From: an uncultured Prevotella sp. | GTDB taxonomy: Bacteria > Bacteroidota > Bacteroidia > Bacteroidales > Bacteroidaceae | DNA: 64,000 nt | Assembly (NCBI GenBank): GCA_905234145.1 | Contig: CAJOGK010000025.1 | Span: 1 to 64,000 of the forward strand | Direction: 5' to 3' | Shown here: positions 1 through 64,000 of the stretch, piece by piece | Layout of the letters: the number at the start of each line of letters is the position of its first letter | How positions within the stretch are numbered: position 1 is the stretch's first letter | The notes under the pieces: model-generated | What the model was told of the DNA's origin: nothing | Database searches by the model: none | The model's input: the letters and a program-made list of their open reading frames with translations, nothing else | Translations under genes and position numbers: made by a program

Positions 1-1
1 C

Positions 2-376
2 TATTGCGAGGATTGTCTCAAAAAGAAAATTCTTAGCGGTTGGGATTGGGATTTCGACATATACGAATGTCTGATAGCCCTTTTACAGACACCAAAGGAG
101 GCCAGAAAACTCATCAAGCGCATAGAAAGTGACGAGTATCTGGCAAAGGACTACAATGCTGAGCATCGGATGAAACTCATTCTTCGGCTGACTGAGAAAG
201 CCGATGGCAAAGAGGCTGCCCAACGACTGATGATGAACAACCTTCACATAGAGGACTTCCGCCGCCAAGCCATCACAGAGGCTGTTGAGGCTAAGGATTT
301 TGCCAAAGCATACCATTTGGGAGAAGACCTCGCCATGTGGATTATGATGATCTGGCTTCCTTCCTGGATTTGAATA
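2..376 (+). CDS. C-terminal part of SWIM zinc-finger-like protein, truncated at both ends
   Basis: The frame is open from base 2, so the start lies outside the window. The translation begins YCEDCLKKK and continues as charged helical sequence (LIALLQTPKEARKLIKRI). From memory this resembles the helical C-terminal part of SWIM zinc-finger proteins of Bacteroidetes; the zinc finger itself is not in view. The last residues (about LAMWIMMIWLPSWI) lie after an apparent junction, because the same DNA in another frame encodes the AAA ATPase sequence that follows. The natural C-terminus has therefore probably been lost by a deletion. The family assignment is tentative. Confidence 0.45.
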
Positions 377-1779
377 AGATCGGCGTGCTGAGTTATGCCA
401 GCGATATCGATGCCTTAGTGCGTCGCCGTCTGCTGAAGTTCCGTGATGTAAAGGATGAGGATGACTTCGATATTCCCAACGTCGTGATTCGCAGTCTGAA
501 ACATAACGAGGTGTATCAGTTGCCTCAGCGCAAAGGGCTGGACTGTGCTGCGATGTTCGAACTGCTCGACCAGTGGTTTGAGGATCTGAATGATGATGCC
601 ATCTCGCCCCATGCCCTTTGTGAAGAACTGCAACAGCTATTTGAGGATAATCCGCAGGTGGGCTTTGTGAAGCATCTGAAGGAGTATTATCTGAGCGATG
701 AAGATGAGATGATGGTGGCCTTCTTTGCGCATCGGTTGGTGAACCGTGACGATGATGATATCCGCTTTAGCGATATCGAGGATTTGTATGACAGCAGAGC
801 AGACTTTAACAATGCGAAGGGAAAACTGAGAACTGGGGAGCACAAGCTGCAAAACAAGAAGCTGATTGAGCATAAGTGTGTAGATGGGTTGGCTGATGTG
901 ACCAAATACAAACTGACGGAAGTGGCCAAGCGCGAACTGTTGGCAGAGATGAAGATTAATGAGGCTGAGGAGAAACTGGCCAACATGTTGGATGCCAGCA
1001 AACTAACGGAGAAACAGTTGTTCTTCCCCAAGGATATTCAGCGACAGGTAGAGGAGTTGGGTAGTTTCTTGCTGCCAGAGAATTATCAGAAGATTCAGGA
1101 GCGCATGAAAGAAAAGGGATTCCGTTATGGTTTCGCCTGTTTGTTCTATGGTTCGCTAGGTACCGGTAAGACAGAGACGGTTTATCAGTTGGCTAAGAAG
1201 ACGGGCAGGAATATCATGGTAGTGGATGTACCCCAGCTAAAGAGCATGTGGGTAGGGCAGAGTGAGAAGAATGTGAAGGCACTCTTCGACCGCTATCGTG
1301 AACAGGTGAAAAAAGCCAAGTTGACACCTGTTTTATTATTTAATGAGGCTGATGCGATTATCGGCAGACGTAAGGATGGGGCTGTGAATGCGGTGGACAA
1401 GATGGAGAACTCGCTGCAGAACATCATCCTGCAGGAGATGGAACAACTCGATGGTATCATGATTGCCACCACGAATCTGCAACAGAACATGGATAAGGCG
1501 TTTGAGCGCCGATTCCTCTATAAGATCAAGTTCGACAAGCCTACAGAAGAGGCACGAGCCAACATCTGGCACTCGATGATTCCAGAACTCCGAGAGTTGG
1601 ATGTGCACACCCTGGCCTCGAAGTACGATTTCAGTGGTGGGCAGATTGAGAATATCGCCCGCCATTATGCCATCGACACCATCCTGCATGGTCAGAGCGA
1701 GGATGTGCTCCCCATGCTGATCCGTCACTGCGACAATGAGCGCCTCGACGAGAAAAACGTGAAAAGGATAGGATTCTGA
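337..1779 (+). CDS. AAA family ATPase, apparently missing its N-terminus
   Basis: An ATP-dependent remodelling-type ATPase of unknown substrate. Walker A is FYGSLGTGKTE near residue 272, and the Walker B-like stretch LLFNEADAI is near residue 334, with N in place of the usual D. A sensor region (MIATTNLQQNMDKAFERRF) follows. The track start is GTG, but the frame is open upstream to a stop at 292. Relatives I recall carry roughly 130 more residues before the FDYDDLA-like stretch that opens this ORF. The start is therefore probably an artefact of a deletion joining it to the upstream gene. Confidence 0.75.
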   Translation: MDYDDLASFLDLNKIGVLSYASDIDALVRRRLLKFRDVKDEDDFDIPNVVIRSLKHNEVYQLPQRKGLDCAAMFELLDQWFEDLNDDAISPHALCEELQQLFEDNPQVGFVKHLKEYYLSDEDEMMVAFFAHRLVNRDDDDIRFSDIEDLYDSRADFNNAKGKLRTGEHKLQNKKLIEHKCVDGLADVTKYKLTEVAKRELLAEMKINEAEEKLANMLDASKLTEKQLFFPKDIQRQVEELGSFLLPENYQKIQERMKEKGFRYGFACLFYGSLGTGKTETVYQLAKKTGRNIMVVDVPQLKSMWVGQSEKNVKALFDRYREQVKKAKLTPVLLFNEADAIIGRRKDGAVNAVDKMENSLQNIILQEMEQLDGIMIATTNLQQNMDKAFERRFLYKIKFDKPTEEARANIWHSMIPELRELDVHTLASKYDFSGGQIENIARHYAIDTILHGQSEDVLPMLIRHCDNERLDEKNVKRIGF

Positions 1780-1823
1780 ACTCATGAGTCATTCCATGAG
1801 GGAGGAAATTTTATGTGAAATGC

Positions 1824-1854
1824 TTGCGTAATTGGATTATTTTTATTATCTTTG
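1824..1854 (+). promoter_or_regulatory. Bacteroidetes-type promoter for the GH31 gene
   Basis: TTG (1824-1826), a 20-nt spacer and TATCTTTG (1847-1854) match the TTG/TAnnTTTG consensus. It lies downstream of the track start at 1815, which argues for the ATG at 1869. Confidence 0.7.
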
Positions 1855-1868
1855 CAAACACTAACAAA

Positions 1869-4175
1869 ATGGAATTAATCATGATGAAGAAACTGCTCTG
1901 TGCTGTGTGCGCTGTGGGGGGCTGGATGATGGCCGAGGCGCAAATTCAAACAAATGCTGGCATTCAGTATCTGCAGGCTATGCAGAAGGATATGTCGACG
2001 GACTTTTATGATCTCGCGAATACCTATTTTCTGGCTGATTCGCTGGTATGCTTCGATGCCCAGAAGGGTGAGGGCCTGGTGCAGTGGAAACGCTACCGAA
2101 TGTCGCCTAGACAGGCATTTAACCTGAATGGCTACTGGCCCGTAAGAATGCAGATGCTGGATTTTCCTGATGCTGCGTATGAGAACGACCCGGAACTGAA
2201 GATAAAAATAGAGTGGGTAAGTCCCAGAACGGCGAGGATCAGGATGCTGACAACGCCCGTAGAGCCAAAGACGTCGGATGCGGAGGATGTGATGTTTTGC
2301 GATGGATTTAAGGCAAAGAAAAGCTATATTGCCAACAAGTCGGAATATGGAAGCATTGAGATACAGCCGTACCCGTTTCGTATCATCATCAAGGACGCAA
2401 AGGGGAAGGTACTGACGCAGACGAGGCATAACATTGACAATGATTCGAGTCAGGTAAAGCTGTTGCCATTCTCGTTTATCAAGCGCGGCTCTGATAATTC
2501 GCGCAGTATCAACCCCGTATTCACACTGGCGCCAGGCGAAAGGATTTATGGTTGCGGAGAATCGTTTACGGCTTTAAATAAGGTGGGGCAGAAGGTACAC
2601 CTGAGTGTGACTGACCCACAGGGACCTGAGACCGACGGACAGTATAAACCCGTACCCTTCTTCTTCTCGAATCGTGGTTATGGCATCTTTATGCACACGT
2701 CGGCTCCCGTAACCTGTGATTTCGGAGCTAGCTATATAGGTGCCGATCGCCTGTTTATGGCCGACGAGCAGATGGATTTCTTCATCTTCTTTGGCGAACC
2801 GAAGGATATTCTCTACGAATATACGGAGATTACTGGAAAATCGCCGATGCTTCCCCTCTGGAGCTTTGGTACATGGATGAGCCGAATTACCTACTTCTCG
2901 CAGCAGGAAGGACTGGAGATAGCCCGACAACTGAGGGCGCACAAGATTCCCAGCGACGTGATTCACTTTGATACAGGGTGGTTTGGCGTAGACTGGCAGT
3001 GCGATTACGAGTTTGCCAAGGATCGCTTTGAAAACCCCGTGAAGATGCTGAAACAATTGGCCAACGACGGCTTCCACACCTGCCTGTGGCAATTGCCTTA
3101 CTTTACGCCAAAGAATCGTTTCTTCCAAGAGATTATCGATCGCAATCTGCACGTGAAGAACGCCACGGGAGGAATGCCCGTAGAAGATGCGATTCTCGAC
3201 TTCTCGAACCCTGAAACCGTGAGCTGGTATCAGCAGAAGATAGAGGGGCTGATGAAGCAGGGAGTAAGCACCATCAAGTGCGATTTTGGTGAGGCTGCAC
3301 CCTATAACGGCTTCTATCACAGCGGCAAGGGCGGTCTGTATGAGCACAACCTCTATCCCCTGCGCTATAACAAGGCTCTTTGGGAGCAGGTAGAGCGCTC
3401 GCATCCGGGTGAGGGTATCATCTGGGCACGCTCGGCCTGGGCTGGCAGTCAGCGTTACGCCCTGCACTGGGGTGGCGATGCAGCTACTACCAACACTGGA
3501 TTGTTGGGCGACTTAAGAGGTGGACTAAGCTTCGGATTGAGCGGCTTCTCGTTCTGGAGTCATGATATGGGTGGCTTCGTAACGGCTTCGCCAGAGGATA
3601 TCTATCGCCGCTGGTTGCCTTTCGGATTCCTTAGTTCTCATACTCGTGCGCATGGCGCGCCTCCTACCGAACCTTGGCTGATTTCGGAGAGTTTTACCGA
3701 TGCTTTCCGGGCGTGTGCTGAGATGAAGTACAAACTGATGCCTTATGTATATGCGCAGGCTAAGGACTGTACAGAGCGTGGCTTGCCAATGGTAAGGGCA
3801 CTGCTAGTGGAATTTCCGCACGATCCAGGTGCTTGGCTGGTAGAGGATGAATATATGTTTGGCTCACAGATGCTGGTGGCTCCGTTACTGGAGAGTGGCT
3901 CTGAGCGTATGGTATATCTGCCGAAGGGTAAGTGGATAGACTATCAGATCGGAGCGGTTTATGAGGGTGGCTATCAGACCATCAAGGCGGGCGAGATTCC
4001 AGCTGTGATTCTGGTGAAAGACGGGTCGCTGATACCACATGCACCCTTGGCACAAAGGACTGATCAAATAGACTGGAACAAGCTGGAACTGAAAGCCTAT
4101 AAAGCAGACGCAAAAACCTGCGAAGGACTGATATTTAAGCCCGGAGATAGCGAAATAAAGCGGATAAAGCAATAA
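1869..4175 (+). CDS. Glycoside hydrolase family 31, alpha-xylosidase-like
   Basis: A secreted or periplasmic alpha-glycosidase. The ATG at 1869 is chosen over the track start because a promoter lies just before it and the signal peptide follows (MMKKLLCAVCAVGGWMMAEAQ). The catalytic nucleophile is the Asp of IKCDFGEAAP (about residue 472). The acid/base is the Asp of HWGGD (about residue 537). These are the YicI-type alpha-xylosidase versions of the GH31 motifs. At about 768 aa the length is normal for the family. It is a single gene with no SusC/D partners nearby. The substrate (alpha-xyloside versus alpha-glucoside) is inferred from the motif style only. Confidence 0.9.
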   Translation: MELIMMKKLLCAVCAVGGWMMAEAQIQTNAGIQYLQAMQKDMSTDFYDLANTYFLADSLVCFDAQKGEGLVQWKRYRMSPRQAFNLNGYWPVRMQMLDFPDAAYENDPELKIKIEWVSPRTARIRMLTTPVEPKTSDAEDVMFCDGFKAKKSYIANKSEYGSIEIQPYPFRIIIKDAKGKVLTQTRHNIDNDSSQVKLLPFSFIKRGSDNSRSINPVFTLAPGERIYGCGESFTALNKVGQKVHLSVTDPQGPETDGQYKPVPFFFSNRGYGIFMHTSAPVTCDFGASYIGADRLFMADEQMDFFIFFGEPKDILYEYTEITGKSPMLPLWSFGTWMSRITYFSQQEGLEIARQLRAHKIPSDVIHFDTGWFGVDWQCDYEFAKDRFENPVKMLKQLANDGFHTCLWQLPYFTPKNRFFQEIIDRNLHVKNATGGMPVEDAILDFSNPETVSWYQQKIEGLMKQGVSTIKCDFGEAAPYNGFYHSGKGGLYEHNLYPLRYNKALWEQVERSHPGEGIIWARSAWAGSQRYALHWGGDAATTNTGLLGDLRGGLSFGLSGFSFWSHDMGGFVTASPEDIYRRWLPFGFLSSHTRAHGAPPTEPWLISESFTDAFRACAEMKYKLMPYVYAQAKDCTERGLPMVRALLVEFPHDPGAWLVEDEYMFGSQMLVAPLLESGSERMVYLPKGKWIDYQIGAVYEGGYQTIKAGEIPAVILVKDGSLIPHAPLAQRTDQIDWNKLELKAYKADAKTCEGLIFKPGDSEIKRIKQ

Positions 4176-4208
4176 ATATGGTTAATTACTCTTAAAAATG
4201 GCGTGCAA

Positions 4209-4242
4209 TTGTTACAACGTATCGATATTTTTTGTACTTTTG
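4209..4242 (+). promoter_or_regulatory. Probable promoter of rpoD
   Basis: TACTTTTG at 4235-4242 matches TAnnTTTG. A TTG at 4209-4211 is the best -33 candidate, with a rather long 23-nt spacer. Confidence 0.5.
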
Positions 4243-4270
4243 CACGCTTTTTCAGAGTAACAAGACAAAT

Positions 4271-5143
4271 ATGAGGCAATTAAAGATTCAAAAAAGTATT
4301 ACCAATCGATCGAGTGAAGCACTTGATAAGTACCTTGTAGAGATTGGTCGTCAGCCACTTGTCACTATTGATGAAGAGATTGAGTTGGCCCAGGCTATCC
4401 GTAAGGGTGGGCCTGAGGGCGAGAGAGCTAAGGAGCGACTGGTTACTGCAAACCTGCGCTTCGTAGTGTCTGTGGCCAAGCAATATCAGCATCAGGGACT
4501 GACACTGACCGACCTGATTGACGAAGGAAACATCGGACTGGTAAAAGCTGCTGAGAAATTTGACGAAACGCGTGGATTCAAATTTATCTCTTATGCCGTA
4601 TGGTGGATTCGCCAGAGCATTCTGCAGGCCATCGCAGAGCAGAGCCGTATCGTACGTCTGCCGCTGAACCAAAGTGGAGCACTGAGCAAGATTAATCAGG
4701 AGATAAACCGTTTTGAGCAGATTCATCAGCGCCGCCCCTCTGTGACAGAGTTGGCTGAATTGACGAATATCGAGGAGTCGAAGATTGAACAGACAGCAAA
4801 GGCAGATAGTCATCACATGAGTATCGACGCACCTTTTGGTGAGGATGATGATAACTCGATGGCCGACCTGCTGAGTTCGGGCGACGATTCGCGAACAGAC
4901 AAGCACGTGGATTACGAGTCGCTGACATCTGATTTGGATAATGTACTGCGCAACGTACTGAAAGACCGTGAGCTGAAGATTGTAAAGGAGTGCTTCGGTA
5001 TCGGTTGCCAGGAGCGTGGCTTAGAAGAGATTGGCGCTGAGATGGGACTGACCCGTGAGCGCGTTCGCCAGATTCGCGAAAAGAGTATTGCTAAGTTGCA
5101 CGATAGCGGCTATTCCCGCATCCTGATGAAGTACCTCGGTTAG
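4271..5143 (+). CDS. rpoD: RNA polymerase primary sigma factor, Bacteroidetes type
   Basis: The sigma-70 factor that directs RNA polymerase to housekeeping promoters. The start at 4271 gives MRQLKIQKSITNR, typical of the short Bacteroidetes RpoD of about 290 aa, which lacks the long region 1.1. Region 1.2 (DKYLVEIGR), region 2 (NLRFVVSVAKQYQ, FKFISYAVWWIRQSI), region 3 (RIVRLPLN) and the region 4.2 helix-turn-helix (LTRERVRQIREKSI) are all present in order. The track start at 4232 is rejected because it precedes the promoter. The gene ends just before a hairpin terminator shared with the convergent histidine kinase gene. Confidence 0.95.
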   Translation: MRQLKIQKSITNRSSEALDKYLVEIGRQPLVTIDEEIELAQAIRKGGPEGERAKERLVTANLRFVVSVAKQYQHQGLTLTDLIDEGNIGLVKAAEKFDETRGFKFISYAVWWIRQSILQAIAEQSRIVRLPLNQSGALSKINQEINRFEQIHQRRPSVTELAELTNIEESKIEQTAKADSHHMSIDAPFGEDDDNSMADLLSSGDDSRTDKHVDYESLTSDLDNVLRNVLKDRELKIVKECFGIGCQERGLEEIGAEMGLTRERVRQIREKSIAKLHDSGYSRILMKYLG

Positions 5144-5150
5144 AAAATTT

Positions 5151-5176
5151 ATCCCCGCTATTTGGCGGGGATTTTT
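5151..5176. terminator. Hairpin terminator of rpoD, overlapping the end of the convergent gene
   Basis: ATCCCCGC, a 6-nt loop, GCGGGGAT, then TTTTT. The hairpin follows rpoD directly and also encodes the last residues (KIPAK) and stop codon of the minus-strand kinase gene. Confidence 0.85.
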
Positions 5177-6927
5177 GTTATGGGTAAATCTACTATGAAG
5201 CGCGCACCGTTTGTGTAGCTCTTATCGAAGGCGACGGTACCGCCTAACTGCTCTGCCAACTTACGGCTGAGCGGCAAGCCAAGACCAATACCCTCCTTGA
5301 AATTGTCGAGCTTTACAAAGCGTTCGAAAATGTGCTCTGCTTCCTCGACAGGAATACCGCAACCTGTATCTTCAACGATGATACTGAGTATCTGATCGTC
5401 TCTGCTGGCGCTGAGGGTAATGGAGCCCTTTGTAGTGTACTTTGCCGCATTCTCAAGCAGACAGTTGATGATACGCGTAAACATATTGGCATTGGTGAGG
5501 ATGGTGAAATCGTCGGAAAGCGACGTCTGATAATTCAGTTTAACACCTTCTTGTACTACCGATTCATAGTCTTCCAGCTTTTCGCGCAGAGCCTTGTTTA
5601 CTTCAAGTTCATCATTGCGACTCATCATGTGGGTAGACTCGATAAGCGACAATCCGATAATCTCGTCGAGCAGAGTCGTAACATGATGGGCATTGGTCTG
5701 TATCATCCCGGCCATGTGCTGGCGTTCCTCTACGCTATCGGTTAGTTCCGGATCGGCAATCACCTGCGAGAATCCGCTGATAATATTAAGTGGCGTGCGG
5801 ATTTCGTGACTGATATTGCGGATGAAGGCTGCCTTCATGTTTTCCGACTCCATCGCACGGTTATAGGCCTTCTGGAGCTCTTTCAGGTGGCGGCGACGGG
5901 TTTGCACAATATAGACAAGTGCTATGATCAGCAAGCTAAGCAGCAAGATAATGGCAGAAAGACCAATCAACTTATATCGCGCTTCTTCCACCTTTGATTC
6001 GTAGAGACTGATCTCATCGCGGATGCCTTGCATACTGTTGATGATGATGACATTGTCGATAGAATCGCTCACGGCAGCAGATTTCTTCAATGCCTTATAG
6101 GCATCTTCCCATCTGCCTGAACGCTCGTAGAGCAAGGGGATGACATCAACACCTTCATCGCCAAGTTCCTTACGAGCCATCGCCACTGCCTTGTCGACTT
6201 CACCTGTGCAGGCCAGATAATATACCTCCATAGAGCGACCATGAACAGAAGAGTAACCCTTTGCCAAACCTTCCTTATACGCCTTGTAACCCTCAAGGAA
6301 GCGATCGAAGTCGCCACGGTTATAATAGCTCAGCGAATGGCGCGTTTCAATATCAAACAAGCGCTCCTGGGAGTATTTGGCGGCTATCTCTTTGGCGATT
6401 TCCAAAAGAGAATCAGCTTCTTCGGCACTATCATCAAGCGCCACATTTACGATATTCAAATAAATAGGGGGCATGCTCGAAATATAGCCATATTTCTTCA
6501 TGAGGTCGAGCACTTCGAACCAATTCTGCTTGGCCTCTTCACCATTGCCGCAATAGCGGTTGATGTGGCCTAGCAGGTTTTTAGCCATATACATTTCGGA
6601 TTCGAGATTCTTCTCGCGCAACTCTTTGGATATGGTGAGGGCGCATTTATAGGCCTCGTAGATGTGTTGCTGATTCATCAGGAATACCACCTCATTGCAG
6701 CGCTGGGTGTAATAGCCGTGCATATCGTTCTTCTTCAGCAAGAATGCCTGGAGGGCTTTCAGCGCAGGGTAGAAACGGGCACTGTCGCCATCATTGAAGG
6801 CGTGACTCATGCTGTCGCGCAAGGCTTGAAACTCCTTGCTCTTCAGATACAGTGGACTATATTCTCCTGCAGCATAGCAGAAGCAGATATAGAAAGTCAG
6901 GGGTAATAGAAGTATTACTCTTTTCAT
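5158..6927 (-). CDS. Membrane sensor histidine kinase with TPR-like sensor region
   Basis: A two-component sensor. The start at 6927 gives a signal peptide (MKRVILLLPLTFYICFCYAAG); the track start adds 26 residues with no support. Residues about 20-310 are helical TPR-like repeats facing the periplasm. One membrane helix lies near 314-340 (LSAIILLLSLLIIALVYIV). The HisKA domain has its phospho-accepting His in NISHEIRTPLN (about 372). The HATPase domain shows NCLLENAAKY, VEDTGCGIP and GIGLGLPLS. No receiver or DNA-binding domain is attached and no response regulator is adjacent, so its partner is unknown. Confidence 0.9.
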   Translation of the reverse strand: MKRVILLLPLTFYICFCYAAGEYSPLYLKSKEFQALRDSMSHAFNDGDSARFYPALKALQAFLLKKNDMHGYYTQRCNEVVFLMNQQHIYEAYKCALTISKELREKNLESEMYMAKNLLGHINRYCGNGEEAKQNWFEVLDLMKKYGYISSMPPIYLNIVNVALDDSAEEADSLLEIAKEIAAKYSQERLFDIETRHSLSYYNRGDFDRFLEGYKAYKEGLAKGYSSVHGRSMEVYYLACTGEVDKAVAMARKELGDEGVDVIPLLYERSGRWEDAYKALKKSAAVSDSIDNVIIINSMQGIRDEISLYESKVEEARYKLIGLSAIILLLSLLIIALVYIVQTRRRHLKELQKAYNRAMESENMKAAFIRNISHEIRTPLNIISGFSQVIADPELTDSVEERQHMAGMIQTNAHHVTTLLDEIIGLSLIESTHMMSRNDELEVNKALREKLEDYESVVQEGVKLNYQTSLSDDFTILTNANMFTRIINCLLENAAKYTTKGSITLSASRDDQILSIIVEDTGCGIPVEEAEHIFERFVKLDNFKEGIGLGLPLSRKLAEQLGGTVAFDKSYTNGARFIVDLPITKIPAK

Positions 6928-6962
6928 TAGATTGTATTGGATTGATTTCTTTTCTTTGCCTA

Positions 6963-6970
6963 CAAAAGTA
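6963..6970 (-). promoter_or_regulatory. -7 element of the histidine kinase gene
   Basis: TACTTTTG on the minus strand, about 36 nt before the start codon at 6927. No convincing -33 element was found at the normal distance. Confidence 0.5.
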
Positions 6971-7008
6971 AATATTTTCCAGAATAAAAAGAAATTTTTA
7001 AGCAATTT

Positions 7009-7040
7009 TTTGTATTTCTAGGCGAAAAAATGTATTTTTG
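7009..7040 (+). promoter_or_regulatory. Promoter of trmO
   Basis: TTTG (7009-7012), a 20-nt spacer, then TATTTTTG (7033-7040). The -7 box ends only 5 nt before the GTG start at 7046, so the transcript may have almost no leader. Confidence 0.7.
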
Positions 7041-7045
7041 TCGGC

Positions 7046-7726
7046 GTGAAGATAGAACCGATAGCATATTTTGAGTCGCCTTTGAAGTCGAAATTCGGCA
7101 TTCCGAGGCAAAGTGGACTGGTATGTGAGTTGACGGGTCGTATCGTTTTCGAACCTGCTTACAGGCAGATGGATGCTGTTCGCGGTCTAGAAGATTTTGA
7201 TTATCTGTGGCTGATATGGGAATTTTCTAAGAACAGCGATGCGAAGAAAAGTCTGACTGTTCGTCCGCCACGATTGGGGGGCAATGTAAGAATGGGTGTG
7301 TTTGCCACGCGTTCGCCTTTCCGTCCGAATAACTTGGGACTGTCGTGTGTCAGAATAGAGCGGATAGAGCATGATGCGCACCTTGGACCAGTGATTCATG
7401 TGCTGGGAGCCGACTTGATGGATGGTACACCTATCTATGATATCAAACCCTATGTGGCCTATGCTGATGCCCACCCTGAGGCAAGGAGTGGATTTGTAGA
7501 CCAAACGGCATGGGAACCGCTGGAAGTGGTGATACCGGAAGATTTCTTGAAGTTGATACCTCAAGAGGCGCATGGTGCACTGAAAGCGACCTTGGCACAA
7601 GATCCTCGCCCTCGCTATCATGACGATGCAGAGCGTGTGTACGGGATGCCATTTATGAATTGGGACATCCGATTTAAAGTGGCAGATAAGGTATTAACGG
7701 TAGTGTCTGTTATTGCTGGAAAGTAA
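7046..7726 (+). CDS. trmO: tRNA N6-threonylcarbamoyladenosine methyltransferase TrmO
   Basis: SAM-dependent methylation of t6A37 in tRNA (TsaA/VirR-like family). Recognised from MKIEPIAYFESPLKSKFGIPRQ at the N-terminus and the family signature FATRSPFRPNNLGLS. The length of 226 aa is normal. The start codon is GTG, supported by the promoter ending 5 nt upstream. The 3' end overlaps the convergent DUF4230 gene by 17 bp. Confidence 0.9.
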   Translation: MKIEPIAYFESPLKSKFGIPRQSGLVCELTGRIVFEPAYRQMDAVRGLEDFDYLWLIWEFSKNSDAKKSLTVRPPRLGGNVRMGVFATRSPFRPNNLGLSCVRIERIEHDAHLGPVIHVLGADLMDGTPIYDIKPYVAYADAHPEARSGFVDQTAWEPLEVVIPEDFLKLIPQEAHGALKATLAQDPRPRYHDDAERVYGMPFMNWDIRFKVADKVLTVVSVIAGK

Positions 7727-8300
7727 CGCTAACGTGCTGATAGCCAAGGGCACGCATGATGTCGTGCATCTGTTGACTGGCATTGGCCTTGGCAGCTTGC
7801 AAATTCTCTTTCGTCATGCTGTGATGCAGCATCTGGCGATAGGCTTTTTGGTAAAGCGCATCGCGATCAGCTGGCTTCCAAGAGCCTCGTTCGTAAAATG
7901 ATTTTGTACGTGCCTCGTCGATAAACTCCTTATCAAGCAGCTCAATCTTAGGGAGGGTGAGAGTGATGGAATCACCACTCGTTTGAATCCAATTATCGCC
8001 AACATGATGCATGTTGACACCCAAACGAAGAGTACCGTAATAGATGCGAACCAGTTCATCGTCGGAGAAAATACCCTTTCTGATGGTATCTACGATTTCT
8101 TCTGTGCTCACTGAGAGAAACTCCCATTCACCAATGGCCTTCATGCTTTGAATCTGTGTGGGAGTAAGGTCGATTTTATCGCTAGTGCCAAAATCGATGT
8201 AACTGTTTTTCGTTTCGCCACGCAACCAGAAGAAACCAGCTATGAGTAGCACGACGATGGCTGCTCCTATACCTATTTTAATATATGTAAGTATCTTCAT
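7710..8300 (-). CDS. DUF4230 membrane-anchored protein
   Basis: The function is unknown. One N-terminal membrane helix (IGAAIVVLLIAGFFWL) is followed by a DUF4230-type soluble domain (residues about 40-196) outside the cytoplasm. It is a divergent paralogue of the next gene upstream on the same strand, 4 nt away. Both share an all-beta core followed by a helical tail with AKANAS/AQANAT and a closing GYxxxxVxxxF-like end. The two are likely co-transcribed and may act together. Confidence 0.75.
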   Translation of the reverse strand: MKILTYIKIGIGAAIVVLLIAGFFWLRGETKNSYIDFGTSDKIDLTPTQIQSMKAIGEWEFLSVSTEEIVDTIRKGIFSDDELVRIYYGTLRLGVNMHHVGDNWIQTSGDSITLTLPKIELLDKEFIDEARTKSFYERGSWKPADRDALYQKAYRQMLHHSMTKENLQAAKANASQQMHDIMRALGYQHVSVTFQQ

Positions 8301-8304
8301 AAGC

Positions 8305-8991
8305 TTAATCCTCGATCTTCAATAGTTTCTGAATGTCCTGGGGCCCATAGGTCTTGCGGAAGGCAATGATAATATTCTCTTCTTTATAGCCCATCTCTAC
8401 CAGCATGGGTACCAGAACCTTAGTGGCATTAGCCTGAGCAGACTCGATGATGCCCATCTTGGGAATGCCATCGATAATGGCTGCACGACCCTGTTGCTGA
8501 TAGTTGGAGAGCTCTTCGTCGGAGAAGTTGGAACGTGTAAGACCTACATATTGGCGAACGTTTTTCTGGTCGATCTTTGAACTCGTCATCGTTACTTGAG
8601 GGTCGGGTAGGAGAATGGTGATTTTGTCGCCATCGCGCTCGACATTCTCCTCGGAGAACTTGCTGAAATCGATATATGCCTTCAGTTTGGCATCGATGGG
8701 AATCGCAACCTTCCTATCGCCCATCGGCACTTTGATGTTAAACTCCTTCTGCAGCAGTGAGCCCTTAAGACGAAGGGCATCATCGTGGGTTACAATCTTG
8801 TGGACACGATACTCTGCGGTATAAAGCTTTGAGCATTTCTGAACCTGCATGATGAGCATGGGTAAAGAGTCGACAGCCTGATATGCGGGTGCTGGCTCTG
8901 CTTCGTCATCGCTCTGGAGATGCCAATCGCAGAAATAAAAGCCCAGAAAGATGGCGGCTACAACAATCAATAATCCTGCAGTTTTCTTCAT
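8305..8991 (-). CDS. DUF4230 membrane-anchored protein
   Basis: First gene of a two-gene DUF4230 operon. The N-terminal helix LLIVVAAIFLGFYFCDW anchors it, with residues about 40-228 outside. The domain holds TAEYRVHKIVTHDD and TILLPDPQVTMTSSKID, as I recall for DUF4230 proteins of Bacteroidales. The biochemical role is unknown. Transcription probably starts from the TAACTTTG box at 9011-9018. Confidence 0.75.
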   Translation of the reverse strand: MKKTAGLLIVVAAIFLGFYFCDWHLQSDDEAEPAPAYQAVDSLPMLIMQVQKCSKLYTAEYRVHKIVTHDDALRLKGSLLQKEFNIKVPMGDRKVAIPIDAKLKAYIDFSKFSEENVERDGDKITILLPDPQVTMTSSKIDQKNVRQYVGLTRSNFSDEELSNYQQQGRAAIIDGIPKMGIIESAQANATKVLVPMLVEMGYKEENIIIAFRKTYGPQDIQKLLKIED

Positions 8992-9010
8992 AACACAACT
9001 AATTTATCGG

Positions 9011-9018
9011 CAAAGTTA
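9011..9018 (-). promoter_or_regulatory. -7 element of the DUF4230 operon
   Basis: TAACTTTG on the minus strand, 20 nt before the start codon at 8991. No clear -33 element. Confidence 0.5.
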
Positions 9019-9061
9019 GCAAAAAAACGGCATTTCATTCACGATTCTCTTATTTTTTAAC

Positions 9062-9069
9062 TATCTTTG
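9062..9069 (+). promoter_or_regulatory. -7 element of the DUF4738 lipoprotein gene
   Basis: TATCTTTG on the plus strand, 20 nt before the ATG at 9090. No clear -33 element. Confidence 0.5.
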
Positions 9070-9089
9070 CGACAAAAATAGCGAAGATT

Positions 9090-9647
9090 ATGAATAAAAC
9101 CCAAGCACTTGCCCTAGTATTAATGGGGTTACTGACTGTAAATTGCGGTCAGAAGAAGAAAAACGATGATATCATTGTGAAGAAGGTAGAAACCCCAAAG
9201 CCACAGGATCCTATCAGTATGCAGGATTATACCGATACAAAGGATATCGTTTGGTTGGGCAAGGACTATCAGGTAGAGGTAAGGCGCGAGCCCGATAACA
9301 CACTTCCGATGGTGAAGGATGAGGACGGACAGGAGTTTGTGGATAATCACATCGTGCTGCGCGTGATTCGCAGTGATGGCAGTGAATTTGTAAATCGTAC
9401 TTTTACAAAGGCTGCTTTCGAGTCGCATTTGGATGAAGACTATCGCAATACGGGTATTCTTGAGGGTCTGGTGTTTGATAAGGTAGAGGGCTCACAACTG
9501 ATTTTTGCGGCTAGTGTGTGTCATCCGCAAACGGATGAGTATGTGCCCTTTGTGGTGACGTTGAGTAAAATGGGTGATTTGGGTATTCGCTTAGATACGC
9601 AAATGGATACCAATGGCGAAACGGAACAAGAGCAAAAGGAGCAATAG
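9090..9647 (+). CDS. DUF4738-like lipoprotein
   Basis: A lipoprotein of unknown function. The signal peptide ends in a lipobox (LLTVNCGQ), followed by a charged linker (KKKNDD). The C-terminal domain (residues about 45-170) is a small beta-rich fold with VEVRREPDNTLPMVKDEDG and DNHIVLRVIRSDGSEF, resembling DUF4738. The Q/E-rich tail (GETEQEQKEQ) is low complexity. The gene is convergent with the HAD gene, 8 nt away. Confidence 0.65.
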   Translation: MNKTQALALVLMGLLTVNCGQKKKNDDIIVKKVETPKPQDPISMQDYTDTKDIVWLGKDYQVEVRREPDNTLPMVKDEDGQEFVDNHIVLRVIRSDGSEFVNRTFTKAAFESHLDEDYRNTGILEGLVFDKVEGSQLIFAASVCHPQTDEYVPFVVTLSKMGDLGIRLDTQMDTNGETEQEQKEQ

Positions 9648-9655
9648 CAGAATTC

Positions 9656-10378
9656 TTAGAAATCAAAGTTTTTCCAGCAATCGCTAAACTCCTGCATATT
9701 GTTAAAGATGAGGTTAGCGCCCGCAGCCAGTAATTCGTTATTGGCTAAGGGACCTGTGTTTACGGCGATGGTAAAAATCTGGGCTCTTGCACCAGCGCGT
9801 ACACCAAGCGGCGCATTTTCTACGACGATGGCCTCCCAAGGTTCTAAGTTGCCTGCTTTCTTTAAGCCCATTAGATAAGGGTCGGGATTAGGTTTGCCAC
9901 GTGTCACATCGTAGGCGGTAGTGATGTGGGCTTCGTCGACGTATGCACCAAAATCTTTCAGAATGCGATTGATAAGCGGGCGCTGACCACTGCCTGTTAC
10001 CACACCACAAGCAATATCGCAGGCTTTGATCTGTGACATGAGATCGAGGATGCCTGGCATGATGGGGGCTTCGGGCAATGAATGGAAAGTTTGCGACTTG
10101 ACATCGTACATGCGTTGTGCCTCAGCTTCATCAATCTCGCGATGCTGTTGTTGCAATACCATCTGGCGGATGGTGTCCACACCTCGGGCGCCCTCGGTGG
10201 CATAGGCATCATCAGCGGTCATGAACACACCAAACTTTGCCATCGACTCTTGCCAGGCAATCGCATGATTGGGCATGGAGTCGTAGAGCACACCGTCCAT
10301 GTCAAAGAGCACGGCTTTGGGGCGCAGTGCCTCAAAGCCGTGTTCTTCTAGGTATTTTTTTATCGCAAGTTTATACAT
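9656..10378 (-). CDS. HAD family hydrolase, beta-phosphoglucomutase-like
   Basis: Cytoplasmic phosphatase or phosphomutase. HAD motif I is FDMDGVLYDS (nucleophile first Asp). Motif II is the VTGSG region. Motif III is the K of RGKPNPDPYL, and motif IV follows at VVENAPLGVRAG. This is the PgmB/GPP-like subfamily with an alpha-helical cap. The start at 10378 ([12 protein letters not shown]) is chosen because it overlaps the pgi stop as TAATG, indicating translational coupling; the track start at 10525 lies inside pgi. Last gene of the lysS-gpsA-pgi operon. The substrate is uncertain. Confidence 0.85.
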   Translation of the reverse strand: MYKLAIKKYLEEHGFEALRPKAVLFDMDGVLYDSMPNHAIAWQESMAKFGVFMTADDAYATEGARGVDTIRQMVLQQQHREIDEAEAQRMYDVKSQTFHSLPEAPIMPGILDLMSQIKACDIACGVVTGSGQRPLINRILKDFGAYVDEAHITTAYDVTRGKPNPDPYLMGLKKAGNLEPWEAIVVENAPLGVRAGARAQIFTIAVNTGPLANNELLAAGANLIFNNMQEFSDCWKNFDF

Positions 10379-11730
10379 TATTCCTTTGCGAGTCTTTCCT
10401 GAATCGCTTTGCTCTCTGCCTCGTAGCCAGGCTTGTTGAGCAGGGCAAACATATTCTTCTTGTAAGCCTCTACGCCAGGCTGGTTGAAAGGATTTACACC
10501 CAGCAGATTGCCGCTGATGCCACAAGCAATCTCGAAGAAATAGATAAGCTGACCAAGATACTGCTCGTTTAGGCGAGGCATGGTGATACGGATATTGGGC
10601 ACGCCACCATCAACGTGAGCCAGACGTGTACCAAGCTCTGCCATCTTGTTAACCTCATCCACACGCTTGCCAGCGAGGAAGTTCAGACCATCGAGATTCT
10701 CCTCATCCTCTGGGAAGAGCAACTTCTTCTCAGGCTCCTCAATGCTGATTACGGTCTCGAAGATGGTACGCTCACCATCCTGAATCCACTGACCCATAGA
10801 GTGCAGATCGGTTGTGAAATCGACGCTTGCAGGGAAGATACCCTTCTTGTCCTTACCCTCGCTCTCACCATAAAGCTGCTTCCACCACTCACTCATGAAG
10901 TGAAGCTTAGGCTGGTAGTTCACCATGATCTCAATCTTCTTACCGCTCTGGTACAGACCATTACGGAGGGCAGCATACTGTGCAGCAGGATTCTCAGCGA
11001 AAGGAACATCCTTACCACAAGCCTTCTCCATCTCCTGAGCACCAGCTACAAGGGCCTTTATATCGAAACCTGCACAAGCGATAGGCAGCAAACCTACAGG
11101 GGTGAGTACTGAGAAACGTCCACCTACGTTATCGGGAATGATAAATGAGGTGTAACCCTCCTTATCAGCACAAGTGCGTGCTGCACCACGCTTCGCATCG
11201 GTAACAGCTACAATCACCTTCTTAGCCTCTTCCTTGCCACGCTGAGCCTCGCACTGCTTCTTCAGCAGACGGAAGGTAAGGGCGGTTTCGGTAGTGGTAC
11301 CACTCTTAGAAATGTTGATGACACCAAACTTCTTGTCTTTCAGGTAGGTAGTCATCTCGAAGAGATAATCTTCACCGATGTTGTTACCTGCAAAGAGGAT
11401 GGTAGGATTCTTCTTATCCTGTACCAGCCATGCAAAACTGTTGCTGAGGGCCTCGATAACGGCACGGGCGCCCAGATAAGAGCCTCCGATACCAGCAACG
11501 ACGATAGCCTCGCAATTCTCGCGAAGCACATTGGCACATGCCTGCAACTCATCGAGGAAAGCAGGTGTGATACTTGATGGCAGATGGAGCCATCCTAGGA
11601 AATCGTTACCAGGGCAAGTTCCCTCTTCAAGAGCCTTCTGAGCTTCTTTTACTTTGGGCTCGAAAGCCTCTACTGCGCCAGCCTGTAAAAAACAAGCAGC
11701 CTTTGTGATGTCAAGTTTAATGTTACTCAT
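10378..11730 (-). CDS. pgi: Glucose-6-phosphate isomerase
   Basis: Interconverts glucose-6-phosphate and fructose-6-phosphate in glycolysis. The 450 aa length is that of the shorter bacterial form. Visible are the SIS-type phosphosugar site ([14 protein letters not shown]), [29 protein letters not shown] and the C-terminal [14 protein letters not shown]. It lies 37 nt downstream of gpsA and overlaps the HAD gene by one base. Confidence 0.96.
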
Positions 11731-11767
11731 AAAAATTTGTTTTATAAATGTTTGTTAGTTTGTTAAT

Positions 11768-12763
11768 CTATCTAAAAGAATCTGTTAGTAGCTTTATCTC
11801 AATCTGTGGCGCAATGCGCTCATAGAGAATGTTGTATACAGCATCGAGTATGGGCATGTTTACGTGATAGTGACGATTAATCTCCTTCATACACTTGGTG
11901 CCAAAGTAGCCTTCTGCAATCATCTCCATCTCTATCTGGGCAGACTTTACGCTGTAACCTTTACCAATCATGGTTCCGAAGGTGCGGTTACGCGAGAAGT
12001 TACTATAACCAGTAACCAACAAGTCGCCTAAGTAAACACTATCGTATGCATTGCGCTCGATGGGGTAGACAGCTGTGAGGAAGCGGTTCATCTCTTGTAC
12101 GGCATTGGCCATCAGTACAGCCTGGAAGTTATCGCCATATTTCAGTCCGCTACAGATACCAGCAGCGATGGCGTACACATTCTTCAGTACTGATGAATAC
12201 TCGATACCCATCACGTCGCTCGCAGTCTTGGTCTTGATATATTCGCTGGAGAGCACATTACAGAAAGCCTGTGCCTTCTCGCGATCGCTACAGCCCACGG
12301 TGAGGTATGACAATCGCTCCAGTGCTACCTCCTCAGCATGTGAGGGGCCACCGATGCAAGCGATATTCTCGTAAGGCACATCGTAAACCTGATGGAAGTA
12401 TTCTGAGCATACGAGGTTCTCATCGGGTACGATGCCCTTGATAGCAGTCAAAATGAATTTGTCGCGTATGCGAGTCTTTAGTTTTTTAAGGTGACTTTTC
12501 AGATAGGGCGATGGTGTGACGAATACCAGCGTGTCGTATTGTTGGATGATACGATTGATGTCGTTATCGAAATAGATTTCGTTGACATCAAAATGTACAC
12601 TAGTAAGATAGGCAGGGTTATGGCCCAGACGACGGAAATCGTCGATTCTGTCGTCGCGACGCATGTACCAGCCAATGTGGTGGGTGTGACCTACCACAAT
12701 CTTGGCTATTGCTGTTGCCCAGCTTCCACCACCGATAATCGCTATCTTACCACAATCGTACAT
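11768..12763 (-). CDS. gpsA: NAD(P)H-dependent glycerol-3-phosphate dehydrogenase
   Basis: Reduces dihydroxyacetone phosphate to sn-glycerol-3-phosphate for phospholipid synthesis. An N-terminal Rossmann motif (IAIIGGGSWATAIAKIV), TAIKGIV, IGGPSHAEEVA and the catalytic region EYSSVLKNVYAIAAGICSGL are present. The length of 331 aa is normal. Second gene of the lysS operon, 20 nt after lysS. Confidence 0.95.
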   Translation of the reverse strand: MYDCGKIAIIGGGSWATAIAKIVVGHTHHIGWYMRRDDRIDDFRRLGHNPAYLTSVHFDVNEIYFDNDINRIIQQYDTLVFVTPSPYLKSHLKKLKTRIRDKFILTAIKGIVPDENLVCSEYFHQVYDVPYENIACIGGPSHAEEVALERLSYLTVGCSDREKAQAFCNVLSSEYIKTKTASDVMGIEYSSVLKNVYAIAAGICSGLKYGDNFQAVLMANAVQEMNRFLTAVYPIERNAYDSVYLGDLLVTGYSNFSRNRTFGTMIGKGYSVKSAQIEMEMIAEGYFGTKCMKEINRHYHVNMPILDAVYNILYERIAPQIEIKLLTDSFR

Positions 12764-12783
12764 GGTTCATTGAACATTGACCA

Positions 12784-14571
12784 TTAGACTTGCGCCTTTT
12801 CGATCCAGGCAGCAACTTCGTCTACTGAAGGCTTCTGAAGTTCGAGTTTGTACTTCTTGAAAATCTCACCAATCTTCTGCTGGAGGCCTTGGGGTTTCTC
12901 GTCCTTGATGTTTGTAATCAGATTGAAACCAGCCTTGCGGAGTACAGGAACAATGTCCTCGGGTACACCAATCTCTGCCCACTCGGCTACTGACGACTGA
13001 GGAATCTTCTTCTCAGGCTTCATCTGTGGGAACAGCATCACCTCGCCAATAGCGAACTTACCAGTCATCAGCATGACCAGACGGTCGATACCGATTCCAA
13101 TACCGAATGTAGGAGGCATACCATACTGCAGTGCACGCAGGAAATCGTGATCGATAATCATAGCCTCGTCGTCGCCCTTATCAGCAAGCTTCATCTGTTC
13201 GATGAATCGCTCCTCCTGATCGATAGGATCGTTGAGCTCAGAGTATGCATTGGCCAGCTCCTTACCATTGACCATCAGCTCGAAACGCTCTGTGAGTCCG
13301 GGCTTAGAGCGGTGCATCTTGGTAAGTGGTGACATCTCAACAGGATAGTCGGTAATGAAGGTTGGCTGGATGAAGGTGCCCTCGCAGAACTCACCAAAGA
13401 GCTCGTCGATGAGTTTACCCTTACCCATGGTCTCATCTACGTCCATGCCCTTAGAGAGGCAGAACGCACGTATCTCGTCCTCGGTCTTGCCATCGCAATC
13501 GAAACCTGTCTTCTCCTTGATAGCATCGAGGATTGGTAGGCGACGGAATGGAGCCTTGAACGAGATGATGTTGCCATCGATCTCAACCTCGGGCTTGCCG
13601 TTAACGGCTGTACAGATCTCCTCGAGCATCTTCTCTGTGAAGGTCATACCCCACAGGAGATCCTTATAGCTGACATAGAGTTCCATGCAGGTGAACTCTG
13701 GGTTGTGGGTCTTGTCCATACCCTCGTTGCGGAAGTTCTTACCCATCTCGTAAACACCCTCGAAACCACCAACAATCAGGCGCTTTAGGTAGAGCTCGGT
13801 AGCGATACGCATGTACATATCCTGATTCAGGGCATTGAAGTGGGTGATGAATGGGCGGGCTGATGCACCACCTGCGATGGTCTGCAGGATAGGTGTGTCT
13901 ACCTCAGTATATCCAGCATTGTCGAGAATGCGGCGCATGGTGCGGATGATAGTTGCACGCTTCAGGAAGGTATCCTTAACACCAGCATTAACCACCAGGT
14001 CAACATAGCGCTGACGATAACGCAACTCAGGATCGTCGAAAGCATCGTACACCTTACCGTCGGCATCGGTCTTCACCACAGGCAGTGGCTTCAGACTCTT
14101 GCTCAGTAATGTCAGCTCCAGCACGTGGACGCTAATCTCACCAGTCTTCGTGCGGAATACGTAACCCTTCACGCCAATGAAGTCGCCCAGGTCGAGGAGT
14201 TTCTTAAATACTATATTATAAAGGTCCTTATTCTCGTCAGGACAGATAGCGTCGCGCTGCACATAAACCTGGATACGGCCCTTAGAGTCCTGCAGCTTGG
14301 CAAAGGCAGCCTTACCCATGATGCTCTTGCTCATGATTCGGCCTGCGATGCTTACCATGCGACTGTTTTCAGGTGTTGCCGTCTCGCGTACATCGTTACC
14401 TTCCTCGTCCTTGCCAATGACGGGCAGGTCCTCGAAATTCTCGATAATATCGGTGCTCCATGCGTTTACGGGATACTCTGCGGCTGGGTAGGGGTTAATG
14501 CCCATCTTGCGCAGTTCGTCGAGCGACTGTCGACGTAAGATTTCTTGTTCACTTAGTTCTAAAACGTTCAT
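12784..14571 (-). CDS. lysS: Lysyl-tRNA synthetase, class II
   Basis: Charges tRNA-Lys. The N-terminal OB-fold anticodon-binding domain contains VSIAGRIMSKSIMGKAAF. Class II motif 2 is FRNEGMDKTHNPEFTCME and motif 3 is FGIGIGIDRLVM. A C-terminal extension of about 70 residues (SVAEWAEIGVPEDIVPVLRKA) follows motif 3, which is usual in the Bacteroidetes enzyme. Head of a four-gene minus-strand operon with a strong promoter at 14604-14635. Confidence 0.96.
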   Translation of the reverse strand: MNVLELSEQEILRRQSLDELRKMGINPYPAAEYPVNAWSTDIIENFEDLPVIGKDEEGNDVRETATPENSRMVSIAGRIMSKSIMGKAAFAKLQDSKGRIQVYVQRDAICPDENKDLYNIVFKKLLDLGDFIGVKGYVFRTKTGEISVHVLELTLLSKSLKPLPVVKTDADGKVYDAFDDPELRYRQRYVDLVVNAGVKDTFLKRATIIRTMRRILDNAGYTEVDTPILQTIAGGASARPFITHFNALNQDMYMRIATELYLKRLIVGGFEGVYEMGKNFRNEGMDKTHNPEFTCMELYVSYKDLLWGMTFTEKMLEEICTAVNGKPEVEIDGNIISFKAPFRRLPILDAIKEKTGFDCDGKTEDEIRAFCLSKGMDVDETMGKGKLIDELFGEFCEGTFIQPTFITDYPVEMSPLTKMHRSKPGLTERFELMVNGKELANAYSELNDPIDQEERFIEQMKLADKGDDEAMIIDHDFLRALQYGMPPTFGIGIGIDRLVMLMTGKFAIGEVMLFPQMKPEKKIPQSSVAEWAEIGVPEDIVPVLRKAGFNLITNIKDEKPQGLQQKIGEIFKKYKLELQKPSVDEVAAWIEKAQV

Positions 14572-14603
14572 CTTTTTCTAATCAATATTGACTTTTATGG
14601 CTG

Positions 14604-14635
14604 CAAAGTTACGAAATTCTTGCGAAAAATGCAAA
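14604..14635 (-). promoter_or_regulatory. Promoter of the lysS-gpsA-pgi-HAD operon
   Basis: On the minus strand: TTTG (14635-14632), a 20-nt spacer, TAACTTTG (14611-14604). Both boxes match the Bacteroidetes consensus. It lies 33 nt before the lysS start. Confidence 0.75.
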
Positions 14636-14714
14636 GATAGGGTAAATAATTGCAAAAAAAAACATAAAGATTTGTTTGAAAATTTGCGACAACAAACGAA
14701 CTATTGACACATAT

Positions 14715-15689
14715 ATGGAACAACCTATTATAAAGAAAAGAGTCGTTGGTGTAGACATCAGTCTTGAGTATACCACCTATGCTATCGTAGACGTTAGAGG
14801 TGATATTGTGGCTCAGGAGCGTTTCTCTACCCAAGATTATCCTGATATTAATCAATTCATCGCTGTTTTGTGCGATCGTATTATTGATCTCGTGGAGCAG
14901 AATGGTGGTTATGAGAGCATCCGTTCTGTAGGTGTCAGTGCGCCCAGCAGCAATTTTGCTACAGGTTGCATGGAGAATTCTCCCAACATGCCTTGGAAGG
15001 GTATCATCCCCATAGCAGCGATGATGCGCGACCGCTTAGGTCTGGCTGTAGCCTTGGCGAATAATGCCACAGTGATTGCGCTTGGCGAGCACGCCTTTGG
15101 TTGTGCCCACGGCATGCGCGACTTTGTGGTAATTACCCTTGGATCGGGTATGGGTAGTTGTTTGTTCTCAAACGGTATGGTGCATAAGGGTTTGGACGGC
15201 TATGCTGGCGAGATAGGTCACACGTGTGTGGTGATTAATGGTCGTGAGTGTGGTTGTGGTAATAAAGGTTGTCTTGAATCTTATACAGCAGCAAAGGGTA
15301 TCGTGCTCACCGCTAAAGAAGTTCTGGCAGAAACAGATAAGCCATCGTTGATGCGCGATGCGGAAAAGCTCACCCCGAAAACCATTGCAGAGTTCTGCAA
15401 ACAAGGTGATGAACTCGCTATCGAAGTTTATCGTCGTACGGGTGAGATGCTGGGCATTGGCTTGGCGAATTATGCCTCGATTATCAATCCTGAGGCTTTT
15501 ATCCTTACGGGTGGTATCTCCAAGGCAGGGCAGTGGTTGCTTGAACCTGCAAAGGAAGCTTTCGAGCGCCATGTGTTCCATAATACCAGGGGAAAAGTAA
15601 AACTTCTGGTTTCCGACCTTGAGAGTCGCGACATTCTGGGTGCCAGCGTATTGGCATGGGAAGTAAGAGAATATTCATTATTTAAATAA
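14715..15689 (+). CDS. ROK family sugar kinase, glucokinase-like (copy 1)
   Basis: ATP-dependent phosphorylation of glucose or a related hexose. The start at 14715 gives MEQPIIKKRVVGVDIS, with the N-terminal ATP-binding strand right after it; the track start adds 13 unsupported residues. Other marks are ALANNATVIALGEHAFG, ITLGSGMGSC, the zinc-binding ROK signature GHTCVVINGRECGCGNKGC and ILTGGIS. It is a tandem paralogue of the next gene, 13 nt away, and heads a long plus-strand run into the menaquinone genes. Confidence 0.85.
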   Translation: MEQPIIKKRVVGVDISLEYTTYAIVDVRGDIVAQERFSTQDYPDINQFIAVLCDRIIDLVEQNGGYESIRSVGVSAPSSNFATGCMENSPNMPWKGIIPIAAMMRDRLGLAVALANNATVIALGEHAFGCAHGMRDFVVITLGSGMGSCLFSNGMVHKGLDGYAGEIGHTCVVINGRECGCGNKGCLESYTAAKGIVLTAKEVLAETDKPSLMRDAEKLTPKTIAEFCKQGDELAIEVYRRTGEMLGIGLANYASIINPEAFILTGGISKAGQWLLEPAKEAFERHVFHNTRGKVKLLVSDLESRDILGASVLAWEVREYSLFK

Positions 15690-15702
15690 CTAACTAGCAA
15701 AT

Positions 15703-16683
15703 ATGGAACAATATCCAATTAAAACAAAGGTTGTCGGAGTTGATATAAGTAACGAGCGAACAACGTATGCAATTGTAGATATACGTGGTAATATTCTGGC
15801 AGAGGATTCGTTGATAACATCCGATTATCCCGATGTGAATGCTTTCGTAACAGCATTGAGTGAACATATTGTGATGCTTGTTGAGGCTAATGGTGGCTAC
15901 GAAACCATTCGTTCTATTGGTGTAAGCTCGCCAAGTGCCAATTCTGTATCAGGTTGTGTGGAAAATGCAGCCAATCTCCCTTGGAAAGGTATTGTGCCAC
16001 TGGCAGCGATGCTTCGCGATCGCCTCGGCTTGGCTGTAGCCCTTTCCAACGATGCACATGTAACGGCCTTGGGTGAGTACACTTTTGGTAGTGCGCATGG
16101 TATGAATAATTTCATTATCATCAGTCTGGGTGTTGGTATAGGCAGTTGTTTCTTTTCTAGAGGCAGTGAGCACCAAGGCCATCTGGGCTTTGCTGGAGAG
16201 TTTGGTCACACTTGTGTCGTCATTGGTGGTCGCCAGTGTGGTTGTGGCCATCAAGGTTGTCTTGAGTCTTATGTAGGTGCAAATGGTATTGTTCGCACAG
16301 CTCAGGAACTTCTGGCAGAATCCGATGCGCCCTCATTGTTGCGGGGTTTAGACCGTATTTCGCCTCGTATCATCTCAGAGTGTTGCGACAAGGGCGATAA
16401 GATTGCCATTGAGGTATATCAGCGTACTGGTCACATGCTGGGATTGGGCTTGGCCAACTATGCTTCTGTTGTTGACCCCGAGGCCATTATCTTTACGGGT
16501 GGTATCTCGCATGCTGGTAATTGGTTGCTCGATCCTGTCTATGAATCATTTGAGGAGCATGTGTTTGGCAATCTGAAGGGTAAGGTGAAACTTCTCACCT
16601 CAAAACTCGATGACCGTGAGCGCGATGTGCTTGGTGCCAGTGCTTTGGCTTGGAGTGTACCCGAATACTCATTATTCAAGTAA
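15703..16683 (+). CDS. ROK family sugar kinase, glucokinase-like (copy 2)
   Basis: Same architecture as copy 1: KTKVVGVDIS, ALSNDAHVTALGEYTFG, ISLGVGIGSC, GHTCVVIGGRQCGCGHQGC and IFTGGIS. Roughly two thirds of the positions agree with copy 1 by eye, including the YSLFK terminus, so this is an old duplication rather than a recent one. The stop is only 3 nt from the thioesterase start. The two kinases may differ in substrate or regulation, which the sequence does not reveal. Confidence 0.85.
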   Translation: MEQYPIKTKVVGVDISNERTTYAIVDIRGNILAEDSLITSDYPDVNAFVTALSEHIVMLVEANGGYETIRSIGVSSPSANSVSGCVENAANLPWKGIVPLAAMLRDRLGLAVALSNDAHVTALGEYTFGSAHGMNNFIIISLGVGIGSCFFSRGSEHQGHLGFAGEFGHTCVVIGGRQCGCGHQGCLESYVGANGIVRTAQELLAESDAPSLLRGLDRISPRIISECCDKGDKIAIEVYQRTGHMLGLGLANYASVVDPEAIIFTGGISHAGNWLLDPVYESFEEHVFGNLKGKVKLLTSKLDDRERDVLGASALAWSVPEYSLFK

Positions 16684-16686
16684 ACA

Positions 16687-17100
16687 ATGGATGTACGTAA
16701 AATAAAAGAGATTATCAACAGCAAACCTAACTTGAGTACCGCCCTCGGTATGGAGTTCATCTCCACGCCAGAGAACGATACTTGTATGGCCCGCATGAGG
16801 GTTGACGAGCGTAATCGTCAGCCTTTTGGCTTTCTCAGTGGGGGAGCTTCGTTGGCCTTGGCTGAGAATGTAGCGGGGGTGGGCTCTTCTGCCCTTTGTC
16901 CTGGCTGTGCTTGTGTAGGTATCGAGGTCAGCGGTAGTCATGTAAAAGCTGTTGGCGAGGGCGACACCGTTACAGCCTATGCGCAATTGCTGCATAAAGG
17001 TACTACGCTCCATGTTTGGAATGTCGATATCAAGGATTCCTCTGGTGAGCTTATCTCTAACGTACGTGTTACCAATTATGTGATAAAGCAAAAGAAATAA
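16687..17100 (+). CDS. menI: Hotdog-fold thioesterase, probable DHNA-CoA thioesterase
   Basis: Probably hydrolyses 1,4-dihydroxy-2-naphthoyl-CoA in menaquinone synthesis. The hotdog/PaaI-like signature is FGFLSGGASLALAENVAGVGS followed by VGIEVSGSHVKAV, and the length of 137 aa is typical. The specific role is inferred from context: its stop overlaps the menF start (TAATG) and it is followed by menF, menD, menB, menC and menE. The symbol is therefore provisional. Confidence 0.75.
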   Translation: MDVRKIKEIINSKPNLSTALGMEFISTPENDTCMARMRVDERNRQPFGFLSGGASLALAENVAGVGSSALCPGCACVGIEVSGSHVKAVGEGDTVTAYAQLLHKGTTLHVWNVDIKDSSGELISNVRVTNYVIKQKK

Positions 17101-18167
17101 TGTCTGCATCATCCTTTGCCATCTATCGTTTGCCCCACACCGATGTGGCGACGTTTATCCAGCAGACGGAGGGTGCGCCTGCTGAACTCCACTCCTGCAC
17201 GGAACTTAACGGCAGGAGCGGTTTCGTTGTAGCCCCTTTCGAAGTGACTGATGAACAGCCTCTTCTGCTGATTCGTCCTGATGTGGTGCGCCAGATACCT
17301 GTAAGCGATGTAGCGTCGCTGCTATCCTTTGAGGCGCCAACTTTCAGTCCCCATGCCTCTAAAGCAACGAAATCCACTTATGCCATCGATTTCGCCAACT
17401 ATCATTCTCAACTCCAGTTGGGTACGTTTCGTAAGATTGTGCTGGCGCGCTGTGTCGATGAGTCGTCAGATGCGGCCATCAATCCTTTGACGCTTTTCCG
17501 TAGGGCATGCGATCTCTATCCCCGCATGTTTATCTCGCTCGTTTCAACTCCTCGAAGTGGCATTTGGCTTACTGCTACACCCGAGATATTACTTCAGGGC
17601 ATTAACCACCAGTGGCGGACCATCGCCCTTGCCGGTACCATGAAACTCGAAGGCGAAGGTCTTCTGGGCGAGGGTGAGAGTACGAGTTGGAGTATCAAGA
17701 ATATTAAGGAACAGCGCTACGTGAGTACCTATATTACGGAGTGTTTGGAACAATACACAAGTGATTTCCGTGAAGAAGGACCCACCACAGTCCGTGCAGC
17801 TGATTTGGTGCATCTGCGTAGCGATTTTACGTTTACTTTGCCCGATCATCAGCATATTGGCGATTTGTTGCAGACGCTTCATCCCACACCTGCTGTTTGT
17901 GGACTCCCCAAGCGCGACGCCTTCAAGTTTATTACTCACAATGAGCACACGCCCCGTCGCTATTATAGTGGTTTTATGGGTATGCTCAATCCCGATGGCG
18001 ATACCCATCTTTATGTTTCGCTGCGTTGTATGAATATCGAGGGCAACTATTATCACCTCTATGCTGGTGGTGGTTTGCTGAAGGATAGTGTGATGGAACA
18101 AGAGTGGCAAGAAACCGAGGCCAAACTTCAAACCATGCGAAGATGTTTAGCAATAAAGAAAATGTAA
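17100..18167 (+). CDS. menF: Isochorismate synthase
   Basis: Converts chorismate to isochorismate, the first menaquinone-specific step. The chorismate-binding fold is seen in IVLARCVD, WLTATPEILLQ, IALAGTMKLEGEG and HLRSDFTFTLP. At 355 aa it lacks part of the variable N-terminus of the E. coli enzyme, which is common. It overlaps menD by 25 bp and is coupled to menI by a one-base overlap. Confidence 0.88.
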   Translation: MSASSFAIYRLPHTDVATFIQQTEGAPAELHSCTELNGRSGFVVAPFEVTDEQPLLLIRPDVVRQIPVSDVASLLSFEAPTFSPHASKATKSTYAIDFANYHSQLQLGTFRKIVLARCVDESSDAAINPLTLFRRACDLYPRMFISLVSTPRSGIWLTATPEILLQGINHQWRTIALAGTMKLEGEGLLGEGESTSWSIKNIKEQRYVSTYITECLEQYTSDFREEGPTTVRAADLVHLRSDFTFTLPDHQHIGDLLQTLHPTPAVCGLPKRDAFKFITHNEHTPRRYYSGFMGMLNPDGDTHLYVSLRCMNIEGNYYHLYAGGGLLKDSVMEQEWQETEAKLQTMRRCLAIKKM

Positions 18168-19678
18168 ATATACTCACGGCTCTGCTGGTGGCCCATGGCA
18201 TTCGTCATGCTGTGGTGTGCCCTGGTAGTCGTAATTCCCCTATCGTGCATAATCTCCATGCCTGTGCCGATATCCAGTGTTATCCCGTTACCGATGAGCG
18301 CAGTGCAGCCTTTTATGCCTTGGGCATGTGTCAGGCTTTAAAGCAACCCGTCGTGGTGTGTGTTACTAGTGGTACTGCTTTGTTGAATGTTGCGCCTGCT
18401 GTTGCCGAGGCTTATTATCAGCATCTTACCCTGATTGTGATTTCTGCCGATCGTCCTCCTCAGTGGATTGATCAGCTCGATGGTCAGACGTTGCCTCAGC
18501 CCGATGCTTTGGGTCGCTTCGTGCTTAAGGCTGTATCGCTTCCAGAACCTCACGATGCTGATACACGTTGGTATTGCAATCGTTTAGTAAACGAAGTTCT
18601 GATGACCCGTCGTGGTCCTGTGCATATTAATGTGCCTATTACGGAGCCTCTTTTCGATTATAGTGTAGATCAGTTGCCCAATGAGCGCAAGATAGAATTC
18701 AAGCCTGCTGATATGTCACCAGCTACCCTGAGTCATATCTCTCGTATGTTCTTGCAGGCCAAGCGCCCCATGCTGGTTAGTGGTCAACCCATGAATCCGT
18801 TGATGGATGAAGCCGTCATACTCGTGGGCGATGACGAAGCCTATATCCCTGATTTCGTACTTTACATCGGAGGCTCTATTGTGAGCAAGCGCCTGAAGCG
18901 ATTCTTACGGAAGGCTAAGGAAACCTGGGTAGTTAATGAAACGGGCGAGGTGGCTGATACCTTTATGAATCTTACCCATGTTTTTCAGGGCGATACTGAA
19001 GCTGTGGCCGATCATATCCGTTTTATGCTGGTAATGGAGCCCCATCCCTTTGTGCAGCAGTGGGATGCTTTGCTCAGTCGTATTCGTCAGAAAGCGGAGG
19101 CGTATGAGCCTGCATATTCGCAGATGGCTGCTGTGAAATATTTCGAGAGCCGAGTGGGCGATGCCATCGTGCATTATGCCAACAGCACGGCCATTCGTCT
19201 GGCTAATAGTTTTGCCCATCATCCCGTATGGTGCAATCGTGGTGTGAATGGCATCGAGGGTTCACTTTCTACAGCAGCAGGCTTCTCTGTTGTGGCTGAT
19301 CGAAATGTATATTGCGTCATAGGCGACCTTAGTTTCTTCTACGATCAGAATGCGTTGTGGAATCAGAATCTCGATGGTCGTTTGCGTATCCTGCTTATCA
19401 ATAATGGTTGTGGCGGTATCTTCCACATGTTGCCCGGTTTGGAACAGAGCCCTGCGCGTGAGGCTTATGTTGCAGCCCAGCATCACGCCTCAGCTGAGGG
19501 TATTTGCCAGCAAAACGATGTCGTATATCTTTCTGCCAGCGATATGCCGCAACTCAAGGCAGGCATCGACACCTTATTTAATATAGATAGCAATCGCCCT
19601 GTTCTCCTTGAGGTGATGACCGATCCCTCTGTTGATGAGCAGGTATTAAAGGAATATTATAAATCACTAACGTTATGA
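18143..19678 (+). CDS. menD: SEPHCHC synthase (2-succinyl-5-enolpyruvyl-6-hydroxy-3-cyclohexene-1-carboxylate synthase)
   Basis: Thiamine-diphosphate enzyme adding a succinyl semialdehyde unit to isochorismate. The start at 18143 gives [15 protein letters not shown]; the track start 39 nt earlier lacks support. Family marks are [44 protein letters not shown] and, in the cofactor domain, [13 protein letters not shown]. The stop overlaps the menB start by 4 nt (ATGA). Confidence 0.93.
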
Positions 19679-20526
19679 GAGAGTGGAAACAGATTCGCAA
19701 GTTCGAAGAGATTCTCTTCGAGGAATATAATGGCATTGCCAAGATCACCATCAACCGTCCGCATTATCGCAATGCCTTTACCCCCAAGACCACATGGGAG
19801 TTGAGCCAAGCCTTTAGCATGTGTCGCGAGATGCAGGATATCAGTGTGGTTTTGCTCACTGGTGCCATGAGTGAGGTGCCAGAGGGTCAAACACTGGCCG
19901 ATGTGAAGCATGCTTTCTGTTCTGGTGGCGATATGCATGTAAAGGGTCGTGGTGGTTATGTCGACGAAGAGGGTGTGCCTCGTCTCAGTGTGCTCGATGT
20001 GCAGATGCAAATTCGTCGTTTGCCAAAGCCTGTGATTGCGATGGTAAATGGTTATGCCATCGGTGGTGGTCATGTGCTCCACTTGGTGTGTGACCTTACG
20101 ATAGCTTCCGAGAATGCTATCTTTGGTCAGACGGGTCCTAAGGTAGGTAGTTTCGATGCTGGTTTCGGCTCTTCTTATCTGGCACGCATCGTGGGGCAGA
20201 AGAAGGCGCGCGAGATATGGTTCCTCTGTCGACAATATACCGCCCGTGAGGCAGAAGAAATGGGTATGGTCAATAAGGTGGTGCCCATCGAGCATTTGGA
20301 GGATGAGTGTGTAGAGTGGGCTAACATCATGATGGAGCGCTCGCCCTTGGCTTTGCGTATGATCAAGGCTGGTCTGAATGCAGAGCTCGATGGTCAGGCT
20401 GGTATCCAAGAGCTTGCAGGCGATTGCACCATGCTCTACTATTTCCTCGACGAGGCGCAAGAGGGTGGTAAAGCCTTCCTTGAAAAACGCAAACCCGATT
20501 TTAAAAAGTATCCCAAATTGCCATGA
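19675..20526 (+). CDS. menB: 1,4-dihydroxy-2-naphthoyl-CoA synthase
   Basis: Crotonase-fold enzyme closing the second naphthoquinone ring from o-succinylbenzoyl-CoA. Characteristic are [51 protein letters not shown] and [15 protein letters not shown]. The length of 283 aa is normal. Coupled by 4-nt overlaps to menD upstream and menC downstream. Confidence 0.95.
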
Positions 20527-21557
20527 CTTACGAGATAGAAAAGCGAATGCTGCATTTTAAGCAGCCAGCGGGGACGTCGAGAGGTGTGTATACCACGAGG
20601 ACGATTTGGCTGGTTTGTCTGTCTGATGGTGATCGCGAGGGCATGGGCGAGTGTGCCCCATTGCCCGATTTGAGTTGCGACGCTATGGATGACGAGACGT
20701 ATGCCTCTATATTAAATAAGGTGTGCCAAGATTTCTGTCAGACGGGCGAGCTCGATGTCGATGCCTTGCGTAACTATCCATCGATGCTCTTCGGCTTAGA
20801 AACAGCTTTACTTGATGTAAGATGTAAGAAGGAAGACGGAAGAAGTATTCTTTTCGATACAGCCTTTAGTCGGGGTGAAGAAGGTATTCCTATCAACGGA
20901 CTCGTGTGGATGGGCAATCACGAAGAAATGCTCCAACGTATGGAACAAAAGTTGGAACAGGGCTTCCGTTGTGTAAAACTAAAGATAGGTGCTATCGATT
21001 TCGATCAGGAACTCGATTTGATTAAGCGTATTCGTTCTCGCTTCTCTTTCCATGAGGTAGAGTTACGCCTCGATGCCAATGGTGCTTTTCCCTTTAGCGA
21101 TGCCCTCTATAAACTGGAGTTGCTCTCGCAATATGCCATCCACAGCATTGAACAACCCATCCGTCAGGGACAGTGGGCTTTTATGGCAGAACTTTGTCGA
21201 GAGTCACCCCTCCCTATCGCGCTCGATGAAGAGCTTATTGGTGTGAACGATCCAGAGATGAAGCGCCACATGCTCAGTATCATCAAGCCTCGTTATATTA
21301 TTCTGAAGCCCTCGTTGCATGGAGGTATGGCAGGTTGTCGCGAGTGGATAGCTATCGCCAAGGAATTGGGTATTGGCTCTTGGATTACCTCTGCTCTTGA
21401 GAGTAATATCGGTCTCAATGCGATTGCTCAGTTCGCCTCTTCTGTTTATGGCGATGGTATCCGCATGCCGCAGGGCCTCGGCACTGGCCAGCTCTTTACC
21501 GATAACATCCCCATGCCCCTTGTCGTCATAAAAGACAGAATAAAGATTAAGACATAG
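20523..21557 (+). CDS. menC: o-Succinylbenzoate synthase
   Basis: Enolase-superfamily dehydratase. The catalytic Lys pair is in FRCVKLKIG, and the metal-binding acids are in [15 protein letters not shown] and [22 protein letters not shown] near the end is typical of MenC. An 87-nt spacer separates it from menE, the only real gap in the men run. Confidence 0.9.
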
Positions 21558-21644
21558 TAACAGATTAACAAAATATAATCTTATGTCTAAATTGTCTGTT
21601 AATAAAAATATGTTATTATGTTACTCTGTCTTTAACAAGTTATT

Positions 21645-22619
21645 ATGTCTATAGAAGAATTCCTAGAAGAGTGGAATAACGCTTCGCCTTACGTTCATGT
21701 GCAGACGAGTGGCTCTACAGGTGCTCCTAAACCGATGCTGGTTGAGAAGCAGCGCATGTTGGCTTCTGCTCGTATCACGTGCGATTTTCTGGGACTGAAA
21801 TCTGGCGATACGGCTTTGCTGTGTATGTCGCTCGATTATATTGCAGGCAAGATGATGGTGGTTCGTTCCTTGGAGCGAGGCCTCAAACTCATCATCGTTC
21901 CCCCCTCAGGACACCCACTAGCGGTAGCCAACTCTCCACTCTCCTTCGCCGCTATGGTTCCCCTCCAAGTCTACAACTCCCTCCAAGTGCCAGAGGAGCG
22001 CGAGCGACTGATGCAGATTCGTCATTTAATCATTGGTGGTGGAGCGATTGACGATGTAATGGCTCAGCAATTAAAATCCTTTCCGAATGCCGTATGGAGC
22101 ACCTATGGCATGACAGAGACCCTCTCTCATATCGCCTTGCGTCGCCTCAGTGGTCCCGAGGCCTCCGATTGGTACACGCCATTCCCCTCAGTAAGCATTA
22201 GTCTCTCTGATGAGGATTGTCTCGTCATCGATGCCCCAGCGGTGTGTTCGGAACGCCTTGTTACCAACGATATCGCTACCTTGGCACCTGATGGAGGCTT
22301 CCGCATTCTGGGGCGTAAAGACAATGTCATCTGTTCTGGTGGCATCAAGATTCAGCCCGAGGAGATTGAGCGAAAGTTGCGGTCGTCCCTGCGCGTACCT
22401 TATTTAATAACACACAGGCCAGATGATAAGTTTGGTCAGATTGTCGTTCTCTTAACAGAGGGTTCCGTCGATGAAGCACGCGAGGTGTGTGAGCGCCTTC
22501 TCCCTAAATACCACCAGCCTCGGGCTTATCAGCATGTAGACCAGATACCTCTTACGGAAACGGGTAAAATTGCTCGTAAACAAGCACAATTAATAGCAAG
22601 CAATATATGGGAAAAATAA
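21645..22619 (+). CDS. menE: o-Succinylbenzoate-CoA ligase
   Basis: Activates o-succinylbenzoate with ATP and CoA. The AMP-binding P-loop is QTSGSTGAPKPM. The adenylate-forming signature is STYGMTETLSHIA, and ILGRKDNVICSGGIKIQPEEIE and the catalytic Lys in TETGKIARKQ follow. At 324 aa it is the short Bacteroidetes form without the large N-terminal part of the E. coli enzyme. The next gene starts 13 bp inside its 3' end. MenA and MenH homologues are not in this cluster. Confidence 0.9.
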   Translation: MSIEEFLEEWNNASPYVHVQTSGSTGAPKPMLVEKQRMLASARITCDFLGLKSGDTALLCMSLDYIAGKMMVVRSLERGLKLIIVPPSGHPLAVANSPLSFAAMVPLQVYNSLQVPEERERLMQIRHLIIGGGAIDDVMAQQLKSFPNAVWSTYGMTETLSHIALRRLSGPEASDWYTPFPSVSISLSDEDCLVIDAPAVCSERLVTNDIATLAPDGGFRILGRKDNVICSGGIKIQPEEIERKLRSSLRVPYLITHRPDDKFGQIVVLLTEGSVDEAREVCERLLPKYHQPRAYQHVDQIPLTETGKIARKQAQLIASNIWEK

Positions 22620-23518
22620 TCGTAGCAGGCATTGGCCCTGGCAGCAAAGAAGACATTACACCCGCTGTATTGGATGCAGTACGCGAGGCTGATGCCATCG
22701 TGGGATATAAGTATTATTTCCAGTTTATCGAGCCCTTTGTAAAAGAGGGTTGCTTGTGTATCGATACGGGCATGAAGAAAGAGCGTGAACGTGCTGAGCA
22801 GGCTTTCGAGTTGGCAGAACAGGGGAAAACCGTTGTAGTGATTTCTTCTGGCGATGCTGGTTTGTATGGCATGGTGCCACTCATTTTTGAGATGGCCCAA
22901 GATCGTTCTTCAAATGTCCATGTCGAAAGCTTGCCTGGTATCTCTGCCTTCCAGAAAGCAGCTTCATTATTAGGTGCGCCCATTGGCCATGATACCTGTA
23001 TCATCTCCCTTTCCGACCTGATGACGCCATGGGACATCATCGAGCGAAGAATCCGGGCTGCTGCGATGGGTGATTTCGTCACCGCTATCTATAATCCCAA
23101 GTCGCATGGCCGTTATTGGCAACTATACCGTTTACAGGAATTGTTCCTGATGGTGCGTGCTGCTGATACTCCTGTGGGCTATGTGCGCCAAGCAGGCAGA
23201 TCCGAGCAGGAGGTAAAGGTAACCACACTTGGTGCCTTCAACCCTGAGGATGTTGATATGTTTACCGTTATCCTGATTGGCAATTCGCAATCCTATCTCG
23301 CTGATGATAAGATGATTACCCCTCGTGGGTATTATCGTGAGCAAGTGGACGAGGGTGATAAGATTGGTCAGAACATCATGATTGAGTCGTTTCGTACCAT
23401 CTCTGGAGAGCTGAAAAAGGATTATCCCATCGATCATAAATGGGCACTTTACCACTGCCGATTTCGATATGGAGAATATTCTCTATACGGATACAGGTGC
23501 TGTAGAGGCATTATATAA
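22607..23518 (+). CDS. cbiH: Cobalt-precorrin-3 C17-methyltransferase (CbiH/CobJ), fused to the start of CbiC
   Basis: SAM-dependent ring-contraction methyltransferase of the corrin pathway. Residues 1-240 are a complete tetrapyrrole methylase: VAGIGPGSKEDITPAVLDA, SSGDAGLYGM, LPGISAFQKAASLLGAP and AIYNPKSHGR. From about residue 250 the text becomes the N-terminus of precorrin-8X methylmutase (GQNIMIESFRTISGEL, DHKWAL), then turns into unlikely sequence (YHCRFRYGEYSLYGYR) where the DNA in another frame reads HFTTADFDMEN. The last 25 residues therefore follow a frameshift, and the original gene was probably a CbiH-CbiC fusion. Confidence 0.85.
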   Translation: MGKIIVAGIGPGSKEDITPAVLDAVREADAIVGYKYYFQFIEPFVKEGCLCIDTGMKKERERAEQAFELAEQGKTVVVISSGDAGLYGMVPLIFEMAQDRSSNVHVESLPGISAFQKAASLLGAPIGHDTCIISLSDLMTPWDIIERRIRAAAMGDFVTAIYNPKSHGRYWQLYRLQELFLMVRAADTPVGYVRQAGRSEQEVKVTTLGAFNPEDVDMFTVILIGNSQSYLADDKMITPRGYYREQVDEGDKIGQNIMIESFRTISGELKKDYPIDHKWALYHCRFRYGEYSLYGYRCCRGII

Positions 23519-23990
23519 TAAGGTAAAAGATGGTACTTTGAAGACCATTATAACTGATGTAACGATGGTAACGAGTGGTATTCGTAAAGGCGCGCTCCAG
23601 CGATTGGGCATTGAGGCCAAGTGCTACCTCAGCGATCCGCGTGTGGCTGAAATGACAACTTCCGAGGGCATTACCCGCACCCAGGCTGGTATCCGACTTG
23701 CCGTAGAAGAGCATCCTGATGCCCTTTTCGCTTTCGGCAACGCACCTACAGCCCTCATGGAACTATGCGAACTGATACGTAAGGGCAAGGCTTGTCCTGC
23801 GGGTATCATTGCGGCCCCTGTGGGCTTTGTGCATGTCAGAGAATCTAAACACATGGTAAAGCCTTTCAAGTCGATTCCAAAGATTATCGTTGAGGGGAGG
23901 AAGGGGGGCTCAAATCTCGCTGCTACGCTCTGCAATGCTATCCTGACTTTCGACGATGCCGCTCAACTAAAACCCGGTCGTGATTTGTAG
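23469..23990 (+). pseudogene. cbiC: Cobalt-precorrin-8 methylmutase (CbiC/CobH) domain, out of frame with its N-terminus
   Basis: Moves the C11 methyl group to C12 to form cobyrinic acid. The ORF starts at an internal Met; the correct frame is already readable as HFTTADFD about 25 nt upstream, and the first 25 or so residues of the domain lie in the cbiH frame. TIITDVTMVTSGI, ALFAFGNAPTALMEL and PAGIIAAPVGFVHVRESK are the family motifs and look intact. Whether the locus makes an active enzyme depends on whether the frameshift is real. The 3' end lies 31 nt before the cbiET start. Confidence 0.75.
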
Positions 23991-24021
23991 ATTTTTAGAC
24001 AGAAGAACAAAAGGACATACG

Positions 24022-25272
24022 ATGATACGATTTGTGATAATAGGGATTACAGATAATCCGCAACCTTGGTTTCCACCAGAGGTTTTGGAGGTTATCAAAC
24101 AGGGAAGAATCTTCTCTGGTGGTAAGCGCCATCATGAGATCGTAGCTTCCTTCTTACCGTCTGAAGCCCAATGGATAGATATAACTGTACCCCTTGATGC
24201 TGTCTTCGAAGAATTTAATGTTAAATGTTTAGTGTTTAATGTTAATTCCATCATCGTTTTCGCCAGTGGCGATCCTTTGTTCTATGGCTTTGCCAATACC
24301 GTACAGCGCAAGCTGCCCGAGGCAAAGATCATCGTTTACCCCTCGTTTAACTCCTTGCAACTCTTGGCTCATCGCTTGGTGATGCCTTATCACGATATGC
24401 GCATCGTTTCGCTTACAGGTCGTCCCTGGCCAGAGTTCGACAAGGCACTCATCGAGCGGACAGATAAGATAGGTGTGTTGACTGATCGCGAACATACCCC
24501 TGTTACCATCGCCAAGCGCATGCTCGATTACGGCTATACCGGTTATCAGATGCATGTAGGCGAGCATCTTGGCAATCCCTTGCTTACGCTCGAAGAAGCC
24601 TCCCAGCGCAATTTCTCCATGCCTAATTGCCTTATCCTTTCTAAGGAAAATAATTCTAAGGAATATAGGCGCTCGGCTTTGCCGCTTGGCTCGTCCAAGA
24701 ATATAGGAATTCCCGATGCTGATTTCGCTCTGCTCGATGGTCGCGAGAAGATGATAACCAAGATGCCTATCCGTTTGTTGACCCTTCAGGCCCTCGAACT
24801 CCCTCGGCATCGTGTCTTCTGGGATATTGGTTTCTGTACGGGCAGTGTTTCTGTTGAGGCCCGTTTGCTGTTCCCCCATCTGCAAGTCTGTTCGTTTGAG
24901 GTTCGTCCAGAGTGTGAAGCGTTGATACACGAGAATGCCCGTCGTTTTGGTGCCCCTGGTATCGATGTGCATATAGGTGATTTCCTGGAAACAGACATTT
25001 CGGGGCTCCCTCGTCCTGATGCAGTTTTTATCGGAGGTCATGGTGGTCATCTTAAGGAAATCATGACCAAGGTGCTCTCTGTCCTTGCGCCTGATGGCGT
25101 GATAGTTTTCAATAGCGTTTCTTCGCCCGTCGTGGCTCAGATCATCGATCGCCCCTCTAGTCGCCAGCTATGGGATGAGGCCTGCTTTGCCCTTGGCTTA
25201 AAGCAGACCCCACCCCTCAAAATCCAACTCAATGATTATAATCCTATTGAGATATTAAAGGCGACACAGTAA
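24022..25272 (+). CDS. cobL: Cobalt-precorrin-7 C5-methyltransferase / cobalt-precorrin-6B C15-methyltransferase (CbiE-CbiT, CobL type)
   Basis: Bifunctional corrin methyltransferase. Residues about 1-200 are a tetrapyrrole methylase (IIGITDNPQPWFPPEVL, FASGDPLFYGFANT, YPSFNSLQLLAHRL). Residues about 235-415 are the CbiT SAM-binding decarboxylating methylase (VFWDIGFCTGSVSVEARLLFP, VFIGGHGGHLKEI). The ATG at 24022 is preferred to the GTG at 23980 because the methylase fold begins directly after it. Its stop codon lies inside a 34-bp palindromic terminator. Confidence 0.9.
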   Translation: MIRFVIIGITDNPQPWFPPEVLEVIKQGRIFSGGKRHHEIVASFLPSEAQWIDITVPLDAVFEEFNVKCLVFNVNSIIVFASGDPLFYGFANTVQRKLPEAKIIVYPSFNSLQLLAHRLVMPYHDMRIVSLTGRPWPEFDKALIERTDKIGVLTDREHTPVTIAKRMLDYGYTGYQMHVGEHLGNPLLTLEEASQRNFSMPNCLILSKENNSKEYRRSALPLGSSKNIGIPDADFALLDGREKMITKMPIRLLTLQALELPRHRVFWDIGFCTGSVSVEARLLFPHLQVCSFEVRPECEALIHENARRFGAPGIDVHIGDFLETDISGLPRPDAVFIGGHGGHLKEIMTKVLSVLAPDGVIVFNSVSSPVVAQIIDRPSSRQLWDEACFALGLKQTPPLKIQLNDYNPIEILKATQ

Positions 25273-25300
25273 AGGCTTGCACATGTGCAAGCCTTTACTG
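25267..25300. terminator. Bidirectional hairpin terminator between cobL and the convergent Ig-like gene
   Basis: A perfect palindrome over 34 bp (CAGTAAAGGCTTGCA, 4-nt centre, mirrored arm). The TAA stop of cobL lies in its left arm. Confidence 0.8.
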
Positions 25301-25309
25301 ACGTCATCT

Positions 25310-25807
25310 TTACTTTTTGCTGCTTGATGATTGGGTCTTGCCTAGGACCCTACCCGTTTTTTTACCGACAGCAATGCCATTATCGTTGGTAACTACACAA
25401 TAGTAGAAGGCGCTATCAAATTCTTCTACGGAAAGCCTGAGGCGAGATTTTGTCGCTCCTTCTATCATGGTGCCACCTTCATTTGACTCCGTACTATTTT
25501 TGTACCATTGATAACTAATGGTACCTCCATCAGTGGCAGAACATCTGGCACTCAGGACATAGCCATCTTGTACTGTAATGGTTCTTGACCTGAGACGAAT
25601 AGCCTTCGATGCAGCTTCGTCCAGTTCTGCCTGGGTATAATACTCTACATCTATCTTCACATCCTTTCCTACTGGCTTCGTGAAAATCCATGTGCCATTG
25701 CCCAACTTGGTGAGCTTGATTTCATCATCTTCAGCAAATACAGCGATTGATGGGAGTGCCAGCATGATAATGATGGCAAATATGCTTTTATTCCACTTTA
25801 TATTCAT
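25310..25807 (-). CDS. Secreted protein with an Ig-like domain
   Basis: Function unknown. The signal peptide is FAIIIMLALPSIAVFAED. Residues about 80-150 form an Ig-like domain recognisable by ISYQWYKN, MIEGATKSRLRLS and AFYYCVVTND, with the usual Trp and a Cys pair (ARC ... YYC). The basic and Ser-rich tail (TQSSSSKK) is low complexity. It lies 24 nt downstream of the next secreted protein and is probably co-transcribed with it. Confidence 0.7.
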   Translation of the reverse strand: MNIKWNKSIFAIIIMLALPSIAVFAEDDEIKLTKLGNGTWIFTKPVGKDVKIDVEYYTQAELDEAASKAIRLRSRTITVQDGYVLSARCSATDGGTISYQWYKNSTESNEGGTMIEGATKSRLRLSVEEFDSAFYYCVVTNDNGIAVGKKTGRVLGKTQSSSSKK

Positions 25808-25831
25808 GACCGATTCGTTTTAAATAAGTGA

Positions 25832-26686
25832 TTAAAATGCCATGATGGCTCTTACACAGAAAGCATACGTCTTGTTGCCACTTTGGAATTTTTTAGTGTT
25901 AAAATAATAGTACGATGCTGTATACTTATCTGTCTCTGTCGCAGTCCAATAAAAGTATGCAGGACCATTCTTGTTGTCTGACTTATAGTATATTTTCCGA
26001 ATGATATCATCTTTCAGAAGTTTCAGATCGTCGACTGATGGCAAGCGCCAAGTAGCTCCTGCGATGGGATAGGAAGCTGCCCATTGGTTAATAACCGTAG
26101 CAGCATCTTTCCAAGTATACCATTTTGTACTGACATCCTCAAGTGCGATGGCGAGTCCATGATTGTCATTCGAATTTTTTGATAAATCATAGATAATGGC
26201 AATAGGAATGGCTTGATCATTCTGCGCATCTGATATTTGAGCATAGACCTTACCGTTATTAGCGATTACCCACCCGACTTGAATGTCAGACTTATCCAGC
26301 GTAAATGTTTGTGTCGACTGTTTTGCTTCTACCACTGGAACGCTTTCAACTTTCTTTTCAACCTTTACCTCTTGAGGTGTGGCTTCAACTTTCTTTTCAG
26401 CCTTTACCTCTTGAGGTATGGCTTCAACTTTCTTTTCAACCATATCCTCTGGGGTTGCAACTCTAACTTTGATACTTTTGATTCTTTTGAGTTCAGTTTT
26501 TGGCGGAGCTATCACAACAATAGATGTGTCTGCTACTCCTGATACTTTTCCGTCTTTGACCGTCAGACCATTTACCTTCCATCCCTCAGGGATGCCTATT
26601 ACAGAATTCTGTGCGCGACCTTCCAGGTGGCAACAGAAGCATAATAACATCAGAAGGCTTGTTCTTAATAAAAAACTTTTTCTCAT
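25832..26686 (-). CDS. Secreted protein with EKKVE repeats and a C-terminal DUF1566/Fib_succ-like domain
   Basis: Function unknown. Signal peptide (LLMLLCFCCHLEGRAQ), then a short beta region. Residues about 80-117 hold three imperfect 13-residue repeats (EKKVEA-PQEVK). The C-terminal domain (about 150-284) has ATWRLPSVDDLKLLK, YFYWTATETDKYTASYYYF and YAFCVRAIMAF. That arrangement, WRLPS ... YWTSTE ... VRxV, is seen in DUF1566-like domains of outer surface proteins. A possible promoter lies at 26838-26870. Confidence 0.7.
   Translation of the reverse strand: MRKSFLLRTSLLMLLCFCCHLEGRAQNSVIGIPEGWKVNGLTVKDGKVSGVADTSIVVIAPPKTELKRIKSIKVRVATPEDMVEKKVEAIPQEVKAEKKVEATPQEVKVEKKVESVPVVEAKQSTQTFTLDKSDIQVGWVIANNGKVYAQISDAQNDQAIPIAIIYDLSKNSNDNHGLAIALEDVSTKWYTWKDAATVINQWAASYPIAGATWRLPSVDDLKLLKDDIIRKIYYKSDNKNGPAYFYWTATETDKYTASYYYFNTKKFQSGNKTYAFCVRAIMAF
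26344..26446. repeat. Three tandem copies of a 39-bp repeat inside the secreted protein gene
   Basis: CTTCAACTTTCTTTTCA recurs every 39 bp with a few substitutions; the last copy is partial. The unit is a multiple of three, so copy-number change would lengthen the linker without breaking the frame. Confidence 0.8.
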
Positions 26687-26837
26687 TGTTTAGCTTGTCC
26701 TTAATTCCGCAGCGTTTAATTTGAAATGTTTTTTTTAGGTTCCTGAGCAACAAAATGCTCATGATTTTGCCATGTCAATAATTCCACCTAAATATGTGCT
26801 GCGAGACAAAATCTAGAGAAATCATAGAATGACATGG

Positions 26838-26870
26838 CAAAGTTACAAATAAAATCTGAAATAATTGCAA
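26838..26870 (-). promoter_or_regulatory. Possible promoter of the secreted-protein pair
   Basis: TAACTTTG on the minus strand (26845-26838) with TTG 22 nt upstream. This leaves a 5' leader of about 145 nt before the start at 26686, containing a weak hairpin (TGAGCA ... TGCTCA, 26746-26764) and nothing else I recognise. Confidence 0.4.
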
Positions 26871-26952
26871 CTTTTGGCGGAATTTTTCAAATAATGGAAC
26901 TTTTTGAACGTCTTGGTCTATGCAAACTCGTTGATTTGAGCTCGCATTTCAG

Positions 26953-27291
26953 CTATTTTTTTAAATTTTTCTTATATTCTGATGGCGTTACACCGTATTT
27001 CTGTTTAAATAGTTGTCGGAGATTAGGCGCTCTGAAACCAACAGCACCTGCTATCTCACCAATAGTCATCTCAGGATGGCTATTAAAGAGTTCGTTGGCC
27101 TTCTCTATGCGAATCGCATTGATATATTGAGGGAACGTCATGCCATTGGCATTTAGGTTCAGTAACGCATTCAAACGATGGCGACTGATACCGAAACGTT
27201 CCATGATATTCTCGCGCATGAGGTCTACTTCAGCATAGAGCCGTTCCTCGCGGATAGTCGTGTCGATAGTTTCAAAGAGATCCTTTTTCAT
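26953..27291 (-). CDS. Stand-alone AraC-type helix-turn-helix protein
   Basis: A 112-aa DNA-binding protein consisting of little more than an AraC domain: IMERFGISRHRLNALLNLNANG (first HTH region) and MTIGEIAGAVGFRAPNLRQLFKQKYGVTPSEY (second HTH). There is no ligand-binding domain. It is clearly paralogous to the C-terminal 110 residues of the TPR regulator at 28430-30178, including the leading FxTID.xIR.E.LY segment. It starts 6 nt after the S66 gene and is probably co-transcribed with it, which suggests a small dedicated regulator or a modulator of the larger protein. Confidence 0.85.
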   Translation of the reverse strand: MKKDLFETIDTTIREERLYAEVDLMRENIMERFGISRHRLNALLNLNANGMTFPQYINAIRIEKANELFNSHPEMTIGEIAGAVGFRAPNLRQLFKQKYGVTPSEYKKNLKK

Positions 27292-27297
27292 TTTTGT

Positions 27298-28266
27298 CTA
27301 TTTTAGAAGTTGTTTTTCTGATTTGTCGATCCAATAATTATGTTGCTCTCCACGCATTTGGAAAGTCAGGGTAGCATGATCCTTCGTAACATCGAGTTCT
27401 ACAGGTGCACCCATAATTAATGGAATACAGGTGTTTCTACCAGCTGGGAAGCCACAGCAAACGGGTATTTCAGGATTTTGGATATGTTTTGATAACATTT
27501 CCTCTACGCTATCAAACTGAAGGTCATGCCTTATAGCGAAGAACTCACCAAGGATGATGCCCGTTACTCTTTCGAGGTCACCTTGCAAGCGGAGCATATA
27601 GAAAAGACGATCGATAGCATGAAGCGATTCTTCCACCTCTTCTATAAAGAGTATAATGTTATGTTCTTGAGAAATGTGATAACGTGTACCGGCAAGGGCT
27701 GAGAAACTGGAAAGATTACCTCCAACGAGATGGCCTGTGGCGCGACCTGGATGATTGTTCTTATTGCCAGGAATTTCGTATTTTGGGATAATACCAAAGA
27801 GAACATCTCGCAACTGGTTTGTATAGAGTTGCTGTCCGCCTGCTATCTGGAGTGCCATAGGTCCATGAATGCTCATCACGCCAGCTGCATTTTGTGCAGA
27901 CAATAGAATAGTGATATCACCATGTCCTATCAACCATTTTGGATGCTGGTTATACAATGCTAATGAAATACGAGTCAGAAGATGGATGGAACCATAGCCT
28001 CCACGTGAACAAATGATGGCTTTTATATCGTCGTTTTCAAGTGCCCATCGCAAATCAGCAGCCCTGTCTTTTACTGTTCCTGCATAGGCTTCAACATCTT
28101 GTTTATTTGTATTTTTACCAATTACAGGCACCAATCCCCAACTTTTGATAATTTCAGCGGTTTGTAATAGCACGTATTCATCTATCCAATAGGCTGGAGA
28201 GATGACGGCAACCTTGTCGCCTTTTTGCAGAAATTGAGGTTGTTTTATAACTTCTTCTTGATACAT
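27298..28266 (-). CDS. Peptidase S66 (LD-carboxypeptidase) homologue lacking the catalytic Ser and His
   Basis: S66 fold: KGDKVAVISPAYWI at the N-terminus, CSRGGYGSIHLL, the HGPM motif and the Glu-bearing LFIEEVEESLHAIDRL. Active members use Ser-Glu-His to cut murein tetrapeptides. Here the nucleophile position reads IGHGDIT instead of IGxSDIT, so Ser is Gly (codon GGT, one base from AGT). The His region reads FPAGRNTCIPLIMG, with Arg where GH is expected. Glu is kept. The protein is likely inactive as a peptidase and might bind peptide ligands. It has no signal peptide. It is co-transcribed with an AraC HTH protein. Confidence 0.8.
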   Translation of the reverse strand: MYQEEVIKQPQFLQKGDKVAVISPAYWIDEYVLLQTAEIIKSWGLVPVIGKNTNKQDVEAYAGTVKDRAADLRWALENDDIKAIICSRGGYGSIHLLTRISLALYNQHPKWLIGHGDITILLSAQNAAGVMSIHGPMALQIAGGQQLYTNQLRDVLFGIIPKYEIPGNKNNHPGRATGHLVGGNLSSFSALAGTRYHISQEHNIILFIEEVEESLHAIDRLFYMLRLQGDLERVTGIILGEFFAIRHDLQFDSVEEMLSKHIQNPEIPVCCGFPAGRNTCIPLIMGAPVELDVTKDHATLTFQMRGEQHNYWIDKSEKQLLK

Positions 28267-28295
28267 GTTTTATAACAATGTCAGTATTTGAAATG

Positions 28296-28330
28296 CAAAG
28301 GTACGTAAAAAAGGAGGAGAAATAAGCAAA
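28296..28330 (-). promoter_or_regulatory. Promoter of the S66-AraC operon
   Basis: TACCTTTG on the minus strand (28303-28296), with TTTG at 28330-28327 as a -33 candidate after a 23-nt spacer. The 22-nt element at 28328-28349 sits directly on its upstream side. Confidence 0.6.
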
Positions 28331-28349
28331 AAGTATGCACGCATTTGGG
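28328..28349 (+). promoter_or_regulatory. Candidate operator, copy 1 (AGTATGCACGCATTTGGG)
   Basis: 22 nt matching the copy at 30236-30257 except at one base. Its proximal edge is 25 nt from the TACCTTTG -7 box of the S66-AraC operon, exactly as in copy 2. It is also the left part of the palindrome at 28335-28370. Confidence 0.6.
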
Positions 28350-28370
28350 ACGTGTCCCAAATGCGTGCAT
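28335..28370 (-). terminator. Perfect 17-bp hairpin downstream of the TPR-AraC gene
   Basis: Two 17-nt arms (ATGCACGCATTTGGGAC and its complement) around a 2-nt centre. On the minus strand it is followed by ACTTTTTGC, so it can terminate the gene ending at 28430. It also overlaps the candidate operator, so it may act as a dimer binding site instead. Confidence 0.55.
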
Positions 28371-28429
28371 TTTAGGTGGGGTAAAAAACCGAATCCGATG
28401 TATCTGAAATGGTCTTTTCTGCCCCTTTT

Positions 28430-30178
28430 TTACATGTTTTGACGGTATTCTTGTGGTGTCATACCATATTTCTGCTTGAATTGTTCACGAAGGTTGGCAG
28501 GGGTAAAACCTACAGCCTCTGCGATAGCCGAAATGGTCATATTCGGATTATCGTGGAGCAATTTTATTGCCTCCGTCAGACGGATGGTATTGATGTAGCG
28601 TGTAAACGACTGACCATTTGCAGACTGGTTAAGCAGGTCGTTGAGTGCATGACGACTGATACCAAAACGATTGCAGATGTCCTGACGCTGAAGGTTCAGG
28701 TTAGAATAAAGGTGCTCATTTCGGATCGCCTGGTCAATAGTGACAAATAGTTCTGCACTGTCAGGTGAAATCGTGTCGATACTTTCTTTGGGCTCGTTGG
28801 TATCGTCAGTATCTTCTGCTTCTTCGTCAGGCAGTTCTGGCTGCATGCCGTTGATGATGCGTACCAATACACGATTTTTTTCGCTGATGATTTTCTGTTG
28901 GCGGCGATAGTAGAAAGAGACAACAGATAAGATGATCATCAGGAGCACAATGGTACCAATAATGATATTCTTGATTTCATGGGTGCTCTCTGCCTGCTGG
29001 ATAATAAGTTCCTGCTCTTTGGCATGATAGCGTGCTGCATTTTCGTGCGCCTCGCTGGCAATCAGACTATCACTTAGCACCTTGCTTAACTGGGCATAGC
29101 GTTGCATCAGGTTTAGGGCCTCGACGGTATGTCCCTTTGCTTTTGCTGCAACAGCCTGATCGCGAAGCAGGATAGCGTAATGTTCGTTCAGGGTATCAGT
29201 GCCCATACGTCGTATCCATTCGCCGCTGGTGGCCATGGCTTCATCGTACATGCCTAATAACATCTGTGCAGGGATAATCATTTTGCGGGCACTGAACGTT
29301 TTTCCGTAATTGCTTTGGTCAAAAAGCGTCAAATATTCATGGGCTTTTTGGGTATCAGAGCCTGCATAAGCTATAGCTAAAAAACCATAGGCTTGTGCAC
29401 GACTGAAATCGATGTAGCGCTCACGGTCACTGGGATTGTCACTCCACGACAATCGATAGCTGTCTTCTGCATAGTCGCTGGCATGCTGCTCATAGTGATC
29501 TAGTCGAGCAAGGATACTTTGGGCTAATGGAATAACCTCAGCAGGCATGTTTTGTTCGTTAAGGACGTTGATCTTACGTTTAACAGCGATAATAAAGGCA
29601 TCCATACGATCGATGCTGCCAGGTTTGTCGAGTTGACGTATACAATCATCGAGTTTGGCAATACCTTCGTCGGTTTGTCCCAAATGTGTCATCATCAAAC
29701 CGATTTCTGCTTCAGTACGTAGCAGTTCCACCTCTTCGTTCTGTTCCCGACATAAGTCTGCCTTTTGAATAGACCAGTACAGATAGGCCTTATTGTCATA
29801 TTTGTATCGACTGATCGAAATGAGCATGTTAAGTATAGCCCCTTTATTGTTTGGGTCATTCTTAACAGAATCATGTTGTAGCAGTTCTTTGCAGAGGATA
29901 AGGGCTGAGTCAAGATGTTGTTCTGTAAGTGACTTGCTGTAGATATTGGCTCGGATATATTTTTCTTTATATTCGTCAATGTTTCCAAGCTTTACAGCCG
30001 AGTCGAGCAGGATAAATGCTCGCTCAGGGTTAGTGGCACAGGCCACTAATATAGAGTCTTCTTGATAGGGTGTATCACCCAAGTTTGCTATCTTTTTTAC
30101 TGGCCTGCTTTCATCGCAACCAGCAAAGATTATTATAGCAATAGCTAGTATTATAATAAGATGTATGGTCTGTTTCAT
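28430..30178 (-). CDS. Membrane-bound TPR sensor with C-terminal AraC-type DNA-binding domain
   Basis: A one-component trans-membrane regulator. An N-terminal lipoprotein-like signal (AIAIIIFAGCDE) is followed by residues about 40-390 of TPR-like helical repeats. One membrane helix lies at about 401-420 (IIIGTIVLLMIILSVVSFYY). An acidic cytoplasmic linker (ELPDEEAEDTDDTNEPKE) leads to an AraC HTH domain at about 480-582 (RFGISRHALNDLLNQ, AEAVGFTPANLREQFKQKY). No kinase domain is present, so signal passes from periplasm to DNA within one chain. It is paralogous to the 112-aa protein at 26953. The shared upstream element suggests it controls itself and the S66 operon. Confidence 0.85.
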   Translation of the reverse strand: MKQTIHLIIILAIAIIIFAGCDESRPVKKIANLGDTPYQEDSILVACATNPERAFILLDSAVKLGNIDEYKEKYIRANIYSKSLTEQHLDSALILCKELLQHDSVKNDPNNKGAILNMLISISRYKYDNKAYLYWSIQKADLCREQNEEVELLRTEAEIGLMMTHLGQTDEGIAKLDDCIRQLDKPGSIDRMDAFIIAVKRKINVLNEQNMPAEVIPLAQSILARLDHYEQHASDYAEDSYRLSWSDNPSDRERYIDFSRAQAYGFLAIAYAGSDTQKAHEYLTLFDQSNYGKTFSARKMIIPAQMLLGMYDEAMATSGEWIRRMGTDTLNEHYAILLRDQAVAAKAKGHTVEALNLMQRYAQLSKVLSDSLIASEAHENAARYHAKEQELIIQQAESTHEIKNIIIGTIVLLMIILSVVSFYYRRQQKIISEKNRVLVRIINGMQPELPDEEAEDTDDTNEPKESIDTISPDSAELFVTIDQAIRNEHLYSNLNLQRQDICNRFGISRHALNDLLNQSANGQSFTRYINTIRLTEAIKLLHDNPNMTISAIAEAVGFTPANLREQFKQKYGMTPQEYRQNM

Positions 30179-30203
30179 ATTATGACATGTTCATTTCAGC
30201 GCA

Positions 30204-30233
30204 CAAAGGTAAGAAGAAAAATCAATATTCAAG
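30204..30233 (-). promoter_or_regulatory. Promoter of the TPR-AraC regulator
   Basis: TACCTTTG on the minus strand (30211-30204), the same -7 sequence as the S66 operon, with a weak TTG about 18 nt upstream. A poor -33 fits an activator-dependent promoter. Confidence 0.5.
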
Positions 30234-30235
30234 AA

Positions 30236-30257
30236 AAAAAGTATGCACTCATTTGGG
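30236..30257 (+). promoter_or_regulatory. Candidate operator, copy 2 (AGTATGCACTCATTTGGG)
   Basis: Differs from copy 1 at one of 22 positions and lies at the same 25-nt offset from the same -7 sequence. Here the second palindrome arm is absent. Confidence 0.6.
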
Positions 30258-30286
30258 CTTCGTTAAATATTTTTTTGTAGATAATA

Positions 30287-30318
30287 TTTGGTGGGGTAGA
30301 GGGTTTTTTGTAATTTTG
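30287..30318 (+). promoter_or_regulatory. Promoter of cbiG-cbiF
   Basis: TTTG (30287-30290), a 20-nt spacer and TAATTTTG (30311-30318), 19 nt before the ATG at 30337. No riboswitch lies between. Confidence 0.75.
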
Positions 30319-30336
30319 TAGGCAAAAATTGGGAAA

Positions 30337-32106
30337 ATGAAGATAGCAATTATTCAAATCAGCGAGGCTGGAAGCGAAATCGCCTCTACCATCAGAAAAG
30401 AACTCGATGCCACGATGATTCAGCGCACAGAAGTTGGCAAGAAATGGAAGCAATACGATGCTTTTATCTTTATCGGTGCGATGGGTATCTGCGTAAGGAC
30501 GATTGCACCTTATATTAAAGATAAGCACGAAGATCCTGCTGTGGTGTGTATCGACAGTCTGGGACTGAATGCTATTTCCGTGTTGAGCGGTCATGTAGGA
30601 GGGGCCAACAATCTGACGCACGAGGTGGCCGCCTTGATAGGTGCGCGAGAGGTGATTACCACCCAAAGCGACAATGCCGGACTATGGGCGCTCGACACTT
30701 TTGAGGCCCGTTTTGATTGGCCAGTTGCCAGCGATGTGGAAGATATGAACGATTGCATCTTTGCCTTCGTTAATCGCGAACCAACGGCCTTGCTGTTGGA
30801 AGTGCGCGATGAAGGGACTGACTATCTGGAGGCTACAAAACCAGATCATGTAACCATCATTGATAGTATTAGCGAGGCTGATGCCAATAAATATAAGTTG
30901 CTGATTATTGTGTCGCCATTTAATCGCTCTGCACCAGAGGGTATGCTTGAGTTGCATTTTGTGCCCATGGTGGGAACGGTAGGTTTCGGATTGGCACACG
31001 AACCTGACGACTATGAGGAAATTTACGACCAGATAGATGAGGCGTTTGCCCTTCGAGGGGTTTTGCCTTGTGCCCATCGCTATTGTACCATCGATGTCAA
31101 GAAGGATGAACCTTTCGTGGATATGCTGGTGATGGAATACGAGGAAGAAGTGAAGTTCTTTACAGCAGAAGAGCTCTCAACAGTAGAGGTGCCTAACCCT
31201 AGCGAAACCGTTCAGAAGCATGTGGGTACGCCCAGTGTTTGTGAAGCTGCTGCTATCCTGGGTTCGAATAATGGTAAGTTGATTCTCTCTAAAATAAAAG
31301 GCAAGAATTGGACTGCTGCCCTTGCTATCGACTACAAGGGTCATATAGAAATCGTAGGGGCAGGCCCTGGTGCTCCTGATCTTGTATCTGTCCGAGGCCG
31401 TAAGATGCTCGAAAGGGCCGACCTTATTTTATATGCAGGCTCGCTGGTGCCAAAGGCTTTGACGGAGTGCCATAAGCCAGGAGCAGTCGTGCGTTCATCA
31501 GCTGACATGGCACTCGAAGAACAGTGTGAGCTGATGAAAAAGTTCTATGACCAAGGTAAATTCATTGTGCGCCTCCATACTGGCGATCCCTGTATCTTTG
31601 GTGCCATTCAGGAACAGATGGCTTTCTTCGATGCCAATCACATGGAATACCACATCACCCCAGGCATCTCCTCCTTCCTCGCTGCAGCAGCCGAGTTGCA
31701 GAGCCAGTTCACGATTCCTGAGCGCTGTCAGACGATTATCCTCACGCGTGGCGAAGGTCGGACCCCTATGCCAGAGAAAGAACAGCTCCACCTATTGGCG
31801 AAGAGCCAGAGCACGATGTGCATCTTCCTCTCTGCCGCCATCGTGGATGATGTACAGCGCGAACTGCTTCAGGAGTATCCAGAAGATACGCCCGTAGCTG
31901 CGTGCTATCACCTTACCTGGCCTGACCAGAAGATCTATCGAGGCAAATTAAAGGATTTGGCGAAGATTGTCCACGACAACAAGCTGACTCTCACCACGAT
32001 GCTCGTCGTGGGCGAGGCCATCGACAACCGCCAAGGCCTCTCCGAGCTCTACTCCAAGCACTTCACCCACCTGTTTAGAAAAGGTGACGACGAGCAACCG
32101 TCATAG
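30337..32106 (+). CDS. Cobalt-precorrin-5A hydrolase / cobalt-precorrin-4 C11-methyltransferase fusion (CbiG-CbiF)
   Basis: Two consecutive steps of anaerobic corrin synthesis in one chain. Residues about 1-340 are CbiG (FIFIGAMGICVRTIAPYIKDK, VLSGHVGGANNLTHEVA, TQSDNAGLWALD, then the C-terminal region with SVCEAAAILGS). Residues about 345-585 are the CbiF/CobM methylase (IVGAGPGAPDLVSVRGRKML, LILYAGSLVPKAL, LHTGDPCIFGAIQEQM, TPGISSFLAAAAEL). CbiG is specific to the cobalt-early route. The gene is tail-to-tail with the VirE-like gene, 6 nt away. Confidence 0.92.
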   Translation: MKIAIIQISEAGSEIASTIRKELDATMIQRTEVGKKWKQYDAFIFIGAMGICVRTIAPYIKDKHEDPAVVCIDSLGLNAISVLSGHVGGANNLTHEVAALIGAREVITTQSDNAGLWALDTFEARFDWPVASDVEDMNDCIFAFVNREPTALLLEVRDEGTDYLEATKPDHVTIIDSISEADANKYKLLIIVSPFNRSAPEGMLELHFVPMVGTVGFGLAHEPDDYEEIYDQIDEAFALRGVLPCAHRYCTIDVKKDEPFVDMLVMEYEEEVKFFTAEELSTVEVPNPSETVQKHVGTPSVCEAAAILGSNNGKLILSKIKGKNWTAALAIDYKGHIEIVGAGPGAPDLVSVRGRKMLERADLILYAGSLVPKALTECHKPGAVVRSSADMALEEQCELMKKFYDQGKFIVRLHTGDPCIFGAIQEQMAFFDANHMEYHITPGISSFLAAAAELQSQFTIPERCQTIILTRGEGRTPMPEKEQLHLLAKSQSTMCIFLSAAIVDDVQRELLQEYPEDTPVAACYHLTWPDQKIYRGKLKDLAKIVHDNKLTLTTMLVVGEAIDNRQGLSELYSKHFTHLFRKGDDEQPS

Positions 32107-32112
32107 CGATCG

Positions 32113-34227
32113 CTATTTCTCTATCAGCCAATACTCCATGTGATTGGTCTTGCGCTTGCTCTTGAAGTTGAACTGCACATCGTTAAGGGCATTGCCGATT
32201 TTCTGGAAGGGAGTATCAGGGTCGAAGCTCTGATAGCGGGCTGCTAGCAACTGACTGATCTCGCCCAGGCTCCACCACTTGGCCTGCTCTGTTTCCTTGG
32301 GCCTGCGGAACGTCTCGCCTATCATCTCCACCAGATCGTTCAGCTTCTGGAAAGGCTCATTTTCCTGAATGAGCGTCTGGATCTCATCATCGTTCAGCCA
32401 GAATCGCTCATGATTATTGAAGAGGTGCAGGGCTTGGGCGAAGAGCTGTTCATGATAGAGGTTATCCTCGAAATTGATATTCCCGTTCACACCCACACAG
32501 ACAAAACGACGCGAACCCGTGGGATCCACAAGTGGCTTCAGCTGGTTGGTCGTACCAATAAACGAGGTATAGCGACGATAGAACTTGATTGTCTTGCCGT
32601 ATGGCGGACGGAACTTGACATCGCTCGACGACAGCAGGTATTTCAGCACGATCTGCTGGGAATTCGTGGTCTTGTCGAACTCATCGATATTGATGAGCGC
32701 AAAGCTTGTCAGCGCGATGTTCAGGTCGAACTCATTCTTGAAGTTCAGCTTGTCATTATAGTAATCACGCAGTTCTGGAGGCAGGATAATCTTGCAGAAG
32801 CGCGTCTTTCCACAACCCTGACGGCCTATCAGAAGCGGTGTTAACGCATTGCCCGTCAACTGCTTATCGCTCTCGCGCCACTGAGCCACCATACCAATCA
32901 TCCAGAACTTCAGGTACTTCTCCCAATGAGGCTGCGAGGTTGGCACGCGGGCTGCCAGATCTGCGATGTAATCATGACCATCCCACTTAGGCAGCTTGTC
33001 GAGCCAGGTGTTCACCGGATCGTACTGCTCGATGCGCGTCGAGTCGATAAAACGGTTCACGTTCCTATCCCACGCTTTCAGTCCTAACTCGGTGGCTCTC
33101 AGCGTCATATCGTTGCGCACCTCCTCTGTCAGCGGTTTGAATCGCTGGTCGTCGCTGAACTTCTCGCGATACTCTGCCACACCCGTCAGGAGGTTCTTGC
33201 GCATATCAAAGTTCGAGTTGAGGAAAATCTCAGTCTTCATCGCCTGGATGGTATCTTCCGGTACGCTTTTCATGGGCTTTATCTTGTGCTTCTCGCGATA
33301 GTCTTTCTGTTCAGCCACGCTATAGACCGTCTGGAAAATCTTCTCTACCAGCAGCCTGTCGCGATTCAGCACAGGGTGTAGCAACGTCAGTCCCTGCGCA
33401 TGTGCCTTGGGAATGCCCTGATCCAGACACATCGAGGCAATCTGCATTAACAGCGTCGCCTCCTTGTTCTCATCGGGCAGGTCGAAATAGTGGCCCATCA
33501 CCGTCTCAACGATGAAAGTCCAGTTCAGATGATAGGTACGTGTAACTGTGCGACCAGGCATCAGATGATCCTCCTCGCGACTGATCACCACAGGCTGAGG
33601 CTGGTCGTGACTGTCTGTATCGGCATAGAAGGAACGGGCCTCAGCACGGTAAACCGCCTCAGGGTCAGCACTCATATACACCGTGCGGTCTAATCGAGGC
33701 TCCAGAAACTGGATGTCGAAGCCAAACTGATTCTGATAAGCCCTTCGCGCTGTGTTGTAAATATTGAGATGGAACTGTCGGATGTCCTTCTGCTCTGTTG
33801 GCAGTCCGCCTCCGAACAGCTCGCCTCGACACACAATCTTGACACTCCTACCAGAGCCTCCGAGGAAGCAAAGCATCGTCTCAGGCAGTTTCTTGGCTGC
33901 CTCCCTGATTTCCACAGCCTTCTCGTAGGTGGGCAGATCGTTCACCTCAAGCACGACGAGACCATTATACGTCATCATCTGCCATTGTCCCTTGCGATTC
34001 ATATAGTCGGCAGCGAAGCAGATTCTTGGCAGACGGATACCACCTTCCCACTGCGTAGAGATCTGCCCGTCTGCCAGTCGATGCGGATTCATCAGATGAT
34101 ACACCTCTCTGGTCCTCGTAACAGTCTTCTTTATCATCCCCTCCTGGATGGCAGCCGCCAATTTAGCCAGTTCTACACGGTTAATAACCTCTTTTGTTCC
34201 AGATTTTTTGAGCAATGTGACGTTCAT
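32113..34227 (-). CDS. VirE-type primase-helicase protein (BT4734-like N-terminus plus P-loop domain)
   Basis: A 704-aa protein of the type carried by Bacteroidetes mobile elements. Residues about 40-200 are a BT4734/VirE_N-like domain (MTYNGLVVLEVNDLP, FLGGSGRSVKIVCRG); the acidic pair expected of an active primase reads E-N rather than D-D. The C-terminal part is the VirE P-loop domain: LLIGRQGCGKTRFC (about 465-480), Walker B-like FALINIDEFD and sensor SFIGTTNQLK. It resembles SF3-like helicases. It is probably involved in replication or maintenance of an element. The iteron region lies immediately upstream, but no integrase or relaxase is present. Confidence 0.8.
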   Translation of the reverse strand: MNVTLLKKSGTKEVINRVELAKLAAAIQEGMIKKTVTRTREVYHLMNPHRLADGQISTQWEGGIRLPRICFAADYMNRKGQWQMMTYNGLVVLEVNDLPTYEKAVEIREAAKKLPETMLCFLGGSGRSVKIVCRGELFGGGLPTEQKDIRQFHLNIYNTARRAYQNQFGFDIQFLEPRLDRTVYMSADPEAVYRAEARSFYADTDSHDQPQPVVISREEDHLMPGRTVTRTYHLNWTFIVETVMGHYFDLPDENKEATLLMQIASMCLDQGIPKAHAQGLTLLHPVLNRDRLLVEKIFQTVYSVAEQKDYREKHKIKPMKSVPEDTIQAMKTEIFLNSNFDMRKNLLTGVAEYREKFSDDQRFKPLTEEVRNDMTLRATELGLKAWDRNVNRFIDSTRIEQYDPVNTWLDKLPKWDGHDYIADLAARVPTSQPHWEKYLKFWMIGMVAQWRESDKQLTGNALTPLLIGRQGCGKTRFCKIILPPELRDYYNDKLNFKNEFDLNIALTSFALINIDEFDKTTNSQQIVLKYLLSSSDVKFRPPYGKTIKFYRRYTSFIGTTNQLKPLVDPTGSRRFVCVGVNGNINFEDNLYHEQLFAQALHLFNNHERFWLNDDEIQTLIQENEPFQKLNDLVEMIGETFRRPKETEQAKWWSLGEISQLLAARYQSFDPDTPFQKIGNALNDVQFNFKSKRKTNHMEYWLIEK

Positions 34228-34263
34228 ATCGTTATTTTTTCGTTTATTTCATTTATGACGCTG

Positions 34264-34271
34264 CAAAATTA
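34264..34271 (-). promoter_or_regulatory. -7 element of the VirE-type gene
   Basis: TAATTTTG on the minus strand, about 37 nt before the start codon. The -33 region is occupied by two CCTACAT motifs (34294-34308) instead of TTTG, so iteron binding could control this promoter. Confidence 0.5.
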
Positions 34272-34293
34272 AAATAATTATTTCATTAAATAG

Positions 34294-34804
34294 CCTACAT
34301 TCCTACATAAAAATACTTAAATCTATTATAAATACTATGTTTTCTTAAATTTTTAGCCTACATTAAGCCTACATGAATCCTACATGATGTCTACATGTTT
34401 TCAGTCAGATTCAGTCCGTTTTCTGCCAGATGAACCACCTGTTAACCTCTCATAGCCTACCTGGAAGAATCAGATTAACGTACTTTCAAATGTTTTTATT
34501 AATACTTCTTGCTGAATTCTCTAGAGAATTCACAGCTTATAGCCGTTCTAGCACTTGCTAAGTGCCTGGCAAACCATTCAATTCTCTAGAGAATTCATAA
34601 GTTATCACGTACTAAAAACCTTTTGAACTGTGTATTCGAATACATTTACCCTGCCTATCAACCCCTAAAAGCCACTAATCATGCTCAAAAATCCACTTTT
34701 CATGTATATTTCATGTAGGCTTTATGTAGGATTCATGTATACTTGAATATTGGATAATCAGTTTAATATCAATATATTATAAACAAATCATGTAGGTATG
34801 TATG
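34294..34804. repeat. Iteron region: two inverted 4-unit arrays at 11-bp spacing
   Basis: Array A, plus strand: CCTACAT at 34357, 34368, 34379 and TCTACAT at 34390, exactly 11 bp apart. Array B, opposite orientation: ATGTA(G/T)(G/A) at 34702, 34713, 34724 and 34735, again 11 bp apart. Single copies lie at 34294, 34302, 34790 and 34798. The AT-rich stretch between the arrays contains two copies of a perfect palindrome. There are no open reading frames of note. The arrangement resembles the iterons of plasmid origins or an operator cluster. Confidence 0.75.
34513..34595. repeat. Two copies of the palindrome AATTCTCTAGAGAATT
   Basis: Copy 1 is a 20-bp perfect palindrome (34513-34532) and copy 2 a 16-bp one (34580-34595), 65 bp apart. 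Between them lies GCACTTGCTAAGTGC, another small inverted repeat. They sit roughly midway between the two iteron arrays. Confidence 0.8.
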
Positions 34805-34805
34805 C

Positions 34806-35056
34806 AGTTTTATAATATTCATTTCAAATAAGATGTTTCAAGGAGTAATTTTCAGTTTGCGACATACCTCCTTACGACATTCAAGAATTTATCATTCGGA
34901 TACTGCTTGAAATAAAATTCCAGTCAGTTTTCTTGTTTAATTCATTTTTTATTTTGAAATTTTGGATAAAATCGAAAACCTTTTGTAAATAAAGGCAGTT
35001 CGGAGAATTGAGAAAAATCTGGGTTACGAACTGGCAACGCTACTCATTTCCTCATT
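34806..35056. other. AT-rich intergenic stretch without recognised content
   Basis: No convincing ORF, hairpin or promoter pair was found between the last iteron and the GC-rich block. Confidence 0.5.
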
Positions 35057-35061
35057 CTGCT

Positions 35062-35225
35062 GTGATTTGCTTGTCAAAGCGCTCGACCTTTGGTCGCTTC
35101 GCTCCGCGAAGAACTCCCGACGCTGAGCCACCAGCCTGTTTCCGCTCGAGCTCCGCTCGCTTGCTACCAGCGGGACGCAAGAATGGCTCATTGTCGGGGG
35201 CAAAGTCTCGTAGCCATGTACAGGA
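35062..35225. other. GC-rich, structured non-coding block of unknown nature
   Basis: Sharp rise in GC within AT-rich sequence. Small inverted repeats include CGACC-TTT-GGTCG, CTTCGC-TCC-GCGAAG and CGAG-CTCCG-CTCG. The 125-aa ORF across it (35008-35385) is rich in Arg, Ser and Pro, matches nothing I know and runs through the next promoter, so I do not call it a gene. It may be a structured RNA or the scar of an inserted element. Confidence 0.4.
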
Positions 35226-35255
35226 GCAGGTTTATGACATGACCACAGAAAAAAG

Positions 35256-35321
35256 AAATGCGAACCTTTTCGCTTCGCAATGCCTTTTTCAGTCGGAATC
35301 GGCAGAATTAGGTTCGCATTT
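35256..35321. repeat. 12-bp inverted repeat AAATGCGAACCT / AGGTTCGCATTT
   Basis: Perfect arms separated by 42 nt. The right arm ends at the -33 element of the DUF2461 promoter, so it may be a regulator site or the end of a small element. Confidence 0.55.
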
Positions 35322-35352
35322 TTGGTTAGTTCGCATAAATGATGTATCTTTG
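35321..35352 (+). promoter_or_regulatory. Promoter of the DUF2461 gene
   Basis: TTTG (35321-35324), a 20-nt spacer and TATCTTTG (35345-35352), 35 nt before the ATG. Confidence 0.75.
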
Positions 35353-35387
35353 CAAACGGAATACGGAATAAAAAACGATATGTAACT

Positions 35388-36113
35388 ATGAATCAGAAGG
35401 GCATTTTGAGATTCCTGAGGCAGGTGATGGCCAATAACAACCGTGAGTGGTTCCTGGAACATAAGAAGGACTATGAGGCTGTAAGGGCTGAGTTCGAACG
35501 TGGCGTGCAACAGGCTATCGAGCGCATCATGACATTCGATCAGGAGATAGCTCACGTACAGGTAAAGGACTGCACCTATCGCTTCTATCGCGACACACGG
35601 TTCTCGGCTGATAAGTCGCCTTACAAAAATCATTTGGGTGCCTATATCAACGCCAAGGGCAAGAAGGCACTTCGTGGAGGTTATTACTTGCATCTGGAGC
35701 CTGACCACTGTCTGTTGGCCGTAGGCAACTATTGGCTTCCTACCAACATCCTCACCTCATGTCGCAATGAAATCATGGGCAACGCTGCTGAGTGGCTGCG
35801 CTGTGTAGAGAACGATGAGTTCCAGAAATACTTCGGCAGCGATGTGGCCAGCAGCACGAAGGAACCTACGAACGTTGACAGCTGGGACCAGCTGCAGGGC
35901 TTCGGACTGTCAAAACTCAAGACCTGTCCTGCTGGTTTCCCTAAGGACTCTGAGTACGTCAAATATTTGCGTCTGAAGGACTATGGTTGTTGGCATGCTG
36001 TCTCTGACACCTTCTTCGAGGGTGACGGATGGCTCGACGAGATGGAGCGCATGTTCCGAGCTGCCAAGCCCATGATGGACTTCATGAACTCTGTCATTGA
36101 CGATTATGAATAA
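35388..36113 (+). CDS. DUF2461 family protein
   Basis: Function unknown. The DUF2461/TIGR02453 signature is clear: FLRQVMANNNREWFLEHKKDYE, YRFYRDTRFSADKSPYKNHLGAY and GGYYLHLEPDHCLLAVGNYWLP. The length of 241 aa is usual. It has its own promoter, and its composition matches the flanking chromosome rather than the AT-rich operon that follows 86 nt later. Confidence 0.88.
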   Translation: MNQKGILRFLRQVMANNNREWFLEHKKDYEAVRAEFERGVQQAIERIMTFDQEIAHVQVKDCTYRFYRDTRFSADKSPYKNHLGAYINAKGKKALRGGYYLHLEPDHCLLAVGNYWLPTNILTSCRNEIMGNAAEWLRCVENDEFQKYFGSDVASSTKEPTNVDSWDQLQGFGLSKLKTCPAGFPKDSEYVKYLRLKDYGCWHAVSDTFFEGDGWLDEMERMFRAAKPMMDFMNSVIDDYE

Positions 36114-36161
36114 TCATCTCATAAAAAAAGATAAAGCTTCGCTTATTTACATTATTATTTG

Positions 36162-36169
36162 TATATTTG
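36162..36169 (+). promoter_or_regulatory. -7 element of the defence-like operon
   Basis: TATATTTG, about 30 nt before the AAA ATPase start. No good -33 box at the normal distance. Confidence 0.5.
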
Positions 36170-36199
36170 CAGCAGAAAAAGCAAAGATAATAGACAAAT

Positions 36200-37414
36200 A
36201 TGAGTGACTTAAAAATATCTGTTAAGGATTTCAGGGCAATCCATAGTGCCAGCATTGACCTCAATGGCATTACCGTTATCGCTGGTGTGAACGGAAGTGG
36301 CAAGAGTACTCTGTCAAGATTGCTATATACGATATTTAATAAAGTGAAAACATTAGACGATGTCTATTGGAGTGTTTTCTATTCTGAAACATTTGCAATA
36401 AGAGAGGTCTGTCAACAAATATACGATACATTGAAGCCCTCCGATTTAAACTTATTGTTTGGGACAACTGTTGAAGAGGTTCGAAATGAAATTCAGAAAG
36501 CCATATCGTTGTTAACAGATTCATTTAGCCAAGATGAGAAAATCAAAAGACTTCTCAGCATCATTAAGTATAACTTAGGAATAGAGATAAAAAACAAGGA
36601 AGATCTTAATCTCATAATGGATGTTTTCAATAAAACTGCTGCCAGATATGAAGAAAGGAAGAAAAACCGTTCATTTAAGGAATTAGGAAACGAGATAGCA
36701 TCAGAACTACAAGAAGATAACATCATTAATAAAGTATCACTTTCTGAGTATGGCTATACATTCTTTGGTCCTGGCGTAGAGAGTGTTCCCTTGTTGCATA
36801 GTGTCAAGTTCTGCACATATATTGATACACCCAAGAAACTGGAGGTTCCTTTCTCTTATAGCGAATGGGATTACATTAATAGCCAAAAGGATGCAGCATA
36901 TAATCAAGAGATAAGTAAATATCTATCGGATAACATTTTAAAGGGTGACGCATCATATTCAGATCAATGGAAAACTTTGATTTACCAGCGTAATGATGGC
37001 CAGACGTTCGATCTTTCACAAAGTGCCACAGGTGTGCAGGCTTTCGCCTTTCTCCAGTTGCTATTGAAGAAGGGACTTATCAATGATCGTTCACTCATTA
37101 TTATTGACGAACCTGAAGCCCATTTGCATCCCCAGTGGATAGTGGAATATGCCAAAGTATTAGTGGAACTCAACAAGAAGACCAAAGCCAGATTCTTTAT
37201 TGCAACGCACAGTACAGACATGGTTAGTGCCCTCCGCTATATCTCTGAGAAAGAAGAAACGCTTGATCATCTTTCATACTATCGGGCTGTTCCTGCAGAT
37301 GCAGATGCCTATACCTACGACTATCAGAATATGGGTACTGATATTGAACCAATATTCGAGTCTTTCAACAAGTCGTATGAACTGATAGAGAAATACGGAA
37401 CAGACAATGGCTGA
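36200..37414 (+). CDS. ABC-type AAA ATPase (AAA_15/AAA_21, OLD-like without TOPRIM)
   Basis: A 404-aa ATPase of the SMC/OLD type. Walker A is GVNGSGKSTLSRLLY (residues about 29-43). The signature-like FDLSQSATGVQAFAFLQLLL precedes Walker B SLIIIDEPEAHLHPQW. The switch His is in FIATHSTDMVSAL. It lacks the TOPRIM nuclease domain of true OLD proteins. The final codons overlap the next gene by 8 bp (ATG at 37407), so the two products are made together; similar ATPases pair with separate nuclease effectors in PARIS-like systems. First gene of a 9-kb operon. Base composition is clearly more AT-rich than upstream genes. Confidence 0.88.
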   Translation: MSDLKISVKDFRAIHSASIDLNGITVIAGVNGSGKSTLSRLLYTIFNKVKTLDDVYWSVFYSETFAIREVCQQIYDTLKPSDLNLLFGTTVEEVRNEIQKAISLLTDSFSQDEKIKRLLSIIKYNLGIEIKNKEDLNLIMDVFNKTAARYEERKKNRSFKELGNEIASELQEDNIINKVSLSEYGYTFFGPGVESVPLLHSVKFCTYIDTPKKLEVPFSYSEWDYINSQKDAAYNQEISKYLSDNILKGDASYSDQWKTLIYQRNDGQTFDLSQSATGVQAFAFLQLLLKKGLINDRSLIIIDEPEAHLHPQWIVEYAKVLVELNKKTKARFFIATHSTDMVSALRYISEKEETLDHLSYYRAVPADADAYTYDYQNMGTDIEPIFESFNKSYELIEKYGTDNG

Positions 37415-37882
37415 ATATACTATAACAGATCCGAAAGGTATTTGCTGTTGTCAGACATTCAAGGTATGCATACCCTTCTAAAGAAAGAAGGGTGTATAGA
37501 TAGTGAAAACAAATTCACGGATGAACAGAAAGCAATAGCCCTTGATGAAGTTCAAACGCGGATAGCTCAACAAAACAAAACGGACAAACAGGCATCTGCT
37601 GACGTATTGTTATGTATTACTGGTAACAAGTATCTGTTGGCAGATGCAAAGTTCAACAGCACCAGCGTCAAGAACATTTCACCTACAGAGTTGAAATCAA
37701 AGCTGAACAGTTCAAAATCCCTTGTTCTCTCCGATGATTACTCTTATGCTAATGCATTCTACGTGTTGTTCAAACAAAGTGTACTGACCCCAACCCAATA
37801 CAACCGCCTAAAACGTCAGTTTGCAGGAAAGCCTCAGTTTCGCTTCATGAATGCAATAGACTTTTGGAAGTTATTTGATTAG
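37407..37882 (+). CDS. PD-(D/E)xK-like partner of the AAA ATPase, frameshifted near its start
   Basis: About 155 aa. The coupled ATG at 37407 reads MAEYTITDPKG and then enters nonsense. The frame starting at 37442 reads YLLLSDIQGMHTLLKKEG. The two join naturally if one A is restored in CCGAAAGG (DPK-RYLLLSD), so a one-base deletion is likely; the track start is a TTG. The core ADVLLCITGNKYLLADAKF has the spacing and hydrophobic pattern of a PD-(D/E)xK nuclease (Asp, about 14 residues, D-x-K). The family is not otherwise recognised. Nuclease activity is inference. Confidence 0.6.
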
Positions 37883-37895
37883 ATAATACTGCGAT

Positions 37896-38549
37896 ATGAA
37901 TAACAAAGAACCTGGTTACGTTTACATACTGACTAATCCCAGCTTTCGCGAGGATTGGGTAAAGATCGGTAAGAGTTCACGTCCTGTGGATGTGAGAAGC
38001 AAGGAATTGGATAATACTGCTGTTCCCTTACCCTTCGAAATATTTGCCACGATGAAGACTACGAAATACAACGAGGTAGAGAAACTGGTACATAAGACCA
38101 TTGATCGCCTCACAGACTTGCGCATCCGTCAAAACCGCGAGTTCTTCAATGTAGCCCCACAAATGGCTCTTGACATCTTCCGCGATATTGCTATGACGAT
38201 AGACGATGCCGAAGTGACACTCTACGAAGATAACAAGCCCATCGTGGAAAGTGAACACAAGGAACCGCAGAAACGAGAGGTAAAACGCCCTCGTTTTAAG
38301 TTCTCTATGTGTGGTATCAAGATTGGCGAGCAAGTTACCTTCGATCCAACAGGTCTTGTTGTAAAGGTTGCTTCCGATGACAGCATCGAGTACGAGGGAC
38401 GCATCTATAAACTCTCCCCCTTCGTTGGCACCTTCATGCCAGAAGAGCAGCGCAACAACTCTGGTGCCTATCAAGGAGCCAAGTATTTCTCATATAACGG
38501 CAAAGTGCTAGATGAGATTAGGAAAGAGAAAGAAACTATACAAGAATAG
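37896..38549 (+). CDS. GIY-YIG (T5orf172-type) nuclease family protein
   Basis: Residues about 6-100 form a GIY-YIG domain of the T5orf172 kind: GYVYILTNPSFREDWVKIGKS, the conserved Arg in RPVDVRSKEL and the Glu in NREFFNV. The C-terminal 85 residues (IKIGEQVTFDPTGLVV ... YEGRIYKLS ... GAYQGAKYFSYNGKVL) look like a small DUF4357/RAMA-type adapter domain associated with restriction systems, a weaker assignment. It sits 13 nt after the PD-(D/E)xK-like gene and 4 nt before the KAP-like gene. Confidence 0.8.
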   Translation: MNNKEPGYVYILTNPSFREDWVKIGKSSRPVDVRSKELDNTAVPLPFEIFATMKTTKYNEVEKLVHKTIDRLTDLRIRQNREFFNVAPQMALDIFRDIAMTIDDAEVTLYEDNKPIVESEHKEPQKREVKRPRFKFSMCGIKIGEQVTFDPTGLVVKVASDDSIEYEGRIYKLSPFVGTFMPEEQRNNSGAYQGAKYFSYNGKVLDEIRKEKETIQE

Positions 38550-38553
38550 AAAT

Positions 38554-39971
38554 ATGGATTATATTGGCGAGAAAGAGCTGAATAACAAACTTGATGACTT
38601 TAAAAACCAGACAGAATGATTTTGTCTGCTAAGTTTGGCGATGGTAAATCATTCTTTCTTCAGAAGATAAGAGAAGATAAAGAAAGATTTGCAGAATATG
38701 AATTTATCACGATATATCCGGTAAATTATGTTGTTGCACAGAACGATGACATTTTCGAATATATAAAAAGAGATATTCTGATTCAATTAGTGAAATTGAA
38801 GTTGATTGAGAAAATTGATTTAGAAAAACTACTATCTTCTGTTTTTTCTTATGACAGTTTCAAAGAAGTGTTGTTTTTCCTGATTTCAAGTATTCCTCAA
38901 TACGGTCCAATCATCAAGAAATTACTGGATAAAGCAATAAGCATATCGGAGAAATACAACGACGAGAAGAATACATACAAAAAATATTTTGATTCATTCA
39001 AAGTTCAAAGGGGTGGACTCTATGAAGATGATGCATATACCCAAATGATTAAGGAGGCTATAAGCTTATTGAAAGTTGGCTATATTAATGAAAAGGGAGA
39101 ACTGACTCAAAAGAAACCTGTTTTAATCATCGAAGATTTAGACCGTCTTGACCCAGCACATCTTTTTAGAATATTAAATGTTATCAGTGCCCATATTGAT
39201 GATGTAATTAAACCAGACAAGATAGGGAATAAGTTTGGCTTTAGCAATATTGTCATAGTTATGGACTATGATACGACTAAACATATATTTGAACATTTCT
39301 ATGGAAAAGACGCCTCGTATAATGGCTATATGAGCAAGTTCATTACCGAGGAGCCTTTTAGGTATAGTATAACAGAATTAGCTTTGCCTAAATTGAAAGA
39401 GAAAATAATAAAAGAAGTGGGGATAAATAAAGATTTATTTAAAGCATTTAAAATACTTAATATGAAGTTGTCTGATCTGTCAATGAGAGACATTGTAAGG
39501 CTTTACGACTTCGACACCTCCACACGAATTGTTTTTCCTGTATTAAATTGTCCTAATGACGTCAAATTATCAATGCAATTACCTATATTTAAACTTCTCG
39601 TTTACATGACAGAATTGGGCATGTCTTTGGGGGATTTAGATGAAGAACTATCATTAAAAAAGGATTATAATTCCGTTGATTACTTGACATTAATATATCC
39701 TTTATATCTTATAGGAAATCATGAGCCCTTTTCAAAATTTGATACAGGCAGAAGAATTGTTAACGTAATTCTTCAAAAAGAAGAAGGTATTACGAAAACA
39801 ATTATTATTGGAGATAATAATCGTCCAATCACTGACGCTCCATCGATATCTAATGTAAACAAGCAATATGGTTTTGTGTGTTCTATATTAACTTATTACA
39901 TAGATTTGGCAGGTTTTAATCGTAGCAAGAGTTACACAATTCCTGGCTATTTACCAACTTTTAATTTGTAA
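38554..39971 (+). CDS. KAP-like P-loop NTPase, frameshifted near its start
   Basis: Walker A is SAKFGDGKSFFL, and Walker B is VLIIEDLDRLDPAHLFRILN with the DLDR of KAP NTPases. FSNIVIVMDYDTTKHIFEHFYG continues the pattern. The ATG at 38554 gives MDYIGEKELNNKLDDFKNQTE and then a stop; the open frame starting at 38616 is in another register. Restoring four bases (AGAA) at ACAGAATG would give KNQTERMILSAKFGDGK, so loss of one AGAA unit is likely. No membrane helices are evident. A gap of 3 nt to mod suggests one transcript. Confidence 0.7.
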
Positions 39972-39974
39972 AAT

Positions 39975-41900
39975 ATGCCGACACTGAATTGGATAGGAAA
40001 AGACAAGGTGGTGAATCACCATTTGGATGTGCCGTTTTATACGCTGGAACACAAATATGGGTTTCGGGCGGAGGATGAAGCGGATACATCTGAAACGCAT
40101 AGCGGCAATATGATTATTCATGGGGATAATCTTGTTGCGCTGAAAGCGTTGCTACCAGAATATGAAGGACGGGTAAACTGTATCTATATTGATCCGCCTT
40201 ACAATACTGGTGAAGAGAAGTGGGTATATAATGACAATGTGAACGACCCGCATATCAAGAAATGGCTGGGCGAAGTGGTTGGCAAAGAAGGGGAAGACCT
40301 TAGTCGTCATGATAAGTGGCTATGCATGATGTATCCACGCTTAGCCTTGCTTCAAAGGCTGCTTCATCCGCAGGGAGCTATTTTCATTTCTATTGATGAC
40401 AATGAATATACTAATTTAAAAGCAATTTGTGATGAGATATTCGGAAAGAATTGTTTTGTTGCTAAGGTTACATGGCAAAATAATTATTCAATAAGGAATG
40501 ATGCCCTTGGCATTCCCTATGATACGGATAATATATTGATATACAGTAAAGAGCCTAATTGGTCTCCGTTTAAATTGGAGAGAACTGATGAGATGAATGC
40601 TAGATATGTAAACTACGATAATGATGTAGTTTCATACAAAGTTACTCCTATTCATGCTCCAGGGGCTAATACTCACAAAAGCATGGTTTATGCAATACAA
40701 CATCCATTAACAGGAGCCTTAATGTACCCTCCCAAGGGAAGACATTGGAAAGACGGACAAGATAACCTAATTAAAGAACTTGAGAATTGGGTGCCATATA
40801 AAAAGGAAATTATTGACGACAAAGTGATTCGGCAAGACATCTGTGGGAGTGATGTTGAAGATGATGTGTTTGCATTAATGCTTAAAGAGCCATTAGAGTT
40901 ATCCGCAGAATTATTTATTAAACGATATGCAAATAAGCCTTGGCCCAAATATTTCTTTTTGGCAAATGGCGAAGGAAGCATCCAGTCTAAAACATATCTC
41001 GACATTACCAAAGGAAAGGTCGTGTCAACACTATGGAAATATGAAGATGTTGGAACAAATGTTGAAGCAACAGCTGAATTGAAAGAAATATTTGACAATG
41101 CAAAGAAGTTTGACACTCCCAAGCCAACCCGTTTAATAGAACGAATTTTGGAAATAGCAACTAACGACAATAGTATCATTCTTGATTGTTTCGCAGGAAG
41201 CGGGACTACAGCGCATGCCGTTTTACTTGCGAATAAAAAGAAGCATAGCCATCGAAAGTTTATTTTGGTTGAACTGATGGACTATGCAGACACAACAACT
41301 GCTTATCGCGTAAAGAAAGCCATCACTGGCTATAAGGCCACAATGAAGCATGAAGAAGAAATCTACAACAAGAAACTGACGGTTAAGAATCTGACAAAGG
41401 CTGAAACATTTTTGAAAGAAGCAGAAGCCGTAATAGAAAAAGAGCAAGAGAACTATGCCGAAATCAGCAAGCCCAAATTGCAAGACAACTGTATCAAGGT
41501 AATTGCTTCAAGAGTTTCTGATGGTTTTGTAAAAGGTTTAGGCGGCTGTTTCGATTATTACGAATTGGGTAAGCCTCTCTTTAAAGAAGACAACAACCTA
41601 AATGAAGAAGTTGGAGAAGATAAGATTCGTAACTATATTTACTATACAGAGACAAAACAACCTCTAACAAGGATGCGTGAGAATGGTTCGTATTTGCTGG
41701 ATACCTTGAACGGAACTAGTTACTATTTCTATTACGAAAAGGACAGATTGACCAATCTGAGTTTGGAAGATCTAAGCATCGTTACAGAAAAAGCCGAACA
41801 ATATATCATCTATGCAGACACCTGCACTATAGATGAGCAGACAAGGGCAAATCTAAAAATCATATTTAAAAAGATTCCAAGAGACATAAGAAGATTCTAA
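39975..41900 (+). CDS. mod: Type III restriction-modification DNA methyltransferase (Mod)
   Basis: Adenine methyltransferase and specificity subunit. Motif IV IYIDPPYNTGEEKWVYND comes before motif I DCFAGSGTTAHAVLLAN, the beta order of Mod proteins. MIIHGDNLVALKALLPEYEG precedes motif IV as usual. The region between the motifs (residues about 150-370) is the target recognition domain. The length of 641 aa is normal. The frame is intact, with no phase-variable repeat tract. It is followed by res after 3 nt. Confidence 0.93.
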   Translation: MPTLNWIGKDKVVNHHLDVPFYTLEHKYGFRAEDEADTSETHSGNMIIHGDNLVALKALLPEYEGRVNCIYIDPPYNTGEEKWVYNDNVNDPHIKKWLGEVVGKEGEDLSRHDKWLCMMYPRLALLQRLLHPQGAIFISIDDNEYTNLKAICDEIFGKNCFVAKVTWQNNYSIRNDALGIPYDTDNILIYSKEPNWSPFKLERTDEMNARYVNYDNDVVSYKVTPIHAPGANTHKSMVYAIQHPLTGALMYPPKGRHWKDGQDNLIKELENWVPYKKEIIDDKVIRQDICGSDVEDDVFALMLKEPLELSAELFIKRYANKPWPKYFFLANGEGSIQSKTYLDITKGKVVSTLWKYEDVGTNVEATAELKEIFDNAKKFDTPKPTRLIERILEIATNDNSIILDCFAGSGTTAHAVLLANKKKHSHRKFILVELMDYADTTTAYRVKKAITGYKATMKHEEEIYNKKLTVKNLTKAETFLKEAEAVIEKEQENYAEISKPKLQDNCIKVIASRVSDGFVKGLGGCFDYYELGKPLFKEDNNLNEEVGEDKIRNYIYYTETKQPLTRMRENGSYLLDTLNGTSYYFYYEKDRLTNLSLEDLSIVTEKAEQYIIYADTCTIDEQTRANLKIIFKKIPRDIRRF

Positions 41901-41903
41901 ATT

Positions 41904-44480
41904 ATGGAACTAAAGGACTATCAAAAGGAAGTATTAGACGAACTGAATTCATATTTCGGTTATCTGGAAAAATACCAAGACTTGAGAAAATCATATCAAG
42001 AGTTTTGGGAAGATAGGGGCATTTCGTTGTCATCACCAGAGAACAAGATTATCCGTCCGTATGACAACAGTATCAAGAATGTGCCAAATGTAACTATCAA
42101 AGTGCCAACGGCAGGTGGAAAGACATTCATTGCCTGCAATGCACTAAGAACTATCTTTGACAATATGCCAGAGGAATTAACCAAAGTTGTGACTTGGTTT
42201 GTACCTTCAGATACGATATTAAAGCAAACCTATCAGAACTTGTCCAATCCAAGCCACCCTTATCGGCAGAAAATTGATAGCCTCTTTAATAGTCGTGTGA
42301 ATGTCGTCAGTAAGGAGTCTGCACTGATGGGCAAAGGAATGTCGATGAATGATTTACGCGAGAATCTAACAATTCTTGTGCTCAGTGTTGATTCATTTGC
42401 CACGAATACAGGCAATGATCGTAAATCGTATCGTGAGAATGAGAATCTATCTGAGATCATCAAGCAATACTACCAATCCATCAGCAAGGTGAAAGGTGCA
42501 GACGAGTATTCATTAATGAACTTAATCTACCATTTGCGTCCTGTTGCCATCATTGACGAAAGCCACAACTTCGAAAGTAATCTGCGTCTGGATATGCTGA
42601 ACAGTTTACACCCTAGGTTTATTCTTGATTTGACAGCCACGCCAAGAGACAAGAGTAATGTGATTAGCTTCGTAAACGCTGCAAGATTGAAAAAGGCTAA
42701 CATGGTAAAATTGCCTGTTATCGTCTATAATCTTAATTCTGCAACAGAAGTGCTATTTTCTGCAGTTAAGTTGCAGGAGAATCTGGAGAAGAAAGCCGTT
42801 GAGGAGGAGAAGAAAGGGGGCAAATACATCCGTCCCATTGTTTTGCTACAAGCTCAGCCAAAATCGAAGGACGATAGCATCACATTTGAGCAAATTAAAA
42901 AGAAACTTCTGAGTTGGAATATTCCAGAGAATCAAATCAAGATAAAGACGGCTAATGTTGACGAAATAAAGAATATCAATTTGATGGACAGAGACTGCCC
43001 TGTTCGTTTCATCATTACAGTCAATGCCTTGAAAGAAGGTTGGGATTGTCCTTTCGCATACATATTGGCATCGTTGGCTAATAAGACTTCACGGATAGAT
43101 GTAGAACAGATACTTGGCCGTATTTTACGCCAACCTTACACCAAACAGCATCAAACAAGACTACTGAATCTATCTTACGTATTAACATCATCTTCCTATT
43201 TTTTGGAAACTGTAGATAACATAGTTGATGGATTGAATAAAGCCGGATTTGGGAAACGAGATTACAGGGTTGCTTCTGAGAAGCAAATGGCAGCAGCTAT
43301 TGCACGGCCAAAAGAACCTTCGCTGTTTGATGAGCAAACAGATGACTTGATATTAGAAAATGAAACTGTTTCGTTCGATGATCCAGTTAATCAGTCAACT
43401 ATTTCTGATGCGGTAAAGGATATTGAGGAGAATGCTGAGGCTGAAGGTGAGAAGTACGAAGCTGCCATCAACGAAAACAATGATACATCAAACATACCCG
43501 ATTTGAATACATCAACAATAAATGAATGTTTCGCATCTGCGAAAGAATTGGTTCTTCCTCAATTCGTGATGCCCGTAAAATACGATAATACTTTCTTCCA
43601 AGAAGACAAAGAGGTTCTTGTTACAAAAGAAGCATTAAGTGAAGGCTTTGAATTGGACAAACAAAGCAGGGATATAAGTTTTGTATGGACAGACATTAAA
43701 GGAGTTCAGATTGATGTTGATGGTAGTGACTCAACACCAAAACATAAGGAATTGAGTGCTGATGAAATCAATTACTTCAATCAACAGATTTCAAGTCTTG
43801 CACCAGAACATCAAAAAACTCAGATTGCAAAATATATTGCTAAACAGATAAGGTATGATTATATAGCAGATAATCAGATTACCGACTACCTGTTGTCTAT
43901 CTTCAAAAACTATTCAGACATTCATATTTCTGACATTATTGCCCATAAAGAAATGGCAGTAGAGATTGTCAAGGATAGAATAGAAGAATTCCTGTTTGAA
44001 TACCGCAAAGAGAGATTCAATCAGAGAAGGAAAATGCAAAGAATAAAGTGTGTGCCAAAGTATGTATTTCCTACATCTATGCCAGTTGTAAAAGAGTCAC
44101 ATATGGCAAAAGGACTGTATGAGCGTGAAGACGGAAAGATAAATACTTTCGAATATACCGTCATCAATAAAGTTGCTAATCTTCCCAATGTGGAATGGTG
44201 GCACAGAAACCCTACGGGTAAAAACGGCTTCTGTATCAATGGCTATATCAACCATTATCCTGACTTCATTGTGAAAATGAACAATGGCACGATCGTTATT
44301 ATTGAAACAAAAGGTGATGACAGGGATAACTCTGATAGTAAGAATAAATTGGATTTAGGTCTGAAATGGGAAGCTGATGCAGGAACAGGTTATAAATACT
44401 TTATGGTGTTTGAGCATAATAGGATTGATGATGCTGTAGATGTTCAAGAATTGTTGGAGATATTAAAAGGAATGTGTTAA
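41904..44480 (+). CDS. res: Type III restriction endonuclease subunit (Res)
   Basis: SF2 helicase-nuclease that cuts DNA after translocation, together with Mod. N-terminal DYQKEVLDEL, Walker A VPTAGGKTFIA, DESH box VAIIDESHNFES, motif III LDLTATPRDK and motif VI VEQILGRILRQPY are present. The C-terminal endonuclease domain (about 780-858) has HYPDFIVKMNNGTIVIIETKG, a PD-(D/E)xK core. At 858 aa it is of typical length and intact. Confidence 0.93.
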   Translation: MELKDYQKEVLDELNSYFGYLEKYQDLRKSYQEFWEDRGISLSSPENKIIRPYDNSIKNVPNVTIKVPTAGGKTFIACNALRTIFDNMPEELTKVVTWFVPSDTILKQTYQNLSNPSHPYRQKIDSLFNSRVNVVSKESALMGKGMSMNDLRENLTILVLSVDSFATNTGNDRKSYRENENLSEIIKQYYQSISKVKGADEYSLMNLIYHLRPVAIIDESHNFESNLRLDMLNSLHPRFILDLTATPRDKSNVISFVNAARLKKANMVKLPVIVYNLNSATEVLFSAVKLQENLEKKAVEEEKKGGKYIRPIVLLQAQPKSKDDSITFEQIKKKLLSWNIPENQIKIKTANVDEIKNINLMDRDCPVRFIITVNALKEGWDCPFAYILASLANKTSRIDVEQILGRILRQPYTKQHQTRLLNLSYVLTSSSYFLETVDNIVDGLNKAGFGKRDYRVASEKQMAAAIARPKEPSLFDEQTDDLILENETVSFDDPVNQSTISDAVKDIEENAEAEGEKYEAAINENNDTSNIPDLNTSTINECFASAKELVLPQFVMPVKYDNTFFQEDKEVLVTKEALSEGFELDKQSRDISFVWTDIKGVQIDVDGSDSTPKHKELSADEINYFNQQISSLAPEHQKTQIAKYIAKQIRYDYIADNQITDYLLSIFKNYSDIHISDIIAHKEMAVEIVKDRIEEFLFEYRKERFNQRRKMQRIKCVPKYVFPTSMPVVKESHMAKGLYEREDGKINTFEYTVINKVANLPNVEWWHRNPTGKNGFCINGYINHYPDFIVKMNNGTIVIIETKGDDRDNSDSKNKLDLGLKWEADAGTGYKYFMVFEHNRIDDAVDVQELLEILKGMC

Positions 44481-44500
44481 AGAATTAGAAAAATAGGGCA

Positions 44501-45301
44501 ATGGAGAGAATTGTATTTGTTGAAGGCAATATAATCGCCTATAGTGGTAATCACCTAGCAAAAGGATTAGTATGTTTAGCGACAGACAAATACAAAGAGA
44601 AGGCTGTTGAAGTAATCAATGGTGATCTTGAATTGTACGAACACAATCGGATAATTCCTTTCTATACTTATGCCGCCAGAGGCGGGGTAACATCTCTTGG
44701 CCATAATTTAGGAGTTGTGCATAGTCCTAGTAATGTATTAAACCTCTATAAAGAAGAGATAGAAAAGATTAAAAGATTATTAAACCTTGTAGTTCCTGAA
44801 GATCTTCGTCCAACTCATAATAGACATCTATTTATTGGAGTAATCGGAACATTAGAATTGTTTTTGTCTGAAATGATTTCTTGTTTAGTGCTGGGTGAAG
44901 AACAGTTTTATCATAATTTTATTGAAAATACTAGTTACAAGATTTCTCTGAAAGATATAGAAGAAGGAGGACAGATGTTGGACAAAGCGATTTATAAAGT
45001 TATACACAATATTAATGCTCATAAATTAAAGGAAATAAAGGATGTCTTCAAGAATGTTTTTGATGTAAATATTCCAAATACCACTGAACTTGGAAGGTAT
45101 ATAGAGAAAAGGCATGACTTAGTTCACAGAAATGGCAATAGAGTCGACGATAGAACTTTGAGATATGTGGATATTACAGATAGAATATTGCAGGACCTTA
45201 TTCTTGTGGTAGATACTTTTGTCGATCATTTAATGGATGCCCTAGTATTACCAATAGAAAAGTGGAATGAAGGTTTTGAAAATACGGGGACTGGTCATTG
45301 A
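44501..45301 (+). CDS. HEPN-domain protein linked to the type III system
   Basis: A 266-aa protein. The C-terminal half (residues about 110-255) is all-helical with the HEPN motif R-x4-H in IEKRHDLVHRNGNRVDD, typical of MAE_28990/RiboL-PSP-like HEPN domains with RNase potential. The N-terminal 85 residues (FVEGNIIAYSGNHLAKG, PFYTYAARGGVTSLG) are not recognised. It lies 20 nt after res and is probably co-transcribed. No small antitoxin gene of the MNT type is adjacent. A role as an abortive RNase or immunity component is inferred. Confidence 0.7.
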   Translation: MERIVFVEGNIIAYSGNHLAKGLVCLATDKYKEKAVEVINGDLELYEHNRIIPFYTYAARGGVTSLGHNLGVVHSPSNVLNLYKEEIEKIKRLLNLVVPEDLRPTHNRHLFIGVIGTLELFLSEMISCLVLGEEQFYHNFIENTSYKISLKDIEEGGQMLDKAIYKVIHNINAHKLKEIKDVFKNVFDVNIPNTTELGRYIEKRHDLVHRNGNRVDDRTLRYVDITDRILQDLILVVDTFVDHLMDALVLPIEKWNEGFENTGTGH

Positions 45302-45355
45302 TTCGTTATAAATAAGGTGTAGTCCGAATAAAGGGATTACTTATGCAAACGAAAT

Positions 45356-45625
45356 ATGAATATGAAAGAAAAAGAAGTAAAGAAAGATTTGGCAACGACC
45401 TCTAAAGGCATTTTGCAGAACAATGATTCTGAATATGTGAGACTTGTCTCACATATTTCAGGATTGTGGGAGAATGCAAAAGAAAAGGCAGTTTTTGCCG
45501 TTAACACAGAATTGCTTAAAGCAAGCTGGGGCCTAGCGTTATTTCTTCTGCCAAAGCCACAGACTATCTGCTGCCTGCTAATGATAACGATGAAGAATAA
45601 CAGGAATGTAATATATGATAGTTAA
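45356..45625 (+). pseudogene. Remnant of a YhcG/DUF1016 protein
   Basis: The first 55 or so residues are the DUF1016 N-terminal domain (EYVRLVSHISGLWENAKEKAVFAVNTELLKASW), where GRYIVEFEQ would normally follow. Instead the sequence jumps to unrelated text. In another frame the same stretch reads SVISSAKATDYLLPANDNDEE and a stop, which looks like a natural C-terminus. The middle, probably more than 200 codons, has been lost. The intact family has an N-terminal DNA-binding part and a PD-(D/E)xK nuclease and is found near restriction systems. Confidence 0.65.
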
Positions 45626-45986
45626 TGATATTTCGTTATGGGGGGCAGCGCTTGTGGCTATTATAGTAGTTATAGCGATGATTGCATTGGGCTTCGTTGA
45701 CAGGAAGATGCTGCGTCGTATGCTGGTTGTATTCGGAGCGACGATGGCGCAGATGGTTGTCGTGGGTGCCGTTGTGTTGTTGGCCTTCAAGACGTTTGCC
45801 TGGTGGGCCTATCTGCTCTGGTATTTCCTGGTACTGTTTTTGTCGATCTGCAGGGTGCTGTATCCTATCCAGTTTATGTGGAAAAGGATGCTACTGCCCA
45901 TAAGTGCTGCGGTGCTGGCGGGCAGCATCGATGATTCGCAAAGGGGCACAGAAACAAGGTGCTCGATAATTATAAAAACTCCATAA
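45615..45986 (+). pseudogene. Remnant of a FetB/UPF0014-type membrane permease
   Basis: Residues 1-100 carry three membrane helices (AALVAIIVVIAMIALGF, MVVVGAVVLLAFKTF, LLWYFLVLFLSICRVL) like the N-terminus of FetB iron-export permeases, normally about 260 aa. The sequence then breaks at about LAGS. In another frame the DNA reads ASMIRKGAQKQGAR and a stop, a plausible true C-terminus. An internal deletion is the simplest reading. The family call is moderate. Confidence 0.5.
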
Positions 45987-45988
45987 AT

Positions 45989-46312
45989 ATGAAGAAACCA
46001 CAGTGGCTTGAGAAAGAGAAACTCTATAGCATCATGTTCGAGTCGGAGCGTCCTGCCGGGCGTATCTTCGACCTCACGCTGATGACGGCTATCTCGCTGA
46101 GTATCATCATCTCGTTTATCGAGACAATACCCTCATTAGCGCATACTTTTAAGTTTATACTGGAGATACTGGAATATCTGCTGACCTTCTTCTTTACGGT
46201 CGAGTATATTGCCCGTGTCTACTGCTCGCCCAAGCCTCGCGAGTATGTGCTGAGTTTCTTTGGCGTCATCCGCCTTACCTCTCCTATTTCCTGCCTCACG
46301 CACGATACATGA
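45989..46312 (+). pseudogene. Voltage-gated ion channel, N-terminal fragment (S1-S2)
   Basis: MKKPQWLEKEKLYSIMFESE starts the channel. Helices IFDLTLMTAISLSIIISFI and ILEILEYLLTFFFTVEYIARV are S1 and S2, and YVLSFFGVI begins S3. The frame then breaks; the next fragment in another frame reads PYLSYFLPHARYMILLRS. About six codons of S3 (usually DLLxIL) also seem absent, so the lesion is a small deletion of about 19 nt with frame change. Confidence 0.75.
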
Positions 46313-46785
46313 TTCTGTTGCGTTCGTTCCGCTTTATCCGTATCTTCCGAATCTTCAAGTTGTTCAGCTTCATCAACGAGGGATACATGCTGATGCACTC
46401 GCTTCAGAAGAGTCTTACCAAGATTTCTGTCTATTTCTTGTTTGTGCTGATACTGGATATCTGTCTGGGTACACTGATGTTTATGGTGGAGAACGGTCAG
46501 CCTAATACACAATTCACGGATTTGGCTACATCGGTCTATTGGGCCATTGTCACGATGACTACCGTCGGCTATGGCGACATTACGCCTGTTACCCCCATAG
46601 GACGCTTGCTGTCTGCTTTCGTCATGCTGCTGGGTTATACCATCATTGCCGTTCCCACAGGTATTGTAACGGCCAACATTATTGACGAGACGAAAGAAAA
46701 GCCGAAGGACGGGCATTGTCCGCGTTGTGATGGTATGGTACGCGATGAAGACCACTATTGTTCACATTGCGGAGAAAAGCTGTAG
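46309..46785 (+). pseudogene. Voltage-gated ion channel, C-terminal fragment (S4, pore, zinc ribbon)
   Basis: S4 is RSFRFIRIFRIFKLFSF. The pore carries the K+ selectivity filter TTVGYGD, and the following helix is LLSAFVMLLGYTIIAVPTGIVTANI. The tail ends in a rubredoxin-like zinc ribbon, HCPRCDGMVRDEDHYCSHCGEKL, with two CxxC pairs. The ATG at 46309 is an internal Met, not a true start. Without the upstream fragment the voltage sensor would be incomplete. Confidence 0.75.
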
Positions 46786-46791
46786 AAAAGT

Positions 46792-48507
46792 ATGATTCTG
46801 GTATTCGGAGGTACAACAGAGGGGCGCAAGGCTGTGGAAGTGCTGGAAGAGGGTGGTAATGCCTATTATTACAGCACGAAGACAGGAGAGCAGGACATCA
46901 CCCTGCATCATGGGCAACGGATAGACGGGGCGCTCGATGCTGAGGCGATGCTGACGTTCTGTCGTGAACATGACATCCGTCTCATTGTAGATGCTGCCCA
47001 TCCCTTTGCATACCAACTCCACCAGACCATCGCTCAGGTTTCTGAATCACAGAATATCCCCACCATCCGTTATGAACGTATCTATCCTGAGCGAGATGCT
47101 GAGATAACCTGGATCGACGACTACAGTCAGATACCTCATGACATTCACTCTCTGCTGGCAACGACTGGTGTGCAGAGTATCGCCAAACTGAAGCCGTTGG
47201 AGGCTGAGGGCATCAGAATCTATTATCGTATCCTCCGAAGGGAGTCGTCGATAGCTTTAGCCTTGAAGCAGGGAGCCAGTCCAGAACAACTCTGCTATTA
47301 TGAGGATCCTCAGGATATTCCCGTCGAAGCTGAGACCATCCTGTTGAAAGAGAGTGGCCTATCTGGAGGTTTTTCAGAGAAGGTTGAGGCTGCCAAAGCA
47401 AAAGGAATGAGGATTATCGCCCTGAAAAGGCCACAGACGCCTCAGATATTTACCATCGTCAATGGCCCTTATGGCCTGCGACGGGCTGTTGAGAAGCTGC
47501 TGCCAGAGTTCTATCCCCTGCATAGTGGACTGACGACTGGCACTTGTGCGACAGCTGCGGCTGTAGCTGCAGTGTCGGCCTCGCAAAATCCCTCTGTGGT
47601 ACCTGTAATCCTGCCAAACGGAGAGACCATCCATGTGCCTGTTGGCTATGGCGAGGGATATGCCTATTGTATCAAGGAGGCTGGCGATGATCCTGATGTG
47701 ACGAATGGTATTGAGATCCGTGCGAGTGTGAAGCCTTCTGAAACTTTTGAGATTCTTGGTGGCGAAGGCGTGGGAAGGTTTACGCTTCCTGGTTTTGACT
47801 ATCCTCCTGGCGAAGCAGCCATTAATAAGGCACCACGAGAGATGATCCGCCAGAATCTGGAACGATTTGGTATGCCTTTACAGGTGACGATTTCCGTTCC
47901 GCAGGGTGCAGAGATTGCTCGCAGAACCTTTAACCCTCGTCTGGGTATCGAAGGGGGAATCTCGATTATTGGTGTCTCTGGTATCGTGAAACCTTTCTCA
48001 GAAGAAGCCTTTATCGACAGTATCCGCAAGTGTATGAATGTGGCTAAGGCCAGTGGTACGAATCGTGTGGTGATTAACAGTGGTGGCAAGAGTGAGCGCT
48101 TTGTGAAAGCCCTCTATCCAGACTTGCCTCGACAGGCTTTTGTGGAATATGGTAACTATATCGGAGAGACACTGAAAATCGCTCACGAACTGAATTTCGA
48201 AAGTGTGACCCTTGGCGTGATGCTTGGAAAAGCGGTGAAATTAGCAGCAGGTCATCTCGATACCCATAGTCGTAAGACTACGATGGATTTGGATTTCATC
48301 CAGCAAATGCTTCAAGAATCGGGTATAAAAATCGATATCAGCGATATTACCTTGGCGCGAGAACTTTGGGAGCGGATTTCTTCTGATAAACTAAAAGACT
48401 TTGCGCATACTGTGATACGTCATTGCGCTACTTATTGTAACCCTCTTTTACCAAAAGCATCACTTACGATTCTGTTGATTGATGACAATGGCGTCATCTA
48501 CGGATAA
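46792..48507 (+). CDS. Cobalt-precorrin-6A reductase / cobalt-precorrin-5B C1-methyltransferase fusion (CbiJ-CbiD)
   Basis: Two corrin-pathway enzymes in one 571-aa chain. Residues about 1-240 are CbiJ/CobK (ILVFGGTTEGRKAVEVL, LIVDAAHPFAYQL, ILLKESGLSGG). Residues about 243-571 are CbiD (LHSGLTTGTCATAAAVAAV, ITISVPQGAEIA-like text, INSGGKSERF, LGVMLGKAVKLAAGHLDTHSRK). CbiD is diagnostic of the anaerobic route. It starts 6 nt after the channel remnant and is convergent with btuC. Confidence 0.92.
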   Translation: MILVFGGTTEGRKAVEVLEEGGNAYYYSTKTGEQDITLHHGQRIDGALDAEAMLTFCREHDIRLIVDAAHPFAYQLHQTIAQVSESQNIPTIRYERIYPERDAEITWIDDYSQIPHDIHSLLATTGVQSIAKLKPLEAEGIRIYYRILRRESSIALALKQGASPEQLCYYEDPQDIPVEAETILLKESGLSGGFSEKVEAAKAKGMRIIALKRPQTPQIFTIVNGPYGLRRAVEKLLPEFYPLHSGLTTGTCATAAAVAAVSASQNPSVVPVILPNGETIHVPVGYGEGYAYCIKEAGDDPDVTNGIEIRASVKPSETFEILGGEGVGRFTLPGFDYPPGEAAINKAPREMIRQNLERFGMPLQVTISVPQGAEIARRTFNPRLGIEGGISIIGVSGIVKPFSEEAFIDSIRKCMNVAKASGTNRVVINSGGKSERFVKALYPDLPRQAFVEYGNYIGETLKIAHELNFESVTLGVMLGKAVKLAAGHLDTHSRKTTMDLDFIQQMLQESGIKIDISDITLARELWERISSDKLKDFAHTVIRHCATYCNPLLPKASLTILLIDDNGVIYG

Positions 48508-48510
48508 AAT

Positions 48511-49536
48511 CTATTCTTCTACTTCACTCTTTCTTTTGCCAAAAAGTACAGCTGCAATCACAGGTGCACCAACGAGGGCTGTCACACTATTAACGGGCAA
48601 GGCGCCCTCGAAGCCTGGCATACGGGCAATGAAATTACAAAATAGTGCCAAAGCTGCACCACAGAGCGCTGTGGCTGGCATGAGTATACGATGGTCGGAC
48701 GTACGGAAAATAGCACGTGTCAGATGAGGTACAGCGAGGCCGATAAACATGATTGGACCGCAATAAGCTGTAACAATCGCCACAAGGATGCCTGAAGAGA
48801 TAATCACCAGCATACGACTACGACGGATGTTCAAGCCAAGATTAGCTGCATAGCGATCGCCAAGCAGCATCAGGTTCATATCCTTCACCAACAAACAGGC
48901 TAAAGGCAAAAGGATGCACATCAGTACGATGAAGAGCACCATTTCATCACCTGAAACGCGAGAGAATGATCCCAACCCCCAAACCACGAAGGCCTTGACA
49001 TCTTCTTCTGGCGACAAGAACTTCAGTACACCAATAATGGCATTAGCCAGATAACCTATCATGACACCTATGATTAATAAGGTGACATTGCCCTTTACCT
49101 TTTGTGATATCCAAAGGATGAGCGACAATACGGCTAAGGCACCGGCGATGGCAGCAACACTTATGGCGGCATCGCCCAGATAACCCAGACGTGATAAGGC
49201 CACGCCTCCGATTCGTCCTGAAAGCAACACCACAAAAGCCACACCTAGGGCAGAACCATTGCTGATACCCAAGACAGAGGGACCTGCCAAGGGATTCCGA
49301 AATACCGTTTGCATCTGTAGACCACTTACTGCCAAGCCTGCTCCAGCAACAATCGCAGTCAGGGCTTGTGGTAATCGACTACTGAAGATAATGTTCGTCC
49401 AGATTTCATTCGACTCAGTACCTGTAAGAATACGATACACTTCCATCATGGGTATCCTGACAGAGCCAATGAACAAATTGACCACCAAGAGAATGGCGAT
49501 TGTCGCTATGAGGACGATGAACTTTGAAACTCTCAT
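48511..49536 (-). CDS. btuC: FecCD/BtuC-type ABC transporter permease
   Basis: Inner-membrane permease for a cobalamin or siderophore-like substrate. FecCD marks are SSRLPQALTAIVAGAGLAVSGLQMQTVFRNPLAGPSVLGIS and CGPIMFIGLAVPHLTRAIF. About ten membrane helices are expected. Downstream of btuF and the cbi genes, so vitamin B12 or cobinamide is the likely cargo. No ATPase gene (btuD) follows; cbiJ-cbiD is convergent directly after. Confidence 0.88.
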   Translation of the reverse strand: MRVSKFIVLIATIAILLVVNLFIGSVRIPMMEVYRILTGTESNEIWTNIIFSSRLPQALTAIVAGAGLAVSGLQMQTVFRNPLAGPSVLGISNGSALGVAFVVLLSGRIGGVALSRLGYLGDAAISVAAIAGALAVLSLILWISQKVKGNVTLLIIGVMIGYLANAIIGVLKFLSPEEDVKAFVVWGLGSFSRVSGDEMVLFIVLMCILLPLACLLVKDMNLMLLGDRYAANLGLNIRRSRMLVIISSGILVAIVTAYCGPIMFIGLAVPHLTRAIFRTSDHRILMPATALCGAALALFCNFIARMPGFEGALPVNSVTALVGAPVIAAVLFGKRKSEVEE

Positions 49537-49547
49537 ATTTTTTTCTA

Positions 49548-49616
49548 CAACGGATTACACGGATTTCACGGATTGTCACATGCAACAAAAATCCGTATAA
49601 TCCGTAAAATCCGTTG
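49548..49616. repeat. Inverted repeat of ACGGATT units between btuF and btuC
   Basis: Two 27-nt arms, each with three ACGGATT units at 9-nt spacing, match at 23 of 27 positions around a 15-nt loop. It may lower btuC expression relative to btuF as an attenuating hairpin, or be a dispersed small repeat. Confidence 0.75.
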
Positions 49617-49617
49617 T

Positions 49618-50730
49618 TTATTTTAATAATTTATAGTAAGTAGGCTGGTAGTCTGGTTCTACGAGTTCAGGATGGAAGATGGCTACGAAATCCTTTAGCA
49701 ATACATCTGGTTGTACAGGCGAAATTTCGTAATAGGCCTGTTGCTTCATATTGCAGTAGATGACCTTCTTCTCTTTATAAGCTTTGAAGAGTTCATTGCG
49801 AGGCTCTGAGGCTTTAAGTGCTTCATAGCTAAAATCGCCTGGGAAGCTGTTCAGAATGCGCCAGTAATCTGCCTTTGCTGCCAGGGCATACATCTTTTCG
49901 AATTCCAAATCTTCACCAGCAGTCTCTTCGTCTTGAATTACGTATTCAGCACCAGCATCCCTGAATATCTGAGCCAGATAGTTCTTGCCTCCTACAGCAT
50001 GCCAATTGCCATAGTGCATCTCGCCAGAAAAAACGGTGGGTCTTGAAGCTACTGCAGCTGCAGCTTCTTTCAGATCGCAATATCGCTTTTCGATTCCTGT
50101 AAATACCTCGTTCGCCTCACGCTCCTTACCAATGAGCATGCCCACAAACTTTATCCACTCAGCCTGACCTAAAGGGTTGAGTTCCTGATATCCCAAGTGT
50201 GGCACGAGCATGATGCCTGTTTCCTTGATGGCATCATAGCCACCTCGTTTTGAGGGTGAAATGAAGATTAAGTCAGGATTAGCAGCCAGCACCATCTCTG
50301 TATCGAAATTACCCTCCATGCCAATCTTTACGATGCGTCCGTCTTTCACTCTTTCAAGAATATCCTTGTTGAAGAGATTCTTCGTGCCCGTTAGTCCTTT
50401 TACGACATCGTGGGCATTCAAAATGGTGAAGTTGGATAGTTGCAGCGAGGTCATACAGATGGTACGCTTGATAGGTACAAGAATCCTGGTATATCCGCTG
50501 GGTACTTCTGCATCTTCTGCATGTACCAAGGCAAAATGATCATTTTTGCCAACATCGACAAGACGGATATTGGAAGAGTCGCGTACACTGAAGCCTGTGG
50601 CATATTTAACCTCAATGGAAACGATGGAATCATTCGACTCCGCATCGCTATTTCCTTGCATCTTAGCGTTCTTACCAGAACAAGCGCAGAGCATCGTGGC
50701 AATCACCAACAAGAGGATATTTTTCTTCAT
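49618..50730 (-). CDS. btuF: ABC transporter substrate-binding lipoprotein (BtuF-like)
   Basis: Periplasmic binding protein anchored by a lipobox (IATMLCACSG). The class III binding-protein fold shows TILNAHDVVKGLTGTKNLF, KIGMEGNFDTEMVLAANPDLIF and KRYCDLKEAAAAVASRPTVFSGEMHYGNWHAVGGKNYLA. The operon context with cbiB, cobD, cbiP and cbiA suggests a corrinoid ligand, although iron-siderophore proteins share the fold. Confidence 0.83.
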   Translation of the reverse strand: MKKNILLLVIATMLCACSGKNAKMQGNSDAESNDSIVSIEVKYATGFSVRDSSNIRLVDVGKNDHFALVHAEDAEVPSGYTRILVPIKRTICMTSLQLSNFTILNAHDVVKGLTGTKNLFNKDILERVKDGRIVKIGMEGNFDTEMVLAANPDLIFISPSKRGGYDAIKETGIMLVPHLGYQELNPLGQAEWIKFVGMLIGKEREANEVFTGIEKRYCDLKEAAAAVASRPTVFSGEMHYGNWHAVGGKNYLAQIFRDAGAEYVIQDEETAGEDLEFEKMYALAAKADYWRILNSFPGDFSYEALKASEPRNELFKAYKEKKVIYCNMKQQAYYEISPVQPDVLLKDFVAIFHPELVEPDYQPTYYKLLK

Positions 50731-50763
50731 TTTTATATCGATTTTTTGTTTCTGACTGCAAAA

Positions 50764-51705
50764 TTACAAAATATATCTGATAATGACAAGAATAACCATT
50801 AATACTTCTGCAGTTCGATTCACTCGCACTGCTTTTTTCATGTCTTTTGTCGTAAGTGCTCGTTCGTTTTCGCCAATAAATGGTTTGTCGAAGAGTTTGC
50901 CAAAATAGTAATGCGGGCCTCCAAACCTGCAATCTAAGATACCAGCAAGGGCTGCTTCAGGATAACCGCTATTGGGCGAAGCATGATTTCTGCCATTCTT
51001 CCAGACGAAAGTGAAAAGTCGAGAGTGGAAAGTGGAAAGAACTTGTGGTAAAATCATCAGCAAGGCTGTTATTCGAGCAGGGATATAATTGGCAATGTCA
51101 TCGATATGTGCAGCCCAGCAACCAAAGGCTTTGTAGCGATCCGTCTTGTAGCCTATCATCGAGTCGAGGGTATTCACCATTTTATATGCCAACATGCCAG
51201 GAACGCCTAAAATCGCCAACCAAAAGAGTGGGGCTATCACACCATCACTCAGGTTCTCTGCCAATGTTTCGAGAGCAGCTGTTCTTACCTCTTGCGCAGA
51301 AAGTTCTGAGGTGTCGCGCCCAACGATCCGAGCCACCTGCTTACGACCCTCATCCAAAGAGCGATCTAAGGCAAGGAAGACTTCTCGCACTTCTCGAATC
51401 AGCGTGGTTCCTGCCAGGCAATAGAAAATAGCGATGGCATCGAAAAGAAGTAAGAGGGGAGTAGGAAGAGGTAAGAGAAGACGACGCAAAATCCAAGTAA
51501 GGATGAAAACGAGGGCAATGAGCAAAAGAGCAACCAAAGCGCCTTTCGTTTTGCGATGATTGCCATGATTCAGTTTGTGCTCGCAAGCAGCAATCGTCTT
51601 ACCAAACCATACGATAGGATGAGGCAACCAAATGGGGTCGCCAAACAGCAAATCGAGCAACCAACCTGCCAGCAAGGGTAATATGGCGAATATCCAACTA
51701 TCCAT
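50764..51705 (-). CDS. cbiB: Adenosylcobinamide-phosphate synthase (CbiB)
   Basis: Integral membrane enzyme joining aminopropanol phosphate to adenosylcobyric acid. LLAGWLLDLLFGDPIWLPHPIVWFG is the family N-terminus. LSDGVIAPLFWLAILGVPGMLAYKMVNTLDSMIGYK and the end GRNHASPNSGYPEAALAGILD confirm it. It overlaps cobD by 8 bp. Confidence 0.93.
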   Translation of the reverse strand: MDSWIFAILPLLAGWLLDLLFGDPIWLPHPIVWFGKTIAACEHKLNHGNHRKTKGALVALLLIALVFILTWILRRLLLPLPTPLLLLFDAIAIFYCLAGTTLIREVREVFLALDRSLDEGRKQVARIVGRDTSELSAQEVRTAALETLAENLSDGVIAPLFWLAILGVPGMLAYKMVNTLDSMIGYKTDRYKAFGCWAAHIDDIANYIPARITALLMILPQVLSTFHSRLFTFVWKNGRNHASPNSGYPEAALAGILDCRFGGPHYYFGKLFDKPFIGENERALTTKDMKKAVRVNRTAEVLMVILVIIRYIL

Positions 51706-52693
51706 TTTTCAATCTTGTGAAAGTGTAAATTGCTGCAACCAATTCATCATTACTGTCAGGATCTTGTGCCGCAATACGGAAATGACAATCCTTGAGACCT
51801 GCGAAGTTAGAGGCATCGCGAATCAGAAACTGATGCTTCTCAAGTAGATATGCTTTCAGTTCTGCTGCTGAGGCCTGCTGGATAGAACAAAGCATGAAAT
51901 TGGTCTCTGAGGGATAGACATGAATGCCAAAAATGCCTCGCAACCTCCTGGCAAGAATCCTGGCTTCTGCTAATAAGTCTTCCATCATATAGCGCTCATA
52001 AGGGTGCTTGTTGGCAAGGAGCCACTTGCCTGCTTCGATAGCCAGAGCGTTTATAGCCCAAGGGCGATAATTGGTTCGCAGGCGTTGGATAACGGAAGCA
52101 GGAGCAGTGATGAATCCTAAGCGCAAGCCAGGGATGGCAAAACGTTTTGTCATGGAGTGGATTTGTATCACATTCTGCATATCGATGGCCTCGCGTGGTG
52201 AAAGGATCCCTCTCCAAAGATAGTCTTCATAAGACTGGTCGATGATAAGCCAATGATGTCGACGAGACAGAATCTGGAGCTTTTCCAAAGGGTACACCTC
52301 GCCCGTAGGATTATTGGGATTGCAAAGCCAACGAATGGCTCCTCCTTTAGGTGCTTCTTCGTAGCCATACATCAGACAAGCATCAGCATACTCGCTGAAT
52401 GTAGGACGCTTCACAGCAAAGGTGCGTTCGTCTCGTAGCGTTTGTGCTATCAGATAAATCGCATCCGTAGCTCCACTCGTAACGAGTACTTCGTCTGGAT
52501 GGATATCATACTCTTTGGCCAAAGCTACTTCTAAAGCATGGGCAGAAGGCTCAGGATAATGATTAATCACCTCCATGCGAGTGGCTAAGAACTCGCACAA
52601 TCCGCTGGTATCGATCAGTGGCGAGATATTGCTACTGAAGTTACAGCGTATAGGGCCGTATTTGTAGATATCGTCACCGTGTCCTTCAATCAT
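51698..52693 (-). CDS. cobD: Threonine-phosphate decarboxylase-like PLP enzyme (CobD/CobC)
   Basis: Makes aminopropanol phosphate for the corrinoid side chain. A fold-type I aminotransferase with the N-terminus GHGDDIYKYGPIRCNFSSN, LVTSGATDAIYLIAQ, WLCNPNNPTGEVYPL and a PLP Lys in HSMTKRFAIPGLRLGF. At 331 aa it is of normal length. It overlaps both neighbours by 8 bp, so the cbiP-cobD-cbiB order is tightly coupled. Confidence 0.88.
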   Translation of the reverse strand: MIEGHGDDIYKYGPIRCNFSSNISPLIDTSGLCEFLATRMEVINHYPEPSAHALEVALAKEYDIHPDEVLVTSGATDAIYLIAQTLRDERTFAVKRPTFSEYADACLMYGYEEAPKGGAIRWLCNPNNPTGEVYPLEKLQILSRRHHWLIIDQSYEDYLWRGILSPREAIDMQNVIQIHSMTKRFAIPGLRLGFITAPASVIQRLRTNYRPWAINALAIEAGKWLLANKHPYERYMMEDLLAEARILARRLRGIFGIHVYPSETNFMLCSIQQASAAELKAYLLEKHQFLIRDASNFAGLKDCHFRIAAQDPDSNDELVAAIYTFTRLKNG

Positions 52694-54122
52694 CGTTCGT
52701 CAGAATTTGATAGATGCGATCCATATCCACATGTTGGCGCACATGGGTGGCCAGTTTATCGTATTGTTCCTCTTTAAAGGCAACTAAGTCGAGCGATTGG
52801 TGCGTCTCGCCTTTATGCCCCAGCAGATGATTAATCACAGGGGCATTGTCCAGGAAACCATGAATGTAGGTGCCAATGCAATGATCTGTCTGCAAGATCG
52901 CTTCGTTCGTATCACTCACACCCTGATGAATCTCGTAGCCCTGACACGTCTGACCATCAAAGCGGAAAGTAACCTGACGTGTGGTCTTCTCTGTGGTCAT
53001 CGTGGTATGGATAGGCAAAATGCCAAGTCCAGGCAGACTCGTAATGCTCCCTTCGATACCATCAGGATCATCCACCGTTTGTCCCAACATCTGATATCCA
53101 CCACAAATGCCAATAACCATTTTTCCCTCTCGATGGGCACGCTGTATCGCTTGGGCACAACCATTCCGTCGTAGTTCCATCAGGTCGTCGAGCGTGGCTT
53201 TCGTTCCAGGCAAAATGATGATATCCGCATGCTGAATATCAGAGGTATTATTGGTATAGAAGAGGTTTACACGAGGGTCGCGCTCTAGGGTATCGAAATC
53301 GGTATAGTTGCTGATATGTCGCAAAAGCACCACGGCTACATTCACCTTTCCCTCTGCCAATTGTCGACGCTTCTGTTCCAATGCTACGCTATCTTCCTCA
53401 TCGATGTAGATGTCTTTATAATAGGGTATGATGCCAAGTACGGGCACCCCGCAAATCTCTTCCAACATGCGTTTGCCCTCATCAAAGAGGCGCATATCAC
53501 CACGGAATTTATTGATGATGATACCTTTGATGCGTTTTCTGTCTTCTGGCGATTGCAAGGCGATGCTGCCATAGACAGAGGCAAATACGCCTCCACGATC
53601 GATATCACCCACCAAAATCACGTCTGCTTTCGCATGTCTGGCCATAGGCAGATTTACTAAATCTGTATCCCTGAGATTAATTTCTGAAATACTTCCTGCC
53701 CCTTCCATTACGATGGGGTTATAGCGTGATTCCAAGCGATCGAAAGCATCACAAACCTCTTTTCTGAAATCAATATCGCTGGAGCCACGTCGCCAATAAT
53801 CGTAGGCATTCTTATTGCCTATGGGCTTACCATTCAGCACCACTTGCGAGGTATGATCGCTCTGAGGTTTCAAGAGTAGCGGATTCATGTCTGTATGACA
53901 AGGAATGCTTGCTGCTTCTGCCTGAACTGCTTGGGCTCGCCCTATCTCCAGGCCCTCTGGCGTAGCATAGCTGTTCAGGGCCATGTTCTGCGCCTTGAAT
54001 GGTGCAGGCTGATAGCCATCTTGCTTGAAAATACGACAGAAGGCAGCAGCAACAATGCTCTTGCCTACATCGCTGCCAGTACCAGCGAACATGATGGGAT
54101 GGAGGGATTTACGATTTTCCAA
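52686..54122 (-). CDS. cbiP: Cobyric acid synthase (CbiP/CobQ)
   Basis: Glutamine-dependent amidation of four side chains of the corrin ring. The N-terminal ATP-binding domain reads IMFAGTGSDVGKSIVAAAFCRIF and PFKAQNMALNSYATPEGLEIGRAQAVQAEAA. The C-terminal GATase domain has the catalytic Cys in VIGICGGYQMLG and the His in GTYIHGFLDN. The length of 478 aa is normal. Confidence 0.95.
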   Translation of the reverse strand: MENRKSLHPIMFAGTGSDVGKSIVAAAFCRIFKQDGYQPAPFKAQNMALNSYATPEGLEIGRAQAVQAEAASIPCHTDMNPLLLKPQSDHTSQVVLNGKPIGNKNAYDYWRRGSSDIDFRKEVCDAFDRLESRYNPIVMEGAGSISEINLRDTDLVNLPMARHAKADVILVGDIDRGGVFASVYGSIALQSPEDRKRIKGIIINKFRGDMRLFDEGKRMLEEICGVPVLGIIPYYKDIYIDEEDSVALEQKRRQLAEGKVNVAVVLLRHISNYTDFDTLERDPRVNLFYTNNTSDIQHADIIILPGTKATLDDLMELRRNGCAQAIQRAHREGKMVIGICGGYQMLGQTVDDPDGIEGSITSLPGLGILPIHTTMTTEKTTRQVTFRFDGQTCQGYEIHQGVSDTNEAILQTDHCIGTYIHGFLDNAPVINHLLGHKGETHQSLDLVAFKEEQYDKLATHVRQHVDMDRIYQILTNDD

Positions 54123-54137
54123 TTGACGATTTACGAT

Positions 54138-55397
54138 TTAAATGTTATACAGATGGGTATAGGATGCCAAGACGTTCTTGTATCTGAACACGGGGGTGGC
54201 TACAGGCTCGCCCTTGGCATTATAAACTTGCGTTACTGATGCTGGCACTTCATCCATAAACTGGGTATAGTGGAATTCATGCCCTCGATACTTTTTGCCA
54301 TCGAGCTCAAATTGGCGATAGCCTAACGAGAGCTTCCTGTCAGCCTTGCGAGCAGAAATCGAGTAGGGGAGCACGTCGCACATAGGGTACTCGCCATCGT
54401 CAGTAACAATTCGTTTGCAGAGATACATCATCCCCCCACATTCTGCTACGATTTTTCCTCCACTTTCTGCAAAGTCCTTGATGGCTTTTCTGCAAGTCTC
54501 GTTTTTCACGAGCGCCTCCAAATGTTTCTCTGGATAGCCCCCTGGCAGATAGAGCAAATCGATGCCGTTAAAATCGGGCACCTCTTTTTCTGGGTCGAAG
54601 AAACGCACAGACTTAAAGGCATCAATGGCTTCCTGATAGACAAAGCTAAAGCTCTCTGTATTGCGGGCTAGGAGCGCAGATTGTTCCCACGTTGGGAATA
54701 AATTATTCCCACGTTGGGAATAAAACATTCCCACGTTGGGAATAAAATTGGGGGTTAAAGCCCGCCAATCGACATGTTTCTCTAAAAGAGTGATCAGCTT
54801 CTGAGTCTCAGGCTGTTCAGAGAAGTCGAGACCCAGATAGCGAGAGCTTTGTTCGAGTGAAGTATCTTTAGGCAGATAGCCCAAACATGGGATGTTCAAG
54901 TCCTCGCACACTTGTTTCAGCATCTCGAAATGGCGTGCTGATCCCACCTTATTAAATATAATACCCCCAAAACGGAGGTCTTTCCTGAAGTTTACGAACC
55001 CAGAAATCAATGCAGCCATCGAGTAAGCAGCTGATTTCGCATCCACTACCAAAACGATAGGGATGTCCAATATGCGGGCAATCTCCGATGACGAACCTTT
55101 ATCTCGATCGTAACCATCGAAAAGTCCCATCATGCCTTCTACGATGGCAATATCAGCATCCTCGCCATAATGACTGAATAGCGCCTTGATATGCTCAGGT
55201 GTCGCCATGAAAGTATCTAGGTTTACAGAGGGTCGCCCACAAACAGCAGCATGGAATTTGGTGTCGATATAATCAGGCCCGCACTTGAATGGTTGCACCT
55301 TCATGTCTTTCGATGCAAAAAGTGCCATCAAGCCTCTGGCAATCGTTGTTTTGCCAGAGCCGCTAGTAGGAGCTGCAATCATAAAAGCTGCTTTCAT
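54138..55397 (-). CDS. cbiA: Cobyrinic acid a,c-diamide synthase (CbiA/CobB)
   Basis: Amidates side chains a and c. The start at 55397 gives MKAAFMIAAPTSGSGKTTIARG; the longer track ORF would translate the riboswitch region and is rejected. FKCGPDYIDTKFH and VEGMMGLFDGYD mark the synthetase domain, IVAECGGMMYLC the GATase Cys, and HEFHYTQF the end. A 22-residue stretch at about 219-240 is encoded by three 22-bp palindromic repeats at the domain junction. First gene of the minus-strand cobalamin operon. Confidence 0.93.
   Translation of the reverse strand: MKAAFMIAAPTSGSGKTTIARGLMALFASKDMKVQPFKCGPDYIDTKFHAAVCGRPSVNLDTFMATPEHIKALFSHYGEDADIAIVEGMMGLFDGYDRDKGSSSEIARILDIPIVLVVDAKSAAYSMAALISGFVNFRKDLRFGGIIFNKVGSARHFEMLKQVCEDLNIPCLGYLPKDTSLEQSSRYLGLDFSEQPETQKLITLLEKHVDWRALTPNFIPNVGMFYSQRGNNLFPTWEQSALLARNTESFSFVYQEAIDAFKSVRFFDPEKEVPDFNGIDLLYLPGGYPEKHLEALVKNETCRKAIKDFAESGGKIVAECGGMMYLCKRIVTDDGEYPMCDVLPYSISARKADRKLSLGYRQFELDGKKYRGHEFHYTQFMDEVPASVTQVYNAKGEPVATPVFRYKNVLASYTHLYNI
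54684..54742. repeat. Three TTCCCACGTTGGGAA palindromes at 22-bp spacing inside cbiA
   Basis: Identical 15-bp units begin at 54684, 54706 and 54728. The unit length is not a multiple of three, so each copy is read in a different frame; three copies (66 bp) keep cbiA in frame. Confidence 0.9.
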
Positions 55398-55402
55398 ACC
55401 TG

Positions 55403-55410
55403 CAAAGATA
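55403..55410 (-). promoter_or_regulatory. -7 element of the cbiA operon
   Basis: TATCTTTG on the minus strand, 5 nt before the ATG at 55397, implying a leaderless or nearly leaderless mRNA. No good -33 box was seen and no riboswitch lies on this strand. Confidence 0.45.
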
Positions 55411-55484
55411 CACACTTTCTGTATTATTTTGCACATAATCTGCATTTTTTTCACTTTAATCTCTTCACTTTTCATTTTTTTATG

Positions 55485-55492
55485 TATCTTTG
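55485..55492 (+). promoter_or_regulatory. -7 element of the riboswitch-btuB transcript
   Basis: TATCTTTG, directly before the riboswitch. The -33 region is unconvincing. Confidence 0.55.
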
Positions 55493-55499
55493 CCACCGA

Positions 55500-55690
55500 T
55501 TTATGGCAATCTGGTGGCTGTAGCCGCCTGATGTAAGGGAATCCAGTGAGAGTCTGGAACTGTTCCTGCAGCTGTAATCCCCATTGATGGGTTTGCTTGT
55601 ATAACGCCACTGACTTGAGGTCGGGAAGGTAAAGCAGACTGGGGAAAGTCAGAATACCTGCCAATCTACAAAATGATACCTTCGCTCAGG
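55500..55690 (+). ncRNA. Cobalamin riboswitch
   Basis: The conserved aptamer text is present in order: a GGTGGC-like helix, GGGAATCCAGTGAGAGTCTGG, CTGTTCCTGCAGCTGTAAT, GCCACTGACTTGAGGTCGGGAAGG and the B12 box AGTCAGAATACCTGCC (about 55651-55666). It lies between a -7 element and the btuB-like start at 55719, so excess B12 should lower receptor and cobaltochelatase expression. The boundaries are approximate. Confidence 0.92.
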
Positions 55691-55718
55691 AGATAGCGAT
55701 GTGGAAAAAGGAAGAATT

Positions 55719-56756
55719 ATGAAAATAAGGCAAAGTCTGGCTATTAGCCTTTGGCTGTTGGCTGCAAGTATATCTGCACAGACAGATATCTGGCGCCAGG
55801 ATAGTCTGCAAGAGGTTGTGGTAACGGGTACTGGTACCCAGCATCTTTTGAAGAACGCCCCTGTACAAACAGAGGTGATTACGAGTCGTATGCTGAAGGA
55901 TTATGGTGGTCGCAGTCTGGAAGATATCCTTGCAGGATTGACGGCCTCGTTTGCTTTCAGCGAAGACGATATGGGCTCGCAGATGCAGCTGAATGGCTTG
56001 GGCAATGACTATATCCTGATACTGGTGAATGGCAAGCGCATTCATGGCGATGTAGGTGGACAGAATGACTTGGGACTTATCGATCCCCAGAACATCGAGA
56101 AGATAGAAATCGTAAAAGGTGCTTCGAGTGCGCTCTATGGCTCGGATGCGATTGCTGGCGTTGTGAATATCATTACGAAAAAGCACAACGAGGGCCTTTT
56201 GGTAGAGAACACCACACGAGGTGGTAGCTATGGCGATCTTCGCCAGCATAATGGCTTGGGTATCGCTATCGGCAAACTGAAAAGCTATACCAACTTCCAT
56301 TTGCAGCATTCCGATGGTTGGCAGAATACAGCTACAGAAGATCCTCGCCAAACAGAGTTCTTGATAGAAGACTCTCGTAACATGACGGTTAATCGCCATA
56401 CCAATTGGCAGGTTTCTGAGCGCCTTACCTTCGAGCCCATGAAGAATATGGAGTTTTATGCTGAGGGTAGTACGTATTGGAAGCGTATCTATCGTCCCTG
56501 TGGCAAATATGCAGCAGTAGATGTGAAGACCTACGACATGGAATATCGTAACCAGAGTCTTGCTGCTGGTGGTATCTGGAAGTTGAATAAGACAGACCAA
56601 TTGACACTCGATGTAAACTGGGATCGTCATGCCTACTATTATTATTACACAGCTACGACCCTTACCGATGGTTACGACCCTTATGGTAATTTTACACCTT
56701 ATTATCCTTATTTTGCGAGTTGCAGAGCGATCAGCGTCGAATTATGGCTCATCTGA
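55719..56756 (+). pseudogene. btuB: BtuB-like TonB-dependent receptor, N-terminal fragment
   Basis: Outer-membrane corrinoid receptor. Signal peptide (SLWLLAASISAQTDIW), TonB box-like QEVVVTGTG, a complete plug domain (LVNGKRIHGDVGGQNDLG, SALYGSDAIAGVVNIITKK) and the first barrel strands. After PYYPYFA the frame changes: the DNA in the next frame continues as LQSDQRRIMAHLKGIF. The true start is 55719 (MKIRQSL), 18 nt after the track start. Confidence 0.85.
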
Positions 56757-57334
56757 AGGGAATCTTCTCGTTGCCTTATGGTAATCGTCTGAGTGGAGGT
56801 TTAGAGTGGCGCTATGATTATCTCGAAGCTCCTATGCGAGTAGACGGAGGTGTAGCGAGAGATAATACAGAAGCTGCCTATGTTCAGGATGAATTCAGCT
56901 ATGTGTTCAATCCGAAGCTTTCTGCGAATATCACAGCAGGTTTGCGCCTGAATCACAACGTGCAGTTTGGCGTTCGTCTCACACCAAAGATTTCAGGTAT
57001 GCTCTCTATAGGCGATGGTATTCGTTTGCGTGCCACTTGGAGTCAGGGCTTCAAGACCCCTACACCCAAGGAGCAGTTCTATCGCTACGTGAAGTATATG
57101 AACGCCACCTATTTATATTTAGGTAATGAGAATCTATCGCCTCAGACTTCCAATTACTACGCTGTGAGTGGCGAGTATAATTGGAAAGGTCTGAACCTGA
57201 CGATAACGGGCTATCTGAACAATGTGGATAACATGATTACCCTTGTGACGATTCCTAATTCTCAGGCGCCAGCTGCATATATTGCGAAGTATGATCCCAG
57301 AAGAATCTGGAATCAGCCAAAACCAAAGGTGTAG
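56720..57334 (+). pseudogene. BtuB-like TonB-dependent receptor, middle barrel fragment
   Basis: Continuation of the barrel (RLSGGLEWRYDYLEAPMRVDGG, NITAGLRLNHNVQFGVRLTPKISG, LRATWSQGFKTPTPKEQFYR). The start Met is not real; it is a TTG codon inside the receptor. The frame is lost again at YDPRRIWNQPKPKV; restoring one base in CCCAGAAG would give YDPSKNLESAKTKGVDFSLRYR. Confidence 0.85.
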
Positions 57335-57342
57335 ACTTCAGC

Positions 57343-57840
57343 TTGCGCTATCGTATCAATCGTGACTGGTTAGTTGGGGCCTCCTATAGTTATCTCGATA
57401 CGGATGCCAAGAAATACGATACCACCCATGATCGACTCGTGGATGTGGTCATCGATGGCATGGCTCATCATAAAGGTAGTTGGTTTGCTACTTGGAATCA
57501 TGAGTTCTCATCGAAGTACAATATGGGCTTAGGTCTCTATGGTCGTATGTCGAGCAAACGTTATTATCAGATTAATGGCGATGGTAAGGGCTATCAGATT
57601 TGGCGATTTACTACCAACCATGAGTTCCCCGTCAGCAAGAAATGGCTCTTCCGAGTAGAAGGTGGTGTCGACAATATTTTCAATTATGTAGATCGTACTT
57701 ATCATGGTCTGCATCTGGGAACCACGAATCCGGGGCGTACCATTTATGGTTCGCTCACCGTTCGTTTCTCACATGGCAAGAAATTGAGATTTACTAACAA
57801 TAAGTTTAATTCTAAAACAACTAACAATGAAGAAGATTAA
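57343..57840 (+). pseudogene. BtuB-like TonB-dependent receptor, C-terminal fragment
   Basis: Last barrel strands (LVGASYSYLDTDAKKYDTTHDR, YNMGLGLYGRMSSKRYY, FRVEGGVDNIFNYVDRTY, TIYGSLTVRFSHGKK), ending 14 nt inside the cobaltochelatase gene. Together with the two upstream fragments it makes a receptor of about 705 aa. Apart from two frameshifts the sequence is not degenerate. Confidence 0.85.
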
Positions 57841-58996
57841 GTATTTAGTAATGGCATTTGCTGCCATTTGTTTCACTGCTGGTCTTACCTCTTGCGAAAA
57901 AGAGAAGGAAGTAGAGAAGATCGTAGAAGTACCCGTTGAGGTTGTAAAGACCGATACGATTAAGGTTCCCGTAGAGGTGCCTCAGGACAATAACTGGTCG
58001 AGGTATCAGAAGGAAGTTACTAACCACGTGAAGGACAACAAGAAGAATGACAAGGTGATTCTGCTTGTGGCCTTCGGTTCTACCTGGCAGCAGGCTTTCG
58101 ATACTTTCGATGGTACGATTGAGGCTTATCAGAAAGATTTTGCAGGCTATGACGTATTCCTGAGCTACTCATCTGCTATCTGTATCAACCGTGCAGCTGC
58201 TGGTGAGAACACCGATCCTCGTTACTACTATGCACCTCCTTTCTGGCTCAATGCCTTTGCTGATAAGACAGTGCAGTACGATGAGATCGTAGTTCAGTCA
58301 TTGCAGGTGATCCCAGGTGAGGAGTACACCCGTGTCATCAACTACATCAAGGACTTTGCTAACAATGCCAATGGTGACCTCGACGATGAGTATCTCTCGA
58401 GAGTTGTTCTGAAACTTGGTGTCCCCCTGTTGCAGGATGCTGAAGCCGACGTGAACCTTGTGGCTACAGAGCTTAATACGCTCTATGCTGATAAGGCTAA
58501 AAAAGGTGTGGTTGCCTTCATGGGTCATGGTAACCCCGATGCGTACGATACCTATAAGGCTAACATTCGTTATACCGAACTTGAGCAGGCTTTGCAGAAG
58601 TTCAGCAAGAACTACTTTGTAGGTACTGTCGACATGATGGGTAACTTCAAGACCAATGTCTATGATAGAATGCAGCAGAGTGGTATCAAGAGTGGCAAGG
58701 TATTCTGCCATCCGCTGATGTCTATTGACGGTGATCATGGTCACAATGATATGGCTGGTGACGATGATGACAACTGGCAAGATGGTATAGGCTTCACTCC
58801 CAACGAGGATGGTGAGGTAGAGGACACTTCATGGAAGAAGTTCTTCTGGCATCTGGGCTATGAGTGCAACGACGATACAATGATCAATCTCGGTTTGCTC
58901 GAACTCCCCACTATCCGTCAGGTATGGATGAACCACACTCAGGATGCTATCAACGGTGAGCCTTTGGACTTCTACCACTCTAAGAATCCAGAATAA
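57827..58996 (+). CDS. cbiK: CbiK-family sirohydrochlorin cobaltochelatase, predicted lipoprotein
   Basis: Inserts cobalt into sirohydrochlorin in the anaerobic pathway. The chelatase fold is read from ILLVAFGSTWQQAFD, VVQSLQVIPGEEYTRV, FMGHGNPDAYDTY and GDHGHNDMAGDDDDNW. His of MGHG and His of GDH correspond to the two catalytic His of Salmonella CbiK, and the Glu of GEEY is kept. The His of SLHII is Gln here. A signal peptide with lipobox (AGLTSCEK) and a charged coiled linker place it outside the cytoplasm, unlike Salmonella CbiK. It is in the riboswitch-controlled unit, overlapping the receptor gene by 14 bp. Confidence 0.88.
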   Translation: MKKIKYLVMAFAAICFTAGLTSCEKEKEVEKIVEVPVEVVKTDTIKVPVEVPQDNNWSRYQKEVTNHVKDNKKNDKVILLVAFGSTWQQAFDTFDGTIEAYQKDFAGYDVFLSYSSAICINRAAAGENTDPRYYYAPPFWLNAFADKTVQYDEIVVQSLQVIPGEEYTRVINYIKDFANNANGDLDDEYLSRVVLKLGVPLLQDAEADVNLVATELNTLYADKAKKGVVAFMGHGNPDAYDTYKANIRYTELEQALQKFSKNYFVGTVDMMGNFKTNVYDRMQQSGIKSGKVFCHPLMSIDGDHGHNDMAGDDDDNWQDGIGFTPNEDGEVEDTSWKKFFWHLGYECNDDTMINLGLLELPTIRQVWMNHTQDAINGEPLDFYHSKNPE

Positions 58997-59039
58997 AAAA
59001 GCTATAAAAAGCCTTACGTTAATTATTATTTAGGTTGAA

Positions 59040-59080
59040 AACAGGAGATTTGTCGTGAGACAAGTCTCCTGTTATTAATT
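59040..59080 (+). terminator. Hairpin terminator after cbiK
   Basis: AACAGGAGATTTGTC-GTGA-GACAAGTCTCCTGTT forms a long hairpin with one bulge, followed by a moderately T-rich tail. Confidence 0.75.
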
Positions 59081-59096
59081 TCATTATTTTTAGGTA

Positions 59097-59127
59097 TTGC
59101 AGCATTGAAGAAAACCGACTACCTTTG
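59097..59127 (+). promoter_or_regulatory. Promoter of the porin-imelysin locus
   Basis: TTG (59097-59099), a 20-nt spacer and TACCTTTG (59120-59127), about 35 nt before the ATG. Confidence 0.7.
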
Positions 59128-59161
59128 CACTCGATTTTGAATATGATTAGGTAGTATTAAA

Positions 59162-60466
59162 ATGATGAAGAAAATTCTATGTTTGCTCTTGTTGAGCACA
59201 ATGTTAGTTTCTGCCCAAGCAGAGGACGATTTTGAGAAATACCGTATTGGAGGTTATGGCGAGATGCTAGCTACCTTTAAAGATTATGGATTAAACCGTT
59301 TCTATGGTGGCAGTAAAGGTAACACCAAGAAGAACCATAATGAAATTAGCATCCCTCGCTTCGTAATTTCTGGTGATTACAAAATCAATCCTAAGTGGAT
59401 ACTTAGTGCCGAAATAGAGTTTGAATCGGGTGGAACTGGTATCACCTACGAGATTGAGGCTCAGTCAGGTAGTGAAAATGGCGAATACGAAACGGAAGTA
59501 GAGAAGGGTGGAGAAGTGGCCCTTGAACAGTTCCATCTTACCCGTCTGATTACCCCAGCCTTTAATGTGCGTTTCGGACATATGATAATGCCTGTAGGTT
59601 TGACAAACATGCATCATGAACCTCTTAATTTCTTTACTGCAGCCCGTCCAGAAGGCTCTACAACAATCATGGCCTCTACATGGCACGAAACGGGTCTAGC
59701 TGTTTTTGGTAAATTTGGTTCAGGTGCTGCTACCTTCGATTATCAGGCCATGATTACCAGTGGTCTTAACCCCAATGGTTTCGATGCCTACAATTGGGTA
59801 AAGAAAGCCAAGCAAGGTTTTTTGGAAGTTGATAATTTTTCAGCCCCTGCTTATACAGCCCGTCTAGACTGGAAAGGTGTTAAGGGCCTTCGTGTAGGTG
59901 CTTCTATTTTCTATAATCCAAAGGCTCAGAAAAATGCCGATAAATTGATTACCTATTCAGAATATGATGATATAAACGTACTGCTTTATTCTTTCGATGC
60001 ACAGTATGTGAATAAATACATCACCGCTCGTGCCAACTATCTCTCTGGAAATATAACAGAAACAGTAGGTATCACTGCAGCCAATCGTCGTTACTCTAGC
60101 AAGTCGCCCTATAGTCGTATGGGGCCAGTAGCCAAGCGTGGTGTCGACTGGAGTGCCGAGGTGGGTGTAAATATCGCATCCTTCTTCCCAAGCATCAAGA
60201 AATTCCCTGTAATCTATCCCTTCGTACATTACAATTATTATAACCCTCAGGAAAAGTGCGAAGATGGTCTGATAGCTGATAACCGTTGTCAGGTTAGCTT
60301 GTGGAGCGTAGGTTTGAACTGGAGAATCCTCCCTAACCTCGTGGCAAAAGCCGATTACACCACGCGTCAGATTGGAACGAGTAAGATTTTTGGTTCTAGC
60401 CAGTATAATAGCGAAAACGAATTCCGTATTGCCCTAGCTTATCAGCTTTGGTTTAGCAAGAAATAA
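59162..60466 (+). CDS. Outer-membrane porin-like beta-barrel protein
   Basis: Signal peptide (KILCLLLLSTMLVSAQAED), then 16 or so alternating strands, e.g. YRIGGYGEMLATFKDYG, FNVRFGHMIMPVGLTNMHHEPLNFF, GLRVGASIFYNP and the terminal strand FRIALAYQLWFSKK. It resembles the phosphate-selective porin O/P type. First gene of a unit with an imelysin and a di-heme protein, so it may take up an iron or haem compound; this is inference from context. Confidence 0.8.
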   Translation: MMKKILCLLLLSTMLVSAQAEDDFEKYRIGGYGEMLATFKDYGLNRFYGGSKGNTKKNHNEISIPRFVISGDYKINPKWILSAEIEFESGGTGITYEIEAQSGSENGEYETEVEKGGEVALEQFHLTRLITPAFNVRFGHMIMPVGLTNMHHEPLNFFTAARPEGSTTIMASTWHETGLAVFGKFGSGAATFDYQAMITSGLNPNGFDAYNWVKKAKQGFLEVDNFSAPAYTARLDWKGVKGLRVGASIFYNPKAQKNADKLITYSEYDDINVLLYSFDAQYVNKYITARANYLSGNITETVGITAANRRYSSKSPYSRMGPVAKRGVDWSAEVGVNIASFFPSIKKFPVIYPFVHYNYYNPQEKCEDGLIADNRCQVSLWSVGLNWRILPNLVAKADYTTRQIGTSKIFGSSQYNSENEFRIALAYQLWFSKK

Positions 60467-60491
60467 TAATAACTTATAAATAATAGTAACA

Positions 60492-61640
60492 ATGAAAAAG
60501 ATGATTAAGAATGTAATGCTTTTTATGGCTGCTTGCACACTTACTTTTAGTATGACCGCTTGCAGCAGTGACAAGAACGATGACAACACTACCGAGATTG
60601 ACATCACCGATCCAAACAATCTCGACTACAGCTCTGCTTATGCTGAGCAGTGGGCCAATTACATGGTAACTGTTTCTGGTCTGTTGGCTGATGATGCCGA
60701 TGAGTTGTACAATGCTTGGAAAAATGGCTATGCTGATATTTTTAAGAATCACAACAGCGAGGAGTACAAGTCGGCCATCGATTGTGTAGAGCAAATCTTA
60801 GATGGTTGCATCGATATCGCCTCAGAGGTTGGTTCTGCCAAAATTGGCGACCCCTATAACCTCTATATGAGTGGTAAGACCACCGAGGCCCTCTATGCTG
60901 TAGAGTCTTGGTATAGCTGGCATTCTCGTGACGACTATCGTAATAACATCTACTCTATCCGCAATGCCTACTATGGCTCTCGCGATGGTAAGGTAAATGA
61001 GAATTCGCTTTCTGCACTTCTTGTTACTAAGAATCCTGAACTCGATGCAAAGGCCAAGCAGAAAATCCAGGCTGCTGCTGATGCTATCTACGCTATTCCT
61101 CAGCCTTTCCGTAACAATATAAACTCTAAGGAGGCTTCTGCTGCTATGTCTGCATGTGCTGATTTGGAAGACTTCATCGCCAATGAGTTGAAGCCTTATT
61201 TTACAACAAATATCAACGACGATGCCACACTCGACCCCATTATCAAGCAGTATGTTGATAAGGTAGTACTTCCTACTTACGAGCAGTTGGCTATTCTGAA
61301 CGATACTCTTGATGGTGCTGTTAAGCAGTTTAAGCAGAACCCCTCTAATGCTAATTTTACCGCTTGTGCTAATGCATGGCTTGCAGCCCGTGAGCCATGG
61401 GAGCAGAGCGAGGCATTCCTCTTTGGCCCTGTTGATGAGCTTGGTCTCGACCCCAATATGGACTCATGGCCTCTCGATCAGGCACAGATTGCACAGATTC
61501 TGAAGTCGCAGGCTTTCAATAACCTGAACTGGAAAGAGGGCGAGAGTGATGATAAGGTAGAGAAGGCGCAGAGCTTGCGTGGATTCCACACACTGGAGTT
61601 CCTTATCTTCAAGGATGGCAAGGCTCGCACCGTCAATTAA
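60492..61640 (+). CDS. Imelysin family lipoprotein
   Basis: Lipobox MTACSSD, then an all-helical imelysin/ICMP-like domain. The conserved GxHxxE motif is RGFHTLEFLIF near the C-terminus, and WLAAREPWEQSEAFLFGP is a typical family stretch. Imelysins are usually iron-regulated and related to EfeO-type iron binding rather than proteolysis. It lies 25 nt after the porin and 13 nt before the di-heme protein, so the three are likely one operon. Confidence 0.87.
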   Translation: MKKMIKNVMLFMAACTLTFSMTACSSDKNDDNTTEIDITDPNNLDYSSAYAEQWANYMVTVSGLLADDADELYNAWKNGYADIFKNHNSEEYKSAIDCVEQILDGCIDIASEVGSAKIGDPYNLYMSGKTTEALYAVESWYSWHSRDDYRNNIYSIRNAYYGSRDGKVNENSLSALLVTKNPELDAKAKQKIQAAADAIYAIPQPFRNNINSKEASAAMSACADLEDFIANELKPYFTTNINDDATLDPIIKQYVDKVVLPTYEQLAILNDTLDGAVKQFKQNPSNANFTACANAWLAAREPWEQSEAFLFGPVDELGLDPNMDSWPLDQAQIAQILKSQAFNNLNWKEGESDDKVEKAQSLRGFHTLEFLIFKDGKARTVN

Positions 61641-61653
61641 GGTGTAAAATGAA

Positions 61654-63108
61654 ATGAACAAATACTTTAAGTTAATACTCCTATTTGCAGGACTCTTTGT
61701 ATGGTCGTCCTGCGAAGACAGAGACCGACTTGATGTCGACGATATTGAGGTTCCAGCAGGCTATGCATTGTCTGCCGGAACTTCAACTGGCTTTTACAAT
61801 TCCTCGGTGGCCTATGACCAGGGAGCCAGTTGGTTGTCAGGAACGTATGATGTACGATTCAATAAAGGCGACCGTTTATACGACAATGTAAAGAATTCGA
61901 ACGAGAATGGTCATGGTGGAGGTCTGGGGCCTGTATATGCAGGTTACAGTTGTGGTAGTTGCCACCGTAATGCAGGTCGCACAGAACCTACTTATTGGAC
62001 TAGCTTCAAGCAGGGTAGCAACGATGGTTCTGGTCCTTATGGCTTTACCTCGTCACTCATTTATATCACCCGAAAGAATGGAACGTTCTTCCCTAATTAC
62101 GGACGTGTCATCCATGATCAGGCTATCTATGGCGTTCGCCCTGAAGGTAAGCTGAAAGTTAAAATCGATTCGATGACTTACAGTTTCCCCGATGGTGAGA
62201 AATATACACTTTGTGTACCTAGATGGACAGTTACAGAGTGGTATACAGACAGTGTGAAGCCTGAAGACCTCTTCTGTACCGTTCGTGTACCTTTGCGTCA
62301 CGTAGGTATGGGACAGATGATGGCGCTCGATCCTAACGAGATTGAGGCATTGGCACGCAAGAGTAACTATCCGGAATGGGGTATCAGTGGACGCTGTAAC
62401 TATATTAATGAGCGTGGCAAACTTCGACTCGGACTTTCTGGCAATAAAGCCCACCATGCCGACCTTACAGTAGAACTGGGCTTCTCCTCAGATATGGGTA
62501 TGACCAATAGCCGTTATCCAGAAGAAATCTGTGAAGGTCAGATTCAGATGGAGGAAGGCTCGATGATGGGTCTTTCCTATGATATGCTCGATGTCTCGAC
62601 AGAAGATATGGAGTGTGTCGACCTCTATATGCAGGGACTGGCTGTACCAGCCCGTCGTAACGTGAATGATCCAGATGTCATCGAAGGTGAAAAACGCTTC
62701 TATGAAGCAGGATGCCATCTCTGCCATGTGGTAACACTCCATACCAAGACGCGTGGCTCAGAACTACTTGCAGGTACCGAACTCCCCTGGCTTGGTGGTC
62801 AGACGATACATCCTTATTCCGACTACTTGCTCCACGATATGGGCTCAGAGATAATGGGTGTAGGTCTTAACGATAATTTCTGTAGTGGTCTTGCCCGTGG
62901 TAATGAGTGGCGTACCACACCGCTTTGGGGCATAGGCTTGCAGAAGAAAGTGAACGGCCATACCTATTTCCTTCACGACGGACGTGCCCGCAACTTTGTA
63001 GAGGCCATTATGTGGCATGGCGGCGAGGGGGAAGCCTCGAAAAACAAGTTTAAGAACATGAGTAAGAAAGAGCGCGACCAGCTCATTCAGTTCCTTTGGT
63101 CACTTTGA
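61654..63108 (+). CDS. Di-heme c-type oxidoreductase-like lipoprotein (DUF1111)
   Basis: A lipoprotein (LFVWSSCED) with two c-type haem motifs, YSCGSCHRNAGR near residue 100 and AGCHLCHVV near residue 353, typical of the DUF1111 'thiol oxidoreductase' family. The domain ends with HDGRARNFVEAIMWHGGEGEASKNKF, where the His residues are probable second haem ligands. In bacteria this family is often next to imelysin, consistent with a role in periplasmic iron redox chemistry. Confidence 0.88.
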   Translation: MNKYFKLILLFAGLFVWSSCEDRDRLDVDDIEVPAGYALSAGTSTGFYNSSVAYDQGASWLSGTYDVRFNKGDRLYDNVKNSNENGHGGGLGPVYAGYSCGSCHRNAGRTEPTYWTSFKQGSNDGSGPYGFTSSLIYITRKNGTFFPNYGRVIHDQAIYGVRPEGKLKVKIDSMTYSFPDGEKYTLCVPRWTVTEWYTDSVKPEDLFCTVRVPLRHVGMGQMMALDPNEIEALARKSNYPEWGISGRCNYINERGKLRLGLSGNKAHHADLTVELGFSSDMGMTNSRYPEEICEGQIQMEEGSMMGLSYDMLDVSTEDMECVDLYMQGLAVPARRNVNDPDVIEGEKRFYEAGCHLCHVVTLHTKTRGSELLAGTELPWLGGQTIHPYSDYLLHDMGSEIMGVGLNDNFCSGLARGNEWRTTPLWGIGLQKKVNGHTYFLHDGRARNFVEAIMWHGGEGEASKNKFKNMSKKERDQLIQFLWSL

Positions 63109-63141
63109 TAGATAATAGATTATAGTTGATAGTTTATAGTT

Positions 63142-64000
63142 ATGATTACTAAGAAGATATTTGCCATTGTGATGGCATCAAGTATTTCGGCATCCGTTTT
63201 CGCACAGACGGAACTCAACATGGAAAACGGTGTGATTCCTATTGCCGACGATCGTGGCTTTACGCTCCAGAGCAACGATGGCAATTTCGTGTTTAAGCCC
63301 TACCTGTATTTGCAGGCTACAGGCAATTACAAATATTACGACGATGAAGGTCTCGATAAAGCCTATAATCAGGATAATGTAGCAAACTCCGGTTTTGCCA
63401 TGCCTTATGCCATTATCGGTTTTACAGGTAAGGCCTTTGGCAAGATCGATTATAATGTCAGCATTAATGCTGCTGCCTCTGGTGGAAATGTTCTCCAGCA
63501 GGCCTGGATAGACTATGCCGTAAGTCCTGCACTCCGTTTCCGTGTAGGTAAGTTTAAGACACCATTCACCCATGCCTATCTTACCACTCTTGGCGAAACG
63601 CTTTTCTCTTCGTTGCCTACCTCGCTTACTGCAACGGCTATTCTGCCTTACGCACTCAATGCCGTAACCCCTGGTATTGGCACAGGTTTCGACATTGGAG
63701 TAGAGATGCATGGCTTCATTGCCAATAAGTTTGGTTATGAGGTCGGTTTGTGGAATGGTACTGGTTCTGGTCAGAATGGTGCTACCAAAACCATTAGCGA
63801 CGATCTTCATATTCCTTCTTTACTCTATGCTGGTCGTCTTACCTTCCAGCCTTATGGCGCTATGCCACTTACCCAAGGTAACCCCAAACTCCTGCATGAA
63901 AAGAAAATGCTCGTTGGTGTCAGTGCCAACTACAATGTAGAATCAGAGAATGAGTCGACCAACGACTTCCGTGCTGGTGTAGAGTTCGCCATGCTGATGA
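63142..64000 (+). CDS. Porin O/P-like outer-membrane protein, cut by window end
   Basis: Signal peptide (FAIVMASSISASVFAQ) followed by strands FVFKPYLYLQATGNYKYYDDEG, RVGKFKTPFTHAYLTTLGETL and YEVGLWNGTGSGQNGATK, typical of phosphate-selective porin-like barrels. The ORF is open at base 64000 and absent from the ORF track for that reason. It lies 33 nt after the DUF1111 gene and is probably the fourth gene of the iron locus. Confidence 0.8.
   Translation, partial: MITKKIFAIVMASSISASVFAQTELNMENGVIPIADDRGFTLQSNDGNFVFKPYLYLQATGNYKYYDDEGLDKAYNQDNVANSGFAMPYAIIGFTGKAFGKIDYNVSINAAASGGNVLQQAWIDYAVSPALRFRVGKFKTPFTHAYLTTLGETLFSSLPTSLTATAILPYALNAVTPGIGTGFDIGVEMHGFIANKFGYEVGLWNGTGSGQNGATKTISDDLHIPSLLYAGRLTFQPYGAMPLTQGNPKLLHEKKMLVGVSANYNVESENESTNDFRAGVEFAMLM

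Follow-up and report, generated by a model that had tools for sequence, protein, structure and literature searches.

A predicted palindromic operator and its half-site at two promoters of a Prevotella TPR-AraC locus

A 22-nt word occurs at two promoters of an AraC-linked locus in an uncultured Prevotella sp. and, judging from the DNA, makes up a single arm of a palindromic operator rather than a self-standing 22-nt unit. With a probability of about 0.82, we read the element as the operator of a dedicated, class-I-like AraC-type activator system, consisting of a membrane-spanning regulator with a TPR sensor (TPR-TM-AraC, here TPR-AraC) and a small AraC partner. The palindrome is conserved among Prevotella genomes, keeps a fixed spacing to the -7 box and is linked to AraC genes.

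The two promoters and their shared element

The locus lies in a window of 64,000 nt (the whole stretch of DNA analysed) from a 3.1-Mb, 85% complete genome. The TPR-AraC regulator (28430-30178, minus strand, 582 aa) has a signal/lipobox-like N-terminus, a TPR superhelix, a long helix that probably crosses the membrane and a C-terminal AraC domain (from about residue 474 to 582). The first gene of the operon, also on the minus strand, encodes a peptidase of family S66 (27298-28266, 322 aa, LD-carboxypeptidase-like, with Peptidase_S66 and S66C matches), and a small stand-alone AraC domain (26953-27291, minus strand, 112 aa) follows 6 nt past it. The AraC domain (HTH_18/HTH_AraC) scored above the Pfam cut-off of 33.6 in both regulators, with 59.7 bits for the TPR-AraC protein (P0001; HTH_18, E of 3.5e-16) and 54.8 bits for P0003. 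Only AraC families matched P0001 at E ≤ 0.001, and no Pfam TPR match was found in its N-terminal half. Its AlphaFold model showed an all-helical superhelix, a long helix and then the AraC domain, and the best PDB fold matches of the model were TPR domains (LGN, consensus TPR and RapF). A hydrophobic stretch near residues 403-422 is located within the one long predicted helix (residues 351-443). The small AraC protein and the AraC domain of the TPR-AraC protein are 56% identical, and their recognition helices are nearly equal (ISRHRLNALLN/ISRHALNDLLN and NLRQLFKQKYG/NLREQFKQKYG), so both proteins may bind the operator.

The two copies of the word, AAAAAGTATGCACGCATTTGGG (28328-28349, plus strand) at the S66 promoter and AAAAAGTATGCACTCATTTGGG (30236-30257, plus strand) upstream of TPR-AraC, were identical at 21 of 22 positions, which bears out the near-identity, one base apart, described in the initial annotation. 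The same annotation had placed both copies 25 nt from an identical -7 box; this holds as a coordinate difference, with 24 nt intervening at both promoters. The boxes, TACCTTTG on the minus strand, are located at 28296-28303 for S66 (CAAAGGTA on the plus strand) and 30204-30211 for TPR-AraC, and their sequence fits TAnnTTTG, the -7 consensus of sigma-ABfr, the main Bacteroides sigma factor (PMC7366714). The core of the word, with N at the variable base, had three matches in the window at up to three mismatches (0.18 expected), and the third was the opposite arm of a palindrome at the S66 promoter. In the whole genome the word was confined to its two window copies. A half-site followed by N32 and TAnnTTTG gave exactly two genome matches, both with 0 mismatches, and no others up to three mismatches; the reversed control of this pattern also gave two matches in the same genome. 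A near-match at G000:C16:50591 had a low score and lacked a -7 box, and was dismissed as chance. Beyond both elements, GGTGGGGTA recurs at 28375-28383 and 30290-30298 (a 15-nt match, 87% identical) at slightly different distances.

At the S66-small AraC operon, the predicted operator is a 34-bp palindrome, TGCACGCATTTGG-N8-CCAAATGCGTGCA (28336-28369), 32 nt from the -7 box. The symmetry is perfect over 28335-28370, with 17-bp arms at 28335-28351 and 28354-28370, and the first copy of the word corresponds to the promoter-proximal arm plus an A-tract. The TPR-AraC promoter has only the promoter-proximal arm, the half-site CCAAATGAGTGCA (30244-30256, read on the minus strand), also 32 nt from its box; a distal arm was not recognisable there, as symmetry holds at 4 of 13 positions when 30244-30277 is taken as the frame. 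A search of the genome for other outer-arm variants found nine TTTGG-N8-CCAAA sites, and the window site was the only symmetric one. On the far side of the half-site, a cobalt-precorrin 5A hydrolase and precorrin-4 methyltransferase fusion (30337-32106, plus strand) is divergent from TPR-AraC. The box of this cobalamin gene, TAATTTTG (30311-30318), lies 33 nt from the projected end of the absent second arm and is possibly a trace of a formerly two-sided operator.

Conservation and fixed spacing in the genus

The initial annotation had proposed a motif search upstream of other TPR-AraC genes. In a search of the genus that allowed up to three mismatches, the palindrome was found in 31 of 398 genomes, and the reversed-pattern control gave 0. 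Orthologous loci in Prevotella genomes carried the TPR-AraC, small AraC and S66 genes in varying order, with the palindromes at their promoters and beside all three kinds of gene. In the isolate Prevotella sp. tf2-5 (L007), the locus has two full sites. The palindrome was conserved between species whose proteins are 55-65% identical; the compared genomes are related to each other, and the counts are not independent. At the family level, where 399 genomes were searched, one more genome came up, G504, whose locus is also present in G031. Three-mismatch matches in G337 and G395 had no box at 31-32 nt and were treated as chance.

The spacing was kept with high precision. In 59 of 63 distinct sites, exactly 31 or 32 nt separated the arm from TAnnTTTG on the side of the downstream gene, compared to a chance expectation of 0.1 of 63 from the background frequency. 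The promoter-proximal arm was nearly invariant over these sites and the distal arm variable. The first gene downstream encoded a small AraC protein in 25 cases, S66 in 11, TPR-AraC in 10 and others in 13. Cassettes between small AraC and S66 included a GH3-family protein and a further AraC-like protein, and the genes following sites elsewhere encoded BspA-type leucine-rich surface proteins, a very large fibronectin/dockerin protein, a metallophosphatase, a periplasmic-binding-protein-like protein and an S8 protease. Several rumen-type genomes encode, directly past the second operator, a 118-aa protein that belongs to no known family (L096:699-1055); it is flanked by small AraC and TPR-AraC.

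A dispersed genomic repeat, which the initial annotation had considered as a possible undoing of its proposal, is not what the genome holds, since the word has only two sites in it. We found nothing in favour of a chance or repeat origin, whose probability is negligible; the two genome sites, the conservation across species and the reversed controls of 0 for the palindrome and core searches in the genus refute it.

The palindrome could instead act as RNA, as an intrinsic terminator or hairpin of the upstream tpr-araC gene. In the window, a perfect 16-17 bp stem is followed by the T-rich ACTTTTTGCT on the minus strand and folds as RNA into a strong hairpin (-27.8 kcal/mol, z of -8), and many sites follow the tpr-araC stop codon at a distance of about 28 nt. 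However, the -7 box keeps a constant 31-32 nt from the palindrome, whereas the distance to the upstream gene ranges from -17 (overlapping the coding end) to more than 700 nt, and thus the place of the palindrome is set by the promoter. One palindrome (L099:1181-1214) separates S66 from divergent S8-protease/TPR-AraC genes and has a box on either side, at 32 and 30 nt, and the TPR-AraC promoter of the window retains the spacing despite its single arm. The distal arm also varies without compensation at several positions (for example, T or C at position 1 against an invariant A), and Rfam gave no match for the palindrome. We therefore regard an RNA element in place of a DNA operator as very unlikely, although some copies may in addition act as terminators of the upstream gene.

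One position behaved differently. Position 6 of the arm covaried with its partner, position 29 of the 34-mer (28341 and 28364 in the window), with G:C in 31 sites, T:A in 8 and also A:T, and none of 2000 shuffles of the 63 sites was as strong. This covariation was present even among sites of one genome. It is not demanded by independent half-sites and counts against the reading as an operator of two half-sites; it might stem from hairpin-templated repair or from a paired-subunit effect.

The AraC domain as the probable partner of the site

Over the 398 genomes, an AraC domain of the TPR-AraC type and the palindrome coincided in 28, with the domain only in four and the site only in three (Fisher P of 2e-35, uncorrected for relatedness). 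Two of the site-only genomes had three mismatches and no box, and in the third, G268, a 56-aa AraC remnant adjoins the site. The G268 palindrome (L091:9946-9979) is perfect, has a box and lies upstream of a methyltransferase gene; this genome is 99% complete, has no close AraC domain and apparently holds a decayed locus. Two natural domain swaps separated the sensor from the DNA-binding part. In G082, the sensor is 73-76% identical to those of three site-bearing relatives, the AraC domain is only 31-34% identical, and there is no site. In G313, the sensor is 25-30% identical, the AraC domain 51-56%, and a site is present right after the gene. These swaps indicate that the site goes with the AraC domain and not with the sensor. 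No clear site accompanies the related AraC domains of G038, G081 and G291:C2.

Some sites are far from any AraC gene of the TPR-AraC type (G115 and G172, both draft genomes), as would be expected if an unrelated regulator bound the site and controlled the locus by happenstance. We consider this improbable, because the presence of the site tracks the AraC domain through both swaps and the site variants differ among AraC-domain subfamilies.

The initial annotation had proposed a small AraC-linked regulon, and this part is strongly supported by the same promoters across species, the fixed spacing and the tie to the AraC domain; its choice of unit, which missed the palindrome, needed correction. 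It had also named the membrane regulator as the probable activator of itself and of the S66 operon. The regulon so drawn is largely right, but the proposal passed over the half-site at the regulator's own promoter and the second regulator. From their sequences, TPR-AraC and small AraC appear equally plausible as binders, so the membrane regulator is not the only candidate. Since the TPR-AraC promoter has only a half-site, self-activation is the weaker inference compared to activation of the S66 operon.

In the mechanism that we propose, the TPR-AraC sensor would lie outside the inner membrane, connected by one membrane-crossing helix to a cytoplasmic AraC domain, and TPR-AraC and small AraC would share the 13-bp arm as their binding target. 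Two subunits may sit head to head on ATTTGG-N8-CCAAAT, one per arm, with the promoter-proximal arm ending 31-32 nt upstream of the predicted sigma-ABfr -7 box. The operator would then adjoin a weak -33 region and be centred about 61 bp ahead of the transcription start, where class-I-like activation would be possible. A signal reaching the TPR domain would switch the S66-small AraC operon strongly on through the full palindrome and tpr-araC more weakly through the half-site. The small AraC protein, produced upon activation, may feed back on the same sites as an amplifier or a brake.

From the operator position we infer activation rather than repression. Autoregulated regulators are often repressors, and position by itself is no proof of activation, so that a bound dimer might block the promoter until a signal releases it. 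Nevertheless, the whole operator is located upstream of the -7 and -33 region, placed precisely at 31-32 nt, and the promoters bearing it have no clear TTTG -33 element, as is typical of activator-dependent promoters. AraC-type domains are also mostly activators, and repression through the same operator seems unlikely.

Related candidate operators and known systems

Like AraC/XylS activators (HTH_18, PF12833), both window regulators have a C-terminal double-HTH AraC domain, and the site is of the upstream activator type, near the core promoter, with apparent autoregulation predicted from the DNA. Classical AraC sites are direct repeats, whereas the window arms are inverted with an 8-bp spacer; furthermore, a TPR domain, predicted to be tethered in the membrane, takes the place of the cupin as sensor in the window. 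In Bacteroidales, the hybrid two-component systems (HTCS) of Bacteroides combine an extracytoplasmic sensor, a membrane-crossing segment and a C-terminal AraC output, and control adjacent genes. The predicted layout of TPR-AraC resembles theirs in sensor, membrane segment and C-terminal AraC output, but the 582-aa protein has no histidine kinase or receiver domain, its model consisting of TPR, one long helix and AraC. TPR-AraC would work like one-component membrane activators of the ToxR/CadC type, which place an outside sensor, one membrane segment and a DNA-binding domain in a single protein. Their DNA-binding domain is an N-terminal winged helix, as opposed to the C-terminal AraC-type domain of TPR-AraC, which is not a member of that class.

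No description of TPR-AraC operators in Prevotella or Bacteroidetes was found in the open literature searched, and the operator looks like the landing pad of a sensor-activator family without earlier description. At least a partial match to the TPR-AraC protein was present in 145 of 150 genus genomes, mostly via the AraC domain, and such regulators abound in gut and rumen bacteria of the Prevotella type. The site provides a sequence rule that predicts TPR-AraC targets from DNA alone, and the two-promoter system offers a clean test of site sharing by a membrane-held AraC protein and its soluble copy.

Another 12 loci encoding TPR-AraC proteins or AraC domains were selected solely for the similarity of their AraC domains. 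Nine of them carry a symmetric 34-mer built in the same way, in most cases just downstream of the gene, with ATTTGG-N8-CCAAAT constant and the outer 7 bp differing. The arms read TGTGTCA-ATTTGG in G250, G360 (twice) and G392, GGTGTAC-ATTTGG in G321 and G128, TGCGTAC-ATTTGG in G140, TGCGTAA-ATTTGG in G071 and CAGGCAA-ATTTGG in G084. All nine sites of these paralogous subfamilies had a -7-like box 32-33 nt away, which reads TAnnTTTG, GACCTTTG or, in one weaker case, GAATTTTA. The outer bases varied along with the recognition helices (SRHxLN, RREVL or DRHxLN; NLRxxFK, RNLRRLF or RYLRRLF). In the genus search, ATTTGG-N8-CCAAAT-N37-40-TAnnTTTG occurred in 38 genomes, and the reversed control gave 0.

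On balance, we lean towards a large Bacteroidales TPR-TM-AraC family with one modular operator, in which conserved AraC contacts would read the constant core, variable recognition residues would read the subfamily-specific outer 7 bp, and a fixed step of 31-33 nt would lead to the -7 box. Each subfamily's regulon would then be insulated, and a sensorless AraC protein in the target operon would serve as an amplifier or brake on the same site. As a natural set of AraC domains, each with its matching operator, these loci provide a means to work out how residues read bases. Two other perfect palindromes, in G115 (L188:7514, AGCGTTC-ATTTGG) and G172 (L187:8105, GCGGCAA-ATTTGG), had no close AraC gene of the TPR-AraC type within about 7 kb in these draft genomes, with a distant one in G172 only; their boxes lie at 30-31 nt.
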